DNA of 64,000 nt from Aliarcobacter faecis (GTDB taxonomy: Bacteria; Campylobacterota; Campylobacteria; Campylobacterales; Arcobacteraceae): positions 558,001 through 622,000 of the forward strand of contig NZ_CP053837.1 of NCBI RefSeq assembly GCF_013201705.1. Direction: 5' to 3'. The notes under the pieces were generated by a model. The model was not told the DNA's origin and made no database searches. It was given only the letters and a program-made list of their open reading frames with translations. A program made the translations under genes and the position numbers. Of the stretch, positions 1 through 64,000 are shown piece after piece. Every line of letters starts with the position of its first letter. Within the stretch, counting starts at the first letter, position 1.

Positions 1-1
1 T

Positions 2-181
2 GAAAAATTTAAAATAAAGGAAAAAATAGAAGTGAATACACCAAAACAGTTGAAAGAGATACTTAAATACTGTAATCCTTTAATGATGAATTTCTATAAA
101 AGCCAGTTACCAAGTCTAAGTATAAAAGGCTTTGGTCAAGATATAACAATTAAAAAGGTAGGTATAACCAATGAAGCCTAG
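2..181 (+). CDS. C-terminal end of an unidentified phage gene (partial)
   Basis: An open frame enters from the left edge and ends at a TAG overlapping the first codons of the next gene by 11 bases. The visible 59 residues are lysine-rich, contain KEILKYCNPLMMNFYKSQLP, and have no stop. The overlap with the downstream replication-type gene suggests translational coupling and an early-region phage gene. The family is not recognised. Confidence 0.6.
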   Translation, partial: EKFKIKEKIEVNTPKQLKEILKYCNPLMMNFYKSQLPSLSIKGFGQDITIKKVGITNEA

Positions 182-1013
182 ACAACATGGAATTTACATT
201 CCTAGTGATTATTATCGCGAACTTAAATTTAAAAAAAACAATAGAACTAAGGCTAGGGCTTTTATGGAATATTATGATGATATGGATTTAGGTGAGCATA
301 ATAGTGTTAGATTCTATGCAAAGAGTTGGAATATTGCTGTTGGTACTGCTCATGGTTGGATAGATGATTTTAAAGTAGAGATAGATAAATATTATGCCAC
401 TAGACAGCTTAGAAGTGATGGACACTATAGCTATGCAAAAAATGAGAATGAACAATATGAACAAAAGCAAGTGAATGAAAAAGAGTATACAAATAATGAT
501 AATATCAATACTTTAAGTATAAGTATTGAACAATCTGAACAAAACAAAATGAACAAAGGATTAAATGCTTCTTTATCTAATAATATAAATGCAGATTCTA
601 ACGAATCTACAAATCAATCATCTTCTAAAAACAATAATAAATATAGTGCAAACTTTGAAATACTATGGAACAGATATGATAAAAAATCCTCTAATAAAGG
701 TAGAAGTCAAACTATCTATAATAGAAGATGGAAAAATACTGATATTAAAATAATGATTGAAGCTGTAGATAAATATAAATCTTCCATTGATTTAACTTAC
801 TTAAAAGATTTTGATGGGTTTTTAAATGGTTTGATTGATAGCTTTGTACCTAAGAGAGCTTGGATAGTAGATAAGAATAAAAATAAACATATTGGTTGGT
901 TTTATGATAGTGAAAATAGATTTGTAAGCGATGAACAGCTAAATTTGAAGTTAGAGAGTGCAAATATTGCAGAACATATTCAAAATAAAAGGTTTGGATA
1001 TATAGGAGCTTAA
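171..1013 (+). CDS. Phage replication-type helix-turn-helix protein (putative)
   Basis: A 280-residue soluble protein in three parts. The N-terminal ~90 residues look like a winged/HTH domain (RFYAKSWNIAVGTAHGWIDDF). A low-complexity Asn/Gln/Ser linker follows at about 95-160. The C-terminal domain at about 163-240 has the spacing F-LW--Y--K--K---------W and ends in YLKDFDGFLNG, a pattern I associate with phage replication initiators or replisome-organiser proteins. It starts inside the end of the preceding gene and is followed directly by the gpZ-like gene with no gap. The replication role is inferred from architecture and position; a regulator is also possible. Confidence 0.5.
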   Translation: MKPRQHGIYIPSDYYRELKFKKNNRTKARAFMEYYDDMDLGEHNSVRFYAKSWNIAVGTAHGWIDDFKVEIDKYYATRQLRSDGHYSYAKNENEQYEQKQVNEKEYTNNDNINTLSISIEQSEQNKMNKGLNASLSNNINADSNESTNQSSSKNNNKYSANFEILWNRYDKKSSNKGRSQTIYNRRWKNTDIKIMIEAVDKYKSSIDLTYLKDFDGFLNGLIDSFVPKRAWIVDKNKNKHIGWFYDSENRFVSDEQLNLKLESANIAEHIQNKRFGYIGA

Positions 1014-1682
1014 ATGAAAATAGAGATTGATTATAAAGAACTTGAAAAATTAAAAGAAAATATTTCAAAAGAAGTATTTAATAAAACCTTTACAGCAACT
1101 GTAAATGAGATATTTAATAATTCATTCTCAAAAACTAGAACTCAAATTAAAAAGAAATGGAATATTGATATTAAACAAGAGAATAAAGAATGGGTATTTG
1201 CAAATAAATCAACAGGAAAAACAAATAAAAGAAATGGAAGAATGAAATTAACAAGAGCAAATGTAAATAATAAATACATTATTTTGGATATATCAGGAAC
1301 TCCTTTAAACCTTTCACTATTTGAATTTACTTGGACTCAAGAAATTGAAGCAAAAAAAACATTTAAATCAGCTATGAAAGTTATTAAAAAAATGCACAAC
1401 ATGGATAAGCTAAATAAAAATAAAGTTAGAGTAAATATTCTTAAGTCTCAGATAACAACTCTTGAAAGTGCTTTTGTTGCAACAATGAAGAATGGGCATA
1501 TTGGTATCTTTGAAAGATTAGGGAGTAAAAGATTGCCAATACTTGAAAAAAGAACAATTACTCCTCAATCAATGTTTAAACAAGTTGATTTTGAAAACAT
1601 TTTAGAAAAAGATTTTGATGAAAAAATGTTGAGTAGATTTTTTCATAACTTAGAGAGGTTAAGTAATGGTTATTGGAAATAA
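1014..1682 (+). CDS. Minor tail protein Z-like (gpZ family)
   Basis: A 222-residue protein. Residues 60-190 match the lambda gpZ/prophage minor tail protein Z pattern: a basic N-terminal half, the segment FVATMKNGHIGIFERLG, then a basic stretch and ITPQSMFKQV near the end. In lambda, gpZ acts in tail completion and head-tail joining. Here it lies ahead of the terminase genes, not between gpFII and gpU, so the gene order is rearranged. The start directly follows the upstream stop. Family confidence is good; its step in assembly is inferred from lambda. Confidence 0.7.
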   Translation: MKIEIDYKELEKLKENISKEVFNKTFTATVNEIFNNSFSKTRTQIKKKWNIDIKQENKEWVFANKSTGKTNKRNGRMKLTRANVNNKYIILDISGTPLNLSLFEFTWTQEIEAKKTFKSAMKVIKKMHNMDKLNKNKVRVNILKSQITTLESAFVATMKNGHIGIFERLGSKRLPILEKRTITPQSMFKQVDFENILEKDFDEKMLSRFFHNLERLSNGYWK

Positions 1683-1809
1683 TTATATAGGTTCTCCTGC
1701 CGATATAGAGTGGATGAGGGTGGCAGAGCACCCAAGGAATAAGGAGTTTTACAATTTTAAAAGTGGTTGTGGTTTTTTATTTTTAAGTTGTAGTAGTAAG
1801 GGTAAATAG
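1666..1809 (+). CDS. Small overlapping phage protein, 47 residues (hypothetical)
   Basis: ATG at 1666 lies inside the end of the gpZ-like gene in another frame and is preceded by a good Shine-Dalgarno (AGAGAGG, about 8 bases upstream). It reads MVIGNNYIGSPADIEW, then MRVAEHPRNKEFYNFKSGCG, and ends in a Cys/Ser-rich tail, stopping just before the terminase small-subunit gene. It fills an otherwise empty 129-base gap within a tightly packed operon, which supports it being translated. The two cysteines and the E-W--VAEHPR segment are distinctive, but I do not recognise a family. Confidence 0.5.
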   Translation: MVIGNNYIGSPADIEWMRVAEHPRNKEFYNFKSGCGFLFLSCSSKGK

Positions 1810-1811
1810 AT

Positions 1812-2474
1812 ATGAGATTTAATCAAAGTAAGTTCGCAAAAGAAGTAGGGTGTACCCAACAAAATATTTCAAAACTTATAAAAAAAGGTATATTGGAAGT
1901 AGGAGTTGATAAAAAGCTTGATTTGGATAGTTCTTTGCAAAGATTAAGAGATTTTAATTTACTTGATGAGAATAATAAATTAAAAAATGGTGGATCTTTT
2001 AAAACTGAAAAAGTAGAAGATAAAAAAGATATTACTCTTTTTGAGGCTATGAAAGATCAGCCATCAAGAGCAACTGAAACAAAAGAGCAAAAAGAGCAAA
2101 GAGAGTTAGAAGAAAAAGAGGAGCAAAAAGCTCTTAGAGAATTGGAATTAAAAGAACAAGAAGCTAGAAATAAAAATCTAATTTTAGATGAAGATGATGA
2201 CCTAACTGAATATAACTATACAAAATCAAAAGCTAGAAGAGAGCATTATCTATCAAAAATAGCAGAAATCGACACCAAAGTAAAACTTGGAGAACTTGTT
2301 CCAAAAGTTGAAGTAGAACAAACTTTTTTTGAAGAAGCTAGAAAAGTTAGAGATATGCTTTTAAATCTTCCAAATAAAATGGCTATGAGAGTAGTAGGAA
2401 AAAAAGATATTAAAGAGATTGAGTTAATAATAAATGATGAAATTAGATATATATTAGGGAATTTATCAAGATGA
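1812..2474 (+). CDS. Terminase small subunit (Nu1-like)
   Basis: A 220-residue protein with an N-terminal winged HTH (FAKEVGCTQQNISKLIKKG, about 8-26) of the kind used by lambda gpNu1 to bind cos DNA. A long Glu/Lys/Gln-rich coiled coil (about 80-125) follows, then a helical C-terminal region (about 140-220) in the position where Nu1-type subunits contact the large subunit. Its stop overlaps the large-subunit start (ATGA), the usual coupling of terS and terL. Function follows from the HTH and the invariant neighbour. Confidence 0.8.
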   Translation: MRFNQSKFAKEVGCTQQNISKLIKKGILEVGVDKKLDLDSSLQRLRDFNLLDENNKLKNGGSFKTEKVEDKKDITLFEAMKDQPSRATETKEQKEQRELEEKEEQKALRELELKEQEARNKNLILDEDDDLTEYNYTKSKARREHYLSKIAEIDTKVKLGELVPKVEVEQTFFEEARKVRDMLLNLPNKMAMRVVGKKDIKEIELIINDEIRYILGNLSR

Positions 2475-4351
2475 GTGTAAATCCACATATAAACTCTAAA
2501 TTATTAGAAGCTCTAAAAAAAGGTTTTGAACCTGATCCACTTATGACTGTTTCAGAGTGGGCTGATGCTTATAGAGTATTACCTAGTGAAAGTTCTAGTG
2601 AACCTGGGCAATACAGAACTGAAAGAATGCCTTATTTAGAAGAGATTGCTTATGAATTATCTCCACAAAGCCCAACAGCTGAAATAACTGTTATAAAAGG
2701 CACACAGCTAGGCTTTACAGAACTAGGGAATAATATGCTATTTTGCTATGCAGATTTATATCCTTGTCCTATGCTTCAAATTTTGCCAACAGAATCAGCT
2801 GTTAGAACTCACTCCTCTTCAAAACTTTGGGCTTCTATAAAAGTAACTCCAAGACTTAAAAATCTATTTCGTGCTAGAAAATCAAAAGATGGTTCAAGTA
2901 TTACATCACTTTTGTTTAGAGGTGGGAGTATAGCTCTTGGTTGGTCCAATTCAGCTGCAACATTTGCTTCAATGAGTAGGAGAGTTGTAATTTGTGATGA
3001 TATTGATAGATGGGGAGAGGAAATAGAGGGAGGTGATCCTCTTGATTTGGCAAAAAATAGAGCTGAAGCATTTCCAAACAACAAAAAGATTTACTACAAT
3101 TCAAGTCCAGGAAAGAAACACAACTCTAAAATATTGCCAAAATATGAATCATCATCACAAGCACTTTATACTATGAAATGTCCACATTGTGGTGAAGATA
3201 TAGTATTTGAAAGAGATGGATTTAAATTCTCTTATGATGAAGAGTATAGGCTTACAGATGATGTAGTTTTTGTATGTCTAAACAATGGTTGCATAATAGA
3301 AGAACACCAAAAATATGAGATGATGAAAAAAGAGAATGGTGCTAGATATGTACATAAATTTCCTGAACGAGAACATAAAGGTTATAGAGTGCCTAGCTAT
3401 TATTCACCATTTGCAAAGTGGAATGAAATATTTCAAAGCTTTTTAGATGCAAGAAAAGAGCAAAAGCAAAAAAAGATTTCAATAAAAATGGCTGGTTGGG
3501 TAAATACAAAAGATGCTAATGTTTGGGAAGAAAAGATTGAAAAACTTGATATACAAGAGTTTTTAAATAGACATGAAGATTATGCAGCTGATGTTCCAAA
3601 TGGAGCATATATATTAACTGCAGGAGTTGATACTCAAGATGATAGATTAGAAGTTGAAGTTGTAGGGTGGGGTAAATATGGAGAGAGTTGGAGTATAGCA
3701 AAATTAATTCTTGAAGGTGATCCAAAATTCCCAAGAGTTTGGCAAAAGCTAGATAATGTTTTAGAGAACAGTTACAAACACGAAAGTGGTATAGATATGA
3801 AGATTTTGGGATTAGGAATAGATAGTGGAGGGCATAGAACAGATTATGTTTACAACTATTGCAAAACAAGAGTAGAGCAAAATGTATTTTGTATGAAAGG
3901 TGATAACTCTGTAGAAACTCCAATTTTAAAATCTGGAATATCAAAAAATAAAGATGGAAGCTTACGACTTTATATGATAGGAGTAAATAGTGCTAAAGAT
4001 GTAGTTTATGGACAACTTACTACAAAAGAAGTTGGTCCAGGATATATGCACTATCCAAAAAAACCTGAGTATAATGAAGAACATTTTAAGCAGCTTACAG
4101 GTGAAGCAAAAGATAAAACAACTGGAAGATGGAAAAAGTTTAGAGCTAGAAATGAAGCACTAGATTTAAGAGTATATGCTATGGCAACACTTAGAATACT
4201 TGAAAACCAATACTATCCAAATGGTATAGACTGGGATGATATAGAACTAGAGTTTAATGCAAGAGTAGAAGAAGAGCTAAATATAGTAAGAAAAGTAGAA
4301 AAAGAGATAGTAGAGCATAATTCTTTTAGTGATTGGAGAGATAACTACTAA
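2471..4351 (+). CDS. Terminase large subunit (lambda gpA family)
   Basis: A 626-residue DNA-packaging motor. The opening MTVSEWADAYRVLP is typical of gpA-family terminases. The ATPase motif region VIKGTQLGFTE stands where the Walker A variant lies, and RRVVICDDIDRW is the Walker B region. A zinc-finger-like CPHC...CLNNGC follows at about 236-274. The nuclease half carries GVDTQDDRLEVEV and GIDSGGH with acidic residues. Length fits lambda gpA (641). It translocates DNA into the prohead and cuts it. The gene continues by a TAATG junction into a small gene, after which the accessory island interrupts the usual terL-W-portal order. Confidence 0.93.
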   Translation: MSVNPHINSKLLEALKKGFEPDPLMTVSEWADAYRVLPSESSSEPGQYRTERMPYLEEIAYELSPQSPTAEITVIKGTQLGFTELGNNMLFCYADLYPCPMLQILPTESAVRTHSSSKLWASIKVTPRLKNLFRARKSKDGSSITSLLFRGGSIALGWSNSAATFASMSRRVVICDDIDRWGEEIEGGDPLDLAKNRAEAFPNNKKIYYNSSPGKKHNSKILPKYESSSQALYTMKCPHCGEDIVFERDGFKFSYDEEYRLTDDVVFVCLNNGCIIEEHQKYEMMKKENGARYVHKFPEREHKGYRVPSYYSPFAKWNEIFQSFLDARKEQKQKKISIKMAGWVNTKDANVWEEKIEKLDIQEFLNRHEDYAADVPNGAYILTAGVDTQDDRLEVEVVGWGKYGESWSIAKLILEGDPKFPRVWQKLDNVLENSYKHESGIDMKILGLGIDSGGHRTDYVYNYCKTRVEQNVFCMKGDNSVETPILKSGISKNKDGSLRLYMIGVNSAKDVVYGQLTTKEVGPGYMHYPKKPEYNEEHFKQLTGEAKDKTTGRWKKFRARNEALDLRVYAMATLRILENQYYPNGIDWDDIELEFNARVEEELNIVRKVEKEIVEHNSFSDWRDNY

Positions 4352-4569
4352 TGTCTGTAAATCATTTAATAAATAGAAACTGGTGGAATAAAAGAGATAA
4401 TCTAAAAAACAAACCATCTTTGAGCAATAGAACTTTGCATGTGATAGATTATATAATGAGTGAAGAAGAACTAGCTCTTGGAATAGTGATAGAAAAGCTT
4501 ATGACTACTCCAAATCTATATAAAGAAACTCTTGAAAAGTTAAAGAGTGATTATCCTGATATAGAATAA
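4351..4569 (+). CDS. Small phage protein after terminase (hypothetical)
   Basis: A 72-residue protein whose ATG overlaps the terminase stop (TAATG), so it is translated from the same message. It has a basic, Trp-containing N terminus (NRNWWNKRDNLKNK) and a helical acidic C-terminal half (SEEELALGIVIEKLM). In lambda this slot holds gpW, but a better gpW candidate lies beyond the accessory island at 9,299. It could be a packaging accessory protein; no family is recognised. Confidence 0.55.
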   Translation: MSVNHLINRNWWNKRDNLKNKPSLSNRTLHVIDYIMSEEELALGIVIEKLMTTPNLYKETLEKLKSDYPDIE

Positions 4570-4643
4570 AAATAATTAATCATAATAAAATATAGAGAAT
4601 TATATAATTAGTTTATTAAAAATAAATATATGAGGAATTTATA

Positions 4644-4991
4644 ATGACTTTAGAAAATAATTATGGTTTGGTAAAAAACTTTCTTGATGCAAATAAGAAA
4701 GATTATAGTAGTGGGCTATGTGCAGATAATTTTTTTATAGAATATTATATAGATAACAAATTAAAGCTTAAAGGGGAAGAAAAAATAATTTTTAATACTA
4801 ATCATCCAGAATATAGTGATGATATTTCTATATCTAGTTTAGACAGTGATATATATCATACAGGTTTTAGAGCACAATTTCTTAAATATAAATATGATAA
4901 AGATAAAAATATTTTAGAAATAATAAGTGATAATAAAACTCCTAAACATGGCCCATATAAAGTTTTAATTTATGGTGATTATAAAAAATAA
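4644..4991 (+). CDS. Hypothetical accessory protein, 115 residues
   Basis: A soluble acidic 115-residue protein with no signal peptide or TM segment, starting behind a GAGGAATTTATA ribosome-binding region. It is separated from the upstream gene by about 75 very AT-rich bases and followed by a hairpin, so it is probably its own transcription unit. Alternating hydrophobic residues near the end (NILEIISDN, YKVLIYGDY) suggest beta structure. It is the first gene of the accessory island and faces the Rex-like pair. I do not recognise a family. Confidence 0.55.
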   Translation: MTLENNYGLVKNFLDANKKDYSSGLCADNFFIEYYIDNKLKLKGEEKIIFNTNHPEYSDDISISSLDSDIYHTGFRAQFLKYKYDKDKNILEIISDNKTPKHGPYKVLIYGDYKK

Positions 4992-5003
4992 TTAGAATTA
5001 ATC

Positions 5004-5039
5004 ATTAGTAAATATTGTAAATATATGGTATTTGCTAAT
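5004..5039. terminator. Hairpin between convergent genes
   Basis: ATTAGTAAATA and TATTTGCTAAT form an 11-bp stem (one G-T wobble) with a 14-base loop. An AAATTTTTTC tract follows on the plus strand. It separates the 115-residue gene from the leftward Rex-like pair and would insulate late transcription from the island. Confidence 0.5.
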
Positions 5040-5074
5040 TGAAATTTTTTCATTTAATGTATTCAATTGAATTT

Positions 5075-5512
5075 TTAATAATCCAAAATAATAAATACAC
5101 TTTTTGCCGTATCATATAATATACGTAATGCATAGATAAAACATCCTGTAATAGATACATTTAAAAATAATTCAAATTCATTATGCAATTTAATAAAAGA
5201 AGAATCTTGAATAATTAAAAATAAAATAGCAACAAATACTATACTAACTTGTTCTTTTATTGATAAAATCATTTGTTTTTTTGTACTGTTAAAACTATTT
5301 ATTTGACCTGTTTTATCTATCAGTTCTCTTATTTTTGTTAATAATATACTTAACGTAGCAGAATTAATAGCTATCAATGCAACTAAAAGTGTAATAAGAT
5401 TTTGTTTTAAAAAATTTATTAAATAAAGACTTCCTAAAAATAATTGTAATTGAGTTAATAAATACCCAACTACAATTGAAAGTAAGATATTGAAAACTAT
5501 ATCATTTTTCAT
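5075..5512 (-). CDS. Four-TM membrane protein, RexB-like (second gene of pair)
   Basis: A 145-residue inner-membrane protein with four predicted TM segments (about 5-30, 37-59, 86-105, 112-140) and a basic loop (TKIRELIDKTG...FNSTKKQ) between the second and third. Lambda RexB is 144 residues with four TM segments and a basic loop after TM2, and follows rexA; here too the gene is second, joined to the upstream gene by an ATGA overlap. RexB is described as a membrane channel that depolarises the cell during superinfection. I see no convincing residue-level match, so the link is by size, topology and order. Kiwa KwaA, also a four-TM protein, is an alternative. Confidence 0.5.
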   Translation of the reverse strand: MKNDIVFNILLSIVVGYLLTQLQLFLGSLYLINFLKQNLITLLVALIAINSATLSILLTKIRELIDKTGQINSFNSTKKQMILSIKEQVSIVFVAILFLIIQDSSFIKLHNEFELFLNVSITGCFIYALRILYDTAKSVFIILDY

Positions 5513-6357
5513 TCTAAAATACTTTTTAAACTTTCTGCTATATTATTTATATTATCAGAAGATATTTCCACTTCAGCTATTTCAACTTGTTTTATATCAT
5601 TTGCTGTTTGAACTCTCTTTTTAATCCCTTTTATTTTTATAGAGATATTTCCTCCCCCTTCACTTGCATAATCAACTAAATCATTGATTTGTTTGATTCC
5701 TTTATCTACACGAAGTGTTGAACTATCGTGTGAATCAATTTCTATGTTAGTTTTAGCTGTATTTGTTAATTTAGCTAAATTCTTGACATCATCACTAAGA
5801 GATTGAGAAATATTTGCCATATTTGGAGTAATTAACTCAAATTTGATATTTTGAATTTTGTTATCGTGTTCTTCTATAATATTCCAAAAAGCTTCTTTAT
5901 GGAATATTGGTTCACCATAAAAACTTAATTGTCTTTGTTCTAAAGCATTGTTTATAGATTCTGTTAAAATCTTTAAAACAGATTTTGTATGTGAAAAAGA
6001 TTTTTTTCTATCTTGAATAGCAATTATTTGTTTATCGGGATGATTCCATATACCAATAAAGATTGATGGCCAATCTTCCAAATGTTCTTCTTCAAAGTTA
6101 TCATTTTCAATCTTTGTAGTTCTTTTAGGAGCAAATCTAAAAAGTAAGAAATCATTTTTATTATAAACAAGGAAACCTAATAATGAATTATTTTGAATTT
6201 TCCAATCTTTTATTGATTTAATTGCTTCATAAAATAAAATATTCTTTTTTGCAATTAAGTCTTCTATACTAGTTATCTCACCAAATAAATCACCTTGAAA
6301 ATATCTATTTGTTGGCAATATTTGATATCTATATAGATTAAAATTAATATTTTTCAT
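5509..6357 (-). CDS. Soluble sensor-like protein, RexA-like (first gene of pair)
   Basis: A 282-residue soluble protein with no TM segment, translationally coupled (ATGA) to the four-TM gene. It opens with an alpha/beta region (INFNLYRYQILPTNRYFQG), has a mid segment with IIAIQDRKKSF, and a C-terminal half containing IKFELITPNM, a long helix, then YASEGGGNISIKIKGIKKRV before a final helix. Lambda RexA is 279 residues, DNA-binding, and precedes rexB. Size, order and partner fit a RexA role, but sequence similarity is not demonstrable by eye. Its position, antisense within the late operon, fits a lysogen-expressed gene. A KwaB-like sensor is the other possibility. Confidence 0.5.
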   Translation of the reverse strand: MKNINFNLYRYQILPTNRYFQGDLFGEITSIEDLIAKKNILFYEAIKSIKDWKIQNNSLLGFLVYNKNDFLLFRFAPKRTTKIENDNFEEEHLEDWPSIFIGIWNHPDKQIIAIQDRKKSFSHTKSVLKILTESINNALEQRQLSFYGEPIFHKEAFWNIIEEHDNKIQNIKFELITPNMANISQSLSDDVKNLAKLTNTAKTNIEIDSHDSSTLRVDKGIKQINDLVDYASEGGGNISIKIKGIKKRVQTANDIKQVEIAEVEISSDNINNIAESLKSILE

Positions 6358-6380
6358 TTATTGTTAGTTCCTTAATAGTA

Positions 6381-6413
6381 AAATTAAATAATTATATTAA
6401 AATTATTTAATTT
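6381..6413. terminator. Perfect 13-bp inverted repeat between leftward units
   Basis: AAATTAAATAATT at 6381-6393 and AATTATTTAATTT at 6401-6413 are perfect complements with a 7-base loop. Lying between the TM/coiled-coil gene and the Rex-like pair (110-base gap), it may end the upstream leftward unit or be an operator for the pair. The stem is purely A-T, so it would be a weak terminator. Confidence 0.4.
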
Positions 6414-6467
6414 ATTGCTTAACAGTTTTAATAACTTTGATGATGTTTTTTTCATAAAATTATTCAA

Positions 6468-7340
6468 CTAAGATTTATCTTTTAAATAACTAGAAATCTC
6501 TTTTAAGACATTTTTTATATTGTCTGATTCCATTTTTTCTCGTTTAAGTTCTATTGTACTTTCACCTTTTTTTAGTATAAAGTTTCTTTCGGTTTGTAAT
6601 AAATCACTAATAATATCTTTCATAGCTTCATCATTGCCTGTTGCATGAGCAATTTCTATAGCTGCAAGTTTTGATTCTATATTTGTGAGTTCATTTTGAA
6701 AATGTTTTATTTCATCAAGAGTAAATTTATATAATCTTAAAAAGAAATATGCAAATATTTGCATAAATAAGACTAATAAAACTCTTGGTGTATAGTATAA
6801 AAAGATTGAATTAATTTCTTTTGATAGGTTATTAGCATCAGATATTGATAAAACCGATAATCCTAAAATTGACAAACCAACAAGTGTTATTCCTCCACCT
6901 ATAAGTAGATTTACAATAGCTCTTCTTCTCAAATTAGATACTTCATCTTCTAATCTTATTTTTACATTTATTAAAGATTGTTGTAGTGAATATAATTTCA
7001 GCGTTTTTTCTAATTCTTCTTTTTCATTAATAGATGTAGAAAAGTTTAAGTTTTTCAGAACTTTTATTTTTTCTTCAAATAAATTAATTTCATTTTTATA
7101 TTTTTCAATTGGAGATTTTTCCTTAAGTTTTTCTGAATTATTTACTAAATAGTAATATCCAAAAATCATTGCTCCAAATATAATAAATAATATTCCTAAA
7201 AATATGTTTTCTTCAACTATACTACGATGAGTTAAATATACTGATTTTATTATTTCTGTAGATATTGACATTAGACCAGATAATATTAACAATATAGCAA
7301 TTGAATAAACAATAATTCTTATTTTATTATTAGATAACAT
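6468..7340 (-). CDS. TM/coiled-coil membrane protein of the accessory island
   Basis: A 290-residue protein with a TM hairpin (about 8-28 and 45-65), a cytoplasmic coiled coil (about 70-135, NLRRRAIVN at its end), a second TM pair (about 140-165 and 183-205) and a helical tail containing YKFTLDEIKHFQNELTNIES and LQTERNFILKKGESTIELKR. I chose ATG 7340: AAAGG lies 9 bases upstream, whereas the TTG at 7346 is only 3 bases from it. I do not recognise a named family. The layout resembles membrane effectors of phage-defence systems, which is inference only. Confidence 0.6.
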   Translation of the reverse strand: MLSNNKIRIIVYSIAILLILSGLMSISTEIIKSVYLTHRSIVEENIFLGILFIIFGAMIFGYYYLVNNSEKLKEKSPIEKYKNEINLFEEKIKVLKNLNFSTSINEKEELEKTLKLYSLQQSLINVKIRLEDEVSNLRRRAIVNLLIGGGITLVGLSILGLSVLSISDANNLSKEINSIFLYYTPRVLLVLFMQIFAYFFLRLYKFTLDEIKHFQNELTNIESKLAAIEIAHATGNDEAMKDIISDLLQTERNFILKKGESTIELKREKMESDNIKNVLKEISSYLKDKS

Positions 7341-7353
7341 TTCCAATTTCCTT

Positions 7354-7458
7354 TCAATTTTTCAATAAATCATAAACAAAATATCCAACAATACAAACTA
7401 AAGTAAAAACTAATGATACTTTTAATTTAAAAATCAGATATTTATGAGATGGTAACAT
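7354..7458 (-). CDS. 34-residue single-TM peptide (putative)
   Basis: ATG 7458 follows the HTH gene's stop by one base, with GAAGGGA upstream. The peptide starts MLPSHKYLIFKLK and then has a hydrophobic stretch (VSLVFTLVCIVGYFVY), ending DLLKN. It fits exactly between the HTH gene and the 290-residue membrane protein. One TM helix with a basic N terminus suggests a small membrane partner or regulator of the following protein. Confidence 0.45.
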   Translation of the reverse strand: MLPSHKYLIFKLKVSLVFTLVCIVGYFVYDLLKN

Positions 7459-7459
7459 T

Positions 7460-7678
7460 TTATTTAATCCCTTCTATTTCAAGAACTTTATCTTTTACAT
7501 CATTATAACTTTTAGCTTTCACATAATTATCCAACCAAGATTTAACCCAAGGTGGAACAGGTTTATTTGTATCATTCCAGTTATTTACTGTATTATATGA
7601 GATATTTGATAATTCTGCAAAATCTTTTTTACTTAAATCAATATTCTTTAAAAAATCTGTAAATTCTTGTTTATTCAC
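7460..7678 (-). CDS. Small HTH regulator of the accessory island
   Basis: A 72-residue protein from GTG 7678 (GGGGA about 7 bases upstream; an upstream ATG at 7702 lies inside a palindrome and lacks a ribosome site). The sequence SKKDFAELSNISYNTVNNW is a clear helix-turn-helix, followed by PPWVKSWLDNY. It reads leftward into the TM peptide and membrane protein, and diverges from the antirepressor genes across a control region with palindromes. It is likely the local repressor or activator, binding near its own promoter. Its resemblance to Cro/XRE-type regulators is by HTH only. Confidence 0.65.
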   Translation of the reverse strand: MNKQEFTDFLKNIDLSKKDFAELSNISYNTVNNWNDTNKPVPPWVKSWLDNYVKAKSYNDVKDKVLEIEGIK

Positions 7679-7701
7679 TTGTAATCCCCATAAAATAAGC
7701 A

Positions 7702-7719
7702 TTTCACTTAAAAGTGAAA
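7702..7719. promoter_or_regulatory. Perfect palindrome, likely operator
   Basis: TTTCACTT-AA-AAGTGAAA is an 18-bp perfect dyad 24 bases upstream of the HTH gene's GTG start, where a bound regulator would block its promoter or leader. It is the natural candidate binding site for the adjacent HTH protein (autoregulation). Confidence 0.55.
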
Positions 7720-7739
7720 CGCCAAATTTATATTAAATA

Positions 7740-7830
7740 GATGTAATATTCTATCATAATATATTTAAAAGATGTATTAGTGCTTGCAAATATATTTATT
7801 TGATGTAATATTTTAATATAAAACATCAAA
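7740..7830. promoter_or_regulatory. Divergent control region with repeats
   Basis: GATGTAATATT occurs at 7740-7750 and again at 7802-7812 in the same orientation. The second copy lies in an inverted repeat, TTTGATGT (7799-7806) with ACATCAAA (7823-7830). The region sits between the leftward HTH unit and the rightward 37-residue/antirepressor unit and ends just before the AAAGGA ribosome site at about 7828. This is the layout of a lysis-lysogeny type switch. Confidence 0.5.
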
Positions 7831-7840
7831 GGAATGTAAA

Positions 7841-7954
7841 ATGAGTATAAAAGCAATAAATAAAAGTGGTAGAAGTAGAGTTTTAAGAGTTGATAGTTTT
7901 GAAACTATGATAAAAATTGTAGATAGATTTGAAAGATGGGAGTTTGTATCATGA
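7841..7954 (+). CDS. 37-residue peptide upstream of antirepressor (putative)
   Basis: ATG 7841 with AAAGGAATG upstream encodes a basic 37-residue peptide (MSIKAINKSGRSRVLRVDSF...FERWEFVS). Its TGA overlaps the ATG of the antirepressor gene (ATGA), so it is probably the first gene of the rightward unit and a translational coupler. No family is recognised. Confidence 0.5.
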   Translation: MSIKAINKSGRSRVLRVDSFETMIKIVDRFERWEFVS

Positions 7955-8805
7955 GCGAAATTATAAAAATATCAAGTGAAATTATAGGAATTAAAAAGAT
8001 AAATAGTGTAAAAGCAAGAGATTTACATAAGGCTCTTGGAATTATAAAACCTTTTACAGATTGGATAAAAGTTCAAATCCAAAGAACAGGGTTAAGAATA
8101 AATATAGATTATATTGTTTTTGATGAAAAGGTTGAAGCTGGAAATGGTTTTTCTTTTAGAAAAGAATATATACTTGATGCAAGAAGTGCAAAACATATTG
8201 CAATGATGAGTCAAGGTAAAAAAGCCGAAAATGTAAGGGATTATTTTGTAGAAATAGAAGAACAATATGAACTATTGATGCAAAACCCAAACATTCACGA
8301 ACTAAGTGGAAGAGTTGGTGGACTTACTCGTTCAAACAATGAATTGAGAAAAGAGCTTGATAAATTGAAGAAAAACTCTAAAAAGAGATTTGAAAATCTT
8401 GAAGATGATGTTGATGAACTAAAATCAAAACAGTTTTTAATCACTCATAAAAGTTTTGATGAAAAGCTAGATTTACTATTTAAAAGAAATAAAGAGATTT
8501 TAAATAGAAATGCAAATGAGTTTAATAGAGAAACTTTTATCAAATGGCTACAAGAACACAATGTTTTTTATGGTGAATATCTTGAAATCTTAAGAACAGA
8601 TGGTACTGAACTTCAAAGATGGGCTATAAATCAATTTGAGAATGAGAAAAAAAGAAGAGTTGAAGCTGAAAAAGAGCTATATAAAATGAAATATAGATAT
8701 GAAAAAACATTAAATAAAATATCAGATTTGCAAAAAATTGCTAAAAATATTGTGGATTTTGATATGGAAATAGAAAAAGAAATGAATATGGTTGATTTTG
8801 GGTAA
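7951..8805 (+). CDS. AntA/AntB-type phage antirepressor
   Basis: A 284-residue protein. Residues about 10-100 carry the AntA/AntB domain (VKARDLHKALGIIKPFTDWI, then DYIVFDEKVEAGNGF, YILDARSAKHIAMMSQGKKA). A coiled coil spans about 120-170, and a charged helical C-terminal half follows. The start is ATG 7951 through an ATGA overlap with the upstream peptide gene, with TGGGAG 8 bases before; an in-frame ATG at 7936 is less well placed. Antirepressors relieve lysogenic repression, so beside the divergent HTH gene it probably controls this island or prophage induction. Confidence 0.8.
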   Translation: MSEIIKISSEIIGIKKINSVKARDLHKALGIIKPFTDWIKVQIQRTGLRINIDYIVFDEKVEAGNGFSFRKEYILDARSAKHIAMMSQGKKAENVRDYFVEIEEQYELLMQNPNIHELSGRVGGLTRSNNELRKELDKLKKNSKKRFENLEDDVDELKSKQFLITHKSFDEKLDLLFKRNKEILNRNANEFNRETFIKWLQEHNVFYGEYLEILRTDGTELQRWAINQFENEKKRRVEAEKELYKMKYRYEKTLNKISDLQKIAKNIVDFDMEIEKEMNMVDFG

Positions 8806-8831
8806 TATAAAGCCAAAAAGGCTTTATATTA
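8803..8831. terminator. Bidirectional terminator (12-bp perfect stem)
   Basis: TAATATAAAGCC at 8803-8814 and GGCTTTATATTA at 8820-8831 form a perfect stem around an AAAAA loop. The hairpin contains the stop codons of both convergent genes (TAA 8803-8805 and 8829-8831), an economical bidirectional terminator. Confidence 0.75.
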
Positions 8832-9101
8832 AATAGAAGTGTTATTTTTTAATATATCCATAACCTGTTTTTCAAAACCCTCTAAAATAAAAATAAATGC
8901 TGATCTATCGTCTAAGGATATTTTTTCTCTTATATATTTTAAAGTAATTATATTTTCAGATTGAATAACATCAAAAATTTTACTAAGGTATTTATACTTT
9001 ATTTCAAAATAAGGTGAATATTCTTTATTAAAAGAAGGAGAATCTTCTTGAATTATTACTAATATATCATTTATATCCGATTCTGTAAAAAACAATTTCA
9101 T
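8829..9101 (-). CDS. Hypothetical 90-residue accessory protein
   Basis: An acidic soluble 90-residue protein (MKLFFTESDINDILVIIQED at the start, FIFILEGFEKQVMDILKN near the end), expressed leftward from its own promoter region and ending in the shared terminator. AAGGAAATTAATT precedes the ATG. It is the last gene of the accessory island before the late genes resume. No family is recognised; a phage-regulated immunity or anti-host role would be a guess. Confidence 0.5.
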   Translation of the reverse strand: MKLFFTESDINDILVIIQEDSPSFNKEYSPYFEIKYKYLSKIFDVIQSENIITLKYIREKISLDDRSAFIFILEGFEKQVMDILKNNTSI

Positions 9102-9219
9102 AATTAATTTCCTTTATTGTTAATTTATAGTTTTATCAAGTATAAAACCGATATTTTACAACCTTTTTACTACTATTTAAAAAACTACAACCTATATACC
9201 ATAATTTTAAAAAAAATGG

Positions 9220-9241
9220 TAGGGTAGAAAATCCTACCCTA
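9220..9241. other. Hairpin upstream of head genes
   Basis: TAGGGTAG / CTACCCTA form an 8-bp stem with a 6-base loop. A T-run follows only in the minus-strand reading (the plus strand has AAAAAAAAT before it), so it would terminate leftward, not rightward, transcription. It may insulate the 90-residue gene from antisense reading. Confidence 0.4.
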
Positions 9242-9267
9242 AAAAAATATTCTAAATCTTGTCAAAA

Positions 9268-9295
9268 TTGCACCAAGAAAAATAAAAAGGTGCAA
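9268..9295 (+). promoter_or_regulatory. Hairpin covering the ribosome site of the gpW-like gene
   Basis: TTGCACC at 9268-9274 pairs with GGTGCAA at 9289-9295 (14-base loop). The second arm includes the GG of the Shine-Dalgarno AAGG that serves ATG 9299, so folding would hide the ribosome site of the first head gene. Confidence 0.4.
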
Positions 9296-9298
9296 AAG

Positions 9299-9532
9299 AT
9301 GGCAAGAACAATAGGTGAACTTTACGATTCAATTCTTTTTCAAATTGAAAAAACACAAGAATCACAATCTTATCAAACTGAATCAGGTGCACAACTTACT
9401 CGTGGACAACTTTCTACACTTTATGCTGAGAGAAATAGACTTTTAGAAAAAATTGAACAATATGGTAGAAACTATATCGAAGGACAAAATACAGCACCAA
9501 TTGGTGATATTTCTTTAGTGAGTTTTGCATAA
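9299..9532 (+). CDS. gpW-like head-tail connector
   Basis: A 77-residue protein from ATG 9299 (AAGG 8 bases upstream; a GTG at 9290 overlaps the ribosome site). Helical N terminus MARTIGELYDSILFQIEKTQ, a beta-like QSYQTESGAQLTRGQL and a long helix LYAERNRLLEKIEQYGRNY match the alpha-beta-alpha layout of lambda gpW, which caps the portal before tail joining. It joins the portal gene by a TAATG overlap, the standard W-B order. Assignment rests mainly on size and position. Confidence 0.6.
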   Translation: MARTIGELYDSILFQIEKTQESQSYQTESGAQLTRGQLSTLYAERNRLLEKIEQYGRNYIEGQNTAPIGDISLVSFA

Positions 9533-10980
9533 TGAATAAAATAGCACAAACTTTACTATGGACTTCAAATGTACTAACTTTTGGTGCAGTTAGGAAAGTT
9601 TATGAAAGAGCATTTTATGAAGGTGCAAAACAAACTAGACTAAATAGAGATTTTAATATCCAAAACAATCACTTTGAATTACAAGCTTCAGCAGATAGAG
9701 ATATGCTAAGAGCTAGAGCTAGATGGCTAAGTGCGAACAATCCTATTTGTAAAAGTATAGATAACTCAATTATAAAAAATGTAGTGGGAAATGGTATCTC
9801 TTTGCAATCAAGGATAAATAAAAATGAAGTAAAAAATGCAGAAGATTTTAACAATAAAATAGAAACTTTGTGGAATGAGTTCATTAAAAAACAGAACTTT
9901 GATGTAACAGGTAGAGCTTCTTTTAGAAAATTTCAAAAAATGCTTGTAAAAGCAAAACTTGTAGATGGTGAATCTTTAATAAATTGTATTTGGACTAAAG
10001 ATAAAAAATTCCCTTTGAAGTTTCAACTTATAGAAGTTGATCAACTTGATATTTCAAAAAAGAGAAATAATGATAACACTATTTTTAGTGGAGTTGAAAT
10101 AGATAGTTTTGGAAAACCAATAGCCTATCACTTAAAAACAGAAGTAAATAGTTTTTCCTCAAAAAGATTTGATGCAAAAAATATTATTCATTTTTACGAT
10201 GCTGAAAGAGTTACTCAATATCGTGGAATATCAGAATATGCACAAACTATCAATAACTTAAAAGATTTTCAAGCATATAACGATAGTGAAATTATTAAAA
10301 ATAGAGTTTTAGCCTCTTTTGCAACATTTATAAAAACTTCAAATGTTGGAGGGAATATTTTTGGAGATAAAAAATTAGCAGAGAAATCAGGAAGTAGCGA
10401 CCCTATAAAAGAGATAACAGCAGGGATGATTAAATATCTTCGCCCTGGAGAAGAAGTTGCAACTGTGCAATCAAATCAGTTAGGAAATAGTTACAACGAT
10501 TTTATAAAAAATACTATTCGAATAATATCAGCAGGAAGAGATATATCTTATGAACTTGCTATTAGAGATTACTCACAAGTTAATTTTTCAAGTGCAAGAG
10601 CTAGTTTGATTCAAGATAACAAAAGATTTGATGATGAGCAAATATTACTTGTAGAGGACGCACTAAATCCAATGTTTGAAATGTTTGTAGATAGTGTAGT
10701 TTTAAGTGGTGCTTTGCAAGTACCAAATGATTATTGGTCAAATAAAGAAAAATATATAAAAGCTGTTTGGATTATGCCAACTAGAGAGTGGGTGGACCCA
10801 CTAAAAGATATTAAATCAATAGAATCTGAAATAAAACTTGGATTAAACAGTCGTACAAGAGCAGCTGCTGGAAAAGGTAGAAATTTTGAAGATATTATTG
10901 AAGAGCAGATAAATGAAGAAAAATTGATTGCTGAAAAAAGAAAAAAAGCTGGACTTGAACCAGTTTTAGTTGAAGAGTAA
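9532..10980 (+). CDS. Portal protein (lambda gpB family)
   Basis: A 482-residue portal protein. The N-terminal part has ARWLSANNPICKSIDNSIIK followed by VVGNGISLQ, the hallmark of the lambda-type portal family; FQLIEVDQLD, VTQYRGISEYAQTINNLKDF and YSQVNFSSARASLIQDNK follow. It forms the dodecameric ring at the capsid vertex through which terminase pumps DNA. Length is slightly shorter than lambda gpB (533). A perfect TTTTCCCGCGGGAAAA dyad lies immediately after its stop. Confidence 0.92.
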   Translation: MNKIAQTLLWTSNVLTFGAVRKVYERAFYEGAKQTRLNRDFNIQNNHFELQASADRDMLRARARWLSANNPICKSIDNSIIKNVVGNGISLQSRINKNEVKNAEDFNNKIETLWNEFIKKQNFDVTGRASFRKFQKMLVKAKLVDGESLINCIWTKDKKFPLKFQLIEVDQLDISKKRNNDNTIFSGVEIDSFGKPIAYHLKTEVNSFSSKRFDAKNIIHFYDAERVTQYRGISEYAQTINNLKDFQAYNDSEIIKNRVLASFATFIKTSNVGGNIFGDKKLAEKSGSSDPIKEITAGMIKYLRPGEEVATVQSNQLGNSYNDFIKNTIRIISAGRDISYELAIRDYSQVNFSSARASLIQDNKRFDDEQILLVEDALNPMFEMFVDSVVLSGALQVPNDYWSNKEKYIKAVWIMPTREWVDPLKDIKSIESEIKLGLNSRTRAAAGKGRNFEDIIEEQINEEKLIAEKRKKAGLEPVLVEE

Positions 10981-10998
10981 ATTTTCCCGCGGGAAAAT
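10981..10998. repeat. Dyad site 1 (TTTCCC-GC-GGGAAA)
   Basis: An 18-bp perfect palindrome, ATTTTCCCGCGGGAAAAT, directly after the portal stop and 7 bases before the AAGGAGG of the capsid gene. It belongs to a three-member set in this prophage. Confidence 0.7.
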
Positions 10999-11016
10999 CT
11001 AAAAAAAGGAGGAAAT

Positions 11017-12909
11017 GTGCCAAAGAAAAAAGAAGATATACAACGAAAATTAGCTGGATTTGATACTCAAAGAAATTTTATTGTTGATAAAAATGCAATA
11101 AATGAAGAGAGTAGAACTATATCTTTTATCCTTGTTTCTGAACAAAATGAGGGTGAAAGATATGACTGGTGGAAAGATGAAGTTTTTATTGAGAAACTAG
11201 ATGTTAATGGAGCTAAAGTTGAAAGACTTAAAACATTCTTCAAAGACCACAATAGAAGTGTTGATTCTGCTATAGGAAAAATTGAAAATGTAAGAGTAGA
11301 AGATGGAAAACTAAAAGCAGATGTAGTTTTTGGAACTGATGAAGCAAGTGAAAAAATCTTTAGAAAGTATGTAGATGGGATTTTAACTGATTGTTCAATT
11401 GGTTATCGAATCTTATCTACAAAAATTGAAGAGAGAAAAGGTGAACCAACACTTGTAACTGTAACAGAATATGAGATATTTGAACTTAGTGCAGTTGGAG
11501 TTGGTTTTGATAGAGGTGCGACTGTAGGTCGAGAATTAAATTTAAATAAAGGAGATGATTCTATGAATGAAGAGTTAAAAAAAGAGTTAGAGCAGTTAAG
11601 ATCTATTGTAGATGGTTTAACAGCTGAACAACAAACGAGAAAAGTTCAGTTGGAAAAAATGGAAGAAGAATCAAAAAGAGCAATGGATTCAAATAATTTT
11701 AAAAATGAACAAACAAGAACAGCTGAAATTATGGATTTAACAACTGCTGGACATTTAACACTTGAAAGAGCTAGTGAATTTGTAAAAACTGGTGCGTCTA
11801 TTGATGAAGTTAGAAAAGCAATTATTGATGAAAAAACAAGAGTTTCTCAAACTGTTGTTGTAGGTGGAACTCCTGATGCAGAAAGTATGGTTAGAAGTAT
11901 TGAAGATTCAATCATTGCTAGATGTGGAGTACAAGTTGAGTTAAAAGACAATTATTTTAGAGGTGCATCTTTAACTGATATGGCAAGACATTTACTAGGT
12001 GTAAGTTCTATGGATAGATTAGATATTGCACAAAGATCTATGAGTAATGATCAGTTTGCACTTTTACTTGGAAATGTAGCAAATAGAGTTTTAGTTTCAA
12101 ATTTTGAAGAGCAAGAAGGAACTTATCATCTTTGGACTTCAAATGTAGATTTACCAAATTTTAAAATTCAAAATGATGTAAGTATCAAAAACCCAAATGG
12201 AAGACTTGCTAAATTAAAAGAAAAAGGTGAGTTAGAAAATCTTGAATTAGATGAAAATGGAGAAGCTTGGAAGTTAGAAAGCTTTGGAAATAAATTTACA
12301 TTTACAAGACAGATGCTTATAAATGATGATTTAGGGGCATTTACAAATATTGTTGCACAGTTTGGACAGATGGCAAAAAGAACTGCAAATGGTAGAGTTT
12401 ATGATTTATTACAAAAAAAAGGTGATTTTGCAAACTATAAAATGAATGACAATAAACCTTTATTTGATACTTCTCATAAAAATTTAGATAATGGAGCAAC
12501 TTTATCTAGTGAATCTTTAAGTGCTGCAAGAGTTAGAATGAGAAGACAAATGGATGGAGAAATAGCTTTAAATATTAACCCAAAATATTTAATAGTAAGT
12601 CCAGAAAATGAAGCAACAGCATTGAGAATCTTAACAAGTGAAGCAGACCCAACAGGAAATAATAGTGGAGTTACAAATATTCATAAAAACTCTTTAACCG
12701 TAATTATTGAGAGTGAATTAGATGCAAATCCTTGGTATTTAGCAGCTGCTAGAAAAACTATAAAAACTGGAACTTTAGCTGGAACTGGTGGACAACCAAT
12801 TGTTCAAGAAAGACTTAGAAGTGGTGGAGGTATCGAATATGATTGTTTATTTGATTTTGGTTTAGTGGTTGAAGACTTTAGAGGTCTATATAAAAATTTA
12901 GGAGCATAA
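11017..12909 (+). CDS. Prohead protease fused to major capsid protein
   Basis: A 630-residue two-domain protein starting at GTG 11017, behind a perfect AAGGAGG. Residues about 20-180 are an HK97-type prohead protease: the FFKDHNRSVDSAIG segment holds the candidate catalytic His and TDCSIGYRI the candidate Ser, followed by FELSAVGVGFDRGA. A coiled-coil scaffold-like segment covers about 185-240, then a long HK97-fold coat domain to the end (LIVSPENEATALRILTSEAD, VVEDFRGLYKN). Maturation would cut between them. In many phages these are separate genes; here one frame encodes protease, delta-domain and coat. Confidence 0.88.
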   Translation: MPKKKEDIQRKLAGFDTQRNFIVDKNAINEESRTISFILVSEQNEGERYDWWKDEVFIEKLDVNGAKVERLKTFFKDHNRSVDSAIGKIENVRVEDGKLKADVVFGTDEASEKIFRKYVDGILTDCSIGYRILSTKIEERKGEPTLVTVTEYEIFELSAVGVGFDRGATVGRELNLNKGDDSMNEELKKELEQLRSIVDGLTAEQQTRKVQLEKMEEESKRAMDSNNFKNEQTRTAEIMDLTTAGHLTLERASEFVKTGASIDEVRKAIIDEKTRVSQTVVVGGTPDAESMVRSIEDSIIARCGVQVELKDNYFRGASLTDMARHLLGVSSMDRLDIAQRSMSNDQFALLLGNVANRVLVSNFEEQEGTYHLWTSNVDLPNFKIQNDVSIKNPNGRLAKLKEKGELENLELDENGEAWKLESFGNKFTFTRQMLINDDLGAFTNIVAQFGQMAKRTANGRVYDLLQKKGDFANYKMNDNKPLFDTSHKNLDNGATLSSESLSAARVRMRRQMDGEIALNINPKYLIVSPENEATALRILTSEADPTGNNSGVTNIHKNSLTVIIESELDANPWYLAAARKTIKTGTLAGTGGQPIVQERLRSGGGIEYDCLFDFGLVVEDFRGLYKNLGA

Positions 12910-12910
12910 T

Positions 12911-13252
12911 ATGAGTGTACAAAAACAAGCTATAGAAAAATATGATGGTAGGGTTATTACTTATACTTGTACGAAAACAGTTACTGTAGGGGATGTGATT
13001 CCTCTTGGTGTAAGTATGATAGGAATTGCTGTAAATAGTGGTTTAGTTGGTGAAGAAATAAGTGTTGAAGTTGAGAAAGTTTGGATAATCAAAGCAAAAA
13101 CACAAGATGTTATAAATCTTGGTGATACTTTATATTGGGATGATGAAAACAAAGAGCTTACTTTAGAAAAAACAGACAATATTTATGCAGGTAGAGCTAT
13201 AAGCTCTAAAGGTGCAGTTGCTGGTGTAGTAGAAGTAAAGATAAATGTATGA
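12911..13252 (+). CDS. DUF2190 capsid decoration-type protein
   Basis: A 113-residue beta-rich protein beginning MSVQKQAIEKYDGRVITYTC, with GDVIPLGVSMIGIAVNSGL and GDTLYWDDENKELT, features of the DUF2190 family found directly behind major capsid genes. Family members decorate or stabilise the head (the lambda gpD slot). It starts two bases after the capsid stop and overlaps the next gene by ATGA. Confidence 0.8.
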   Translation: MSVQKQAIEKYDGRVITYTCTKTVTVGDVIPLGVSMIGIAVNSGLVGEEISVEVEKVWIIKAKTQDVINLGDTLYWDDENKELTLEKTDNIYAGRAISSKGAVAGVVEVKINV

Positions 13253-13524
13253 GTTTTAAAGATGATTTAGAAGCAGACTTAGGAGTTTTTTATGATTCCA
13301 ATGAATTTGCTTTCAAAGGTTTAATAAAAGGAAGAGAGATCTCTCTTCTTTTTAGAAAAGATATAGAAATTGAAAATATTAAAGAACAGGTTATAAGAGT
13401 TAGAACATTTGAAGTTAGTGATTTATCTATAGGTGACAAAATAACAATAAATAATAAAAACTATAAATGTTTACACTTTAAAAATGATGATTCTCAAACG
13501 ACTATAGTAATAAGTGAAATATGA
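13249..13524 (+). CDS. Head-tail joining protein (gpFII-like)
   Basis: A 91-residue protein. MSFKDDLEADLGVFYDSNEF at the start and a beta-rich C-terminal half (IRVRTFEVSDLSIGDKITIN) fit the lambda gpFII family, which attaches to the head after packaging and receives the tail. It is coupled to both neighbours by ATGA overlaps. Assignment combines a typical start with position. Confidence 0.6.
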   Translation: MSFKDDLEADLGVFYDSNEFAFKGLIKGREISLLFRKDIEIENIKEQVIRVRTFEVSDLSIGDKITINNKNYKCLHFKNDDSQTTIVISEI

Positions 13525-13805
13525 AATTAGAAGAAGCTAAACAAAAAATTATAGAGGCAATAGAGCTAGATGAAAATAGTTATGAAATAAAATTAATTGA
13601 AAGACAATTTCAAGGTATTTCAAAATATATAGCTATTTTTGGAATTATCTCTAAAACAGGTTTGATTGATGATGTTGTTATTGAAAAAATTGTTTCAATG
13701 ATTGAAAGTGGAAATGATAATTTTAAAATTGAGAAAACCCAATTAAATATGAAAGATATGGATTTTGATATTTTACTTATTAATGCAGAAATAAATTTAA
13801 GGTAA
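13521..13805 (+). CDS. Tail completion protein (gpU position)
   Basis: A 94-residue protein in the slot of lambda gpU (tail terminator), between gpFII and the tail tube protein. It has a helical N terminus (MKLEEAKQKIIEAIEL), a central beta strand region and a final strand (DFDILLINAEINLR). No diagnostic motif is visible, so the terminator role is inferred from gene order only. Confidence 0.4.
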   Translation: MKLEEAKQKIIEAIELDENSYEIKLIERQFQGISKYIAIFGIISKTGLIDDVVIEKIVSMIESGNDNFKIEKTQLNMKDMDFDILLINAEINLR

Positions 13806-13813
13806 GGATAAAA

Positions 13814-14737
13814 ATGGCTAAATCATTAACTGATAAAACGGTAGTACTTTTTAAATACAATGCAACCCCTACAAATGGAAATGCAGTTACAACATCGAAT
13901 GTACCTTTTGTAAAACCTAGTATAAAAAGTAAAACCTATAAAGATGTAGGAACAGGTAAACTTGGTAATCAAAAAACTTACATAGATGAACATCAAACAG
14001 ATACTTCTTTTGACTTAGAAATATTACTAAGAGGAAATGATAAAACAGGAGTTGCTCCTATAACAGCACCAAAAATTGCTGAATTATTAAAAGCTAGTGG
14101 ATTAATAGAAACTGTAGGAGCTGATAATATTTCTTATAAACCAAACCACAATTATGTTGAACCAAGTATTTGTTGTGTTTTTCAAGATGATACTAAAAGA
14201 ATAATAACTGGTGTTATGTGTGATATGAAAATCTCTGGAACTGTTGGAGAAGCTGCAAAAGCAACTTTTACAGTACAAGGTTTTACTGTTCCTGCTCCAA
14301 TAATTGAGGTAAATCCAACAGTAACACTTGATGATAATTCATTGATGATTGTTAGTAAAGTAACTGCAATTACTTTAGATGGAGATATCTTAAATATTAC
14401 AAGTTTTGAATTAAGTTTAAATAATGAAATTAAACTAGATTATGCAACGAATATGGGTGAATTTGTTAGAAAAGATTTTGCTCCAAAAATGAAATTAACA
14501 GGAGTAAAAATAAAAGGTGATGAGACTGCATGGAGTGATTTAACTTCAGATGAAATTAGAGAAATTGAAATTGTTTTAGGAAGTGGAATAGGTAAAACTT
14601 TAACTATTGTAGCTTCTCAATCAAAAACAAGTGATATGGAAGAAAATGATGATGATGGAACAGTTGCTTTTACTAGAACTTTTGATTTACAAGGGGATAG
14701 TACAGGTCAAAATCAATTTGAAATAATTTGGTCATAG
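13814..14737 (+). CDS. Major tail tube protein (gpV-like)
   Basis: A 307-residue beta-rich protein with features of long-tailed-phage tube subunits: an N-terminal segment LTDKTVVLFKYNATPTNGNA, the repeated motif SGTVGEAAKATFTVQGF at about 150-166, and a second beta module with FELSLNNEIKL and DFAPKMKLTGVKIKG, ending FDLQGDSTGQNQFEIIW. It polymerises into the tail tube. It stands directly before the frameshifting chaperone genes, as gpV does before gpG in lambda. Confidence 0.75.
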   Translation: MAKSLTDKTVVLFKYNATPTNGNAVTTSNVPFVKPSIKSKTYKDVGTGKLGNQKTYIDEHQTDTSFDLEILLRGNDKTGVAPITAPKIAELLKASGLIETVGADNISYKPNHNYVEPSICCVFQDDTKRIITGVMCDMKISGTVGEAAKATFTVQGFTVPAPIIEVNPTVTLDDNSLMIVSKVTAITLDGDILNITSFELSLNNEIKLDYATNMGEFVRKDFAPKMKLTGVKIKGDETAWSDLTSDEIREIEIVLGSGIGKTLTIVASQSKTSDMEENDDDGTVAFTRTFDLQGDSTGQNQFEIIWS

Positions 14738-14746
14738 GAGATATAA

Positions 14747-15040
14747 ATGCCATTAAAACTTAAGAAACATAGAGCTTCTATTAAATTTGAATATGAATTT
14801 GATGATGGAACAGTAGAAGAGTTAGAATATTTTGGAACAACATCAAACCAAATTGAGAAAGCTTTTTTAATTAAAGAAGATGATGTAAAAGGTCAGTTAG
14901 ATTTTACAGTTTCCTTATTGAAAGAAAATATTAAAGGTCCAAATGTTGAAAAAGTAATTGAAGAACAAAAAGATACAAATATTTTTGATTTTAAAGAGAT
15001 TTTAGACATTGAACTGGGAAAGCAGAAAAAGAGAAGATAG
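14747..15040 (+). CDS. Tail assembly chaperone gpG-like (unshifted product)
   Basis: A 97-residue acidic protein (MPLKLKKHRASIKFEYEFDD...), the product of normal translation that ends at TAG 15038. It corresponds to lambda gpG, which coats the tape measure protein during tail assembly. Codons 90-92 contain the slippery heptamer, so a fraction of ribosomes change frame and make the longer gpGT form. Confidence 0.8.
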   Translation: MPLKLKKHRASIKFEYEFDDGTVEELEYFGTTSNQIEKAFLIKEDDVKGQLDFTVSLLKENIKGPNVEKVIEEQKDTNIFDFKEILDIELGKQKKRR

Positions 15041-15345
15041 AAAAACTCTATCTTTGGGCTGAACAAAATGCAAAAGGTGTTGGAGAATTATCTTTAACTA
15101 TTGAAGATATAGAAGAACTAAAAGAAAATCTTATGTCAAAAATAGTTTTTTTTGAAGATATCGAAATTTTAAAATTAATAAATATTTTTTTGATAATTCC
15201 TTTTGAATATGGACCTTTTGGACCTATTGGGAAGAATTATCAAGCTACTAAAGATTATTTATCATGGAATGGTCTTGATAAAAAGTATTGGACTCCTATA
15301 GTTTTAAATATGGGATTGATTTGGATTCAAAATAGTAAGGTGTGA
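14747..15345 (+). CDS. gpGT-like tail chaperone made by -1 frameshift
   Basis: Slipping back one base at 15016-15022 continues into an open frame (...GKAEKEKIEKLYLWAEQ) that runs to TGA 15345, giving a fusion of about 199 residues. The T part contains KLYLWAEQNAKGVGEL and FEYGPFGPIGKNYQA. An internal ATG at 15133 could start a shorter T-only frame but has no clear ribosome site. In lambda the T domain recruits tube subunits to the tape measure. The slippery sequence and continuous second frame make this a firm inference. Confidence 0.85.
15016..15022 (+). promoter_or_regulatory. Slippery heptamer GGGAAAG for -1 frameshift
   Basis: In the gpG frame the codons read CT(G GGA AAG), exactly the X XXY YYZ pattern and the same heptamer used in lambda G-GT. 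The -1 frame is open for 107 codons downstream and the zero frame stops 16 bases later. Confidence 0.85.
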
Positions 15346-17576
15346 GTTTGTCAAAAGATTTAAGAATAAAACTAAAAATTGATTCAGATACTGGAGAACT
15401 TATTGTTACTCAAAAAGAGTTTGGAAAACTTTCAAAACTTATAGATAAAAGTTCTAATTCTGCAAAATCTTTTGGTCAAACTTTAAAAAGTATTGCTGGA
15501 TATGCTGCAATAGGATATACAATAAAGCAGGGATTTGATGCGATTATTTTTGCTGCAAAAGATTTTACAAATACTGCTAGTGAATTTGAAAAATATGGTT
15601 CAACTTTAGAAACAATAGAAGGAAGCTCAGTAAAAGCAAAAGAGTCTTTAAAATGGATTGAAGATTTTGCAAAAAAAACACCTTATGAGTTATCTCAAGT
15701 AACTGAAGCTTTTGTTCAAATGAGAGCTTATGGATTAAATCCAACTAATGGTTCTTTAAGATCTTTAGGTGATGCTGCAAGTGCTATGAATAAACCAATT
15801 ATGCAAGCAGTTGAAGCAATGGCTGATGCAATGACAGGAGAAAATGAAAGATTAAAAGAGTTTGGAATTAGAGCTTCTATGAAAGGTGATGAGATTGCCT
15901 ATAATTGGACAGATTCTAGTGGTAAAGCAAAGCATGTAATTATTAAAAATAATAGTGAAATTATAGAAAGTACATTAGAAAGTATTTTTAATAGTAAATA
16001 TCAAGATGCTATGCAAAATCAAATGAGTATATATGATGGAATGATTTCAAACTTAAGGGACCAATGGGCTCAATTTAAAAAAGACTTTATGGATGCTGGA
16101 TTATTTGCTTTCATAAAAGCTTTTATTAAAACATTTACAGAATCTTTTACTCAAAGTTTTAATCTTGTTTCTGGTGGATATGAAGGTTTAACTAATGTTT
16201 TTATTTCAGGTTTTAAAACAACTATTGAGTCTTTAGCAATAGTATATCAAGGTTTTAAATCTTTAAAAATAGTTTTTAATGTTATTACTGTAGCTTTTAA
16301 AACTTCTGTAGGAGCAATTTTAGCTGGTATATCACTTCTTTCAAAGGGAGTAAATACTGTTATAGAGGCTTATAATGAGGGAGCGAGTATATTAAATTTA
16401 GATCCTATTGAGATTAGATTTAATGATCAAACTGAAAATATAAATAAAATAAAAGAGTCTATAAAAGAAGATTTAACTGATATTTCTGATGCTTGGAAAG
16501 ATGGATTATCAGCAACAGGAATTGCAGAATCATTTAATGCAAGTCTTATGAATAATTATTCCAAAATAAAAAATGAAACTGATAAATTAGTTGATTCTAT
16601 AAAGCCTACAGTAAATGGTGCTTTAGATGGGCAGTTTCAATTTAATAGTTCAAATAAAAGCTCTGGAACAAAAACTAAAAACGAGCCAAAAGAAAAAAAT
16701 AATACAGAACAGTATGATAATCATATAAAAGCTTATTATGATTTTTTAGAAGATAAAAAAAGAGCAAATAGATATTTTGAGGATGATTTTAATAAATCAC
16801 TAATGACTCAATCTCAATATCAAATTTATGAGTTAAATAAGCAAAAAGAAGAATATTCACAATATGTTGAAGATAAAAATAAACTTGATATTTGGTATGA
16901 ATCTGAATTTGAAAAAATTCAACAAAGTAGAGTAGATATTGAAAAAAATGGCTTAGATGGTATAAAAGAAGCTTTTGATGATTATATTCAGCATGCAGGT
17001 AATAGTTATAGACAAATGAATAATCTATTTTCAAATGCACTTTATGGAATGGAAGATTTTTTAGTTGATTTTATAAAAACTGGGAAATCTAGTTTTAGTG
17101 ATTTTATAAATTCTATAGCAGAAGATTTTATAAGAATGATGATTCAAATAAATATTACAAAGCCTTTAGCTACTGCAGCTAGTTCAATTGATTGGGGCTC
17201 TATGTTTTCTGGCTTCTCATTTGCTAATGGAGGAATTATGACAAACCAAGGAGCTGTTTCACTTAAAGCATATTCAAATGGAGGTATTGCAAATACTCCA
17301 CAACTTGCTCTTTTTGGTGAAGGTAGAATGCCAGAAGCTTATGTTCCACTTCCTGATGGAAGAACAATTCCTGTTACTATGAAAAATAATCAAAGTGGTA
17401 CAAATATTGTATTAAATATTGAAAATAAAACAGGACAATCTATAGATGCTAGTCAAATTAGTCAAGTAACAAAAGTAGATAGTGAAGGGAAAAAGATAGA
17501 AATTATATCAATAATAATGGATGCATACAATAGAAATACTATGCAACTTAGAGATTTATTTAAAGGAGGTATGTAA
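15342..17576 (+). CDS. Tape measure protein (gpH-like)
   Basis: A 744-residue tail length ruler. The N-terminal tape-measure domain is clear: STLETIEGSSVKAKESLKWI, TPYELSQVTEAFVQMRAYGL, then LKEFGIRASMKGDEIAYNW. A hydrophobic helical region (about 260-340) and coiled coil (about 450-570) follow. The C terminus has FANGGIMTN and PQLALFGEGRMPEAYVPL, typical of lambda-type tape measures. GTG 15342 overlaps the T-frame stop; TTG 15348 has better spacing from AAGG (7 bases) and may be the real start. Short compared with lambda gpH (853), predicting a shorter tail. Confidence 0.9.
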   Translation: MSLSKDLRIKLKIDSDTGELIVTQKEFGKLSKLIDKSSNSAKSFGQTLKSIAGYAAIGYTIKQGFDAIIFAAKDFTNTASEFEKYGSTLETIEGSSVKAKESLKWIEDFAKKTPYELSQVTEAFVQMRAYGLNPTNGSLRSLGDAASAMNKPIMQAVEAMADAMTGENERLKEFGIRASMKGDEIAYNWTDSSGKAKHVIIKNNSEIIESTLESIFNSKYQDAMQNQMSIYDGMISNLRDQWAQFKKDFMDAGLFAFIKAFIKTFTESFTQSFNLVSGGYEGLTNVFISGFKTTIESLAIVYQGFKSLKIVFNVITVAFKTSVGAILAGISLLSKGVNTVIEAYNEGASILNLDPIEIRFNDQTENINKIKESIKEDLTDISDAWKDGLSATGIAESFNASLMNNYSKIKNETDKLVDSIKPTVNGALDGQFQFNSSNKSSGTKTKNEPKEKNNTEQYDNHIKAYYDFLEDKKRANRYFEDDFNKSLMTQSQYQIYELNKQKEEYSQYVEDKNKLDIWYESEFEKIQQSRVDIEKNGLDGIKEAFDDYIQHAGNSYRQMNNLFSNALYGMEDFLVDFIKTGKSSFSDFINSIAEDFIRMMIQINITKPLATAASSIDWGSMFSGFSFANGGIMTNQGAVSLKAYSNGGIANTPQLALFGEGRMPEAYVPLPDGRTIPVTMKNNQSGTNIVLNIENKTGQSIDASQISQVTKVDSEGKKIEIISIIMDAYNRNTMQLRDLFKGGM

Positions 17577-17577
17577 T

Positions 17578-17907
17578 ATGGCTATTTTCCCTCAGATTGC
17601 ACCAAATTCTTTTGAAGAAGATGATTATATTCCTTTAAATGGAGTAAGCTTTAATGGAGGATATGAACAAACAGTATCAAAGTTTTCTAGAAATCCACAA
17701 ATTTTTTATATGACATTTTCTTCTTTAACTGTTGAAAAGGCAACTGAAATAAGAAATTTTCTACTTTTGCATAAAGGTATTAGTTTTTCTTTTATTCATC
17801 CTTTAACTTATAAAACTTATGAAGTGAAATTTAAAGAAGAAAAATTGAAAATAAAGTGGGAATCACCACTTTATAGAAGTACATCAATTATTCTTTATGA
17901 GGTGTGA
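17578..17907 (+). CDS. Minor tail protein M-like
   Basis: A 109-residue protein. ATG 17578 lies 7 bases after AAGGAGG; an in-frame ATG at 17521 would overlap the tape measure and is less likely. The beta-rich sequence with GGYEQTVSKFSRNPQIFYMT and FIHPLTYKTYEVKF matches lambda gpM, a component of the tail tip between tape measure and gpL. Gene order H-M-L-K is preserved. Confidence 0.75.
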   Translation: MAIFPQIAPNSFEEDDYIPLNGVSFNGGYEQTVSKFSRNPQIFYMTFSSLTVEKATEIRNFLLLHKGISFSFIHPLTYKTYEVKFKEEKLKIKWESPLYRSTSIILYEV

Positions 17908-17908
17908 G

Positions 17909-18535
17909 ATGGAATTATCAACTAAAATAAAAATAGAAAAAAATATTCTAGCAAGTAATTCAGTTTGGCTTAGTATGTTAGAAATAAATATTCCATCAGT
18001 AGCAGAGGTTTTAAGAATTGTAAATAATAATGAAGATATTAATTGGAGAGATAAAACATGGCTTAGATTTCCTTTTGAACTTGATGAGATTTCTCAATCA
18101 GCAAATGCTGAAATAAGTCAATTTCAAATAAAAGTAGGGAATGTAAAAAATATAATTGGACAATATATAAGACAATATGATAACTATATAAAGGTTAATG
18201 GATTTGAACCAATTACAGTAGTTTTATATATTGTAAATAGTAAAGATTTAGCAAATGTAACTCCGATATATAGTACAAATCTAATACTTACAACTTCAAG
18301 TTTGAATCATATAGAAGTGAGTTTTACTGTAAGTGCTAGAAATTTATTCCGTGCTAGAGCTCCTCAAATAAGAATGTTCCCAAACTCTTGTAGGTTTAAG
18401 TTTAAATCTTCTCTTTGTGGATATACAGGACCTGAAACAGAGTGTAATAAAACACTATCAAGATGTAGGCAACTTTTGAATTCAAAAAGATTTGGTGGTT
18501 TTCCTGCAATTGGAAATAAAGGGGTGTCAATATGA
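17909..18535 (+). CDS. Minor tail protein L-like, cysteine cluster
   Basis: A 208-residue tail-tip protein starting at ATG 17909, one base after the upstream TGA, with GAGG just before. The C-terminal part has four spaced cysteines (NSCRFKF, SLCGYTG, TECNK, SRCRQL) followed by RFGGFPAIG, the pattern of the gpL family; lambda gpL is reported to bind a [4Fe-4S] cluster through such cysteines. It overlaps the gpK gene by ATGA. The cluster is inferred from family knowledge. Confidence 0.85.
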   Translation: MELSTKIKIEKNILASNSVWLSMLEINIPSVAEVLRIVNNNEDINWRDKTWLRFPFELDEISQSANAEISQFQIKVGNVKNIIGQYIRQYDNYIKVNGFEPITVVLYIVNSKDLANVTPIYSTNLILTTSSLNHIEVSFTVSARNLFRARAPQIRMFPNSCRFKFKSSLCGYTGPETECNKTLSRCRQLLNSKRFGGFPAIGNKGVSI

Positions 18536-18921
18536 TAGATAAATTCATAGGAATACCTTTTGTTTCAAGAGGTAGAAGTTTTAAAGGGTGCGATTGTTAT
18601 GGTCTTGTAAAACTTTATTATAAAGAGGTTCTAAATATAGAAATTCCAGAAACTATAATTACTGCAGATCAACCAAGAAGAACCTTTGCAAATTATTTAA
18701 ATGAGATTTCAAAAAATTGGTCTTTAACAAATCCTTCAAAAAATGTAGTTATTGCAATGGCTGTAAATGCTGAACATCCCAGTTTAGTAACTCACTTTGC
18801 AGTTATGATTGATGAAAAGAGATTTATTGATACTAGGGAAAATATGAGTTCATATCTTACAAGTATTGATGATGAAAAAGTAAAAAATCAAATAAAAGGA
18901 TTTTATAAATGGCAACATTAA
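18532..18921 (+). CDS. Tail-tip NlpC/P60-type peptidase (gpK-like)
   Basis: A 129-residue protein with the NlpC/P60 cysteine motif FKGCDCYGLVKLYYKE (catalytic Cys in DCYGL) and a His in LVTHFAVMID. Lambda gpK carries such a domain; it probably helps tail assembly or local peptidoglycan cleavage during entry. The JAB half of lambda gpK is absent, so this is the peptidase domain alone. It overlaps the start of the J-like gene by 13 bases. Confidence 0.8.
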   Translation: MIDKFIGIPFVSRGRSFKGCDCYGLVKLYYKEVLNIEIPETIITADQPRRTFANYLNEISKNWSLTNPSKNVVIAMAVNAEHPSLVTHFAVMIDEKRFIDTRENMSSYLTSIDDEKVKNQIKGFYKWQH

Positions 18922-21900
18922 CAACAATATTAAATCCTTTTAATCCAAATGAAAAAATAGTTAAAACTTTAGAGAATTGTTTTATTTGGGAATGTTTAGC
19001 TCCATATAGTGAAGATATAGAATTTGTAGTTAGTTTAAATGGAGAAATTACAGAAAATTATGAGTATAGATTAAAAGAAAATGATTTTTTAGCAGTAGTT
19101 CCAATTCCTGCTGGTGGTGGAGGTGGTGGTAAAAATATAATTAAACTTGTAGCAATGGTAGCATTAAGTATTGCAGCTCCACATTTAGGATATGCTCTTA
19201 GTTCTAGTATAGGATTTGGTTTATCTCAAACTGCTTATTATATTGCAACAGGTGCAATTATGATTGGAGGAGGGCTTTTAATAAATGCTCTTTTACCAAC
19301 TGCTACTCCTTCTATTTCCACTTCTACAGCTTTAAATGAAGTTTCACCAACTTATGCTTATAGTGGTGGTTCAAATGCAAGAGAAGTAGGAACAGTTTTA
19401 CCAATTATGTTAGGAGTTGCAAGAGTAACTCCCCCTATTATTTCTAGTTATTTATCACTTGAAGGTGATAAACAACATTTAAATATATTAATGGCTGTAA
19501 ATGATGGAATAGTAAATAGTATAAGTGATATAGAGATAAATGGTCAAGCAATATCAAATTTTAATGAAGTTAATTACTATACAACTTTAGGTACAACAAA
19601 TCAAACAGTTATTGGAAATTTTAGAGATACTGCAACGACTATTTCATTAAATAGAAATTTGAATGAATTAAATTATGAAACTTCTTATACAACAATTGGA
19701 AATAGTATAAATGAATTAGAAGTTATTATGCTTTTTCCTAATGGTCTTTTTATAATTGAAGATAGTGGCAACTATGCAAGTAAATCTGTGAGCTTTCAGA
19801 TAAGTTATAAAAAGAGTAGAAGTTCTACTTGGATAACTCAATCTTATACAGTTTCAAATACTTATAAAACTATAAAAAGATTGAGTTATAGATTTAAAAA
19901 TCTTGAATCAGATTCTTATGATGTAAAAGTAAAAAGAATAAGTGGTTTTGATACAAATACAAGAGTAGCAAATGGGTTGAGTTTAGAGTATATAAATGAA
20001 GTTGTTTATGATGATTTTTCTTATCCTGGTGTTGCATTACTTTCAATTAATGCAATGGCAACAGACCAATTAAATGGTAGTTTTCCAACTATTACTTGTC
20101 TAGTAAATAATACAGGTTCAATAAAATTAAAATCAAATCCAGCATGGGCTTGTTATGATTTACTAAAAAGAGAAGGGATTCCAGATAGTGATATAGATAT
20201 TACAAAGTTTCAAGAATGGGCAGACTATTGTGTAAATAAAGGTTTAACTGTTGGATTATACTTAGATTCTCAACAAGAACTGCAATCAGCTTTAAATTTA
20301 ATATCAGTTTTAGGTCGTGCTATAGTTGTTCAATTTGGAAGTATATTTACTCCTATAATAGATAAAAATGTAGATATCCCAACTCAAGGTTTTTTATTTA
20401 CAAGTGGAAATATAATTGATAGCTCTTTTTCAATATCTTATATTCCTTACAATGAAAGAAGTAATACTGTTGAAATTACATATTATGATGAAAATGATAG
20501 TTATAAAGCAAAAACAGTTCAAGTACAATCTCATGATTTTGATTCAAAAACAATGGAGATTAAATCTTCAATCAATTTATATGGTTGTACAAAAAGAGAA
20601 ATGGCATCTTCTTATGCAAAATTCTTACTAAATAAAAATAGATATATTTCTGAAACGGTCTCATTTACTGCCTTTGTAGATGCAATTGCTTGTAATGTAG
20701 GAGATGTAATAAAAGTAGGCGTTAAGTATATGACAAATACTTTAGCAGATGGAAGAATTTTGGGAAGTGAAAATGGTATTTTATATATTGATCAAGAAGT
20801 CGAACTTTTAGCTTATGAAGATTATGAAATTCAAATTAGATGTTTAAATGATGAAATTATAACTATTACTATTCCAAAGGTTAATAGTGACATTGTAACT
20901 AATACTATTTTTGTAGGAAATTTCCCACGGGAAATTAATAAATTTGATGTATATGCTCTTGGAAGACTTGATACAGAGGCTACTAATCTTTATAGAGTTA
21001 CAAGTATTACAAGAGCTAATGATTTAAAAAGAAAGATTACAGCTATTGAATATAACCCAGATGTTTATAATGATAATGTAATTATAGATGTAGAGCCTGT
21101 GATGATATTGAATAACACAACAAATTTAAAAGTTGAAGAAGTTTTAATTCAAAAAAATGATAATACAGTTTCTGAAATATTAGTAGTATCTTTTAACAGT
21201 AATAAATTAATAAATACAGTTTATTTAAATGGCAAAAAAATAGGGACTACTTCAACAAACTCTTTTGAAATTGAAAATAGACTTACTAGAGGTGTTGAGT
21301 ATGAAATAAGAGTAAATGAGAAGACTATAGTACATATTTTTGAAGGATTATTGAAAAAAGTTTCAACTCCTAAAAATTTAGAAGTAGAATTATTATCTAC
21401 AAATACAGTTATTTCGTGGACACAAGTTCCTTTTGCAGTTGGATATAGGATTTATCACAATGATGTGGTAATTGAAAATAACATAAAATCAACTACTTTT
21501 AATTATAAACTTTTATCAAATGGAATACATAACTTTAAAGTTGAAGCTTTAAATGTTGCATTAAAACCAAGTGATGTAGTTGAAATAAATATTACAGTTG
21601 AAGTTCCTCTTTCTCCTAATGTTGAAGTAAGTTACAAAGGTGAAAATGTTGTTGTTAAATGGGAAGAGTCAAATTCTACTTATCCTATACAACACTATAT
21701 TATAAGCCATGATGGTTTAGTAACTTATGCAAAAACTACAACATATACCACAAAAGTTTCATGGGCTTCAAATAAGATATCAATTCAAGCTGTAGATATA
21801 GTAGGAAATGTATCAACTCTTAGAACTGTAATAAGTGAAATAACAGTTCCACAAACAACTGAAGTTACTTCAAAAGTAATAGATAACAATGTTTTACTTT

Positions 21901-22820
21901 ATTGGAAACAAATTGCAAAAACTTTACCAATATCATATGTAGAAATTAAAAAAGGTGAAACTCTTGCAGTTGCAGAATCAATAGGAACTAATAGTGGAAC
22001 TTTTGCAAATCTTTTTGAATCAAAAAGTGCTTATTACACTTATTGGATTACTCCTATTGATACAGCAGGAAATAAAGGTCAAAGTTTAAGTACAACAGCA
22101 CTTGTAAATGAGCCACCAGATTATGTATTAAATGCTCAATGGATTAGTAGTTTTGGAGGTACAAAAAGTAATGCTTTTGTTGATAATGGGAAATTGTATC
22201 TTGGTATTAAAAATGAGACTTTTCAAGCACATTTTACTGCAAATAGTTGGACTACACCACAAGCTCAAGTAAATGCAGGGTATTTATTATATGCTCAACC
22301 ATTTGCAACAACTTCATACTATGAAGAGATATTTGATTATGGAACTATTTTGCCATCAACCACAGTTACAGTAACACTTGATTATGAAAGAGTAGGCTCT
22401 GGAGGGTTTAAAATAGATATTTCTACAAGTTCTAATGGAACGAGTTGGAATTTAAATAGTGATACTTCAAAAGTAACATCTTCAAATTTTAGATATGTAA
22501 AAGTAAAAGTAAGTTTTGTGGGGAGTATAAAGGATGCATTTATAATTAATACAATGGAGGTAAAGCTTGATAGTAAAATTAAGAGTGATAATGGAAAGGC
22601 TACTTCATTATCTACTGATACAGCAGGAACAGTTGTTTATTTTAATAAGACATTTGTAGATATTGTAAATATCACAATTACTCCTCTTGGAACTACAAGA
22701 AAAACATTTGTTTGTGATTTTACAGATGTTCCTAACCCAACTTCTTTTAAAGTGTATATGTACGATATGAATGGAAATAGAATAAATAGCGACTTTACTT
22801 GGTCAGCGGAAGGATATTAA
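18909..22820 (+). CDS. Tail tip/host specificity protein (gpI-J fusion)
   Basis: A 1303-residue central tail-tip protein. The first ~130 residues look like a gpI-type assembly domain (a ubiquitin-like beta region, then AGGGGGGKN and two hydrophobic segments at about 78-95 and 103-128). The J part follows: YAYSGGSNAREVGTVLPIMLG, then LLSINAMATDQLNGSFPTIT and the ring-forming core up to about 720. Fibronectin-like modules (about 770-1090; VISWTQVPFAVGYRIYHN) and a variable C terminus follow, expected to contact the receptor. Length is close to lambda gpJ (1132) plus the I domain. A dyad site lies within it at 20,919. Confidence 0.88.
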   Translation: MATLTTILNPFNPNEKIVKTLENCFIWECLAPYSEDIEFVVSLNGEITENYEYRLKENDFLAVVPIPAGGGGGGKNIIKLVAMVALSIAAPHLGYALSSSIGFGLSQTAYYIATGAIMIGGGLLINALLPTATPSISTSTALNEVSPTYAYSGGSNAREVGTVLPIMLGVARVTPPIISSYLSLEGDKQHLNILMAVNDGIVNSISDIEINGQAISNFNEVNYYTTLGTTNQTVIGNFRDTATTISLNRNLNELNYETSYTTIGNSINELEVIMLFPNGLFIIEDSGNYASKSVSFQISYKKSRSSTWITQSYTVSNTYKTIKRLSYRFKNLESDSYDVKVKRISGFDTNTRVANGLSLEYINEVVYDDFSYPGVALLSINAMATDQLNGSFPTITCLVNNTGSIKLKSNPAWACYDLLKREGIPDSDIDITKFQEWADYCVNKGLTVGLYLDSQQELQSALNLISVLGRAIVVQFGSIFTPIIDKNVDIPTQGFLFTSGNIIDSSFSISYIPYNERSNTVEITYYDENDSYKAKTVQVQSHDFDSKTMEIKSSINLYGCTKREMASSYAKFLLNKNRYISETVSFTAFVDAIACNVGDVIKVGVKYMTNTLADGRILGSENGILYIDQEVELLAYEDYEIQIRCLNDEIITITIPKVNSDIVTNTIFVGNFPREINKFDVYALGRLDTEATNLYRVTSITRANDLKRKITAIEYNPDVYNDNVIIDVEPVMILNNTTNLKVEEVLIQKNDNTVSEILVVSFNSNKLINTVYLNGKKIGTTSTNSFEIENRLTRGVEYEIRVNEKTIVHIFEGLLKKVSTPKNLEVELLSTNTVISWTQVPFAVGYRIYHNDVVIENNIKSTTFNYKLLSNGIHNFKVEALNVALKPSDVVEINITVEVPLSPNVEVSYKGENVVVKWEESNSTYPIQHYIISHDGLVTYAKTTTYTTKVSWASNKISIQAVDIVGNVSTLRTVISEITVPQTTEVTSKVIDNNVLLYWKQIAKTLPISYVEIKKGETLAVAESIGTNSGTFANLFESKSAYYTYWITPIDTAGNKGQSLSTTALVNEPPDYVLNAQWISSFGGTKSNAFVDNGKLYLGIKNETFQAHFTANSWTTPQAQVNAGYLLYAQPFATTSYYEEIFDYGTILPSTTVTVTLDYERVGSGGFKIDISTSSNGTSWNLNSDTSKVTSSNFRYVKVKVSFVGSIKDAFIINTMEVKLDSKIKSDNGKATSLSTDTAGTVVYFNKTFVDIVNITITPLGTTRKTFVCDFTDVPNPTSFKVYMYDMNGNRINSDFTWSAEGY
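20919..20936. repeat. Dyad site 2 (TTTCCC-AC-GGGAAA)
   Basis: AATTTCCC-AC-GGGAAATT, an 18-bp perfect inverted repeat inside the gpJ-like coding sequence (codons for NFPREI). It is the second member of the set also seen at 10,981 and 25,466. Confidence 0.7.
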
Positions 22821-23807
22821 ATGGCAGATTTTAGTTTACCAACTTTAGTAACAACATATGCAGATTTTTTAACACAAATGAAGCAAAGAGATGAAGATAT
22901 TATAAAAATGCTTGATGGAACGACTACATCAAATCTTCCATCAGGTGCTAAACGCTGGAATACAAGTGGAAATAAATGGGAGAAATATAATGGTAGTGTT
23001 TGGAGTGATTTATCTACTCTTTATGAAATAAAAGTAAGAGATAGTGATAAATTAAATGGACAAGCTGCTACTTATTATGCAATAGCATCACATACTCACA
23101 CAGGTTATGCAGCTTTAAATCATACACATAGTGATTATGCCCTTGTAGGACATAATCATGATAGTGCATATCTTGGTAAATCAGCACAAGCTAGTGATAG
23201 TGCAAAATTAACAGGTTATTCTCCAAGTATGGCAACTAATCCAACTACTATAGGGTTAAGAGATGCTTCTGGAGATTTTTATGCAAGGCTTTTTAGAAGT
23301 ACTTATGCTGAACAAACATCAGCTCCAGCAATAACTGCAGATATTTGTTTTAGAAATGATGCTATTAATGATAATTATATGAGATTTATGTCTAGTGATG
23401 CTTTTAAATCTTGGCTTGCAAGTATTGGAGTATCAATAACTGATACAAATACATGGAGAAGTATTACTGACTCAGTATCTACGGAAAGTTCTACTATAGG
23501 TGCTAGTGCAACAGCTGTTAATATAGCGTATAATAAAGGAGTTGAAGCTTTAAATAAAGCCAATACAGTAGTTACAACAACTGCTATAGGAACAGCTATA
23601 GTTAGTTTAAGTAACGGTTCTGTTGGTAGTTATGCTTTTATGAACCTTTTTAATGAAGTAACACTTTCTTATGGTCAAACTGTAGCTGGTAGTAATTTAT
23701 CCGTTTATCATATAAATGGAACAAGTAGTACACGAAATTTTACAGGTACTTGGAAGTATCTTGGTAGAAATGATTATTTTTTTGGATTGTTTTTAAGAAT
23801 AGCATAA
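22821..23807 (+). CDS. Tail fibre protein with His-x-His repeats
   Basis: A 328-residue fibre. An N-terminal attachment region (about 1-65) is followed by SGAKRWNTSGNKWEKYNGS, then three metal-binding type motifs SHTHTGYA, NHTHSDYA and GHNHDSAY at about 91-113, like the H-x-H iron-binding repeats of trimeric phage fibres. The C-terminal half is Ser/Thr/Asn-rich with LRDASGDFYARLF (a common fibre motif), ending in a likely receptor-binding domain. It starts one base after the gpJ stop. Confidence 0.8.
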   Translation: MADFSLPTLVTTYADFLTQMKQRDEDIIKMLDGTTTSNLPSGAKRWNTSGNKWEKYNGSVWSDLSTLYEIKVRDSDKLNGQAATYYAIASHTHTGYAALNHTHSDYALVGHNHDSAYLGKSAQASDSAKLTGYSPSMATNPTTIGLRDASGDFYARLFRSTYAEQTSAPAITADICFRNDAINDNYMRFMSSDAFKSWLASIGVSITDTNTWRSITDSVSTESSTIGASATAVNIAYNKGVEALNKANTVVTTTAIGTAIVSLSNGSVGSYAFMNLFNEVTLSYGQTVAGSNLSVYHINGTSSTRNFTGTWKYLGRNDYFFGLFLRIA

Positions 23808-23819
23808 AGGAAGATAAAA

Positions 23820-24272
23820 ATGAGATTTACAGAAATAAGAGATTTAAAATATGTTACAGCTGATAACTCACTTATTGATTTATTAGTTACATGTAAAGAG
23901 TATGGGGAAATACCTATAACTCTTAATTTAGTTGATACCGAAGATATACATATCTTTGTTGATAAGAAAGGAAAAGAATATCTACTAGAGGAGTATTGTA
24001 AAACACAAAAGATATCACCTTATATAGAGCCTAAACTGCTCTTAATAGTTCCAAACTCTATAACTATGAGACAAGCTAGACTATATTTACTTAATATAGA
24101 TTTATTAGATGCTGTTGAAGAGATTATTGCTCAAAACAGAAAATGGCAAATTGAGTGGGAATATGCAATAGAAGTAAAAAGAGATAGTTTTATAGTTGAA
24201 GCTATTCAAAATAGTTTTAATTTAACAGATGAACAAATAGATAGTATGTTTGTTGAAGCAAATAAAATTTAA
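23820..24272 (+). CDS. Tail fibre-associated protein (putative assembly factor)
   Basis: A 150-residue protein behind the fibre gene (AAGGAAGATAAAA before ATG). The C-terminal half, TMRQARLYLLNIDLLDAVEE with WEYAIEVKRDS and LTDEQIDSMFVEAN, has the layout common in phage fibre accessory proteins. The first half is beta-rich and could contact the fibre. The assembly role is inferred from position and pattern. Confidence 0.55.
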   Translation: MRFTEIRDLKYVTADNSLIDLLVTCKEYGEIPITLNLVDTEDIHIFVDKKGKEYLLEEYCKTQKISPYIEPKLLLIVPNSITMRQARLYLLNIDLLDAVEEIIAQNRKWQIEWEYAIEVKRDSFIVEAIQNSFNLTDEQIDSMFVEANKI

Positions 24273-24286
24273 TAAAAAGGGAAGTT

Positions 24287-24628
24287 ATGGATTTTAGAAA
24301 TATAGAAATTTGGTATATATTTGGATTAATATTTTTTCTAACATTTTTATACAAAATTGAAGAAATGATAGAAGATGAAAGTTATAAAACAAAAAGTAGA
24401 AAAGTTTTATTTTTTTTAACAACAACTAGTACATTAGTTGCTGCAATTGTAGGAACAATTTGTTGGGTAACACTTGAAGAAATGAAAATACAATTTATGA
24501 TATTTGGTATATCTGTACAACTTAAAGGATGGATAAATGTATTTATTTCAATCACTATACCTTTTTTCTATAAAGAGATGATTTTACTTGTAAAAAGAAA
24601 AATGACTATTTTAGCGACAAAGGAGTGA
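24287..24628 (+). CDS. Holin-like membrane protein 1
   Basis: A 113-residue protein with three predicted TM segments (about 8-25, 40-62, 75-97) and a basic C terminus (LVKRKMTILATKE). It opens the lysis cassette and overlaps the next membrane gene by ATGA. Size, topology and place fit a holin, which forms the inner-membrane lesion that lets endolysin out. Family not identified. Confidence 0.5.
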   Translation: MDFRNIEIWYIFGLIFFLTFLYKIEEMIEDESYKTKSRKVLFFLTTTSTLVAAIVGTICWVTLEEMKIQFMIFGISVQLKGWINVFISITIPFFYKEMILLVKRKMTILATKE

Positions 24629-24897
24629 AAATGATATTTACAATTTTTCAATTGACTTCTCTTATGTGTTTTGTTTTTGCAATAAAAGTAAAAATGTATA
24701 AAACCAATATAACAGGCTTTATAACTGTTTTAGTTGTGATGTTATCTGTTGTTTTTTATCATTTATTTATAAATTATTTTGATAAAGAGCTATTTGAACA
24801 GATACATTATTTGCTAATAACAGGGCTTTTGATATTTATATCTATTAGATCTACATATAAAAAAATTTTGATAAATAGGACTTGTAATGTTCACTAA
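24625..24897 (+). CDS. Holin-like membrane protein 2
   Basis: A 90-residue protein with three hydrophobic segments (about 4-21, 29-49, 62-79) and a basic tail. It is coupled upstream (ATGA) and overlaps the Rz-like gene by 11 bases. Two adjacent small membrane proteins could be a holin/antiholin pair, but which is which cannot be read from sequence. Confidence 0.5.
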   Translation: MKMIFTIFQLTSLMCFVFAIKVKMYKTNITGFITVLVVMLSVVFYHLFINYFDKELFEQIHYLLITGLLIFISIRSTYKKILINRTCNVH

Positions 24898-25231
24898 TTT
24901 AATTTCAAAGTTTAATACAAATATTTTATTAGGAATTATTGTTGTTGTAGGTGTATATAGTTATTTTATAAGTTCTAGTTTAGATAGTACAAAAGAAAAG
25001 TTAAATAAAAAAGAGAAAGATTATAAAGAGTTAGAAATATCTTTTAATATCGCTGTGCAAGAATATGAAAAACAACTTGATTTTGAAAAAAATAAAGCAA
25101 TTTTTGAAACAACTACTTTAAAAGAAAAAGAGAATGTTGTAAGAGCTGCTTCAAAAGTAAAAGAGGAAGTAATCAAAAGAGGGGAGGTAAAAGATGAAAA
25201 AAATTCAGATTTTATTGTTACTAAGTTTTAG
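24887..25231 (+). CDS. Inner-membrane spanin, Rz-like
   Basis: A 114-residue protein with one N-terminal TM segment (ILLGIIVVVGVYSYFI, about 14-30) and then a highly charged coiled coil to the end, the architecture of Rz i-spanins. Its last 38 bases overlap the lipoprotein gene in another frame, as in Rz/Rz1 pairs. With the partner it would fuse inner and outer membranes in the last step of lysis. Confidence 0.75.
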   Translation: MFTNLISKFNTNILLGIIVVVGVYSYFISSSLDSTKEKLNKKEKDYKELEISFNIAVQEYEKQLDFEKNKAIFETTTLKEKENVVRAASKVKEEVIKRGEVKDEKNSDFIVTKF

Positions 25232-25502
25232 TTTGATTTTATTTATAGGTTGCTCTACAAAAGAGCCACCTGTAATATTTAAAAATAAAATGGTTTGCTT
25301 TGATATGCAAAAAGTAGAGCAAAGTGAAAAGGTAGATATTAGAGTTCATAAAGATGATTTAGATTTATTTGTTGCTAGGTCAAATGAGTTACAAGGAAAT
25401 ATAAATTTTTATGAATCTCAAATAGATAGATATAATGAGTTTTGTAAAAAAGAGTTAGATAAAAATTTCCCATGGGAAAAAACAAAGGAATATGAAAAAT
25501 GA
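25194..25502 (+). CDS. Outer-membrane spanin lipoprotein, Rz1-like
   Basis: A 102-residue lipoprotein: signal peptide with lipobox LFIGC (Cys 20), then a mature part with STKEPPVIF, a coiled coil and two further cysteines. It overlaps the Rz-like gene at its start and the endolysin gene at its end. It is longer and less Pro-rich than lambda Rz1. A TTTCCCATGGGAAA dyad is embedded near its 3' end (NFPWEK codons). Confidence 0.7.
   Translation: MKKIQILLLLSFSLILFIGCSTKEPPVIFKNKMVCFDMQKVEQSEKVDIRVHKDDLDLFVARSNELQGNINFYESQIDRYNEFCKKELDKNFPWEKTKEYEK
25466..25479. repeat. Dyad site 3 (TTTCCC-AT-GGGAAA)
   Basis: A 14-bp perfect palindrome in the 3' end of the o-spanin gene, 20 bases before the endolysin start. 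It is the third member of the set with sites at 10,981 and 20,919. Confidence 0.7.
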
Positions 25503-26077
25503 AATTAAGAAGTGTAAAAGAGGCTATAGAAATAGGCTTAAAAGATTATTTAGGACATTATAAACAAGCTGTTAAATCTTTTTGGCAATTTGATACGGTT
25601 ATAAATGGTTTACCAGTTGAATATTTTTTTATAGCTCAAGCTGTTCAAGAGAGCAGATTTCATTCTGAAGCAGTAAGTCCAGTTGGAGCTTTGGGAATAG
25701 CTCAATTTATGCCACAAACTGCAAGAGAAGTAGGAGCAGGATTAAGCAGACATTATCTGTTTAAAAATGGGTTTGAGCCTAAAAATTCAATTCAATCTGT
25801 TTATGCTCAAGTTTTTTATATGAATAATCTTTGTAAAAGTTGGAAGTTAGAAAGAACAACATTTCAACGATTTGAATTAGCTTTAGCTTCTTACAATGCT
25901 GGATTAGGAAATATCATAAAAGCTCAAAAAATATCGGGTGATAAGAGAAATTGGGAAGATATAAAAGGCTCTTTGGTTAAAGTAACTGGAAAATATAGTA
26001 ATGAAACTTTGGGTTATATAAATAATATTATAGGGTATTCTAATATTATGAAAGATATGCAAAAAATTGATTTTTAG
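25499..26077 (+). CDS. Endolysin, lytic transglycosylase (SLT) type
   Basis: A 192-residue soluble enzyme with the SLT signature: catalytic Glu in AQAVQESRFHSEAVS, then PVGALGIAQFMPQTA and ALASYNAGLGNIIKA. It cleaves the MurNAc-GlcNAc bond. There is no signal peptide, so it depends on the holin for release. It overlaps the o-spanin gene by ATGA and ends the rightward late transcript at the terminator before the integrase. Confidence 0.9.
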   Translation: MKLRSVKEAIEIGLKDYLGHYKQAVKSFWQFDTVINGLPVEYFFIAQAVQESRFHSEAVSPVGALGIAQFMPQTAREVGAGLSRHYLFKNGFEPKNSIQSVYAQVFYMNNLCKSWKLERTTFQRFELALASYNAGLGNIIKAQKISGDKRNWEDIKGSLVKVTGKYSNETLGYINNIIGYSNIMKDMQKIDF

Positions 26078-26097
26078 TATAAATATTTTATAATTTT

Positions 26098-26140
26098 ATA
26101 TCAGCAGTTAGTCCCTAATAATTGCTGATTATTTTTATTT
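26098..26140. terminator. Terminator between endolysin and integrase
   Basis: ATCAGCA (26100-26106) pairs with TGCTGAT (26123-26129), with an inner TTAG/CTAA pairing, followed on the plus strand by TATTTTTATTTTTT. It would end the late operon and protect the convergent integrase gene. Confidence 0.75.
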
Positions 26141-26141
26141 T

Positions 26142-27389
26142 TTAATATTTTAAATTTAATATATAGTTACTCCACCAGTTCATTAAAGGCTTTTGTCTTT
26201 CAAGATATACTATTCTATTTTTATAAGATAGTTCAACTTTTCCTTCTTTATGGTGGTCTAGCACACTTTCTATTATTCTAGTATCTATTTTATGTATATC
26301 TTGTTTCTCTTCAGTGATTGTTCTAAAGCTACCTCTAAAGCTATGTAAAGATTGTTTTTTTTCTGCTGTAAATCCCAATCTTATTAAAGCTTGGTTTGGG
26401 CTTTCCCTATTAATAGGACTTATATTATCAGTTCCTATAAATATAAACTCTTTTAAGTTTGTATATCTTGAAGAAAACTCTTTTTGTTCATTTAAAATGT
26501 TTATAACTTCATCTGTCAAAGGTAACATAAAATCTTGTAAATTATGATTTTTAACTTTCATTAAATTTCTTGGAATAGTTAAAATTTTATTTTCAAAATC
26601 TATATATTCCCATTTTAAAAAGCATAAATTATAAGCTCTTAAGGGTATATGTAAAACAAATTTTAAAGCATTTTTTATAGATATGCTTCCATTATATCCA
26701 TATACTTTATTTACAAGTTCTTTAAAAATATCCTCATCTGTAATTTTTGCATAGTTATTTCTAACTCTCTTTTCTACAAGAACATCATTTTTATTTATAT
26801 TTGCTAAATAGTTGTATTCACAATAATCTTTCAAAACTGCAAAAGCCCATAAATTTTGAAGATAGTTAAAAAGTCTTGAAGCCGTCTCTTTTGCTGTTTT
26901 TTCTTTATCTTCTAAAAGTTTTAATAATTCTAATTTTGTAATATCTTTTATATTTCTATCTTTAAATCTTGGTAAAACATAGTTTAAAAAGAGATTATAT
27001 TTTCTATCATATGTTACTTTTTCAAGTGTCTTTTTTTGTCTAATAAACCACTCTTCCATAACATTTTGAAATAAACCTTTATTGTTTATTTGTTCTTCAT
27101 TCTTTATATTTTTCTCTTGTTCTATTGGATCTATGTTATTAGAAATAGTTTGTTTTAAATTGGCTCTTAACTCTCTTGCTTTAGATAAACTAATAGTTGG
27201 ATAAATTCCTAAAGATTTTTTTCGTCTTTTTTTAAGTGTAGGTGAAACATAAACAAACTCCCATATTTTACTACCATTTACTTTTATAAGTAAATGTAAT
27301 CCTTGCCCATCACTTAATGTGTATTCTTTTGTTTTTGGTTTAGAATTTGATATTTTTGTATCTGTTAGAGGAGTTGGAATTTTTGGCAT
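26142..27389 (-). CDS. Tyrosine integrase (P4-type)
   Basis: A 415-residue site-specific recombinase. The N-terminal DUF4102-like arm-binding domain shows TKEYTLSDGQGLHLLIKVNG and RRKKSLGIYPTISLSKAREL; the core-binding domain lies at about 105-200. The catalytic part has Arg in PLRAYNLCFLKW, HSFRGSFRT (His-x-x-Arg), the His pair in SVLDHHKEG and a Tyr in LSYKNR. It reads away from the tmRNA gene and lies 199 bases from its 3' end, consistent with integration there. GTAACA repeats lie upstream. Confidence 0.93.
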   Translation of the reverse strand: MPKIPTPLTDTKISNSKPKTKEYTLSDGQGLHLLIKVNGSKIWEFVYVSPTLKKRRKKSLGIYPTISLSKARELRANLKQTISNNIDPIEQEKNIKNEEQINNKGLFQNVMEEWFIRQKKTLEKVTYDRKYNLFLNYVLPRFKDRNIKDITKLELLKLLEDKEKTAKETASRLFNYLQNLWAFAVLKDYCEYNYLANINKNDVLVEKRVRNNYAKITDEDIFKELVNKVYGYNGSISIKNALKFVLHIPLRAYNLCFLKWEYIDFENKILTIPRNLMKVKNHNLQDFMLPLTDEVINILNEQKEFSSRYTNLKEFIFIGTDNISPINRESPNQALIRLGFTAEKKQSLHSFRGSFRTITEEKQDIHKIDTRIIESVLDHHKEGKVELSYKNRIVYLERQKPLMNWWSNYILNLKY

Positions 27390-27410
27390 TTTTATATTCT
27401 TTATTTCATT

Positions 27411-27476
27411 TTTGTTACTTCATAAAATAAATGTAACATAAAAATTATAACAAAGGTAACATAAAAGGTAACAAAG
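27411..27476. repeat. GTAACA repeats, likely integrase/Xis arm sites
   Basis: Four copies: AAGTAACAAA inverted at 27411-27420, TGTAACATAAAA at 27432, GGTAACATAAAA at 27455 and GGTAACAAAG at 27467. The last two are 12 bp apart. They fill the gap between integrase start and attachment site, where arm-type sites and the int promoter are expected. The remaining sequence to 27587 is featureless AT-rich DNA. Confidence 0.55.
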
Positions 27477-27587
27477 ATTTAAAGATTATAGGGTATTATA
27501 TAAGACTATAAAAGATTAAAATTATTTTTAAATTATCGATAAAACAGTCATTTGGTAGATTATTTGATATGATAAGAGATTAATTTA

Positions 27588-27987
27588 TGGTGGAGATGTG
27601 CGGGATCGAACCGCAGTCTTAAAACAGCTTATATTAGCGTCTACATGCTTAGCGAAGTTGAAAAAATTCATTTTATGACAACTCAACTTCCAAAAGCAAT
27701 CGTAAAACTAAGATTTTAAATTTTCTCTTTTAAGCCAAATCAACTCTTAAAAGATAATCTATCTATTGTGAACCTGCATTTATCTACATAGATAGAATCT
27801 GTAGTGCAAGTCTCCGTTAGACTCAAGCCCGAAGGCGAGTCAGTAAGTTGTTAAACTTACGCAGCTTTAGCGTAAGCTGGAGCGTAATTTGTATTGTTTG
27901 CGTCTAAAAAAAATGAACCGCGTAACGGCATGTTCAGGCCGACATGCAACTAATACTCACTGCTCTAATCGATACCAAGTCATCCCC
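27588..27987 (-). ncRNA. ssrA: Transfer-messenger RNA (tmRNA)
   Basis: A 400-base tmRNA. The 5' GGGGATG pairs with CATCTCC before the 3' ACCA, forming the acceptor stem, and GGTTCGATCCC is the T-arm. The tag frame at 27857-27901 reads ANNTNYAPAYAKAA then TAA, close to the Campylobacter tag. It rescues stalled ribosomes and marks the products for proteolysis. Its 3' end is the prophage attachment site, restored by the phage end so that it stays functional. It is the only RNA gene I find in the window. Confidence 0.97.
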
Positions 27988-28138
27988 ATAACTTAAAAGT
28001 TAAGTTTACATAAGTAATTATTAAAAGCTTGTTAATTGTAATTAAAATGTTATTTAATAATAAATTTTTATTTACTTCACTTTTTCTTTTAGTTTAAAAT
28101 TGTATAATCTTTATATAAAAATATAATGGAGTGAATAA
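27988..28138. promoter_or_regulatory. Divergent promoter region of ssrA and CANSDH gene
   Basis: A very AT-rich gap. TATAAT at 28103-28108 and again at 28122-28127 are -10 candidates for the rightward gene, with a T-rich upstream stretch as usual in this phylum. AACTTAAAAGTT at 27991-28002 is a palindrome close to the tmRNA 5' end, but no clear -10 for ssrA can be chosen. Confidence 0.4.
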
Positions 28139-29332
28139 ATGAGCAAAAAAGGTATTTTAATTATTGGGGCAGGTGGTGTAAGTAGGGTTGCTACTGTTAA
28201 ATGTGCTATGAATATTGATACATTTGAAAAAATTACACTAGCTTCAAGAACAGTTTCAAAGTGTGAAGCAATTGCTGCTGATATTTTAAAAAATCAAGGT
28301 GTAAAGATAGATGTAGCTTCGGTAGATGCTGATAATGTAGATGAATTAGTAAAATTAATAGAAAAAGTGAATCCAAAATTAGTATTAAATGTTGCTTTAC
28401 CTTATCAAGATTTGACAATTATGGATGCTTGTACAAAATGTAAGGTTGATTATGTAGATACTGCAAATTATGAACATCCTGATGAAGCTAAATTTGAATA
28501 TAAAGAGCAGTGGGCAAGAGATGGGCAATTTAAAGAAGCTGGAATTATGGCACTTTTAGGTTCAGGTTTTGATCCAGGTGTTACAGGAGTATTTTGTGCA
28601 TATGCTCAACAAAATTTATTTGATGAAATTCACTATATAGATATTATGGATTGTAATGCAGGTGACCATGGTTATAAATTTGCAACAAATTTTAATCCAG
28701 AGATAAATCTTAGAGAAGTATCTGCAAATGGAAGATATTGGGAGAATGGACAATGGATAGAGACAAAACCTCTTGAAATTAGAGTAGATCACGATTATCC
28801 AGAAATTGGAGTAAAGGCTTCTTATTTACTTTATCATGAAGAGTTAGAGTCTTTAGCAAAAAATATTAAAGGTTTAAAAAGAATTAGATTCTTTATGACT
28901 TTTGGAGATAGTTATATTCAACATATGAATTGTTTACAAAATGTTGGAATGCTTGGAATTGAGCCAGTAGAACACCAAGGACAAAAAATTATTCCAATAG
29001 AGTTTTTAAAAACTTTATTACCAGATCCTGCTAGTTTAGGACCACGAACAGTTGGGCAAACAAATATTGGTTGTATAATTGAAGGTATAAAAGATGGAAA
29101 ACTAAAAAAAGTATATATTTACAATGTTTGTGATCATCAAGAGTGTTATAGAGAAACAGGTGCACAAGCAGTAAGTTATACAACAGGAGTTCCAGCTATG
29201 ATTGGTTCTAAACTACTTTATAAAGGTATTTGGAAAAATCAAGGAGTATTTAATATTGAAGAGTTTGATGCAAAACCATTTATGGATGAGTTAATGACAC
29301 AAGGTCTTCCTTGGAAAATTATTGAATTATAA
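28139..29332 (+). CDS. Carboxynorspermidine synthase (CANSDH, saccharopine dehydrogenase family)
   Basis: A 397-residue cytoplasmic oxidoreductase. It has an N-terminal Rossmann motif GILIIGAGGVSRVAT, VVLNVALPYQ-like LVLNVALPYQDLTIMDAC, then GSGFDPGVTGVFCAYAQ and MDCNAGDHG, features of the saccharopine dehydrogenase-like CANSDH subgroup. It condenses aspartate semialdehyde with a diamine (putrescine or diaminopropane) using NADPH. The next gene is the matching decarboxylase, which together give spermidine or norspermidine by the route known in Campylobacter and Vibrio. Ribosome site GGAGTG precedes ATG. Confidence 0.88.
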   Translation: MSKKGILIIGAGGVSRVATVKCAMNIDTFEKITLASRTVSKCEAIAADILKNQGVKIDVASVDADNVDELVKLIEKVNPKLVLNVALPYQDLTIMDACTKCKVDYVDTANYEHPDEAKFEYKEQWARDGQFKEAGIMALLGSGFDPGVTGVFCAYAQQNLFDEIHYIDIMDCNAGDHGYKFATNFNPEINLREVSANGRYWENGQWIETKPLEIRVDHDYPEIGVKASYLLYHEELESLAKNIKGLKRIRFFMTFGDSYIQHMNCLQNVGMLGIEPVEHQGQKIIPIEFLKTLLPDPASLGPRTVGQTNIGCIIEGIKDGKLKKVYIYNVCDHQECYRETGAQAVSYTTGVPAMIGSKLLYKGIWKNQGVFNIEEFDAKPFMDELMTQGLPWKIIEL

Positions 29333-29368
29333 AATCAGATTTTAGAAAAATTTTGTTTACAAAAGAGA

Positions 29369-29418
29369 TAAGAATTTAGTTATTTATAAAAAATAAATTT
29401 CTAAATTCTTACTTTTTT
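29369..29418 (+). terminator. Terminator after CANSDH gene
   Basis: TAAGAATTTAG (29369-29379) and CTAAATTCTTA (29401-29411) form an 11-bp stem followed by CTTTTTTAG. It implies that nspC is transcribed from its own promoter. Confidence 0.6.
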
Positions 29419-29503
29419 AGCCTTATTTTTGAAAAAAATCTCTTAAACTTTTATCTGTTTTTAGTAGAAAATAGATAAAAATTTTAAACATTAGGAAAAA
29501 TAT

Positions 29504-30646
29504 ATGACAAAGCAAATTATTAACTCTTTTGAAGAGCTTCCAAGTCCAGCATATGTTTGTGAAGAAGAGCTTTTAGAAAAAAATTTAAAACTTTTGAAAA
29601 AAATTCAAGATGAAACAGGAATTAAAATTCTTTTAGCTCTAAAAGGTTTTGCTATGCACTCAACTTTTGATTTATGTAGAAAATATCTAAAAGGTTGTTG
29701 TGCTTCAGGACTTCATGAGGCTCTTTTAGCAAAAAAAGAGTTTGGCTTAGAAGTTCATACTTATAGCCCAGCTTTTAAAGATGAAGAGATTGATGAAATT
29801 ATCTCTTTATCTAATCATTTAGTTTTTAACTCTTTTAATCAACTAAAAAGATATAAAGATAAAGCTTTTGGTAAAGTATCTTTAGGAGTTAGATTAAATC
29901 CTGAATATTCAAGCGTTGAGGTAGATTTATATAATCCTTGTGCACCAAATTCAAGATTAGGTATTACAAAAGCAAATTTTGATGAAACTCAACTAGAATT
30001 TTTAGAAGGTTTTCATTTTCATGCACTTTGTGAACAAAATATAGATGCACTTGAAGGAGCTTTGGCAAATTTTGAGAAAAATTTCAGCCAATATTTTTCT
30101 AAACTTAAATGGGTAAATTTTGGTGGTGGACACCATATAACAAGAGCTGATTATGATGTGGAAGGTTTAATCAAACTTTTAAAAGATTTTAAAGCTAGAT
30201 ATCCTCATTTAGAGGTTTATATGGAACCAGGTGAAGCTGTTGGTTGGCAAACTGGTTATTTAGTTGCAACGGTTCTTGATATTATTGAAAATGGAATGAA
30301 TTTAGTAATTCTTGATACAAGTGCAGAGGCTCATATGCCAGATACTTTAGCTATGCCATATCGTGCAATGATTAGAAATAGTGGAGTGGCATTTGAAAAA
30401 AAATATACATATATATTAGGTGGAAATACTTGTTTAGCTGGAGATATTATTGGTGATTACTCTTTTGATGAGCCTTTAAAAGTAGGGGATAAAATAATTT
30501 TAGAAGATATGATTCACTATACAATGGTAAAAACGACAACATTCAATGGTATAAAATTACCATCAATAGTTATAAAGACTAAAGAAAACAGTTATAAAAT
30601 AATAAAAAACTTTGGATATGAAGATTATAAAATGAGGCTTTCATAA
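29504..30646 (+). CDS. nspC: Carboxynorspermidine decarboxylase
   Basis: A 380-residue PLP enzyme of the alanine-racemase-fold decarboxylases. The PLP lysine lies in LLALKGFAMHS; FHFHALCEQN, VNFGGGHHITR and MEPGEAVGWQTG are family motifs, and the catalytic Cys is in GGNTCLAGDI. It decarboxylates carboxy(nor)spermidine, completing the polyamine made by the upstream enzyme. A 171-base gap with a terminator separates the two genes. Length agrees with known NspC proteins. Confidence 0.92.
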   Translation: MTKQIINSFEELPSPAYVCEEELLEKNLKLLKKIQDETGIKILLALKGFAMHSTFDLCRKYLKGCCASGLHEALLAKKEFGLEVHTYSPAFKDEEIDEIISLSNHLVFNSFNQLKRYKDKAFGKVSLGVRLNPEYSSVEVDLYNPCAPNSRLGITKANFDETQLEFLEGFHFHALCEQNIDALEGALANFEKNFSQYFSKLKWVNFGGGHHITRADYDVEGLIKLLKDFKARYPHLEVYMEPGEAVGWQTGYLVATVLDIIENGMNLVILDTSAEAHMPDTLAMPYRAMIRNSGVAFEKKYTYILGGNTCLAGDIIGDYSFDEPLKVGDKIILEDMIHYTMVKTTTFNGIKLPSIVIKTKENSYKIIKNFGYEDYKMRLS

Positions 30647-30662
30647 AAAATTAGGAGTGAGA

Positions 30663-31613
30663 ATGGGACATGATAGAAGCTTATTAAAACATACTTTTGA
30701 AGATAAAGATGTAATTGATACATTTGAAGATATTGAACATGGGAAAGATAAAAAAAGAAAAAGAAAAGAGTTAGATGAGAAGATTGAAGATGGTGAACAA
30801 AAAGTTCAAGTTTGGATTAAAAAAGCTACTTTAGAGTACCAAAAGGAACTAACACTACTTCAAATAGAGCTTTTAAAATTACAAAATTATGTTAAAGATA
30901 ATGGACTTAAAGTTTTAATTATTTTTGAAGGAAGAGATGCTGCAGGAAAAGGTGGAACTATAAAAAGAGTAACCGAGCATTTAAATCCAAGAGGAGCTAG
31001 AATTGTTGCTTTAGAAAAACCAAGTGATGTTGAAAAGACACAATGGTATTTTCAAAGATATATACAACACCTTCCAAGTGCAGGAGAGATAGTATTATTT
31101 GATAGAAGTTGGTACAATAGGGCTGGAGTTGAGCCTGTTATGGGGTTTTGTACAAAAGAACAACATATGCAATTTTTAAGAGATGTCCCTGATTTTGAGA
31201 AAATGCTTGTTGAATCTGGAATTATACTTTTTAAGTTTTATTTCTCTGTTTCTAAAAAAGAGCAAGAAAAAAGATTTAAAAAAAGAGAAACAGATTTATT
31301 AAAACAGTATAAATTATCACCAATAGATCAACAATCACAAAAATTATGGGATCAATATACAGCTACAAAATATTCAATGTTAATGGCTTCGCATACTCCA
31401 ATCTCACCTTGGATAATTGTAAAAAGTGATAATAATAAAAAGGCTAGATTAAATTGTATGAGATATATTTTAAATAGTATTAACTATGATAAAAAGTCAA
31501 AAGATAAAACTCTTTTTAAAATAGATAAGAAAATTATTATAAATGGTTCTGTTGAGCTTGAGAATATGGAACAAAAACATCAAGCTTCAAAAATAAAGAA
31601 GGATGAAAAATGA
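30663..31613 (+). CDS. ppk2: Polyphosphate kinase 2 family (first copy)
   Basis: A 316-residue kinase with Walker A FEGRDAAGKGGTIKRVTEHL and Walker B region IVLFDRSWYNRAGVEPVMGF, the lid module with FKKRETDLL, and the C-terminal YILNSINYD typical of PPK2. It transfers phosphate between polyphosphate and nucleotides. ATG 30663 follows AGGAG by 5 bases; an in-frame GTG at 30657 sits inside that ribosome site. The charged N-terminal ~45 residues precede the kinase core. It overlaps the second PPK2 gene by ATGA. Confidence 0.9.
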   Translation: MGHDRSLLKHTFEDKDVIDTFEDIEHGKDKKRKRKELDEKIEDGEQKVQVWIKKATLEYQKELTLLQIELLKLQNYVKDNGLKVLIIFEGRDAAGKGGTIKRVTEHLNPRGARIVALEKPSDVEKTQWYFQRYIQHLPSAGEIVLFDRSWYNRAGVEPVMGFCTKEQHMQFLRDVPDFEKMLVESGIILFKFYFSVSKKEQEKRFKKRETDLLKQYKLSPIDQQSQKLWDQYTATKYSMLMASHTPISPWIIVKSDNNKKARLNCMRYILNSINYDKKSKDKTLFKIDKKIIINGSVELENMEQKHQASKIKKDEK

Positions 31614-32743
31614 ATTTAAATGAATTTGATAAAACATCTCAAGTAGGGCTTTATGTTTCTAAAGAAGAGCATCCAATCTTTGGAAAAAAATATATAGCAA
31701 GATTTCAACATGATAAAAAAAGATATGTTAAAGTTTTAGGATATGTTAAAAAAGATAGTTTAACTTTACAAAAAGCTGTAAGATTATTTGAAGATTTTAG
31801 ATCAAAAGTTACAGGTTATAAGGAAGAGATTTCTTTAGAAAAAGAGAAATTAACAAAAGATATCTCTGAAAATATAAAAATAAGTGATACTTTAAAAGCT
31901 ATACAAGAAGAAAATAAATTTTTAAAATCTTTATTAAAAAATTATAAAAAATTGAGTCCAGATGCTTTAGAAGAGGGAATTCAAAAAATTTATGATTTAC
32001 AAGATTTAAAACCTTATCAAATAGAGTTAATTAAACTTCAAAATTGGTTAGAAAAAGAGAATAAGCGAATGATTATTATCTTTGAAGGAAGAGATGCTTC
32101 TGGAAAAGGAGGAGCAATTCGTAGAATTACAAGATATATGAATAATAAACATTATAGAGTTGTAGCACTTGGAAAACCAACGGAAACACAAAGAAATCAG
32201 TGGTTTTTACAAAGATATATTGAACACTTTCCAACTGGTGGAGAAGTGGTTTTATTTGATAGGTCTTGGTATAATCGTGCTATGGTTGAGCCAATTTTTG
32301 GATTTTGTACACCAGAAGAGCATGAAATTTTTATGGAAGATATTGTAAATTTTGAACAAGATTTGGTAAGACAAGGAATGATTTTAATTAAACTATATTT
32401 TTCTGTTTCAAAAGAGGAGCAAAAAAGAAGATTTGATAGAAGAATAAATGACCCTCTAAGACAATGGAAATTTTCAGAAGTTGATATGCAAGCACAAGAC
32501 TTATGGGATGAATTTTCTGAAAAAAAATATGAGATGCTAAGAAGAACAACATCAAGAAGTGCACCATGGCATATAATTAGAAGTGATAATAAGCATTTAG
32601 CAAGGCTTGAAGCACTTAAAATTATATTAAATTCTGTTGATTATGATGGAAGAAATTATTCTCTCAACTTTGAAGCAAATGAAGAGATAAATATCTCTGT
32701 TCAAAGAGAGTTACTACAAATGAGAAAAACAAAAGATTATTAA
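31610..32743 (+). CDS. ppk2: Polyphosphate kinase 2 family with N-terminal extra domain (second copy)
   Basis: A 377-residue paralogue of the preceding gene. The kinase core (about 130-350) has FEGRDASGKGGAIRRITRYM and VVLFDRSWYNRAMVEPIFGF. The first ~55 residues contain YIARFQHDKKRYVKVLGY, which recalls the small three-stranded DNA-binding domain at the start of many tyrosine recombinases, followed by a coiled coil (about 65-125). The fused domain is absent from the first copy and could mediate nucleic-acid or partner binding. It ends at a strong terminator. Confidence 0.88.
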   Translation: MNLNEFDKTSQVGLYVSKEEHPIFGKKYIARFQHDKKRYVKVLGYVKKDSLTLQKAVRLFEDFRSKVTGYKEEISLEKEKLTKDISENIKISDTLKAIQEENKFLKSLLKNYKKLSPDALEEGIQKIYDLQDLKPYQIELIKLQNWLEKENKRMIIIFEGRDASGKGGAIRRITRYMNNKHYRVVALGKPTETQRNQWFLQRYIEHFPTGGEVVLFDRSWYNRAMVEPIFGFCTPEEHEIFMEDIVNFEQDLVRQGMILIKLYFSVSKEEQKRRFDRRINDPLRQWKFSEVDMQAQDLWDEFSEKKYEMLRRTTSRSAPWHIIRSDNKHLARLEALKIILNSVDYDGRNYSLNFEANEEINISVQRELLQMRKTKDY

Positions 32744-32764
32744 TCTTTTGTTTTTTATTTTAAA
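32725..32764 (+). terminator. Terminator after ppk2 pair
   Basis: AAAAACAAAAGAT (32725-32737) and ATCTTTTGTTTTT (32743-32755) form a perfect 13-bp stem with loop TATTA, then TATTTT. The stem includes the stop codon of the second ppk2 gene. Confidence 0.75.
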
Positions 32765-32847
32765 AATCTACAAAAAATTGCTTAAAGAAAAGCCTTATTT
32801 AAATTTAGATAGAATATTTGCTAAAATTAAAATTCGGAGTAAATTTG

Positions 32848-34149
32848 ATGGAATTTAAAGCAAATAGAGTTGATGAAGCAAATGTTGAAATAACTGCGAC
32901 ACTTTCAAAAGAATTAATTGAAAAAAATTTAGATAATGTAGCAAAAACTGCTGCAAAAACTATGAATGTTCAAGGATTTAGAAAAGGGAAAGTTCCTGTT
33001 GCTGTTGTTAAACAAAGATATGCAGATAAGTTACTTGAAGATGCACAAGGTGAGGCTGTTAGAAAAGTTTTAAATGAAGGTTTAAAATTACTCGAGCTTA
33101 AAAATGATGATTTAATAGGTGAGCCAAGTATCTCTAAATTTGATAAAAAAGATGATGGAAGTGTTGAATTAGAGATTTCTGTAGCTTGTAAACCAAAAAT
33201 AGATTTGGGAGATTATAAAACATTAGTTCCTGAAGTAAAAGAGATTGAAGTTGGGATTGAGAAAATTGATGCAAGATTAACTGAAATTGCAAGTCAATCA
33301 GCACCGTTAGAAAAAATCTCTCGAAAAAGAGCTGCAAAAGAGGGTGATTATGCAGTGATTGATTTTGAAGGATTTGTTGATGGTGTAGCTTTTGAAGGTG
33401 GAAAAGCTGAAAAATATCCATTACAATTAGGTTCAAACTCTTTTATTCCAGGATTTGAAGAACAAGTTATTGGTATGAAATATGAAGAGCAAAAAGATAT
33501 TACTGTAACTTTCCCAAAAGAGTATCAAGCAAAAGATTTAGCTGGAAAAGAGGCTGTATTTAAAGTAACTTTACATGAAATTCAAGAAAGAGTACCTTCT
33601 GAATTAAATGATGAATTTGCACAAAAAATGTTACCAAATGAAAAAGATGTAACACTTGATACTTTAAGAGAAAAAATTAAAGAACAAATGGTAGCAACTG
33701 AGAAAGCAACATATTATAGAGAAGAGTTAAAACCAACTTTCTTAGAGACTCTAGTTGAGAAAATCAATTTTGCATTACCAAAAATTGTAGTTGATCAAGA
33801 AGTTAATTTTGCACTAAATAATAAAATTAGATCTATGAGTGAAGAGCAAATCAATGAGTTAAAAGATGATGCTTCTAAAGTTGAAGCAATAAGGGAAGAG
33901 TTAAAAACTGATGCTACAAACTCTGTAAAAGCTACATTTATTATTGATGCTTTAGCAAAAGCTGAAAAAGTTGAAGTAAGTGATCAAGAAGTTACTCAAC
34001 TATTATATTTTGAAGCATTACAAATGGGACAAAATCCACAAAATGTTATTAAACAATACCAAGAAGCTGGATATTTACCTGCAATTAAAATGTCAATTAT
34101 TGAAGAGAAAGTTATCTCTAAACTATTTGATGAGAAATTAGCAAAATAA
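32848..34149 (+). CDS. tig: Trigger factor
   Basis: A 433-residue ribosome-associated chaperone and prolyl isomerase. The ribosome-binding signature lies in VQGFRKGKVPVAVVKQRY; the FKBP-type domain (about 155-240) contains AKEGDYAVIDFEGFVDG and LGSNSFIPGFEEQ; the C-terminal chaperone arm is helical. ATG 32848 follows CGGAG; an in-frame ATG ten codons upstream has no ribosome site. It is followed closely by clpP and def, a set of genes acting on nascent or misfolded proteins. Confidence 0.95.
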   Translation: MEFKANRVDEANVEITATLSKELIEKNLDNVAKTAAKTMNVQGFRKGKVPVAVVKQRYADKLLEDAQGEAVRKVLNEGLKLLELKNDDLIGEPSISKFDKKDDGSVELEISVACKPKIDLGDYKTLVPEVKEIEVGIEKIDARLTEIASQSAPLEKISRKRAAKEGDYAVIDFEGFVDGVAFEGGKAEKYPLQLGSNSFIPGFEEQVIGMKYEEQKDITVTFPKEYQAKDLAGKEAVFKVTLHEIQERVPSELNDEFAQKMLPNEKDVTLDTLREKIKEQMVATEKATYYREELKPTFLETLVEKINFALPKIVVDQEVNFALNNKIRSMSEEQINELKDDASKVEAIREELKTDATNSVKATFIIDALAKAEKVEVSDQEVTQLLYFEALQMGQNPQNVIKQYQEAGYLPAIKMSIIEEKVISKLFDEKLAK

Positions 34150-34163
34150 TTTTAGGATAGAAA

Positions 34164-34748
34164 ATGAGTTATATACCATATGTAGTTGAAAAAACTGGTC
34201 GAGGAGAGAGAAGTTATGATATTTATTCAAGACTTCTAAAAGATAGAATTATCATGTTAAGTGGTGAAATAAATGATGCCGTTGCTTCAACTGTTGTGGC
34301 TCAGCTTCTATTTTTAGAAGCTGAAGATCCTGAAAAAGATATCTATTTATATATAAACTCTCCAGGTGGAGTAGTTACTAGTGGTATGTCAATTTTTGAT
34401 ACTATGAACTATATTAAACCGGATGTTTGTACTATTTGTATAGGACAAGCTGCATCTATGGGGGCTTTTTTACTTAGTTCAGGAACAAAAGGTAAAAGAT
34501 ACTCTCTTCCTAATTCAAGAATTATGATTCATCAACCATTAGGTGGAGCTAGAGGACAAGCAACAGATATCCAAATTCAAGCAAAAGAGATTCAAAGGTT
34601 AAAAGATAGTTTAAACTCTATTTTAGCTAGTCAAACAGGTCAAGATTTTGCTACTATTGAAAAAGATACAGATAGGGACAATTTTATGAGTGCAGCTGAA
34701 GCTTGCGCTTATGGTCTTATTGATGAAGTTATTGAAAAACATAAATAA
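34164..34748 (+). CDS. clpP: ATP-dependent Clp protease proteolytic subunit
   Basis: A 194-residue serine protease subunit. Catalytic Ser in [16 protein letters not shown], His in [18 protein letters not shown], and Asp in [12 protein letters not shown]. It assembles into tetradecamers with ClpX or ClpA. Length is normal. It lies 14 bases after tig (AGGATAGAAA ribosome site) and before def, the conserved tig-clpP pairing. Confidence 0.97.
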
Positions 34749-34764
34749 AGAGTCAAGATAAAAG

Positions 34765-35280
34765 ATGATTAGAGAAATAATTACATATCCAAATAAACTT
34801 CTTAGAACAAAATCTAAAGATGTAGAAGTTTTTAATGAAGAACTTCATACTCTTTTAGATGATATGTATGAAACTATGATTTCTGCAAAAGGTGTGGGAC
34901 TTGCTGCTATTCAAGTTGCAGTTCCACTTAATATTTTAATTATAAATATTCCAAATGAAGAAGATATTCAAGATAAAAATGAGTTAATTGAGGCAATAAA
35001 TCCAAAAATTACTCATAAAGATGGAGTTCAAGTTTATCAAGAGGGATGTCTTAGTGTCCCTGGATATTATGAAGATATTACAAGAGCAAATCATATTATT
35101 GTTGAATATTTTAATAGATTTGGTGAAAAACAAGTTATGGAAACTGAAGGCTTTTTAGCTGTTGCTTGGCAACATGAGATGGAGCATTTAGAAGGTCATG
35201 TTTTTATAGAAAATCTATCTTTTACAAAAAGACAAAAGTTTGAAAAAGAGTGGAAGAGAAAATTAAAAGAGAAAAAATAA
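34765..35280 (+). CDS. def: Peptide deformylase
   Basis: A 171-residue metalloenzyme that removes the formyl group from nascent proteins. Motif 1 GVGLAAIQV, motif 2 EGCLSVPGYYEDITR (metal Cys) and motif 3 WQHEMEHLEGHVF (HExxH) are all present. It lies directly after clpP and ends in a bidirectional terminator. Confidence 0.97.
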   Translation: MIREIITYPNKLLRTKSKDVEVFNEELHTLLDDMYETMISAKGVGLAAIQVAVPLNILIINIPNEEDIQDKNELIEAINPKITHKDGVQVYQEGCLSVPGYYEDITRANHIIVEYFNRFGEKQVMETEGFLAVAWQHEMEHLEGHVFIENLSFTKRQKFEKEWKRKLKEKK

Positions 35281-35292
35281 TTTTCTCTTTTA
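35264..35292. terminator. Bidirectional terminator after def
   Basis: TAAAAGAGAAAA (35264-35275) and TTTTCTCTTTTA (35281-35292) form a perfect 12-bp stem with loop AATAA; it spans the def stop and the stop of the convergent zinc-ribbon gene. Confidence 0.7.
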
Positions 35293-35664
35293 TACACCTT
35301 TTTTAAGTATATTTATAATTAAAATTAATAAAAATCCATTAATAAACCCCCAAACTATCCAGAAAAATACCTTTTCAAATTTTGAGGCAAAAACATCTTT
35401 AAAGTTATAAGGACAAGCTTTTATTGTCAAGTAAAAAAATATTGCAATGGCAATTAAAAAACTATAAATATTTACTTGGGCAAAAAGAATTGTTAGAAAA
35501 GAAAAGAATGGTGCAAAAACTGTAAGAGCAAAAAATTTACCATATTTTTTTCTTTTTGTTGTTCCATTAAAATATCCTACTGTAAAACCACAATTTGGAC
35601 AAATTGTTCCCATCCTAGATAGAATTTTGGCTTTACAATCAGGACAATTCATAAGTGATGACAT
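35290..35664 (-). CDS. Zinc-ribbon membrane protein (hypothetical)
   Basis: A 124-residue protein. An N-terminal zinc ribbon (NCPDCKAKIL then ICPNCGF, residues 7-26) is followed by three hydrophobic segments (about 43-65, 67-84, 100-120). ATG 35664 has AGGAT 7 bases upstream. Many bacteria carry such small zinc-ribbon/TM proteins with no known role. It is single, convergent with def and divergent from comM. Confidence 0.7.
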   Translation of the reverse strand: MSSLMNCPDCKAKILSRMGTICPNCGFTVGYFNGTTKRKKYGKFFALTVFAPFFSFLTILFAQVNIYSFLIAIAIFFYLTIKACPYNFKDVFASKFEKVFFWIVWGFINGFLLILIINILKKGV

Positions 35665-35780
35665 ATAAAATCCTAATTTTTTGTTTATTATATCAACTAA
35701 TGTTTTAAATGAATCATTTTAAATATACAATTTTTTATAAATAATTATATATAATAAAATAAATTATTTTGGATATATTT

Positions 35781-37292
35781 ATGAAAATTATAAAATCGGC
35801 AGTTCAAGAATTAATTGATGCAACAGTTATAGATGTTGAAGCTAGTTTTACAAAAGGAATGCCTAGTTTTACAATAGTAGGAATGGTAAGTACAAATATA
35901 AATGAGTCAAAAGATAGAGTAAAATCAGCACTTTTAATAAATGATTTTAAATTTCCACCTTTAAAAATAACAATAAATTTATCACCCTCAGAAATAAGTA
36001 AAAAAGGAACGCATTTTGATTTAGCAATTGCTCTTCAAATTGCACTATTTGATGAACAAAAATTAGAGTTTGGAGACTATTTTTTCTTTGGAGAGTTGGC
36101 TCTTGATGGAACAATAAAAGATACAAGCCATATTTTCGCAATAGTGTTATCTTTAGCTAAAAAATTAGTTTTAAAAAAGGTTGTAGTTTGTGAACAAAGT
36201 GCTGAGAAATTGGCAAATATTCGAAATATTGATCTCTATGTTGTAAATAGTTTAAATAGTGCAATAGAGTTTGTAAAAAGTGATGAAAAAGAGAAGTTTA
36301 TTTATAAAAAAGAGCAAAAGAAATATAAAGAGATTGAAATATTTGATGAAAAATATTTTTATGATACAAATTATCTAGAAGATTTTAAAGATGTTTTAGG
36401 ACAAGATATGGCTAAATATGCAGCACTAATAAGTGCTGCTGGAAACCATAATTTAATTATGGAAGGAAGTCCTGGTTGTGGAAAATCTATGATTTCAAAA
36501 AGACTTCAATATATTTTAACTCCAATGAGTTTAGATGAGATATTGGAAAAAGCAAAACTTCAAGCACTTGATTATAAAGATGTTGATTTTACACCAATAA
36601 GAACTTTTAGAAATCCACATCATTCAAGTACAAAATCTTCTATTTTTGGTGGTGGAAGTTCTAATGCAAAAATGGGGGAAGTTGCTTTATCAAACAGTGG
36701 AATTTTATTTTTTGATGAATTGCCACATTTTCCCAGTAATATTTTAGAAGCTTTGAGAGAACCACTTGAAGATCATAAAATTTTAATTTCAAGGGTAAAT
36801 AGTAAAGTTTTGTATAGTACAAAGTTTATTTTTGTAGCTGCCATGAATCCTTGTCCTTGTGGAAATAAACTTTCAAGTATAAAAGAGTGTAGATGTAATG
36901 AATTGGAAATTCAAAGATATAAAAACCGACTTAGTGAACCTTTTTTAGATAGGATAGATTTATATTTAGTGATGAATGATAGTTTTAATGATAATAAAAA
37001 TATTGTAACTTCTGCTGAACTTCATAAAAGTGTAATTGAAGCATTTATTAGACAAAAACAAAGAGGTCAAACTGAATTAAATGGGAAATTAAGTGATGAG
37101 GATATAAAAAAATATTGCATACTTGATGAGGAAAGTAGGGATATTTTAGAAAAAGCTAGAGTAAATTATGCACTATCTTTTAGAAGTATAAATAAAGTTT
37201 TAAAAGTAGCAAGGACAATTGCTGATATAAATGGAAATGAGATTATTACAAAAAGTGATCTATTAAAAAGTTTAAATTTTAGAAGAAGATAA
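35781..37292 (+). CDS. comM: ComM/YifB-type AAA+ ATPase
   Basis: A 503-residue Mg-chelatase-like AAA+ protein. N-terminal domain with ASFTKGMPSFTIVGM and LSPSEISKKGTHFDLAIAL; Walker A MEGSPGCGKSMISKRL; Walker B GILFFDELPHF; then ALREPLEDHKI and the zinc-type MNPCPCGN with CRCNE. Homologues (ComM) are branch-migration helicases aiding natural transformation. ATG 35781 is chosen because homologues begin at this point; a TTG four codons upstream is possible. Confidence 0.88.
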   Translation: MKIIKSAVQELIDATVIDVEASFTKGMPSFTIVGMVSTNINESKDRVKSALLINDFKFPPLKITINLSPSEISKKGTHFDLAIALQIALFDEQKLEFGDYFFFGELALDGTIKDTSHIFAIVLSLAKKLVLKKVVVCEQSAEKLANIRNIDLYVVNSLNSAIEFVKSDEKEKFIYKKEQKKYKEIEIFDEKYFYDTNYLEDFKDVLGQDMAKYAALISAAGNHNLIMEGSPGCGKSMISKRLQYILTPMSLDEILEKAKLQALDYKDVDFTPIRTFRNPHHSSTKSSIFGGGSSNAKMGEVALSNSGILFFDELPHFPSNILEALREPLEDHKILISRVNSKVLYSTKFIFVAAMNPCPCGNKLSSIKECRCNELEIQRYKNRLSEPFLDRIDLYLVMNDSFNDNKNIVTSAELHKSVIEAFIRQKQRGQTELNGKLSDEDIKKYCILDEESRDILEKARVNYALSFRSINKVLKVARTIADINGNEIITKSDLLKSLNFRRR

Positions 37293-37301
37293 AAATTATC
37301 C

Positions 37302-37330
37302 TTGACAAAAGGTAAAAAAATAAATATACT
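37302..37330 (+). promoter_or_regulatory. Consensus sigma-70 promoter for the leuA leader
   Basis: TTGACA at 37302-37307 and TATACT at 37325-37330 with exactly 17 bases between. A consensus -35 is unusual in this phylum. It lies 30 bases upstream of the leader peptide start and begins only 10 bases after the comM stop. Confidence 0.75.
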
Positions 37331-37359
37331 TCTAGTCTAATTAAAAAAAGGAGAGTAAT

Positions 37360-37437
37360 ATGAAAATATTTGATATTTTTAAAAGCAATTTCATTAAAAG
37401 TGTAAACTCAACTCTTCTTCTCAACTATTCACTCTAA
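37360..37437 (+). CDS. leu leader peptide (attenuator), 25 residues
   Basis: ATG 37360 follows AAAGGAGAG. The 25-residue frame starts MKIFDIFKSNF and ends STLLLNYSL, with leucine codons CTT CTT CTC and a final CTC before TAA. TTA is the usual Leu codon in the neighbouring genes and CTC is rare, so the run would stall ribosomes when Leu-tRNA is scarce. It lies between a strong promoter and leuA. An A/T-rich hairpin (TAAAAAAA...TTTTTTTA, about 37468-37492) is the best terminator candidate but weak. Confidence 0.7.
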   Translation: MKIFDIFKSNFIKSVNSTLLLNYSL

Positions 37438-37535
37438 TTATAACTTTATAGTTAAAATCAAGTTTAAAAAAATCTGTTTTTCTTTTTTTATTTAAAAAAA
37501 GATATAATCAAATGTTAAATTAAAAGGTAAATATT

Positions 37536-39086
37536 ATGGATAAAAATAAAATTATTGTATTTGATACTACTTTAAGAGATGGAGAACAAAGTCCAGGTTG
37601 TTCTATGAATACTGAAGAGAAAATAAGAGTTGCATTGCAGTTAGAAAAATTGGGAGTTGATGTTATAGAAGCTGGTTTTGCAGCTGCAAGTCCTGGTGAT
37701 TTTGATGCTGTTACTCAAATAGCAAAAATTGTAAAAAATTCAACTATTTGTTCATTAAGTAGAGCTGTTGAGAATGATATAAAACAAGCTGGATTAGCAG
37801 TTGCAAGTGCTTCAAAACATAGAATTCATACATTTATAGCAACATCACCAATCCATATGAAATATAAGTTAAAAATGAGTCCAGAAGAAGTTATAAAAAG
37901 AGCTATACATGCAGTTGAGTATGCAAAAACTTTTGTAGATGATGTAGAATTTAGCTGCGAAGATGCTGGAAGAAGTGAAATATCTTTCTTAAAAGAGGTT
38001 ATGGATGCAGTTATAAGTGCAGGTGCAAAAACAATAAACTTACCAGATACTGTTGGATATAGATTACCAACAGAATTAGGGGCTATGATTAAAGAGTTAA
38101 GTGAATATGCGAAAGATAGAGCTATTATTTCTGTACATAATCACAATGATTTAGGTTTAGCAACGGCCAATACTTTAGCCGCAGTTTTAAATGGAGCTAG
38201 ACAAATCGAAGTTACAATAAATGGTTTAGGAGAAAGAGCTGGAAACTCTGCTTTAGAAGAGGCAGTTATGGCTATAAAAGTGAGAAAAGATGTATTTGGA
38301 GATTTATATACAAATATAAATACACCAGAAATTTATGCAACTTCAAGATTGGTTGCTACAATTACAGGTGTTGAGCCACAACAAAATAAAGCTATTGTTG
38401 GGAAAAATGCTTTTGCACATGAAAGTGGAATCCATCAAGATGGTGTTTTAAAACATCAAGAAACATATGAAATTATGAGACCTGAAGATGTTGGAGTTAT
38501 TAAAGATAGTACTTTGATTTTAGGAAAACATAGTGGAAGAGCGGCATTTAAAGATAAAATTGCACAATTAGGTTTTGATAGTGTTAGTGATGAAGAGTTA
38601 AATAGTGCATTTGAGAGATTTAAAGTTTTAGCTGATAAGAAAAAAGATATAACAGATGATGATGTAAGAATGTTAATTACTGATGAAGCTTTGAATCATG
38701 ATAAAATCTATGAGTTAGTTGGTTTACAAATAAGTGACTGTTCAAGTGGAATGCCAATGGCAGCAGTAAGCATAAAATTTGAAGATAAAATTATCAAAGA
38801 TGCAGGTTTGGGAGATGGTACAATGGATGCTATTTTTAAAACGATTGATAGACTTACAGGATATAGTGGAGAGTTAAAAGATTATAAAGTAATTTCTGTT
38901 AGTGAAGGGAAAAATGCTTTAGCAAAAGTAACAACAAGAGTTAGCTTTGAAAATAGTCAATCTTTTGTAGGACATGGTTTAAGTATTGATACTATGCTAG
39001 CAACTGCAAATGCTTATATTGGAGCTTTAAATTCATATCTTTCTCAAAAAAATAGACTTACAAAAAACTGTGGGCATCAGGTATAA
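37536..39086 (+). CDS. leuA: 2-isopropylmalate synthase
   Basis: A 516-residue enzyme for the first committed step of leucine synthesis (acetyl-CoA plus 2-ketoisovalerate). Signature [16 protein letters not shown] at the start, [20 protein letters not shown] with metal-binding His, and the C-terminal LeuA regulatory domain from about 390 ([11 protein letters not shown]-like [14 protein letters not shown]), where leucine feedback binds. Upstream are a leader peptide and strong promoter, so expression is probably leucine-controlled too. The gene ends in a 13-bp terminator. Confidence 0.95.
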
Positions 39087-39113
39087 AAAGATAGGAAAAT
39101 TCCTATCTTTTTA
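39085..39113 (+). terminator. Terminator after leuA
   Basis: AAAAAGATAGGAA (39085-39097) and TTCCTATCTTTTT (39100-39112) are perfect complements ending in a T-run; the innermost pairs must open to make a loop. Confidence 0.75.
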
Positions 39114-39118
39114 AAATT

Positions 39119-39445
39119 ATGATAGAGATAACTAACAAAGAAGAGCTTTTAGAGATTTTAGAAAATTCTGATGCTGTATTGCTATATTTTGGAGCAATAA
39201 ACTGTAGTGTTTGTGAAGTTTTAAAACCAAAGGTTGAAGCTGAGATTTCTAAAAACTTTTCAAAAATAGAGCAAATTTATATAAATAGTAGTGAAAATTT
39301 AGAGATAGCTTCATATTTTAATGTATTTTCAGCACCAACTATTTTAATATTTTTTCAAGGTAAAGAGTTTAAGCGATATGGAAGAAATATTAGTTTAAAT
39401 ATCTTTAATAGTGAAATAAAAAGATTATATGAGATGGTATTTTAA
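39119..39445 (+). CDS. Thioredoxin-like protein
   Basis: A 108-residue thioredoxin fold with the active-site motif GAINCSVCEVLKP (CSVC in place of CGPC) and the cis-Pro region SAPTILIFF. There is no signal peptide, so it is cytoplasmic. It is followed without a gap by the haem-binding gene and the MutS7 gene, all in one tight unit. The substrate is unknown; the unusual CxxC suggests a specialised reductase. Confidence 0.75.
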   Translation: MIEITNKEELLEILENSDAVLLYFGAINCSVCEVLKPKVEAEISKNFSKIEQIYINSSENLEIASYFNVFSAPTILIFFQGKEFKRYGRNISLNIFNSEIKRLYEMVF

Positions 39446-39868
39446 ATGAGATTAGCACTTTTAATTATATTTTTGGTTTTTATTGTAATGCAATTTATAA
39501 GACCAGATAAAGTTGAGTATATAGAAAATAGTCCTTATGAATTGAAAACTGATATTAAAACTATGGAGGTTTTAAAAATAGCTTGTTATGATTGCCATTC
39601 AAATAAAGTAGATTATCCTTGGTATTCAAATATAGCTCCATTTTCTTGGGTAGTTATAAATCATACAAAAGAGGGTGTAAAAGCTTTAAATTTTTCAAAT
39701 TGGGAAAAATATAATTATGTTCAAAAAGAGGAGAAGTTAAAGGCAATTTATAGAACAGTATATTCATCTATGCCTCTTCCTTCTTATGCTTGGGTTCACA
39801 AAGATGCTAAACTTTCAAAAGAGCAAAGAGAAGCTATAAGAGATTGGACAGGAGTAAGAGCTAAGTGA
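39446..39868 (+). CDS. Haem-binding domain protein, membrane-anchored
   Basis: A 140-residue protein with an N-terminal TM anchor (about 2-19) and a periplasmic domain with the c-type haem motif CYDCHSN (residues 46-52) followed by YPWYSNIAPFSWVVINH, the pattern of the small haem-binding domain family. It probably carries covalently bound haem in the periplasm. Its stop overlaps the MutS7 GTG start (GTGA), so it is co-translated. Confidence 0.8.
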   Translation: MRLALLIIFLVFIVMQFIRPDKVEYIENSPYELKTDIKTMEVLKIACYDCHSNKVDYPWYSNIAPFSWVVINHTKEGVKALNFSNWEKYNYVQKEEKLKAIYRTVYSSMPLPSYAWVHKDAKLSKEQREAIRDWTGVRAK

Positions 39869-42819
39869 GAGAAGAAGTTTCTGAACTTTTAGAGAATCGA
39901 AATGAACTTTTAACAATTACATATTTTAAGCTTCAAGAGTTATTTGAAAAGAAGTATGGGAAAAATACTTTAGTTCTTATGGAAATTGGAACTTTTTTTG
40001 AAGTTTATGAAGTAAATAATGATAAAGAGCAGATTGGAAAAGCAAAGGAGATAGCAGAACTTCTAAATATACAACTAACAAGAAAAAATAAATCAATTTT
40101 AGAAAATTCTAAAGAAAATCCAATTATGGCTGGCGTTCCAGCTATCTCTTTTGAGAAACATTTAGCACGAATTATAGCAGAGCAAAAATATACAATTGCC
40201 ATAATAAGACAAAAAGGTATTCCTCCAAATGTAAGTAGATATCTTGATGTTGTTGTAAGTCCAGGAACAAATTTTGATTTTGTAGTTGATCAAGATGATA
40301 ATTTTATTACTTCAATAGTTGTTGATCAAATAAGAGGAAATTATTTAATAGGTTATAGTGCAATAGATGTAACAACTGCAAAGTGTTATTACAATGAAAT
40401 CTTTGGTACAAATGAAGACAAATTTTTTGCTCTTGATGAAGTATTTAATTATATGAATATGCATAGAACTAGTGAAGTAATTCTTACAATTGCAGATAAG
40501 AGTATAAATCAAAAAGAGATTATTGATTATTTAGAATTGAATCTTAAAAGTTATCATTTAAGAAATTTTAGACCAAAAATTACATATCAAAATGAGCTTT
40601 TCAAAAATGTTTTTAATATAGAGTCTCTTCTTACTCCAATAGAGCATTTAGATATGGAAAGAGCACCACTTGCTAGTGAATCAATGGCAGTTTTAATAGA
40701 TTTTGTAATAGCTCATGATAGTGCAATTATTCAAAAATTATCAACTCCAATAAAACTTGATATTAGTAGATATATTTATCTTGGAAATAATGCTTTAGAG
40801 CAATTAAATATAATAGATACAACTCATAATCCAAGTTTAATAAAACTTATAAATAGCACTTCTACTGCTATGGGAAAAAGACTTTTAAAAGAGAGACTTA
40901 CAAATCCTATAAAAGATGCAAAAGAGCTTTTAAGAAGGTATAATCTTTCAAATGAGCTATATGATTATCATGCTCCAATAGAGAATGAATTAGCCAATAT
41001 TTATGATATTGAGAGGCTTACAAGAAGAATAAAACTTGTAAGGCTTCACCCTTTTGAGTTAAACTATTTGTATGATTCACTTTTAAGTATAAAAGAGATT
41101 GTAAAGTTTATGGAAAATTATAAGTTTATCTCTCCTCCTTGTAGTAGCTTGGAAATTGATAGTTTTATAAAATCTATAAGTAGTACTTTTGATTTAAGCA
41201 TAAGTGGAAGATTTATGCTAAAAGATGTTGATACAAATATGATAACAAGTGGAATAAATCTTCAAATAGATGAGTTAAATAAAGAGAACGAAGAGCTTTA
41301 TAGTAAACTAGAGATTTTAAAAACACATATTTTAAGTTTTATAAAAAGTGATGATAGCTCTTATGTATCTGTGCATAGGCTTGATAAAGAAGGATTTTAT
41401 TTAAGCCTTACAAAAAATAGATTTAATTTAATAAAAGAGGAGCTTTTAAAATCTCACCTAATAATAGATGATGATTTACTTTTATTTAAAGATTTTTCTA
41501 TAAAAACTCAAACAAATAGTGTAAAAATATCTTGTAACTTAACAGATGAAATTTCAGATAAATATGTACATAATCTAAGAAAAATAGTTGAGATAAATAA
41601 ATTAGTATTTAAAGAAAAACTTTTAGAGTATGAGAGAAATTTTACTTCACTTTTAAGTGATTTAGTTATGTTTATTGCTGAAGTTGATCTTACAGTTTCA
41701 AATATAAAAACTAGTAAAAAATATAACTATACTTGTCCTAATATAGTAAAAACAAAAGATGATGAAAACTTTTTAGAGTTAATTGATTTAAGACATCCAA
41801 TAATTGAAGCAAATGAAGAGAGTGGAATATATGTACCAAATGATATTATTTTGGGTGAACTTAATTTTACTTCAAAAGAGTATAGTGATAATATAATAGT
41901 AAAAAATTCAAATCCTATAAATATTCAGAATAACAAAATGCATGGAATTTTACTTTTTGGGATAAACTCTTCTGGAAAATCATCTTTAATGAAAGCTATT
42001 GGAATTAGTGTGATTTTAGCTCAAGCTGGATTTTTTGTCCCTTGTAAAAGTATGAGATTTTCTATTTTCGACTCAATATTTACGAGAATTAGTGGAGCTG
42101 ATAATATTGCAAAAGGATTATCTAGTTTTGCTGTTGAGATGATGGATTTGAAAAATATTTTTAATAGAGCAACAAAAAAATCACTTATTTTAGGAGATGA
42201 AATAAGTCATAGTACAGAGACTTTAAGTGGTTTAAGTATTGTTGCAAGTGCTATTTTAAAATTAGCTAAACTTGAATCACTTTTTGTTTTTGCTACACAT
42301 TTACATCAATTGCCACAAATTCCTGAGATTGAAAAATTAAAAAATATAATTTGTCTTCATTTAGCTGTTATGTATGTAGATGAAGAGGATAAGCTAGTTT
42401 TTAATAGAAAATTGGCTTTTGGAAGTGGTTCATCTATATATGGTTTAGAGTTTGCAAAATCTTTACATATGGATAGAGAATTTCTAAATATTGCAAATGA
42501 TATAAGAAAAAGATTAAGTGATGAATATACAAAAATTGAGAGAATTTCACAAAAAAATAGTTCAAAATATAATAGTAATTTATATACAAGCACTTGTATA
42601 ATTTGTGGTAGGACTTGTGATGAGGTTCATCATATAAAAGAGAAATCTAAGGCAAATAAAGATGGATTTATAGGACATATAAATGCAAATCATAAATATA
42701 ATCTCATACCACTTTGCAAACTTCACCATAAAATGGTTCATGATGGAAAAATAAATGTAAATGGTTTTGTTGCAACTTCTAAAGGTTTAGAGTTGCATTA
42801 TACTATGATAGAAGAATAA
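39865..42819 (+). CDS. MutS7-type MutS with C-terminal HNH nuclease
   Basis: A 984-residue MutS homologue. The N-terminal mismatch-recognition region has MEIGTFFEVYEVN (the F-x-E motif), followed by connector and lever domains. The ATPase has Walker A FGINSSGKSSLMKAIG, LSSFAVEMMDL, Walker B SLILGDEISHST and the FATHLHQL switch. After about 890 an HNH nuclease follows: CIICGRTCDEVHHIKEKS, then NLIPLCKLHHKMVHDG. MutS plus HNH is the MutS7 layout known from Campylobacterota, giant viruses and octocoral mitochondria. It may mark and cut mismatches in one protein. GTG 39865 start. Confidence 0.9.
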   Translation: MREEVSELLENRNELLTITYFKLQELFEKKYGKNTLVLMEIGTFFEVYEVNNDKEQIGKAKEIAELLNIQLTRKNKSILENSKENPIMAGVPAISFEKHLARIIAEQKYTIAIIRQKGIPPNVSRYLDVVVSPGTNFDFVVDQDDNFITSIVVDQIRGNYLIGYSAIDVTTAKCYYNEIFGTNEDKFFALDEVFNYMNMHRTSEVILTIADKSINQKEIIDYLELNLKSYHLRNFRPKITYQNELFKNVFNIESLLTPIEHLDMERAPLASESMAVLIDFVIAHDSAIIQKLSTPIKLDISRYIYLGNNALEQLNIIDTTHNPSLIKLINSTSTAMGKRLLKERLTNPIKDAKELLRRYNLSNELYDYHAPIENELANIYDIERLTRRIKLVRLHPFELNYLYDSLLSIKEIVKFMENYKFISPPCSSLEIDSFIKSISSTFDLSISGRFMLKDVDTNMITSGINLQIDELNKENEELYSKLEILKTHILSFIKSDDSSYVSVHRLDKEGFYLSLTKNRFNLIKEELLKSHLIIDDDLLLFKDFSIKTQTNSVKISCNLTDEISDKYVHNLRKIVEINKLVFKEKLLEYERNFTSLLSDLVMFIAEVDLTVSNIKTSKKYNYTCPNIVKTKDDENFLELIDLRHPIIEANEESGIYVPNDIILGELNFTSKEYSDNIIVKNSNPINIQNNKMHGILLFGINSSGKSSLMKAIGISVILAQAGFFVPCKSMRFSIFDSIFTRISGADNIAKGLSSFAVEMMDLKNIFNRATKKSLILGDEISHSTETLSGLSIVASAILKLAKLESLFVFATHLHQLPQIPEIEKLKNIICLHLAVMYVDEEDKLVFNRKLAFGSGSSIYGLEFAKSLHMDREFLNIANDIRKRLSDEYTKIERISQKNSSKYNSNLYTSTCIICGRTCDEVHHIKEKSKANKDGFIGHINANHKYNLIPLCKLHHKMVHDGKINVNGFVATSKGLELHYTMIEE

Positions 42820-43030
42820 CTTTATTTGAATGAAAATTTAAAATTATAATAGTTTATTAATGATAATAAATGTTAAAGTAATAAAACACTATACTTTCAA
42901 GAAATAAAAGAAAGAGTATAGATAAATAAACGAATAAGTTTATATTTTTATGCTTCTTATTATAACTTTAATGATTTTAATATTATTTTTGTATATAATA
43001 TTTAATATTATAATAGGGTGAGGAAACTAG
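42820..43030. other. AT-rich gap upstream of the Wzz-like gene
   Basis: No gene is visible. CTATACTTTC at 42889-42898 pairs with GAAAGAGTATAG at 42910-42921 (with a two-base bulge), a possible weak terminator or leader hairpin. TATAAT-like boxes (about 42995-43015) precede the AGGGTGAGG ribosome site of the next gene. Confidence 0.35.
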
Positions 43031-44491
43031 ATGAAAGAAAATAGAGTTTTAGTTGAAGATGAGATAGATTTGAAAGAACTATTTTTAATAATTTGGAAGA
43101 AAAAATTATTTATTATACTTTTTACTATATTTATAACTATATTAGCTGGTTTTTATGCATATAGCAAAACCCCAATATATGAAGTAAAATCTTATATAGA
43201 AATAGGGTATATAAATAAAGAGAGAATAGAAGATGTTGATGCTTTAGAGCAAAAACTAAAAGTTATTTTTGGTGTTGAAAATCCAAGATATGAAGAAGAT
43301 AGTTTTGTAAAAGGAGTAGTAAGTTCAATAAAACAGATAAAAGGTGTAAAAAATTTTTTAGAAATTACAACTGAGGCTTTTTCTAATGATGCAGCTTTGA
43401 GTAAAAATCAAGATGTTTTAAAATTTATTCAAGACTCTTCTCAAGAGAGTATAGAGCAGTATAAGGTTATTTTAGATAATACAATTTTAAATAAAAAAAG
43501 AGAAATAGATTTTATAAATGAGATAAATATTAAAAATATAAAAGCTGAAATAGAGATTTTAAAAGAGCAAGAACTTAAAAATATTGATAGACAGATAGAG
43601 ATATTAAAAAGTCAAAATATAAAAAATATTGAGAAAGAGATTTTAAATATCAAATCTCAAGATTTATCAAATATTGATAGAAAGATTAATATTTTAAAGA
43701 GTCAAAATATTGAAAATATAAACAAAGAGATAAATTTATTAAAGAGTCAAGAGATACCAAGAATAAAGAATCAAATAAATTTTTTATCAAACTCAAAAAT
43801 AAAATCTTTGGAAGATAAAATCTCTTTTTATACAAAAAGTTTAGATAAATATATAAAAGAGTTAGATATTTTGAATAAAAATATAGATAAGGCAGATAGC
43901 TCAACTTCTATGGTTGCTTCTGTTCAAATGTTAAATTATCAAAATCTAATTACAAATGCACAAAATCAAATTAAAGATTTAGAGTTACAAATTGAAGTTA
44001 TTCAAAATGAAACTATTCCAAATTTAAAATATAGCTTAGAAAATATTACAACTATAAAAATAAAAGATTTGGAAAATAGAAAGCAAAATCTTTTAACAGT
44101 AGATATTAAAGACTTATTAAATGAGAAAGATAATATTTTAAATATAAAAATAAAAGATTTAGAACATAAAAAGGCAAATATTTTAAATGTAGATATTAAA
44201 GATTTAGAAAATCAGAAATTGAATGTTTCAAATGAAAAAATTAGAAAATTAGAAGATAAAATAAATATTGAACTTCAAACGAAGATTTCTCAAATGAATG
44301 AAGAGATTGATACTTTAAGTTTCAAAAAAACAGAACAAAATCTTAGTAATACAAAACTAATAGGTGAGTATATTGTAAATGATTTTCCTATAAAGCCAAA
44401 AAAATCTTTGATTATTGCAGTCTCTTTTGTAACGGGATTTATTTTATCAATTTTTATAGTATTTTTCTTAAATTTTATTAGAAAAGATTAA
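43031..44491 (+). CDS. Wzz-type chain-length/co-polymerase-like protein with 15-residue repeats
   Basis: A 486-residue inner-membrane protein with two TM segments (about 26-45 and 464-483) around a long periplasmic part, the Wzz layout (DEIDLKELFLIIWKKK at the start, FPIKPKKSLIIAVSF before TM2). The periplasmic part holds two arms of exact 15-residue repeats: six at 171-260 (pattern DRQIEILKSQNIKNI) and five at 344-418 (pattern IKDLENRKQNLLTVD). It probably sets polysaccharide chain length, but no other glycan genes are nearby. Confidence 0.75.
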   Translation: MKENRVLVEDEIDLKELFLIIWKKKLFIILFTIFITILAGFYAYSKTPIYEVKSYIEIGYINKERIEDVDALEQKLKVIFGVENPRYEEDSFVKGVVSSIKQIKGVKNFLEITTEAFSNDAALSKNQDVLKFIQDSSQESIEQYKVILDNTILNKKREIDFINEINIKNIKAEIEILKEQELKNIDRQIEILKSQNIKNIEKEILNIKSQDLSNIDRKINILKSQNIENINKEINLLKSQEIPRIKNQINFLSNSKIKSLEDKISFYTKSLDKYIKELDILNKNIDKADSSTSMVASVQMLNYQNLITNAQNQIKDLELQIEVIQNETIPNLKYSLENITTIKIKDLENRKQNLLTVDIKDLLNEKDNILNIKIKDLEHKKANILNVDIKDLENQKLNVSNEKIRKLEDKINIELQTKISQMNEEIDTLSFKKTEQNLSNTKLIGEYIVNDFPIKPKKSLIIAVSFVTGFILSIFIVFFLNFIRKD

Positions 44492-44513
44492 ACTCAATTT
44501 TAAAATATAAAAG

Positions 44514-44545
44514 CTAGAATAAGCCTATAAATTAGCTTATTTTAG
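44514..44545 (+). terminator. Hairpin between Wzz-like gene and marC
   Basis: CTAGAATAAGC (44514-44524) pairs with GCTTATTTTAG (44535-44545), one G-T pair, 10-base loop. There is no long T-run; the second arm ends at the AGGA ribosome site of marC, so it may also affect marC translation. Confidence 0.4.
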
Positions 44546-44553
44546 GATTTTAT

Positions 44554-45153
44554 ATGGATTTTTTTATATCAACTTTTATAAAAATCTTTTTTATTATGAC
44601 TCCATTTTTTGTACTTAGTGTTTTTATAACTATTACTAATGAGGCAACTTTAAATGAAAAGCGAAAATTAGCAGTTAAAGTTACCTTATCTGTTGTAGTT
44701 ATATCTTTAGTGCTACTTTTTTTTGGACAACATATTTTTAAAGTTTTTGGAATAACTCTTGATGCTTTTAAAATAGGAGCTGGAGCATTACTCTTTTTAA
44801 CAGCAGTTGGGCTTATATATGGAAATAAAGATGGTCAAAAACCAACAGATAAAAATCTATCTGATTTAGCAGTTGTACCTTTGGCTCTTCCCATTACGAT
44901 AGGTCCTGGAACTATTGGAGTTTTACTTTTAATGGGAGCTGAATTTAATAGTTTTTCAAAACTATTTTTAGGAAGTTTAGCTTTACTTTGTGCAATATTT
45001 TTTATTGGTATGATGCTTTATTTATCAAGTTTAATTGAGAAATTTATAGGGAAAGATGGATTATTAATCATCTCAAAAATTACAGGACTTTTTTTAGCAG
45101 CACTCTCTGCTCAAATAATATTTGATGGAATAAAAAGTTTTTTTAATTTATAA
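44554..45153 (+). CDS. MarC family membrane protein
   Basis: A 199-residue inner-membrane protein with six predicted TM segments. FKIGAGALLFLTAVGLI and PLALPITIGPGTIGVLLLMG are the MarC (UPF0056) signatures. The family's transport function is unproven. It stands alone, converging on the diguanylate cyclase gene with a shared terminator. Confidence 0.9.
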   Translation: MDFFISTFIKIFFIMTPFFVLSVFITITNEATLNEKRKLAVKVTLSVVVISLVLLFFGQHIFKVFGITLDAFKIGAGALLFLTAVGLIYGNKDGQKPTDKNLSDLAVVPLALPITIGPGTIGVLLLMGAEFNSFSKLFLGSLALLCAIFFIGMMLYLSSLIEKFIGKDGLLIISKITGLFLAALSAQIIFDGIKSFFNL

Positions 45154-45159
45154 AAGTTT

Positions 45160-45188
45160 ATAAACTAGATTTTAATAATCTAGTTTAT
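45160..45188. terminator. Bidirectional terminator
   Basis: ATAAACTAGATT (45160-45171) and AATCTAGTTTAT (45177-45188) form a perfect 12-bp stem between marC and the convergent cyclase gene, overlapping the latter's final codons. Confidence 0.7.
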
Positions 45189-47025
45189 CTCCATTTTTAA
45201 GAATATCTTTTGAGAATCTTATAACTTTATTTCTTCCAGTTTCTTTTGCTTCATATAAAGAGATATCTGCATATTTGATACATTTATAGATTTGGTCTGT
45301 GTCATTTGGATAAAAAGAGTACCCAATACTTACAGTTTTTGTAAATGTATCTCCATTATAATTAAATATTAATTTTGAGAATTCACTATTTATTTTTAGT
45401 GCTAGATTATAAGCTGATTCTTCTGTTGGATTTCTCATTAAAATTAAAAACTCTTCTCCCCCATATCTTATTATAAATTCATTTTCACTAATTGATTTTT
45501 TCATAGTAATTGCAAGTTTTCTTAAAATATCATCTCCAACATCATGTCCATAAGTATCATTTACCATTTTAAAGTAGTCAATATCAAGAAACATTATTGC
45601 AAAAGTTGTTCCATCTTTTATCTCAAGAGGTAGTTTTTTATCTATAAATTCATCTAAATATTTTCTATTATAAAGACCTGTTAGTGCATCTGTTAGGTTC
45701 TTTTGTCTTAAAGCATCCATTAAAATTTTGCTTTCTAAAATAGGTTTAGTCTCTTCAAGATATTTTTTAATTATACCAATTTGGTATTTTATATGTTTTA
45801 ACTCTTCACTATTTTTTGTGATTATATGAATTACAATATTTGTTTGTTCATTTATAAAAAATGGAATACAAATATGTTCAGTTCCATTTTTACAAGATGC
45901 AATTCTACAAATTTCAGGGAAATTTTCAGAAGCAATAATACTGTTTGTTCTTTCAGCTCTACAAGACTCTTTTATGTTTTTAATTAAATTACAACAAGGG
46001 CTTACATCTTTAGAGGCAAATATAGTTTTTCTTTCATCTTTTATTAAATCTGTTTCAAAAATAAAAAAGTTCTTAATTTGCAGTTTATTTTTTAGAACAC
46101 TTATTAATCTATAATAGATATCATCTTTTGTTAAATCATTTTCGATTGTTTTTTTATAGTGGTAAATTTCACTAATATCTTCGATTATCTCTTTTGCAAT
46201 TAGTTTATCAAGATTTACATTACTAGTTCTATTATGAACAAATGAAGTTAAATTTTTCTCAATCCCTGTTAATACAGTTTCTAGTTTATCTATTAGCTCA
46301 TTTAGCCAAATAGAAGCCTCTTTATCCTCTTTTAAGACACCATCTTTTGCTCTAATACTATAATTACCCTCATGAACCTTTTTTAAAGTCTTTGTTATTT
46401 CATCAAAAGAGCTAGTATAAGGAGTAATTTTTTTTCTTATATAGATTAAAATAATAACTAAGAATATAGCTATAGTACCAATTATATAAAGTAAAACAAC
46501 AATATTTGAAACTCTATCTTCTCTAATATCAAAGCTAAGTGATATTGCTCCTAAAACTTCTCCCTCTTTTGCATTATGACAAGATAGACAATTAGGTTTA
46601 TCCATAGATGAAGCAGTATAAGGGATAGTAACTCTTAAATTTGCATTAAATAAAGACTCTTCTATTACTGTTTTTTCTACTCCGGTTTGGAGTACTTCTA
46701 TATCTATATTATCTCTTGGATTTTCATTTGATAGGCTAGACTTCCCAAACTGTTCGCTTACACTTTTTGCTCTAATAACCCATAAATCTTTTACATTATC
46801 AAGTTGGCTAATACTGTTTAAAAATATATCTCTTTGGTCCATATTTCCATTTACCATATGACTTGTTAGAGATTTTTTTACAATATCTGCAGTTAAATAA
46901 GCTTTTTTCTTGACACCTTCATAGCCAGTTTGTCTTGAACCAATAGCAACTAGGACAACAATGATTACTGTTAAAATTGTAATCATTGAGAAGATTATTA
47001 AAGTTATTTTTTTATTAGAGCTCAT
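45172..47025 (-). CDS. Haem-binding sensor diguanylate cyclase
   Basis: A 617-residue signalling protein. TM1 (about 8-28), a periplasmic sensor (29-170) with c-type haem motif CLSCHNAKEGE at about 146, TM2 (about 173-195), a HAMP-like linker, then a cytoplasmic domain with clustered cysteines (PCCN, ESCR, EICRIASC; about 344-386). The GGDEF domain has DALTGLYNRKYLDEF, FLDIDYFKMVNDTYGHDVGD and active site RYGGEEF. It makes c-di-GMP, probably in response to redox or haem ligands. ATG 47025 has AAAGG 9 bases upstream. Confidence 0.88.
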   Translation of the reverse strand: MSSNKKITLIIFSMITILTVIIVVLVAIGSRQTGYEGVKKKAYLTADIVKKSLTSHMVNGNMDQRDIFLNSISQLDNVKDLWVIRAKSVSEQFGKSSLSNENPRDNIDIEVLQTGVEKTVIEESLFNANLRVTIPYTASSMDKPNCLSCHNAKEGEVLGAISLSFDIREDRVSNIVVLLYIIGTIAIFLVIILIYIRKKITPYTSSFDEITKTLKKVHEGNYSIRAKDGVLKEDKEASIWLNELIDKLETVLTGIEKNLTSFVHNRTSNVNLDKLIAKEIIEDISEIYHYKKTIENDLTKDDIYYRLISVLKNKLQIKNFFIFETDLIKDERKTIFASKDVSPCCNLIKNIKESCRAERTNSIIASENFPEICRIASCKNGTEHICIPFFINEQTNIVIHIITKNSEELKHIKYQIGIIKKYLEETKPILESKILMDALRQKNLTDALTGLYNRKYLDEFIDKKLPLEIKDGTTFAIMFLDIDYFKMVNDTYGHDVGDDILRKLAITMKKSISENEFIIRYGGEEFLILMRNPTEESAYNLALKINSEFSKLIFNYNGDTFTKTVSIGYSFYPNDTDQIYKCIKYADISLYEAKETGRNKVIRFSKDILKNGDKLDY

Positions 47026-47099
47026 AAGTGTTACCTTTGAAAGTAATAGCAATCATCATATCATAAAATTATTTATTTATGATGAAGTTTTTATTTAAA

Positions 47100-47807
47100 T
47101 TATAAAATTTTAAAGGCTTCTTCTAAATCTAAAGTTCCTTCATAAAAAGCTTTTCCGACAATTACACCACCAATATTTCCATTTTTCTTACAAGCTTTTA
47201 TATCATTTATATCTTTTACTCCACCACTTGCTATTGTGTAAATATTGCTAGCAAGTGCAATATCTTCTGTAAATTCTACATTTACCCCACAAAGCATACC
47301 ATCTTTACTTATATCTGTACAAATTATTGCTTGTACTCCCGCATTTGCAAACTCTTTTGCCAAAGTTGTTGCTTTCATAGATGAAACTTCAGCCCATCCT
47401 TCAACTGCAACCATTCCATTAATTGCATCAATTCCAACAGCTATTGGATATTTTTTTGCCATATCTTTTACAAATTGTGGGTTTTTAACTGCAATTGAAC
47501 CAAGAATTAGTCTATCTACTCCTAACTCTAAATACATTTTTATAGTCTCTTCATCTCTAATTCCACCACCGAGCTCTATTTTTAAGTTACAATTTTCTCT
47601 AATCTTTCGTATTTGTTCTAAATTTGCTGGTTTACCTTCAAATGCTCCATTTAAATCAACAATATGTACCCAATTACTACCTAACTCTTCAAATCTAAGT
47701 GCCACTTGCCAAGGTTCATCAGAGTAGATTTTTGCACTATCCATAAGCCCTTTACTTAGTCTTACAGCTTTTCCATCTTTTAAATCAATTGCTGGTAATA
47801 TGTCCAT
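47100..47807 (-). CDS. hisA: Phosphoribosylformimino-AICAR isomerase
   Basis: A 235-residue TIM-barrel enzyme of histidine synthesis. [19 protein letters not shown] at the start with the catalytic Asp, [22 protein letters not shown] and [13 protein letters not shown] are typical. It lies 21 bases after hisH and forms a short his operon with it; the other his genes are elsewhere. Confidence 0.96.
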
Positions 47808-47828
47808 CTTTTATCCTTTTTTAGTATA

Positions 47829-48434
47829 TTATAAGTTTATAAAATTTTCTAAAATTTTAAGTCCATTATTGTGTGATTTTTCAGGGTGTGGTTGAAATCC
47901 AAAAATATTATTTTTATTTACAGCACTTGCAAATGTGTAGCCATATGTTGTTTTTCCAATAATATAATTCTCTTTTGTTATAGCATGAAAAGAGTGTACA
48001 AAATATAAATAAGGATTTTCTAGACCACTAAAAAGAGGATTATCTTTATTTATTAATTTATTCCATCCCATATGTGGAATTTTTAAATCTTTTTCTATTT
48101 TATCTTTATCAAAGGCTACAACTTTTCCCTCAATTAAACCTAAACCTTTTGTATGCCCAAACTCTTCACTACTTTCAAAAAGTAGTTGCATTCCAAGACA
48201 AATTCCTAAAAGTGGTTTTCCTGTTTTTGCAAACTCTAAAATAGGGTCTTTTAAGCCACTTTGCTCTAAATGTTCCATAGCATCTTTATATGCTCCAACT
48301 CCTGGAAGAATTAATTTGTCTAAATTTTGTACATCATTTGGATTTTTTATAATCTTTACATCTTTTGTAAACTTTGAACAAGCATTATAAACACTTGCTA
48401 AATTTCCCATATTATAATCAATAATTCCTAGCAT
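47829..48434 (-). CDS. hisH: Imidazole glycerol phosphate synthase, glutamine amidotransferase subunit
   Basis: A 201-residue class I amidotransferase. IIDYNMGNLASVYNA at the start, catalytic Cys in LLGICLGMQLLFE, and the His/Glu pair in FGFQPHPEKSHNNG. It supplies ammonia to HisF, which is not in the window. It is the first gene of the hisH-hisA unit. Confidence 0.96.
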   Translation of the reverse strand: MLGIIDYNMGNLASVYNACSKFTKDVKIIKNPNDVQNLDKLILPGVGAYKDAMEHLEQSGLKDPILEFAKTGKPLLGICLGMQLLFESSEEFGHTKGLGLIEGKVVAFDKDKIEKDLKIPHMGWNKLINKDNPLFSGLENPYLYFVHSFHAITKENYIIGKTTYGYTFASAVNKNNIFGFQPHPEKSHNNGLKILENFINL

Positions 48435-48560
48435 TAACTTTCCTTAATAAAGCGAAAATTATATCTTTTTTGAATTTTGTTTCTCCTAAATTTTTATGAA
48501 TTTTAGGAGAAACAATATTTTTTTTGATAAAATGAAAAAAAACAAGGGTAGGATTATAAT

Positions 48561-50309
48561 ATGATTAAAAAAATTTTATTTCCTTTATTATTCTTAGTTT
48601 TAGCTTATTTTGTTCTAAGTTATGAGAGTGCAAAAGAGATAATAGCTGGAATTGCTATATTTTTAGTTGGTATGCATTTTATGGAAGATGGTTTTAAACT
48701 ATTTTCAGGAGGATTTTTAGAAAGAGTTTTAGAGAAATTTACAAATAGTATGCCAAAAGGTATTTTAAATGGTTTTTTAATAACTTCTATTCTTCAAAGT
48801 TCATCTCTTACAAGTGTTATTTTAATCTCTTTTTTAGGAGCATCTTTAATAGCTTTAGAAAGTGCAGTTTATGTACTTTTAGGTTCTAGTTTAGGTTCAT
48901 CTACAACAGCATGGATTATTGCTCTATTTGGATTAAAAATAAAAATATCACACTATGCTATGCCAATAATTGCTTTTGGAATATTTTTTAGCTTTTCAAA
49001 AAAACAAAAACAAAAAGGTTTTGGAAATATTCTTTTAGGTCTTGGTTTTATATTTTTGGGAATTTCTTATATGGTAGTTGGTTTTGAAGAATTAAAACAG
49101 AGTGTTGATTTATCTATTTATTCAAATGATAGTTTTTTAACTATGGTTTTATTTTTTATTTTGGGTGCAATTATGACTTTTATTGTTCAATCAAGTTCAG
49201 CTAGTATTGCTATTACTTTAGTTGCACTTGCTAGTGGTCAAATATTGTATTTAAATGCTATAGCTTTGGTTATTGGTGGAAAGATAGGAAGCACAACAAC
49301 TACAATTTTAGGAAGTTTAAATTCAAATTCGAATGGAAAAAGATTAGCTTTTGCACAGTTTATTCTAAATCTTATTGCAACAATTTTTGGAATACTATTT
49401 TTAGTTCCAATTGTAAATTTTATAGAGTTTTTATCTTTAAAATTTGCAATTACAAGTGATGCTATAAAACTTACTATTTTTATTACAATTTTTAATCTAA
49501 GTGCAGTTTTAATAGTAATTCCATTTTTATCAAAATTAGTAGAAAGACTTAAGAAAATGTTTATTCCAAAAATAAAATCTTGGTCAAAACTAGAGTTTTT
49601 GGATAATGAAGCTTTGGAATCTTCAAAATCAATAGTTGTAGGACTTAAGAAAGAGAATATTGTTTTATATAATAAATTAATAAAAGCTATAAAACATCAA
49701 CTTTTAATAAATGATGAAGATATCTACTGGAATAAAAAGCATAAGGATAAAAAAAGTCCACAAAACTCTAAAATTGATAAGATATATAAAGAGAAAATTA
49801 AGAATTTACATGATGAGATTTTGGATTTTATATCATTTGCAAATAAAAATATTAACGAAGATGATTTAAAATTATTTGATAGTCAAAAAATACTTACAAA
49901 AGATATGTATAAAATTTTGAAAAAAATTAGGAATTTTTATAAAAATATAAATATCGGAGTAGAAAGTAAAAATCCAAATATTAGTAGAGAGTATATATTT
50001 ATAAAGGAAATTTTCATAATTTGTATAAAAGAGCTTGAAAATATATCACAAAATCTTACTATTGATGATATTGATAAAATCTACAAAACAAAAACTTTAC
50101 AACATAAACTAAACTCTTTAGATAACTTAAGTACTAAAAGAGTTGATGAGTTTTTTGCTCAAAAAAAATTAGATGCAATAGAAACTACAAAAATTATAAA
50201 AGATGTATCATTTGCAATACTTTTGTGTCAAAATTTAATTAATATTACTACAACTATTTTTATTGAAGATAGTTTACTTTTAGATGAGGATGAAGAAGAT
50301 GAAAATTAA
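48561..50309 (+). CDS. Na/Pi cotransporter family protein
   Basis: A 582-residue membrane protein with two NptA-type repeats: GFLITSILQSSSLTSVILIS and ILGAIMTFIVQSSSASIAIT, each with the QSSS motif, and about eight TM segments up to ~320. The C-terminal ~240 residues form a PhoU-like helical cytoplasmic domain. It probably imports phosphate with sodium. It overlaps the small coiled-coil gene that follows. Confidence 0.9.
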   Translation: MIKKILFPLLFLVLAYFVLSYESAKEIIAGIAIFLVGMHFMEDGFKLFSGGFLERVLEKFTNSMPKGILNGFLITSILQSSSLTSVILISFLGASLIALESAVYVLLGSSLGSSTTAWIIALFGLKIKISHYAMPIIAFGIFFSFSKKQKQKGFGNILLGLGFIFLGISYMVVGFEELKQSVDLSIYSNDSFLTMVLFFILGAIMTFIVQSSSASIAITLVALASGQILYLNAIALVIGGKIGSTTTTILGSLNSNSNGKRLAFAQFILNLIATIFGILFLVPIVNFIEFLSLKFAITSDAIKLTIFITIFNLSAVLIVIPFLSKLVERLKKMFIPKIKSWSKLEFLDNEALESSKSIVVGLKKENIVLYNKLIKAIKHQLLINDEDIYWNKKHKDKKSPQNSKIDKIYKEKIKNLHDEILDFISFANKNINEDDLKLFDSQKILTKDMYKILKKIRNFYKNINIGVESKNPNISREYIFIKEIFIICIKELENISQNLTIDDIDKIYKTKTLQHKLNSLDNLSTKRVDEFFAQKKLDAIETTKIIKDVSFAILLCQNLINITTTIFIEDSLLLDEDEEDEN

Positions 50310-50562
50310 AAAGTTTTTAGATAGTATCGAAGTATTTTTTATGAAAAATAAAAAAGAGATTAGCAGTTTACAGGATGCTTTAGGAAAACTTGAAGAAAAA
50401 AGGGTAAAGCTTTTAAAAAAACTAAAAGATGAAGATTTTAAAGATGATGATAAAGAGAATTTAAAAAACAAGTTAAATATGGTCAAAGAGTTAGAGAAAA
50501 AGATTACTAAAAAACTTGAAAAAGAGCTAAATAAACTTAATTTAAAAAAGAACATAGAGTAA
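50299..50562 (+). CDS. Small coiled-coil protein (hypothetical)
   Basis: An 87-residue, highly charged Lys/Glu-rich helical protein (MKIKKFLDSIEVFFMKNKKE...) overlapping the transporter gene by 11 bases. ATG 50299 has GAGGA 8 bases upstream; an in-frame ATG lies at 50284. Its end overlaps the convergent comF gene by 26 bases. Coupled expression suggests a partner of the transporter's cytoplasmic domain. The composition is so biased that the reverse strand is also open. Confidence 0.55.
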   Translation: MKIKKFLDSIEVFFMKNKKEISSLQDALGKLEEKRVKLLKKLKDEDFKDDDKENLKNKLNMVKELEKKITKKLEKELNKLNLKKNIE

Positions 50563-51109
50563 GAGCAAAGAGTACATTTACTTTATGTTTTTTTAAAACT
50601 TTTCTAGCTTCTAATAGAGTTGTACCTGTTGTAAGTACATCATCAACTAAAATCACATCACAGTTTTTTATTCCATTATATATAAATTTTCGTGGATTCT
50701 TTTGTCTAAACTCCAAATTCTTTCCAGCATATTTGACAATATTTGAAGCTTTTAAGGTATTAAAAATAGGTTTTATAAACTCTGATTTTAAATGTTTAGA
50801 CAATATTGCAGTTTGGGAAAAATCATGTCTTGTATGATCATCTATTGCAATTGCTAAAATAGGGTGAGTAAAAGTGAAATTAGTAGCAAACTTTTTAAAA
50901 CTAAGTTTTGCTAAAATATTAAAGACTCTATCTCCATAAAAATAATATTTACTTTGGATTAAATCTTCTAAATCTTTATAATCATAAAAAGAGTAAACAA
51001 AAAAATCCTTTTCTAACTCTTTTTTATGAAAATTTGGCTCAAGAAGTGTAGTTTGACAAGTTTTACAAATAATTTGTAAAGATAGTTTATTACAAGATAG
51101 ACAAAGCAT
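50537..51109 (-). CDS. ComF family phosphoribosyltransferase-like protein
   Basis: A 190-residue protein: an N-terminal zinc finger (CLSCNKL...ICKTCQ, residues 3-19) and a C-terminal PRTase fold with the PRPP-binding motif CDVILVDDVLTTGTTL. The ComF family is needed for DNA uptake in competent bacteria, together with ComM encoded 13 kb away. Length is typical for Campylobacterota. Confidence 0.88.
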   Translation of the reverse strand: MLCLSCNKLSLQIICKTCQTTLLEPNFHKKELEKDFFVYSFYDYKDLEDLIQSKYYFYGDRVFNILAKLSFKKFATNFTFTHPILAIAIDDHTRHDFSQTAILSKHLKSEFIKPIFNTLKASNIVKYAGKNLEFRQKNPRKFIYNGIKNCDVILVDDVLTTGTTLLEARKVLKKHKVNVLFALTLCSFLN

Positions 51110-51182
51110 ATTGCTAAAATGATAAAAATAAAGTATTCATTTATAAACCCTTTAAATTAGATTTTAGATTATCTTATCTTTA

Positions 51183-51320
51183 TTAACCAATAAAACTTTT
51201 GTAGTAAAAAAAAGTATTTCCACCAGAAATATATTAAAGTATTGTTTCTTAAATCTTTTTAAAAGCTAAAAAGATATCTACTACATCACTAAAAGATGAA
51301 GTTAAAAAGAGTTTTTTCAT
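51183..51320 (-). pseudogene. Remnant of a peptidase E-like (S51) gene
   Basis: From ATG 51320, with AAAAAGGTGAAG upstream, the frame reads MKKLFLTSSFSDVVDIFLAF then KKI and stops at 51249. This is how peptidase E/S51-family proteins begin. Just beyond, in another frame (51230 leftward), is ISGGNTFFYYKSF, matching the family's conserved SGGNTFFLL segment. About 60-80 intervening codons and the C terminus are missing. An intact ribosome site with two collinear fragments indicates a decayed gene. Confidence 0.65.
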
Positions 51321-51372
51321 ATAATCTTCACCTTTTTTCTTAGTTTCAGAACTATTTTAAAACTTAAAAGTT

Positions 51373-53160
51373 TTATATTTTTAATACAGCCATAAATGCT
51401 TCTTGTGGAACATTTACTTTTCCAATGGCTTTCATCCTTTTTTTACCAGCTTTTTGTTTTTCAAGAAGTTTTCTTTTTCTTGTAATATCCCCACCATAAC
51501 ATTTAGCTGTTACATTTTTCCCCATAGATTTTACAGTTTCTCTTGCAATAATTGTACTTCCAATACTAGCTTGCACAGCAACTTCAAAAAGTTGTCTAGG
51601 AATAAGCTCTTTTAGTGCTTTTACAAACTCTCTTCCCCTAGTAACCGCTTTATCTTCAGGAACTATGATTGAAAGTGCATCAACTACATCTCCTGCAACT
51701 CTAACATCAAGTTTTTTTAAATTTCCAGCTCTAAATCCAACTGGTTCATAATCAAAAGAGGCATAACCTTTTGTTGTAGATTTTAGCTTATCATAAAAAT
51801 CCATAACAATCTCATTCATAGGAATATCATACTCTAAAAGAACTCTTGTTCCTATATAATCCATTTTTAATTGAATTCCTCTTTTGTCATTTAAAAGTTT
51901 TATAACATTTCCTAAAAACTCATCAGGTACTAAAATAGTAGCTTTTACATAAGGTTCAAAAATTGTGTCTATATAGTTTGGTTCAGGTAACTCTGATGGA
52001 TTCTGAATAACAATTCTATTTCCATCTCTTTTCAAAATTTCATAAACAACTGTTGGTGCAGTTGCTATTAAGTCTAAATCAAACTCCCTTTCCAACCTTT
52101 CTTTGATAACTTCCATATGAAGCATACCTAAAAATCCAGTTCTAAATCCACTTCCTAAAGCCATAGAACTTTCAGGTTCAAAAGAGATAGATGAGTCATT
52201 TAATTTTAGTTTGTTTAAAGCTTCTCTTAAATCTTCAAATTTATCTGTTTCTATTGGATAAAGTCCAGCAAAAACAAATGGTTTAGCAGGTTCAAATCCA
52301 TCAATTGGTTCTTTTGTTGGATTTTTTGCATCTGTCATTGTATCGCCAACTGCTATTCCATCTAGAGTTTTAAGCCCTAAAACAACTATTCCAATCTCTC
52401 CAGTTTTTATTTCTAAAGTATCTTCTTTTTTTATTGGATGTGGATACATTAAACTTAGAACTTGATGTTCGACTTTTGTGTTCATCATTTTTAAAGTTTG
52501 CCCTTTTTTTATACTTCCATCATAAACTCTTACGAGGGCTAAAGCTCCTAAATAGTTATCAAACCAACTATCATAAATAAGGGCTTTTGTAGGAGCATTT
52601 TCATCTCCTACTGGTGCAGGAACTCTTTTTATAATTGACTCAATTAAATCTTTTACTCCTAAACCAGTTTTTGCACTAATTAGATTGTGTTCTGTACAAT
52701 CTAATCCTATGGCTTCTTCAACTTCAGCTAGGACACGCATTGGGTCTGCACTAGGAAGATCTATTTTATTTACAACAGGAAGAAGTTCTAGGTCATTATC
52801 CATTGCAATATAAACATTTGCTATAGTCTGAGCTTCAACTCCTTGAGTCGAATCTACAATTAACAAAGCCCCTTCAGATGAAGCTAAAGAGCGACTAACT
52901 TCATAAGAAAAATCGACATGACCTGGAGTATCAATAAGATTTAATATATATTTTTCTTTATTAAGAGTATAGTTTAGCCTTACACTTTGGGCTTTTATAG
53001 TTATACCTCTCTCTTTTTCTATATCCATATTATCCATAACTTGTGAAGTCATTTCACGATCACTAATTGCTCCACACTCTTGAATAATTCTATCAGCAAG
53101 TGTTGATTTTCCATGATCTATATGTGCAATAATACTAAAGTTTCTAATATTTTTTTGCAA
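51373..53160 (-). CDS. lepA: Elongation factor 4
   Basis: A 595-residue ribosomal GTPase. G1 [14 protein letters not shown], the switch segment [12 protein letters not shown]3 [13 protein letters not shown]4 [10 protein letters not shown]; the C-terminal LepA-specific domain ends with [20 protein letters not shown]. It back-translocates stalled ribosomes and is near-universal. Length is normal. The gene starts 120 bases after the end of the OmpA cluster. Confidence 0.97.
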
Positions 53161-53252
53161 GTTTTTTCCTATTAATTTTGAGTATTTTATTTAAAAAGTG
53201 AAAGATTATATCTAAAAAATAGTAAGTTTTTTGTTAATCATATTTTTAAGGA

Positions 53253-53275
53253 AGAAGGAATTTAAAATTCCTTCT
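53253..53275 (-). terminator. Terminator after first OmpA-like gene
   Basis: AGAAGGAATTT (53253-53263) and AAATTCCTTCT (53265-53275) are perfect complements just past the stop of the leftward gene; read leftward it is followed by TTCCTTAAAAA, so the T-run is poor. Confidence 0.5.
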
Positions 53276-53280
53276 AAAGT

Positions 53281-54342
53281 TTATTGGTTTATATATCCAA
53301 CAACTCTTCTATTTTGAGCTCTTCCTTCTTCAGTATCATTTGTGGCAATAGGTTGAGATTCCCCAAAAACAACAGCTTCTAATGAGTATTTATCTACACC
53401 TTTAGAAATAAGAGCATTTACAACAGAGAATGCTCTTTTTTCAGATAATTTCTGGTTGTAAGAATCACTTCCTTTTGAATCAGTATGAGCTTCTATTCTA
53501 GCTTCAAAAGCTCTATTTTGTTTCATAATATTTGCAAAATTTGTTATTATAGAGTCATATTGTGGTTTAATATCTGATTTATTATAATCGAAATTTATTT
53601 TTAAATCTACAGTTTCAACACAACCATCTTTATTTACTTTAACACCAGGACTTGTATTAGGACATTTATCTAAATGATTTGGAACTCCATCTCTATCGTC
53701 ATCATTTGCCCATTCTTCTTTTGTTACTACTTTTTCTTGAGTAATAGTCTCTGGTGTAGAAGTATTATCAACAACTGGTACTTTTGCTTCAACTGGTTCA
53801 TAAGATTTTTTACCTAAAGGCATACCAATACCTAAAGTATACATAAAGTCATTTTGACCTTCTCTTGTTGCGTAAATATGTCTTACATCACCTTTGATAG
53901 CCATTCCATAATTTGGAATATCATATCTCAAACCAACCCCATAATTCAATAAAGCTGAATCTTTATGCTTTAAAACTGGATTAGTTACATCTTGATAACC
54001 AGCTCCAACAAATCCATATGCTGCAAAATTATCAGTTATATCAAATCTTTTTATAGCATTTAAAAGGATTTTATTAACATGAGTTGTTTTACTTGAATCT
54101 AAATATTTAAGAATATCACTTCTTATATACATTAATTCAATTTGATTAATAAAGTCTGTATCGAAATTTTTTGCTAACGAGATTCCAAGATTTGCATAGT
54201 GGTCATTTTTAATTCCTGCTTTGCTATCAGTTAAAATTCCTGAAGCGAAAGGAGTTACTTCATAACTATAAGTTTTGCTAGAATCGTGTGCTGCAAAAAG
54301 TGAAGCAATACATAAAGTAGATGATAGTACGATTTTTTTCAT
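53281..54342 (-). CDS. OmpA-family outer membrane protein (1)
   Basis: A 353-residue protein: signal peptide (about 1-18, SLFAAHDS), an N-terminal beta barrel (about 20-175), a linker with calcium-binding type repeat DDDRDGVPNHLDKCPNTS, and a C-terminal OmpA domain with DYNKSDIKPQYDSII, EAHTDSKGSDSYNQKLSEKR and GRAQNRRVVGYI, which binds peptidoglycan. It follows a paralogue of similar design separated by a strong terminator, so the two are expressed independently. Confidence 0.9.
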   Translation of the reverse strand: MKKIVLSSTLCIASLFAAHDSSKTYSYEVTPFASGILTDSKAGIKNDHYANLGISLAKNFDTDFINQIELMYIRSDILKYLDSSKTTHVNKILLNAIKRFDITDNFAAYGFVGAGYQDVTNPVLKHKDSALLNYGVGLRYDIPNYGMAIKGDVRHIYATREGQNDFMYTLGIGMPLGKKSYEPVEAKVPVVDNTSTPETITQEKVVTKEEWANDDDRDGVPNHLDKCPNTSPGVKVNKDGCVETVDLKINFDYNKSDIKPQYDSIITNFANIMKQNRAFEARIEAHTDSKGSDSYNQKLSEKRAFSVVNALISKGVDKYSLEAVVFGESQPIATNDTEEGRAQNRRVVGYINQ

Positions 54343-54420
54343 ATATTTTCCTTATTATAAATAATTTTGGATATTATAACTTAAAAAATATATAAAGTAT
54401 ATTAATATATTATTAAATTA

Positions 54421-54455
54421 AAAAAAGGTTTGGGAAATAATCCCAAACCTTTTTT
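54421..54455 (-). terminator. Strong terminator after second OmpA-like gene
   Basis: AAAAAAGGTTTGGGA (54421-54435) and TCCCAAACCTTTTTT (54441-54455) form a perfect 15-bp stem with loop AATAA, the strongest terminator in the window; its A/T flanks work in both directions. Confidence 0.85.
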
Positions 54456-54476
54456 AAGTTTATAGTGAAACTATAA

Positions 54477-55502
54477 TTATTTAACCATTACAGCTTGAAC
54501 TCTTCTGTTTTCTGCTCTACCTTCAGCAGTTTCATTTGAAGCAATAGGTTTAGATTTACCATATCCAACAGCTTTAATTCTGTCTTTTTCTACTCCTAAA
54601 CCAACTAAAGCTTTAACAACTGAAGATGCTCTTCTTTCAGATAATTTTTGATTATAAGCAACACTTCCTACAGAATCTGTATGACCTTCAATATCAGCTT
54701 TTAATCTTTTATCTACATTCATAACTTTTGCAAATTCATGAATTCTTGTACTATAAATATCTTTTATATCAGATTTATCTGTATCAAAATTAACATTTAA
54801 GTTAATTAGAGTAATACACCCAACAGAGTCAACTTTTGCACCTTTTGGAGTATTTGGGCATTTATCTAATCTATCAATAACTCCATCTCCATCACTATCT
54901 TTATCTACAGCAACAGGAGCAGGAACTGGTGTTGGAGCTGGAGCAGGAACTACTTCTGGAGCAGCTTTTGTTCTCTCTCCAAATGGAACAGCTAAACCTA
55001 ATGTATATAACATTGTATTATCTCCATAATTGAAGTTAATTAAATGTCTAACATCAAATTTAAGTGCTAAACTATCAATTAATTGATATTTTAGACCAAG
55101 ACCGTAGTTTCCGAATGCACCATCTTTTTGGTGTTTAGTAATTTCATGATCGAAGAATTCAACTCCAACCCCTGCTAATGCATATAAAGATAAATCATCT
55201 GTTAAACTATAATCTTTAACTAAGTTACCAAATACTCTAGTAATTGAAGAATCTCCAGAGTGACCTCTTTTAGCATTAATATCTTTAACAGTTCTTAAAA
55301 ACCCTAATTCAAATTGATCTATAATTGAATTTTCTTGGTTAAATCCTAAAGCTAAACCAGCGTTTACATAATTTTTTTCTAAATTATGGTTACCTTCAGC
55401 TAATCCACCACCAATTAATGGTGTGATTTCATATTTGTAGTCACTATTTGCAGCTAATACTAAAGAAGCACAAGCTAATGTTGATAATAAAATTTTTTTC
55501 AT
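54477..55502 (-). CDS. OmpA-family outer membrane protein (2)
   Basis: A 341-residue protein: signal peptide (about 1-18, SLVLAANS), barrel with GGGLAEGNHNLEKNYVNAGL and FDVRHLINFNYGDNTMLYTL, a Pro/Ala linker (PAPAPTPVPAPVAV), repeat DGDGVIDRLDKCPNTPKG, and the OmpA peptidoglycan domain (DTDKSDIKDIYSTRI, EGHTDSVGSVAYNQKLSERR). Together with the downstream paralogue it is a tandem duplication. The Pro-rich linker is present only in this copy. It is likely an abundant anchor between outer membrane and cell wall. Confidence 0.92.
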   Translation of the reverse strand: MKKILLSTLACASLVLAANSDYKYEITPLIGGGLAEGNHNLEKNYVNAGLALGFNQENSIIDQFELGFLRTVKDINAKRGHSGDSSITRVFGNLVKDYSLTDDLSLYALAGVGVEFFDHEITKHQKDGAFGNYGLGLKYQLIDSLALKFDVRHLINFNYGDNTMLYTLGLAVPFGERTKAAPEVVPAPAPTPVPAPVAVDKDSDGDGVIDRLDKCPNTPKGAKVDSVGCITLINLNVNFDTDKSDIKDIYSTRIHEFAKVMNVDKRLKADIEGHTDSVGSVAYNQKLSERRASSVVKALVGLGVEKDRIKAVGYGKSKPIASNETAEGRAENRRVQAVMVK

Positions 55503-55567
55503 TTTTCTTCCTTTTTGTAAATTATAATCCGTAAAATTATATCTAATTCTTATTAATATTATATTAA

Positions 55568-56500
55568 TTAACTATTAAAAATAGAATTTACAGATTCATT
55601 ATTATGAATTCTTCTAATAGCTTCTCCTATCATCGCAGAAGCTGTTAATACTGTGATTTTTTTTGCATTCTCTTTTGTTGGTATAGTATCAGATATTACA
55701 AGTTCATCTAAAACACCATTTGCAACTCTTTCATAAGCAGGACCACTTAAAACTCCATGAGTACAACAAGCCATAACAGAAGTTGCGCCTTTTTGTTTTA
55801 GAACTTCTGCTGCTTTTACTAAAGTTCCTGCAGTATCTACCATATCATCTACTAATATTACATCTTTACCTTTTACATCTCCAATTATGTTCATAACTTC
55901 TGAAATATTTGCTTTTTCTCTTTTTTTATCAACAATTACTAAATCGTATCCTAATTTATCTGCATACTGCCTAGCACGTGCTACTCCACCTATATCTGGA
56001 CTTGCAATAATAGGGTTTTTAAGGTTTTTGCTTTTTATATAATTAATAAATAATATTGAACCAAATAAGTTATCAGCAGGAAGATTAAAAAATCCTTGAA
56101 TTTGAGCAGCATGTAAATCAATAGTTACGATTCTATCAATTCCAGCAGCTTCAAGTAAATCTGCAACTAATTTTGCACTAATTGGAACTCTTGGAGCAGC
56201 TTTTCTGTCTTGTCTTGCATATCCATAATATGGAACAACAGCATTTATACTTTTTGCACTTGAACGTTTTAATGCATCTACCATTATTAATAATTCCATT
56301 AAATTATCATTTGCAGGAGCACATGTAGGTTGGATTATATAAACATCTTGTCCTCTCACACTTTGAGTTATTTGAACAGATATTTCACCATCACTAAATT
56401 TATTTAATGTTGCGTCAGATACATTCATTCCTAAATAATCTCCAACTTTTTTAGCAAATTCAGGGTTTGCACTTCCACTAAAGAGTTTAAAAGTAGACAT
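55568..56500 (-). CDS. prs: Ribose-phosphate pyrophosphokinase
   Basis: A 310-residue enzyme making PRPP from ribose 5-phosphate and ATP. FSDGEISVQITQSVRGQDVY, YYGYARQDRKAAPRVPI, the TIDLHAAQIQGFF region and the PRPP loop DVILVDDMVDTAGTLVKAAE are all present. It supplies PRPP for the his, purine and pyrimidine pathways. It stands alone, divergent from the porin gene across a 253-base gap. Confidence 0.97.
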   Translation of the reverse strand: MSTFKLFSGSANPEFAKKVGDYLGMNVSDATLNKFSDGEISVQITQSVRGQDVYIIQPTCAPANDNLMELLIMVDALKRSSAKSINAVVPYYGYARQDRKAAPRVPISAKLVADLLEAAGIDRIVTIDLHAAQIQGFFNLPADNLFGSILFINYIKSKNLKNPIIASPDIGGVARARQYADKLGYDLVIVDKKREKANISEVMNIIGDVKGKDVILVDDMVDTAGTLVKAAEVLKQKGATSVMACCTHGVLSGPAYERVANGVLDELVISDTIPTKENAKKITVLTASAMIGEAIRRIHNNESVNSIFNS

Positions 56501-56753
56501 AAAAATTCCTCTAATTTCTTGATTTTTGTAAGCTAAAATAGTAGCAAAAAAGTACTTAATAAATTTTTTATAAGATTTAAAATTTAATAAATAATTAAGT
56601 CTAAAAGAAATAAGATTGTATTTTATTCACAACTAAGTTGCAAATGATAAAGTTTTTTTAAATTAATAGAAAGTTAATTAAAAATTAATAAAAAAAGTTG
56701 TAAATTTCCATCCGATGTAATAATGGGTATCATCATAAAAGCAAGGAGAAAAA

Positions 56754-57866
56754 ATGAAAAAAGTGAGTTTAGTTGTTTCGGCTATGGTGTTAACAAGTTC
56801 AGTTTTTGCTGATTCATTAACTATTGATGATGCTTTTAAAAATGGAGAAGTTGAAGGAATAATTGCTCTTTATGGTCAAAAGAAGAAGAATAAAGATCAA
56901 GATATTGAAAGAAATTTAGCTTATGGAAATGGACATTTAGGTCTTGCTTATACAACAGACTCTTTTTATGGTTTTAATGCAAAAGTTGAAGCTAAAGGAA
57001 ATGTAAAATTAGGTGAGCAACATAAACATGATTGGAAAGATAATGCACCTTTTGAAAATAGTGCTTTATTTACACAAGCATATTTACAATATGAGCTAGA
57101 TAATGTTATTTCTATTAGAGGTGGAAGATATGAAGGAGAGTATGAGTGGCTTTCTGATTATCAACAAGGAGCTGTTTTAGAGATTTTACCAATTCCTAAT
57201 ACAGTTGTAGCTATAGGTTACTCAAACAAAAAATCTGAATCAGGAATAGATTTAAGTGAAGATTTTTACAAAGCTAGTGAAAAAGGTGTCTATTTTGTAG
57301 ATATTCAAAATGAGGGTCTAGAAAATATTATATTTAATCCATATTTTTATGAAATGCCAGATTTTGGAAGATTTTATGGTTTAAAAACTATTATTGATAC
57401 AGATTATTTTGGAATTATTGCTCAATATGCTAAAAGTAGTGCAGATGAGAAAGCTTTAGATGATGAAGATGGATATATTGCACATATTGAAGGAACTTTA
57501 AAAATAGAAGATTTTACAGCTTCTTTAGGATACATTAAAACTAGTAAAAAAGGTGGAGCAGTACAAATAGCTACTTATGGTGATAATATTTCTCCTTTTG
57601 AAGATGGAAATTATGTTTATGATATAGATGCAAGAACTACTTATCTAAATTTAGGTTACTCAATTGCTGAAGTTGAATTAGGTGCTTTATATGGAGCTAC
57701 AAAATATAGTGAAGATAATTTTAAAGAGAAAGAACTTAATTTAAGTGTTGCTTATGGAATTACAGATAGTTTAACTGCTGGTGTAATGTGGGTAAATGTT
57801 GATACAAATAATTCTCAAGATACGGACTATGATAAATATTTATTAGCTGTTGAATATAGTTTCTAA
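56754..57866 (+). CDS. Outer membrane porin (Opr family)
   Basis: A 370-residue protein with a signal peptide (about 1-19, SSVFADS), then a beta-barrel body with aromatic-ended strands (GHLGLAYTTDSFYGFNAKVE, ISIRGGRYEGEYEWLSDYQQ) and the terminal Phe (YLLAVEYSF) needed for barrel assembly. DYQQGAVLEI is a feature of the campylobacterial Opr porins. AAGGAG precedes ATG; TAATAAT at about 56,717 is a -10 candidate. The substrate is unknown. Confidence 0.8.
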   Translation: MKKVSLVVSAMVLTSSVFADSLTIDDAFKNGEVEGIIALYGQKKKNKDQDIERNLAYGNGHLGLAYTTDSFYGFNAKVEAKGNVKLGEQHKHDWKDNAPFENSALFTQAYLQYELDNVISIRGGRYEGEYEWLSDYQQGAVLEILPIPNTVVAIGYSNKKSESGIDLSEDFYKASEKGVYFVDIQNEGLENIIFNPYFYEMPDFGRFYGLKTIIDTDYFGIIAQYAKSSADEKALDDEDGYIAHIEGTLKIEDFTASLGYIKTSKKGGAVQIATYGDNISPFEDGNYVYDIDARTTYLNLGYSIAEVELGALYGATKYSEDNFKEKELNLSVAYGITDSLTAGVMWVNVDTNNSQDTDYDKYLLAVEYSF

Positions 57867-57873
57867 TTTTTAT

Positions 57874-57900
57874 AAGAAAGAGCTTACTCTCTTTCTTTTT
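57874..57900 (+). terminator. Terminator after porin gene
   Basis: AAGAAAGAG (57874-57882) pairs with CTCTTTCTT (57889-57897), with a T-run beyond; it also abuts the stop of the convergent mnmA gene. Confidence 0.7.
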
Positions 57901-58938
57901 TTATTTTGCACTTTCTATAAAAGCACTTCCTATTACTTTATTGTTGTCATAGAAAACTGCAAGTTGTCCACTTGCAACTCCAAAAGCTGGTTCTTCTAGT
58001 AAAATGTAAGCTTTATTATCTTCAATTCTTACTTTGCAAGGTGTTGTATTTGATCTATATCTTAGTTTCACTCCACATGAGAACTCTTTATCATCAATAT
58101 ACATATTTAAATTCTCTCCTAAAACTTCATTTATCTTTAATGATGGTTTTTTTCCTACAACAATTGTATTATCTTTTGGATTTAATTTTGTAACAAAGTG
58201 TGGATCCTGAGCTCCTTTTACAGTAAATCCTTTTCTTTTTCCTATTGTATAGTGTGCATAACCTTTATGTTTTCCTACAACATTTCCAGCTTGATCTAAA
58301 ACATCACCTTCAATATCAATATTTGCATGTTTTTTAATAACATCGGTATAAACTGTTTCTACAAAACAAATCTCTTGAGACTCATTTTTTTCAGTTATTT
58401 TTTTGTATGTAACATCAAGATTTGCTCCAAGTTTTATGATATCCTCTTTTTTATAAGTGCTAAGAGGAAACATCATAAAAGGTAAGGCTTCTTTTTTTAT
58501 TTGAGATAGAAAATAGCTTTGGTCTTTTGATTTATCATCTGCTTCATAAAAAAATTCTCCATCTGTTGTTGCATAGTGTCCAGTTGCGAGAAAACTTGCA
58601 CCTTGCTCTTTTGCAAAATCAAGCATAGCACCAAATTTTATATTTCTATTACATTTAACACAGGGATTTGGAGTAGTTCCTTCTAAGTAAGAGTTTACAA
58701 AATAGTCATAAACCTCTTCACTAAATTTTTTAGTTAAATCTAAAATATGGTATTTTACACCCAAAAATTTTGCAACACCATCAATATAACCTAAATTTGA
58801 TTCGTGATAACCATCTGATCTATTATGAAGTTTTAGATAAATTCCTTCAACTTCATAACCTTGTTGTTGAAGCATATATGCTGTTACTGATGAGTCAATT
58901 CCACCGCTCATTCCAACCATAACTTTTTTTTTACTCAT
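57901..58938 (-). CDS. mnmA: tRNA 2-thiouridylase MnmA, second paralogue
   Basis: A 345-residue enzyme of the Campylobacter-type MnmA. ATP-pyrophosphatase P-loop GMSGGIDSSVTAYMLQ; catalytic Cys candidates in NPCVKCNRNIKFG and SQEICFVET; YTIGKRKGFTV and the C-terminal beta domain follow. It thiolates U34 of tRNA Lys/Glu/Gln. It lies 11 bases downstream of a longer MnmA gene that has the alternative NPDILCNKEIKF motif. Both retain catalytic residues, so the pair may be partly specialised. Confidence 0.88.
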   Translation of the reverse strand: MSKKKVMVGMSGGIDSSVTAYMLQQQGYEVEGIYLKLHNRSDGYHESNLGYIDGVAKFLGVKYHILDLTKKFSEEVYDYFVNSYLEGTTPNPCVKCNRNIKFGAMLDFAKEQGASFLATGHYATTDGEFFYEADDKSKDQSYFLSQIKKEALPFMMFPLSTYKKEDIIKLGANLDVTYKKITEKNESQEICFVETVYTDVIKKHANIDIEGDVLDQAGNVVGKHKGYAHYTIGKRKGFTVKGAQDPHFVTKLNPKDNTIVVGKKPSLKINEVLGENLNMYIDDKEFSCGVKLRYRSNTTPCKVRIEDNKAYILLEEPAFGVASGQLAVFYDNNKVIGSAFIESAK

Positions 58939-58949
58939 CTTTTACCTTT

Positions 58950-60053
58950 TTATTTGTAGTAACTGATAAAGCCACCACCAAGACAATAATCACCAGAATA
59001 TAAAACAAGACTTTGTCCTAGTGTTACAGCTCTTTGAGGATTATCAAACTCAACCACTACTTTTTCATTATTTGCTTCAACTACAGTACAAGCTTGTTTT
59101 TGTTGTCTGTATCTTACTTGTGCCATTAATCTATCACCAACTTTAGGTGCTTCTTCTAATACCCAATGCATATGGTATGCTTCTACATTTTTGCTCATAA
59201 GTAAAGGATGATTTGTATCTTGAACAATTGTTAATGTATTATTTACTACATCTTTAGAAGCTACATACCAAGGTTTGTGAGTATTGTTTTCACTTTCATT
59301 GTCTTTAATACCTCCAAGACCAATACCTTTTCTTTGTCCCAATGTGTAACAAACTAGACCTTTATGTTTTCCTAAAACTTTTCCATTTTCATCTAAAATA
59401 TCTCCAGGAATAGCCTTTAAATGTTGTGTAATAAATTCATCAAATTTTTGATTACCAATAAAACAAATTCCTGTACTATCTTTTTTATCACTAACTGGTA
59501 GATTATTAATTCTAGCTATTTCTCTAACTTCTTTTTTTGTTAAATCTCCAAGTGGAAATATAGCATGTGACAATTGTTCACTTGATAATGCGTGTAAAAA
59601 ATAACTTTGGTCTTTTGAACTGTCTTTTGGAGTATCTAGTACAAAATGATTTTTGTATTGCGCAATTTTTGCATAATGACCAGTTGCAATCATATCTGCA
59701 CCCATACTTTTTGCTTCATTTAAGAATACATTGAATTTTATTTCTTTGTTACATAAAATATCTGGATTTGGTGTTAGACCTTGCTTTAAACCTTCTAAAA
59801 ATACATCAAAAACTCTATCTCTGTACTCTTTAACGAAGTCTTTTCCAATTACCTCTATTCCTATTAATGCACCAACTTTTTTTGCATCTTCAAATTCTAT
59901 ACGATTAGGGCAAAGGCTTCCTTTGATCCCGTATTCCCAATTACGCATAAATAATCCAACAACATCGAAACCCTGTTGTTTTAATAATAATGCAGTAACA
60001 GATGAATCAACTCCGCCTGACATTCCTACAACAATTTTTTTATTTTTGCTCAT
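58950..60053 (-). CDS. mnmA: tRNA 2-thiouridylase MnmA, first paralogue
   Basis: A 367-residue MnmA of the common bacterial type: P-loop GMSGGVDSSVTALLLKQQG, the insertion FMRNWEYGIKGSLCPNR, catalytic Cys in NPDILCNKEIKF and STGICFIGNQ, TLGQRKGIGLGG, and the C-terminal beta barrel with VRYRQQ. Divergence from its neighbour (different active-site surroundings, 22 residues longer) argues for acquisition of one copy and not a recent duplication. Confidence 0.92.
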   Translation of the reverse strand: MSKNKKIVVGMSGGVDSSVTALLLKQQGFDVVGLFMRNWEYGIKGSLCPNRIEFEDAKKVGALIGIEVIGKDFVKEYRDRVFDVFLEGLKQGLTPNPDILCNKEIKFNVFLNEAKSMGADMIATGHYAKIAQYKNHFVLDTPKDSSKDQSYFLHALSSEQLSHAIFPLGDLTKKEVREIARINNLPVSDKKDSTGICFIGNQKFDEFITQHLKAIPGDILDENGKVLGKHKGLVCYTLGQRKGIGLGGIKDNESENNTHKPWYVASKDVVNNTLTIVQDTNHPLLMSKNVEAYHMHWVLEEAPKVGDRLMAQVRYRQQKQACTVVEANNEKVVVEFDNPQRAVTLGQSLVLYSGDYCLGGGFISYYK

Positions 60054-60100
60054 TTTTTACCTTTAAAAAGTTCTTTTTTTAGAACTGTATTTACAACAAT

Positions 60101-60586
60101 TTAGTTGTTTTTAATATATTTTAAAGGAATAATCACTGACTCTCTATTTGCCCAATTTTTGTGAGGAATAATAAGATTTTTTGTATCTATTCTCTTATTA
60201 TCAAAAAATATTATATCTATATCCAAGGTTCTAGGCGCATCTTGAAAGGATCGCTTTCTTCCAAATTTTTTTTCATATCTTTGCATGGCTTTCAAAAAGT
60301 CATTAGGACAAAGATTTGTTTTGAGTGTGATTATACCATTTAAAAAGTGGCTTTGTTCTAAAAATCCAAAAGGAGGATTTCGTAAAAGAGGTGAGCTCAT
60401 AAGTAAAGTAAATCTCAAATCTTTTTTTAAACATAAGATTAAATTATCAAATATATTTTTTGTATTTCCAATATTCCCTCCAATTCCAATAGTTACACTA
60501 TATTTTTTATTTGAAGTTGTATTAAACTTTTTTGGAAAATTTGGGTAATAGAAAAGTGTTAAATTATTGCTTAAATTTTTTTTCAA
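60101..60586 (-). CDS. folK: HPPK (folate pyrophosphokinase)
   Basis: A 161-residue enzyme that pyrophosphorylates hydroxymethyl-dihydropterin. GIGGNIGNTKNIFDNL, SSPLLRNPPFGFLEQSHFLN, the GRKRSFQDAPRTLDIDIIFF signature and IPHKNWANRESVI are clear. It has a ~25-residue N-terminal extension before the fold. It is downstream of the M24 peptidase gene, as in other Campylobacterota, but mnmA follows where flhF is often found. Confidence 0.93.
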   Translation of the reverse strand: MKKNLSNNLTLFYYPNFPKKFNTTSNKKYSVTIGIGGNIGNTKNIFDNLILCLKKDLRFTLLMSSPLLRNPPFGFLEQSHFLNGIITLKTNLCPNDFLKAMQRYEKKFGRKRSFQDAPRTLDIDIIFFDNKRIDTKNLIIPHKNWANRESVIIPLKYIKNN

Positions 60587-60657
60587 ATTTCTCTCTTTTT
60601 TTATAAATAATCCTAACTTAGTGAATAAGTTATGATTATTTTTTAATATCTTTTGTT

Positions 60658-61683
60658 TTATAAAATATCTGCTTTACCATTTTTCATATAGACTGTATCT
60701 TCAATTCTAACTCCAAATTCATTTGGAAGATAAATACCAGGTTCAACTGTAAATACCATATGGTCTTCAATAATTAAATCATTTCTACTATTTATATTTG
60801 GAAATTCATGAATATCAAGACCAACTCCATGACCTGTGCTATGTACAAAAAACTCTCCATATCCAGCTTTAGTGATATAATCTCTAGCAATTTTGTCAAT
60901 TTCTGAAGCCTTCATACCACTTCTTGCTTTTTTAATAGCTAGAGTTTGAGCTTTATAAACTATATCATAGATTTTTTGATGTTTTTTATTTTTAAATTTT
61001 TGCTCTCTTTCAAAGCTAAAATTATTAAAATCAACTACACTTGTACAAGTTCTATCTGAACAATATCTTTTATATTTTATTCCAGCATCAACTAAAAGTA
61101 AATTGTCTTTATTTAGTTTTTTATTTGTAGGAAGGGCATGAGGTTTTGCTGCATTTTCGTTTATAGCAACTATTGGATTAAAAGATACATCAAATTTTGC
61201 TTTTTGTGTCATATTTTTGAAAGCTTCAAAAAAAAGCTCTTTTTCACTTCTTTTTTCACCATTTTTCTTTATGAATTTTGCAAAATTTGAAAAACCTTCT
61301 CTTCCTAAATTTGCAGCTTTTTTAAGGAGTTTTATCTCTTTCTCACTTTTTATTAATCTTTTCATTTTTGAAAAGTTTATTTCTTCTTTAAAAATAGTAT
61401 CTAAATCTTTTATGAAGTTTGAATATGTTAAATAAGTGAAATCATTTGGGTCAAAAGTTAACTCTTTTATATGGTTCTTTTTTAATATCTCTTTAGCACT
61501 CTCTATTAGATTAGCACTTTCTATAATTTCACAATTTTTTGCATACTCTCGTGCTTCAATAGTATATCTTGCATCAGTTATAAAAAATTTTTCACTACCA
61601 AGATTTAAAAATATTACATTGTCACAAGAGAAGTTACACTCGTAATATATTGCATTTTCATTTTTTAATATAAAGTTTTCCAC
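60658..61683 (-). CDS. Aminopeptidase P/Xaa-Pro type peptidase (M24)
   Basis: A 341-residue metallopeptidase: a creatinase-like N-terminal domain (about 1-115) and a pita-bread catalytic domain. Metal ligands lie in LLLVDAGIKYKRYCSDRT (two Asp), HSTGHGVGLDIHEFP, VFTVEPGIYLP and VRIEDTV. It probably removes N-terminal residues before proline. Divergent from aroQ, with folK behind it. Confidence 0.9.
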   Translation of the reverse strand: MENFILKNENAIYYECNFSCDNVIFLNLGSEKFFITDARYTIEAREYAKNCEIIESANLIESAKEILKKNHIKELTFDPNDFTYLTYSNFIKDLDTIFKEEINFSKMKRLIKSEKEIKLLKKAANLGREGFSNFAKFIKKNGEKRSEKELFFEAFKNMTQKAKFDVSFNPIVAINENAAKPHALPTNKKLNKDNLLLVDAGIKYKRYCSDRTCTSVVDFNNFSFEREQKFKNKKHQKIYDIVYKAQTLAIKKARSGMKASEIDKIARDYITKAGYGEFFVHSTGHGVGLDIHEFPNINSRNDLIIEDHMVFTVEPGIYLPNEFGVRIEDTVYMKNGKADIL

Positions 61684-61759
61684 TAAAATAGCCTTTTTTT
61701 AGATGATTTAACAAAAGTTTAATTATAATCTTACCAAAATTTATTAAAAGGAAAATAAT

Positions 61760-62245
61760 ATGAAAATAGCAGTTATTCAAGGACCAAACTTAAATATGCT
61801 AGGAATTAGAGAGCAACATATATATGGTGGGATAACTTTAGAACAAATTCATGCTCAACTTCAAAATGCAGCTGATCAAAATGGAATAGAATTAGAGTTT
61901 TTTCAATCAAATTTTGAAGGGGAAATAGTTGATAGAGTTCAAGAGTGTTTAGGTACAGTTGATGGGATTATGATAAATCCAGCTGCATATTCGCATACTT
62001 CAATTGCAATTAGAGATGCTTTGGCTGCAGTTAATATGCCAGTTGTTGAAGTGCATATTTCAAATATTTATAGAAGAGAAGAGTTTAGACAAAAAAGTGT
62101 TACAGCAGGTGCAAGTACAGGTGTAATTACTGGATTTGGAGGATTTGGTTATCATATGGGATTAATAGCTTTAATGCAGATGATTGGTGAGTTAAGAGCT
62201 CTAAATGAAGCAAGAAATGCACAATCTGCTGAACAAATAAGCTAA
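61760..62245 (+). CDS. aroQ: Type II 3-dehydroquinate dehydratase
   Basis: A 161-residue dodecameric enzyme of the shikimate pathway. [19 protein letters not shown] (catalytic Tyr region), [31 protein letters not shown] (catalytic His region) and [17 protein letters not shown] are diagnostic. It overlaps the next gene by one base (TAATG). Confidence 0.96.
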
Positions 62246-63468
62246 TGAAAATTTTAAGTGCATCTTATGTTTTAACATTTGATGAAGATTTTAGCATCAT
62301 TAAAAATGGTGCTATTGTTTTTGATGAGAAAATAATTGAAGTTGCAACTTTTGAATATATAAAAGACAAATATCCAACTCTTGAGATTATACAGTTAAAA
62401 GATAATTCTATCTTAATGCCAGGTCTTATAAATCCGCATATTCACTTAGAGTTTAGTGCAAATAAAACAACTTTAAAATATGGAAATTTCTACTCTTGGT
62501 TAAATTCTGTTATAAAAAGTAGAGAAAATCTTATAGAAAAAGCAAATAGCTCTTTAATTGAGCTTGAATTAAAAAAACTTTTAAAAACAGGAACTACAAC
62601 TATTGGGGCAATATCTTCATACTCTTTTGATTTACAAGCAGTTTTAAATAGTCCAATAAATAAAGTCTTTTTTTGTGAAGTTATTGGTTCTAAAGCTGAT
62701 ATGATAGATACTTTGTTTGCTGATTTTAAAGCAAGATTAAAAGATGCTCAAAAATATAATAGCAAAAACTTTCAAGCAGGAATTGCTATTCATTCTCCAT
62801 ATTCTGTTCACCCTTTTTTAGTAAGAGAAGTTTTAAATATAGCAAAAGATGAAAATTTAGTAGTTACTTCACATTTTATGGAATCAAATGAAGAGAAAGA
62901 GTGGCTGAGTAAAGATGAAGGTAGTTTCTTAGAATTTTTTAGGAATTTTTTAAATCAGACAAAGGCTACAAGTAAACCTTTAGAATTTTTAAATCTTTTT
63001 AAAGGAGTTAAAACTCTATCTTTTACACATTGTGTAGAGGCAAATGAGGAGGAATTATCAAAAATAAAAGAGTTAGATGCAATAATAAATCATTGTGCAG
63101 TTTCAAATAGGTTTTTAAATAATAGTAGATTAAACCTTGAATCTTTAGATGAGATACCTTTTAGTATAGCAACTGATGGACTTAGCTCAAATAACTCTTT
63201 AAGTATGTTTGATGAATTAAGAGCAACTTTAAATATTCATTATGAGAAAAATATTATTAAGTTCTCAAAAACCCTTTTAAATTCTGCTACTGTTATTGGG
63301 GCTAGGGCTTTGGGATTGAATAAAGGAAGATTAGAAAAAGGTTTTGATGCTGATATAATTTCTATTACTTTACCAGATGATATAGAAGATTTAGAAGATA
63401 TTTATATGCAAATTATACTACATACAAAATATGTAGATAAAACAATAATAGGAGGAGAGTTTGTTTGA
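62245..63468 (+). CDS. Amidohydrolase, likely aminofutalosine deaminase
   Basis: A 407-residue metal-dependent hydrolase: LMPGLINPHIHLEFSANKTT (HxH), IAIHSPYSVHPFL, VTSHFMESNEEKEW, FTHCVEANEEELS and metal Asp in SIATDGLSSNNSLSMFDELR. In Campylobacterota the amidohydrolase between aroQ and sppA is assigned to 6-amino-6-deoxyfutalosine deamination in the futalosine route to menaquinone, which fits the chlorohydrolase-like motifs. Gene order and family both support it; other nucleoside deaminations cannot be excluded. Confidence 0.75.
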   Translation: MKILSASYVLTFDEDFSIIKNGAIVFDEKIIEVATFEYIKDKYPTLEIIQLKDNSILMPGLINPHIHLEFSANKTTLKYGNFYSWLNSVIKSRENLIEKANSSLIELELKKLLKTGTTTIGAISSYSFDLQAVLNSPINKVFFCEVIGSKADMIDTLFADFKARLKDAQKYNSKNFQAGIAIHSPYSVHPFLVREVLNIAKDENLVVTSHFMESNEEKEWLSKDEGSFLEFFRNFLNQTKATSKPLEFLNLFKGVKTLSFTHCVEANEEELSKIKELDAIINHCAVSNRFLNNSRLNLESLDEIPFSIATDGLSSNNSLSMFDELRATLNIHYEKNIIKFSKTLLNSATVIGARALGLNKGRLEKGFDADIISITLPDDIEDLEDIYMQIILHTKYVDKTIIGGEFV

Positions 63469-64000
63469 TTTTTTTAGAAAATTGTTTTCACCAATAACTG
63501 CAATATTAGATTTTATTACAAAATATTTTAAAACTATTGTTTTTTTAACAATTATTTATTTTATATTTTTTAGTAATCCTAATGAAGAAGGGATAAAAAA
63601 AGAGTTTGCAAATTTACAAAAGATTGAGTTAAATGGACCAATAGTAGATGTTTCTAAAGTTTTGGAAAATATAAATAAAGCTAAAAAAGATGAAAATATA
63701 AAAGGTGTTTTATTTGTAGTGGACAGCCCTGGTGGTTCTGTTGCACCTTCGGTTGAGATTGCTTATGCAATTAAAGAGTTAAAAGAGTTAAAACCTGTTG
63801 TTACATATGCAAGTGGAACGATTGCTAGTGGAAGTTACTATGCTTCTATTTGGTCAAATAAAATTATTGCAAATCCTGGAAGTATGGTTGGCTCTATTGG
63901 GGTTATTATGCAAGGTTTTGAGCTTAGTGAATTACTTGATAAAATTGGAATTCAAACTCAAACTGTAAAAGCTGGAAAATATAAAGAATCAGGGACTCCT
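63461..64000 (+). CDS. sppA: Signal peptide peptidase (partial, 5' end)
   Basis: TTG 63461 follows GGAGGAG and overlaps the preceding stop. The visible 180 codons give a short cytoplasmic start, one TM segment (about 26-41, TIVFLTIIYFIFF), then the protease: VLFVVDSPGGSVAPSVEIAY, YASGTIASGSYYAS (catalytic Ser region) and MVGSIGVIMQGFEL, ending KAGKYKESGTP at the window edge. It degrades cleaved signal peptides in the membrane. Confidence 0.93.
   Translation, partial: MFDFFRKLFSPITAILDFITKYFKTIVFLTIIYFIFFSNPNEEGIKKEFANLQKIELNGPIVDVSKVLENINKAKKDENIKGVLFVVDSPGGSVAPSVEIAYAIKELKELKPVVTYASGTIASGSYYASIWSNKIIANPGSMVGSIGVIMQGFELSELLDKIGIQTQTVKAGKYKESGTP

What the first reader, a model, noticed from the sequence alone, without database searches (positions are those of the whole stretch)
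5075..6357. RexA/RexB-like two-gene cassette hidden antisense inside the late operon
A 282-residue soluble protein is translationally coupled (ATGA) to a 145-residue four-TM protein. Lambda RexA and RexB are 279 and 144 residues, in this order, and RexB has the same topology (TM1, TM2, basic loop, TM3, TM4). Sequences are too far apart to align by eye, so this would be a remote homologue or an architectural analogue. It sits in reverse orientation between terL and portal, where a lysogen-expressed exclusion gene fits. This is my best candidate for an undescribed anti-phage system.
Basis: partly seen in the sequence, partly recalled or inferred. Interest (0 to 1): 0.72.

Follow-up and report, generated by a model that had tools for sequence, protein, structure and literature searches.

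The report
Rex-like two-gene phage-exclusion pair
A prophage carries a conserved gene pair, a soluble protein plus a small membrane protein, that is built and placed like the classic phage lambda Rex exclusion genes and probably stops other phages, but its sequences form a family of their own.

Summary
A (282 aa) and B (145 aa, four predicted membrane segments) lie antisense between terL and portal, joined by ATGA. Neither matches a family above cut-off in Pfam, NCBIfam or PADLOC. A relatives were found on 29 contigs (Campylobacterales, Proteobacteria, a Bacteroidia MAG, viral contigs, a Vibrio phage); 27 have a small membrane-protein gene behind A. A and B distances track each other (Mantel r 0.917). 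Settings are those of exclusion or defence: a cI-type repressor then A-B on six viral contigs, the order of lambda cI-rexA-rexB; and type I restriction operons, one reading HNH-HsdM-HsdS-KwaA-KwaB-A-B-PDC-S32. By sequence, A is not shown to be a RexA nor B a RexB: no profile comparison was significant. A is a remote relative of DUF4747 (E 6e-6, above all permuted controls), the domain that published HHpred work assigns, weakly, to RexA-type proteins. In a second clade A is clearly homologous but B is not, suggesting a conserved sensor with an exchangeable membrane effector. Best reading: a new Rex-type family.

The parts
5509..6357 (-). Gene A: 282-aa soluble protein, proposed infection sensor/trigger; C-terminal half remotely related to DUF4747
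   Evidence: alignments; profile match to DUF4747 with permuted controls; no family above cut-off and nothing better than E 0.07 in PHROGs
5075..5512 (-). Gene B: 145-aa membrane protein with four predicted membrane segments, proposed membrane effector
   Evidence: no family above cut-off and nothing better than E 0.09 in PHROGs
5509..5512 (-). ATGA stop/start overlap joining A and B
   Evidence: exactly 4 bases in 18 of 27 pairs
6468..7346 (-). 292-aa membrane protein upstream of A on the same strand (110 bases away); possible fellow passenger
   Evidence: phrog_5157 E 2e-29. Not noticed beside A in the ORF lists; no systematic search for it there
7460..7702 (-). 80-aa HTH protein, head of the minus-strand gene run; possible local regulator
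   Evidence: phrog_8898 E 7e-21; HTH_3 below cut-off
7936..8805 (+). AntA-type antirepressor, divergent from the HTH gene, in the same slot
   Evidence: PF08346 E 3e-16
2471..4351 (+). terL, left border of the slot
   Evidence: PF05876/PF20454
9532..10980 (+). portal gene, right border of the slot (with the small gene 9290-9532 before it)
   Evidence: PF05136 E 4e-90

Best explanation
A and B form a prophage-borne, Rex-type two-gene phage-exclusion module. A is a cytosolic sensor, probably dimeric and DNA- or nucleoprotein-binding, that recognises something made by an incoming phage. It then switches on B, a small four-helix inner-membrane protein that depolarises or permeabilises the membrane and halts growth before phage is released. 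Shown here: a conserved pair that stays together, overlapping genes, co-evolution, purifying selection, and exclusion/defence settings. Inferred: sensing by A, effector role of B, membrane damage, dimerisation and DNA binding. By sequence it is a new family, remotely linked to DUF4747, and not a member of Pfam RexA/RexB.
For: Pair on 27 of 29 contigs; B-led search: 10 of 10 loci carry A upstream, one of them a broken A. Mantel r 0.917 over 20 pairs, 0 of 5000 permutations as high; low dN against dS in both genes. S24/HTH repressor 43-78 bases upstream, same strand, on six contigs. HsdR-HsdM-HsdS-A-B in L009 and HNH-HsdM-HsdS-KwaA-KwaB-A-B-PDC-S32 in L100. A vs DUF4747: E 6.3e-6, score 47.9; 100 column permutations max 23.4, 100 block permutations max 30.2. 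All 11 DUF4747 loci examined have a membrane-protein ORF directly behind. Clade I and II A proteins are homologous (E 2e-19) while their B partners show no similarity, as expected of a sensor with an exchangeable effector. Published Rex-type pairs (CarolAnn, Sbash, P. putida) need both genes and are held to act through the membrane protein (PMC12894663, sections 7, 8, 12; PMC6426606 and PMC6426596, passages).
Against: No significant similarity of A to lambda RexA or actinophage RexA-like proteins, or of B to RexB or CarolAnn gp43/Sbash gp31. The least poor values were clade II A vs RexA E 0.032 (reversed control 0.5), actinophage RexA-like vs A E 0.06, and B vs three RexB E 0.042 over 8 columns (reversed 0.54); with seven RexB the score equals the permuted mean. 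No structure model and no phenotype. In Butters the roles are reversed: the soluble protein inhibits and the membrane protein restrains it (PMC7542560, passages; PMC12894663 section 12). A has no net positive charge (K+R 36, D+E 40). In the window itself no relative of the cI-type repressors was found, and the promoter scan shows nothing above chance, so lysogenic expression is not shown.
Confidence: 0.6

Rival explanations
1. Butters-type inversion: A is the cytosolic antiviral effector, and B is a membrane anchor or restraint that holds A until infection releases it.
For: A is the member conserved across clades I and II while B changes beyond recognition, which also fits A as effector. Precedent: Butters gp30/gp31 (PMC7542560, passages).
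Against: Of 28 contigs readable behind A, 27 have a B-type gene (the exception, L014, has an opposite-strand ORF 85 bases after A); B's dN/dS is of the same order as A's. CarolAnn, Sbash and P. putida pairs need the membrane protein.
Confidence: 0.2
2. Superinfection exclusion at the membrane in the manner of SieB or Sie proteins: B blocks phage DNA entry or late steps, and A is a regulator or chaperone of B.
For: The only Pfam hint for window B is SieB at E 0.51, far below cut-off; the position is that of a prophage passenger gene in the late operon.
Against: That match is chance-level; an obligate 280-aa partner is not part of SieB (recalled). Chromosomal copies in restriction/Kiwa operons are not prophage self-exclusion.
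Confidence: 0.1
3. A toxin-antitoxin or lysogeny-control pair: the pair tunes repressor output or prophage maintenance (as lambda RexA biases the lysis-lysogeny switch) and any phage exclusion is secondary.
For: cI-A-B gene order on six contigs; an AntA antirepressor and an HTH gene share the window slot. Lambda RexA affects the bistable switch (PMC11077077, abstract).
Against: No relative of those repressors in the restriction-operon contigs L009, L010 and L017 (G287 not included). No toxin or antitoxin family above cut-off for A or B. P. putida rexABpp does not alter expression of its repressor gene (PMC12894663, passage).
Confidence: 0.1

Closest known systems
Lambda RexA/RexB (PF15969/PF15968)
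   Same: Two genes, soluble ~280 aa then four-segment membrane ~145 aa, same order; on six contigs with relatives of the window pair the genes follow a cI-type repressor on the same strand.
   Different: No significant sequence or profile similarity for either protein; 15-base gap in lambda against a 4-base overlap here; the window pair lies between terL and portal, with no relative of those repressors in the window.
DUF4747 (PF15931) pairs, as in L084/L101, L087, L088, L089, L093-L099
   Same: Soluble ~290-aa protein followed by a small membrane protein; remote profile match of A's C-terminal half to DUF4747 (E 6e-6).
   Different: A does not match PF15931 by hmmscan; the membrane partners are longer (176-265 aa as measured) and look different by eye (not compared by profile).
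CarolAnn gp44/gp43, Sbash gp30/gp31 (actinophage Rex-like systems)
   Same: Two-gene architecture, four membrane segments, prophage expression (papers); a basic-hydrophobic-basic-acidic motif just after membrane segment 2 in both membrane proteins (Sbash R70A and D73A there are defective in defence, PMC6426596, passage).
   Different: Soluble proteins are 370-372 aa and give no significant match to A (E 0.06-0.39); the motif also occurs in 1 of 10 control ORFs, so it proves nothing.
P. putida RexABpp (PP_5643/PP_5644)
   Same: Prophage cI-linked pair; DNA-binding soluble protein and membrane effector with four predicted membrane domains; both genes needed for defence (PMC12894663, sections 7, 8, 12).
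   Different: RexApp-His is 37.5 kDa, larger than expected for A (282 aa). Its sequence was not in hand, so it was not compared.
Kiwa (KwaA/KwaB)
   Same: Small membrane protein plus soluble protein; found directly upstream of A-B in L100.
   Different: Membrane gene first in that operon; no profile similarity of A to that KwaB or of B to that KwaA.

Membership tests
RexA (PF15969) / RexB (PF15968) | Match to the Pfam or PADLOC RexA and RexB models | tested here: not met
   No RexA or RexB match up to E 1 for A or B; the lambda proteins score 1e-97 and 9e-92 with the same Pfam library. PF15969 finds nothing in the host genome up to E 10.
RexA (PF15969) / RexB (PF15968) | Profile-profile similarity of A to a RexA alignment and of B to a RexB alignment | tested here: not met
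   A6 vs 10-sequence RexA: E 0.32-0.43, reversed control 0.15. Clade II A alone vs RexA: E 0.032, reversed 0.5, not significant. A4 vs seven RexB: score 15.4, 40 block permutations mean 15.5, max 22.0.
RexA (PF15969) / RexB (PF15968) | RexA two-domain RdgC-like fold, dimer, non-specific DNA binding | not testable with these tools
Rex-type exclusion systems (functional class) | Two adjacent genes: soluble protein then four-segment membrane protein | tested here: met
   27 of 29 contigs; hydropathy calls four segments in 16 and three in 11 of the 27 B proteins at the cut-off used; window B has four.
Rex-type exclusion systems (functional class) | Prophage-borne and placed for expression in the lysogen, typically after cI | tested here: inconclusive
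   Met on six viral contigs (repressor 43-78 bases upstream, same strand: L019, L020, L021, L022, L027, L031) and loosely in L018 (802 bases) of 27 contigs searched. In the window there is no such repressor; the genes upstream are an HTH protein and a membrane protein.
Rex-type exclusion systems (functional class) | Excludes heterologous phage by membrane depolarisation or growth arrest | not testable with these tools
   Needs plating and membrane-potential assays.
DUF4747 (PF15931) | hmmscan match above Pfam cut-off | tested here: not met
   No PF15931 match for window A or ten further A proteins given to Pfam.
DUF4747 (PF15931) | Remote homology by profile comparison | tested here: met
   E 6.3e-6 and 3.7e-5 in the two directions, score 47.9; 100 column and 100 block permutations reach at most 23.4 and 30.2. 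Clade II alone does not reach it (E 0.09, reversed 0.08).
Kiwa | KwaA/KwaB family match | tested here: not met
   No PADLOC match for A or B; comparison with one KwaB and one KwaA E 0.37 and 0.33.

The most novel reading that the evidence does not exclude
The pair is a modular Rex-type immune system: one conserved sensor family (A) coupled to at least two, possibly three, unrelated small membrane effectors, working both as a prophage exclusion gene behind cI and as the last, abortive layer behind type I restriction and Kiwa in chromosomal defence operons. Lambda RexAB, CarolAnn/Sbash and DUF4747 pairs would then be branches of one old sensor-plus-pore lineage.
Probability: 0.4. Interest if true: 0.78.

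Novelty: new variant of a known kind. Interest (0 to 1): 0.62.

Why it matters
Rex exclusion has been known for about 70 years, yet PMC12894663 (section 12) counts only five described RexAB-like systems and says that how T4 rII activates lambda Rex is still unknown. A family with 29 contigs here, with E. coli copies (32 of 5,426 complete genomes with at least 80% of one version) and copies inside restriction/Kiwa operons, would give a tractable comparative series for the trigger and the pore, and a profile that PADLOC-DB 2.0.0 lacks.

Tried and rejected
Tested and dropped: (1) direct homology to lambda RexA/RexB: nothing significant. (2) A as KwaB or B as KwaA: no. (3) Sequence search of solved structures with profiles of A and B: one chance hit (E 0.46) and none. 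(4) Weak Pfam, PHROGs and NCBIfam hints for A and B: below cut-offs or E 0.01 and worse. (5) Post-TM2 motif shared with RexB, CarolAnn gp43 and Sbash gp31: a small control has it in 1 of 10 ORFs after segment 2 and 2 of 10 after any segment, and distant RexB proteins lose the acidic residue. (6) Promoter scan of 4400-9400: 40 sites found, 42.2 expected, so none is claimed; three terminator-like sites against 0.5 expected, one of them inside B at 5477-5442, not pursued. (7) Two weak hits (L007 E 0.003, L008 E 0.008), short partial matches, were set aside before counting. (8) Searches that found nothing: A in phages and plasmids, L019 A in phages, B alone in viral contigs, a DUF4747 protein in phages and viral contigs.

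What the counts leave out: the 29 contigs are not independent events (the L019, L020 and L021 pairs are near-identical, as are those of L051 and L056). The 32 E. coli genomes with the L046-type pair and 7 of the 9 with a diverged copy are not among the 29. One search used 20 of the 27 pairs (left out: L012, L025, L044, L046, L051, L055, L056). The repressor BLAST covered 27 of 29 contigs (not G287 or L056).

Full report
THE OBSERVATION. B has four predicted membrane segments spaced much as in lambda RexB. The neighbours terL and portal are real. Late-type genes run on to about 24.3 kb and an integrase-like ORF lies at 26142-27389 (my reading, no family search). The host belongs to Campylobacterales: three genomes flagged 'same order' have contigs of the same length and place as Sulfurospirillum and Helicobacter records. 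The host genome has one copy of A.

THE SLOT. Between terL and portal, A-B share an insert with an HTH gene and a 292-aa membrane-protein gene (minus strand), an AntA antirepressor and a 115-aa ORF (plus strand) and a 90-aa minus-strand ORF. Four other genomes of the host family (of 104 searched, host included) have a related terL. The closest (49%) carries a different minus-strand gene, a TPR protein, in the same slot; the other three have only about 0.25-0.27 kb between terL and the small gene before portal. The slot looks like a place where passenger genes are exchanged.

RELATIVES AND CO-OCCURRENCE. Searches of viral contigs, GTDB genomes, the host's phylum, plasmids, E. coli genomes and phages gave A relatives on 29 distinct contigs. 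On 27 a small membrane-protein gene lies directly behind (gap -26 to +8 bases; hydropathy calls four segments in 16 and three in 11). In L022 the contig ends 53 bases after A. In L014 a 510-aa opposite-strand ORF (transposase-like to my eye) begins 85 bases after A and no B is seen. Damaged copies among the 27: B of L012 and A of L025 are each split over two ORFs. Searching with B, 10 of 10 loci have A upstream. A and B distances correlate (r 0.917 over 20 pairs; 0 of 5000 permutations as high); the five closest pairs have dN 0.005-0.052 against dS 0.28-0.97. The pair is rare: 5 full-length hits among 397 genomes of the phylum, the host's included; 2 of 369 in the class of the Vibrio genome, that genome included; 32 of 5,426 E. 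coli genomes with at least 80% cover plus 9 with a diverged partial match.

SETTINGS. With repressor: in L019, L020, L021, L022, L027 and L031 an S24/HTH-type repressor ends 43-78 bases before A on the same strand; in L018, 802 bases (Pfam was run on L018, L019, L022 and L031, the others follow by BLAST). The L022 and L019 repressors are 54% identical while their A proteins are 93% identical, so the repressor changed more than A while the order stayed. Chromosomal defence operons: L009 is HsdR-HsdM-HsdS-A-B; L010 has HsdS and one further ORF before A; L017 has HsdS directly before A; L100 (genome G287) reads HNH, HsdM, HsdS, KwaA, KwaB, A, B, then a PDC-S32 defence-candidate gene, all on one strand with overlaps or gaps of 3-50 bases. 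E. coli: an integrase then A-B near icd (L046), and apparently lambdoid prophages in which the pair is antisense to the surrounding genes, as in the window (L051, L056). A Vibrio phage classed in Vinavirales also carries the pair (L055).

WHAT A AND B ARE BY SEQUENCE. Neither matches a curated family. A of clade I (window type) and of clade II (E. coli, Vibrio phage) are homologous (E 2e-19 over 217 columns; reversed control 0.027), but their B proteins show no similarity beyond controls: B was either replaced or diverges much faster. A's C-terminal half aligns with DUF4747: with one DUF4747 protein E 0.021, with four E 9.5e-5, with nine E 6.3e-6 and 3.7e-5. Permuted DUF4747 alignments reach at most 23.4 and 30.2 against 47.9. 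In all A was compared by profile with four outside families (lambda RexA, actinophage RexA-like, DUF4747, KwaB), and clade II alone does not reach DUF4747. All 11 DUF4747 loci examined have a membrane-protein ORF directly behind, one pair beside a repressor-like gene at the edge of what looks to me like a Mu-like prophage. Lambda RexA, CarolAnn gp44 and Sbash gp30 align significantly neither with A nor with my DUF4747 set; their link to DUF4747 is from the literature (HHpred, there called weak; PMC6426606, PMC6426596, PMC7542560, passages seen). So the chain from A to RexA has one link tested here and one taken from papers that I could not reproduce with these tools.

MECHANISM. Published Rex-type pairs give the model: a soluble protein senses infection and activates a membrane protein with four predicted segments, with loss of membrane integrity and growth arrest (PMC12894663, sections 7, 8, 12; PMC6426596 and PMC6426606, passages). 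The present pair fits it in architecture, overlap of genes, repressor linkage and company of other defence genes. A conserved A with a changing B fits sensor plus effector. The opposite division of labour (Butters) is the main rival. DNA binding, trigger and pore formation are inference.

NOVELTY. Eight full-text searches (RexA/RexB/KwaB; RexA/RexB/lambda; Kiwa/KwaA/KwaB; RexAB from 2019; Kiwa/prophage/RexA; DUF4747; RexA/abortive infection/Campylobacter; five Rex-like terms) listed no title or abstract start that describes this family; searches list 15 of 52 and 25 of 58 papers. I read six of the listed papers in part (PMC12894663, PMC11077077, PMC6426606, PMC6426596, PMC7542560, PMC13373217). 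The library lacks most subscription papers and preprints. DUF4747/CarolAnn systems behind restriction operons are already noted in PMC13373217 (passages), so the setting has a precedent. I rate the finding a new variant of a known kind.

Noticed in passing
window 6468-7346 and 7460-7702 (-): A 292-aa membrane protein (phrog_5157) and an 80-aa HTH protein (phrog_8898) share the antisense insert with A-B; function unknown.
   Followed up: partly
L080:2617-4299: In the closest relative prophage the terL-portal slot holds a different antisense gene, a 560-aa TPR protein: the slot looks like an exchange site for passenger genes.
   Followed up: partly
L100:1554-9928: Compact one-strand defence operon HNH-HsdM-HsdS-KwaA-KwaB-A-B-PDC-S32; the last gene matches a PADLOC candidate family only in its C-terminal third.
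   Followed up: partly
L009:9299-9907 and L010:9302-9910: A 202-aa gene lies directly after B in both contigs (the L009 copy matches DUF6037); possible third passenger of the same island.
   Followed up: no
L101:6699-8118 (genome G292, same family as the host): A DUF4747 gene plus a 178-aa membrane-protein gene beside a repressor-like gene at the edge of an apparently Mu-like prophage: a second Rex-type pair in the host's own family.
   Followed up: partly
CP099174.1 (L046): This 1.3-Mb E. coli 'plasmid' record carries icd, rluE and nudJ near the pair; it looks like a mislabelled piece of chromosome.
   Followed up: no
MW057783.1, listed: A 'Campylobacter phage' record of 48 kb has a RexA identical to lambda's at about the lambda position; probably lambda itself under a wrong host name.
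   Followed up: no
J02459.1 35825-37940: Three successive CDS (rexB, rexA, cI by position) all carry the product name 'rexb' in this record as held.
   Followed up: no
B residues 60-63 (window protein) and Sbash gp31 residues 70-73: A basic-hydrophobic-basic-acidic motif follows membrane segment 2 in B, lambda RexB, CarolAnn gp43 and Sbash gp31, where two of its residues matter for defence (paper); too common in a small control to count as evidence.
   Followed up: partly
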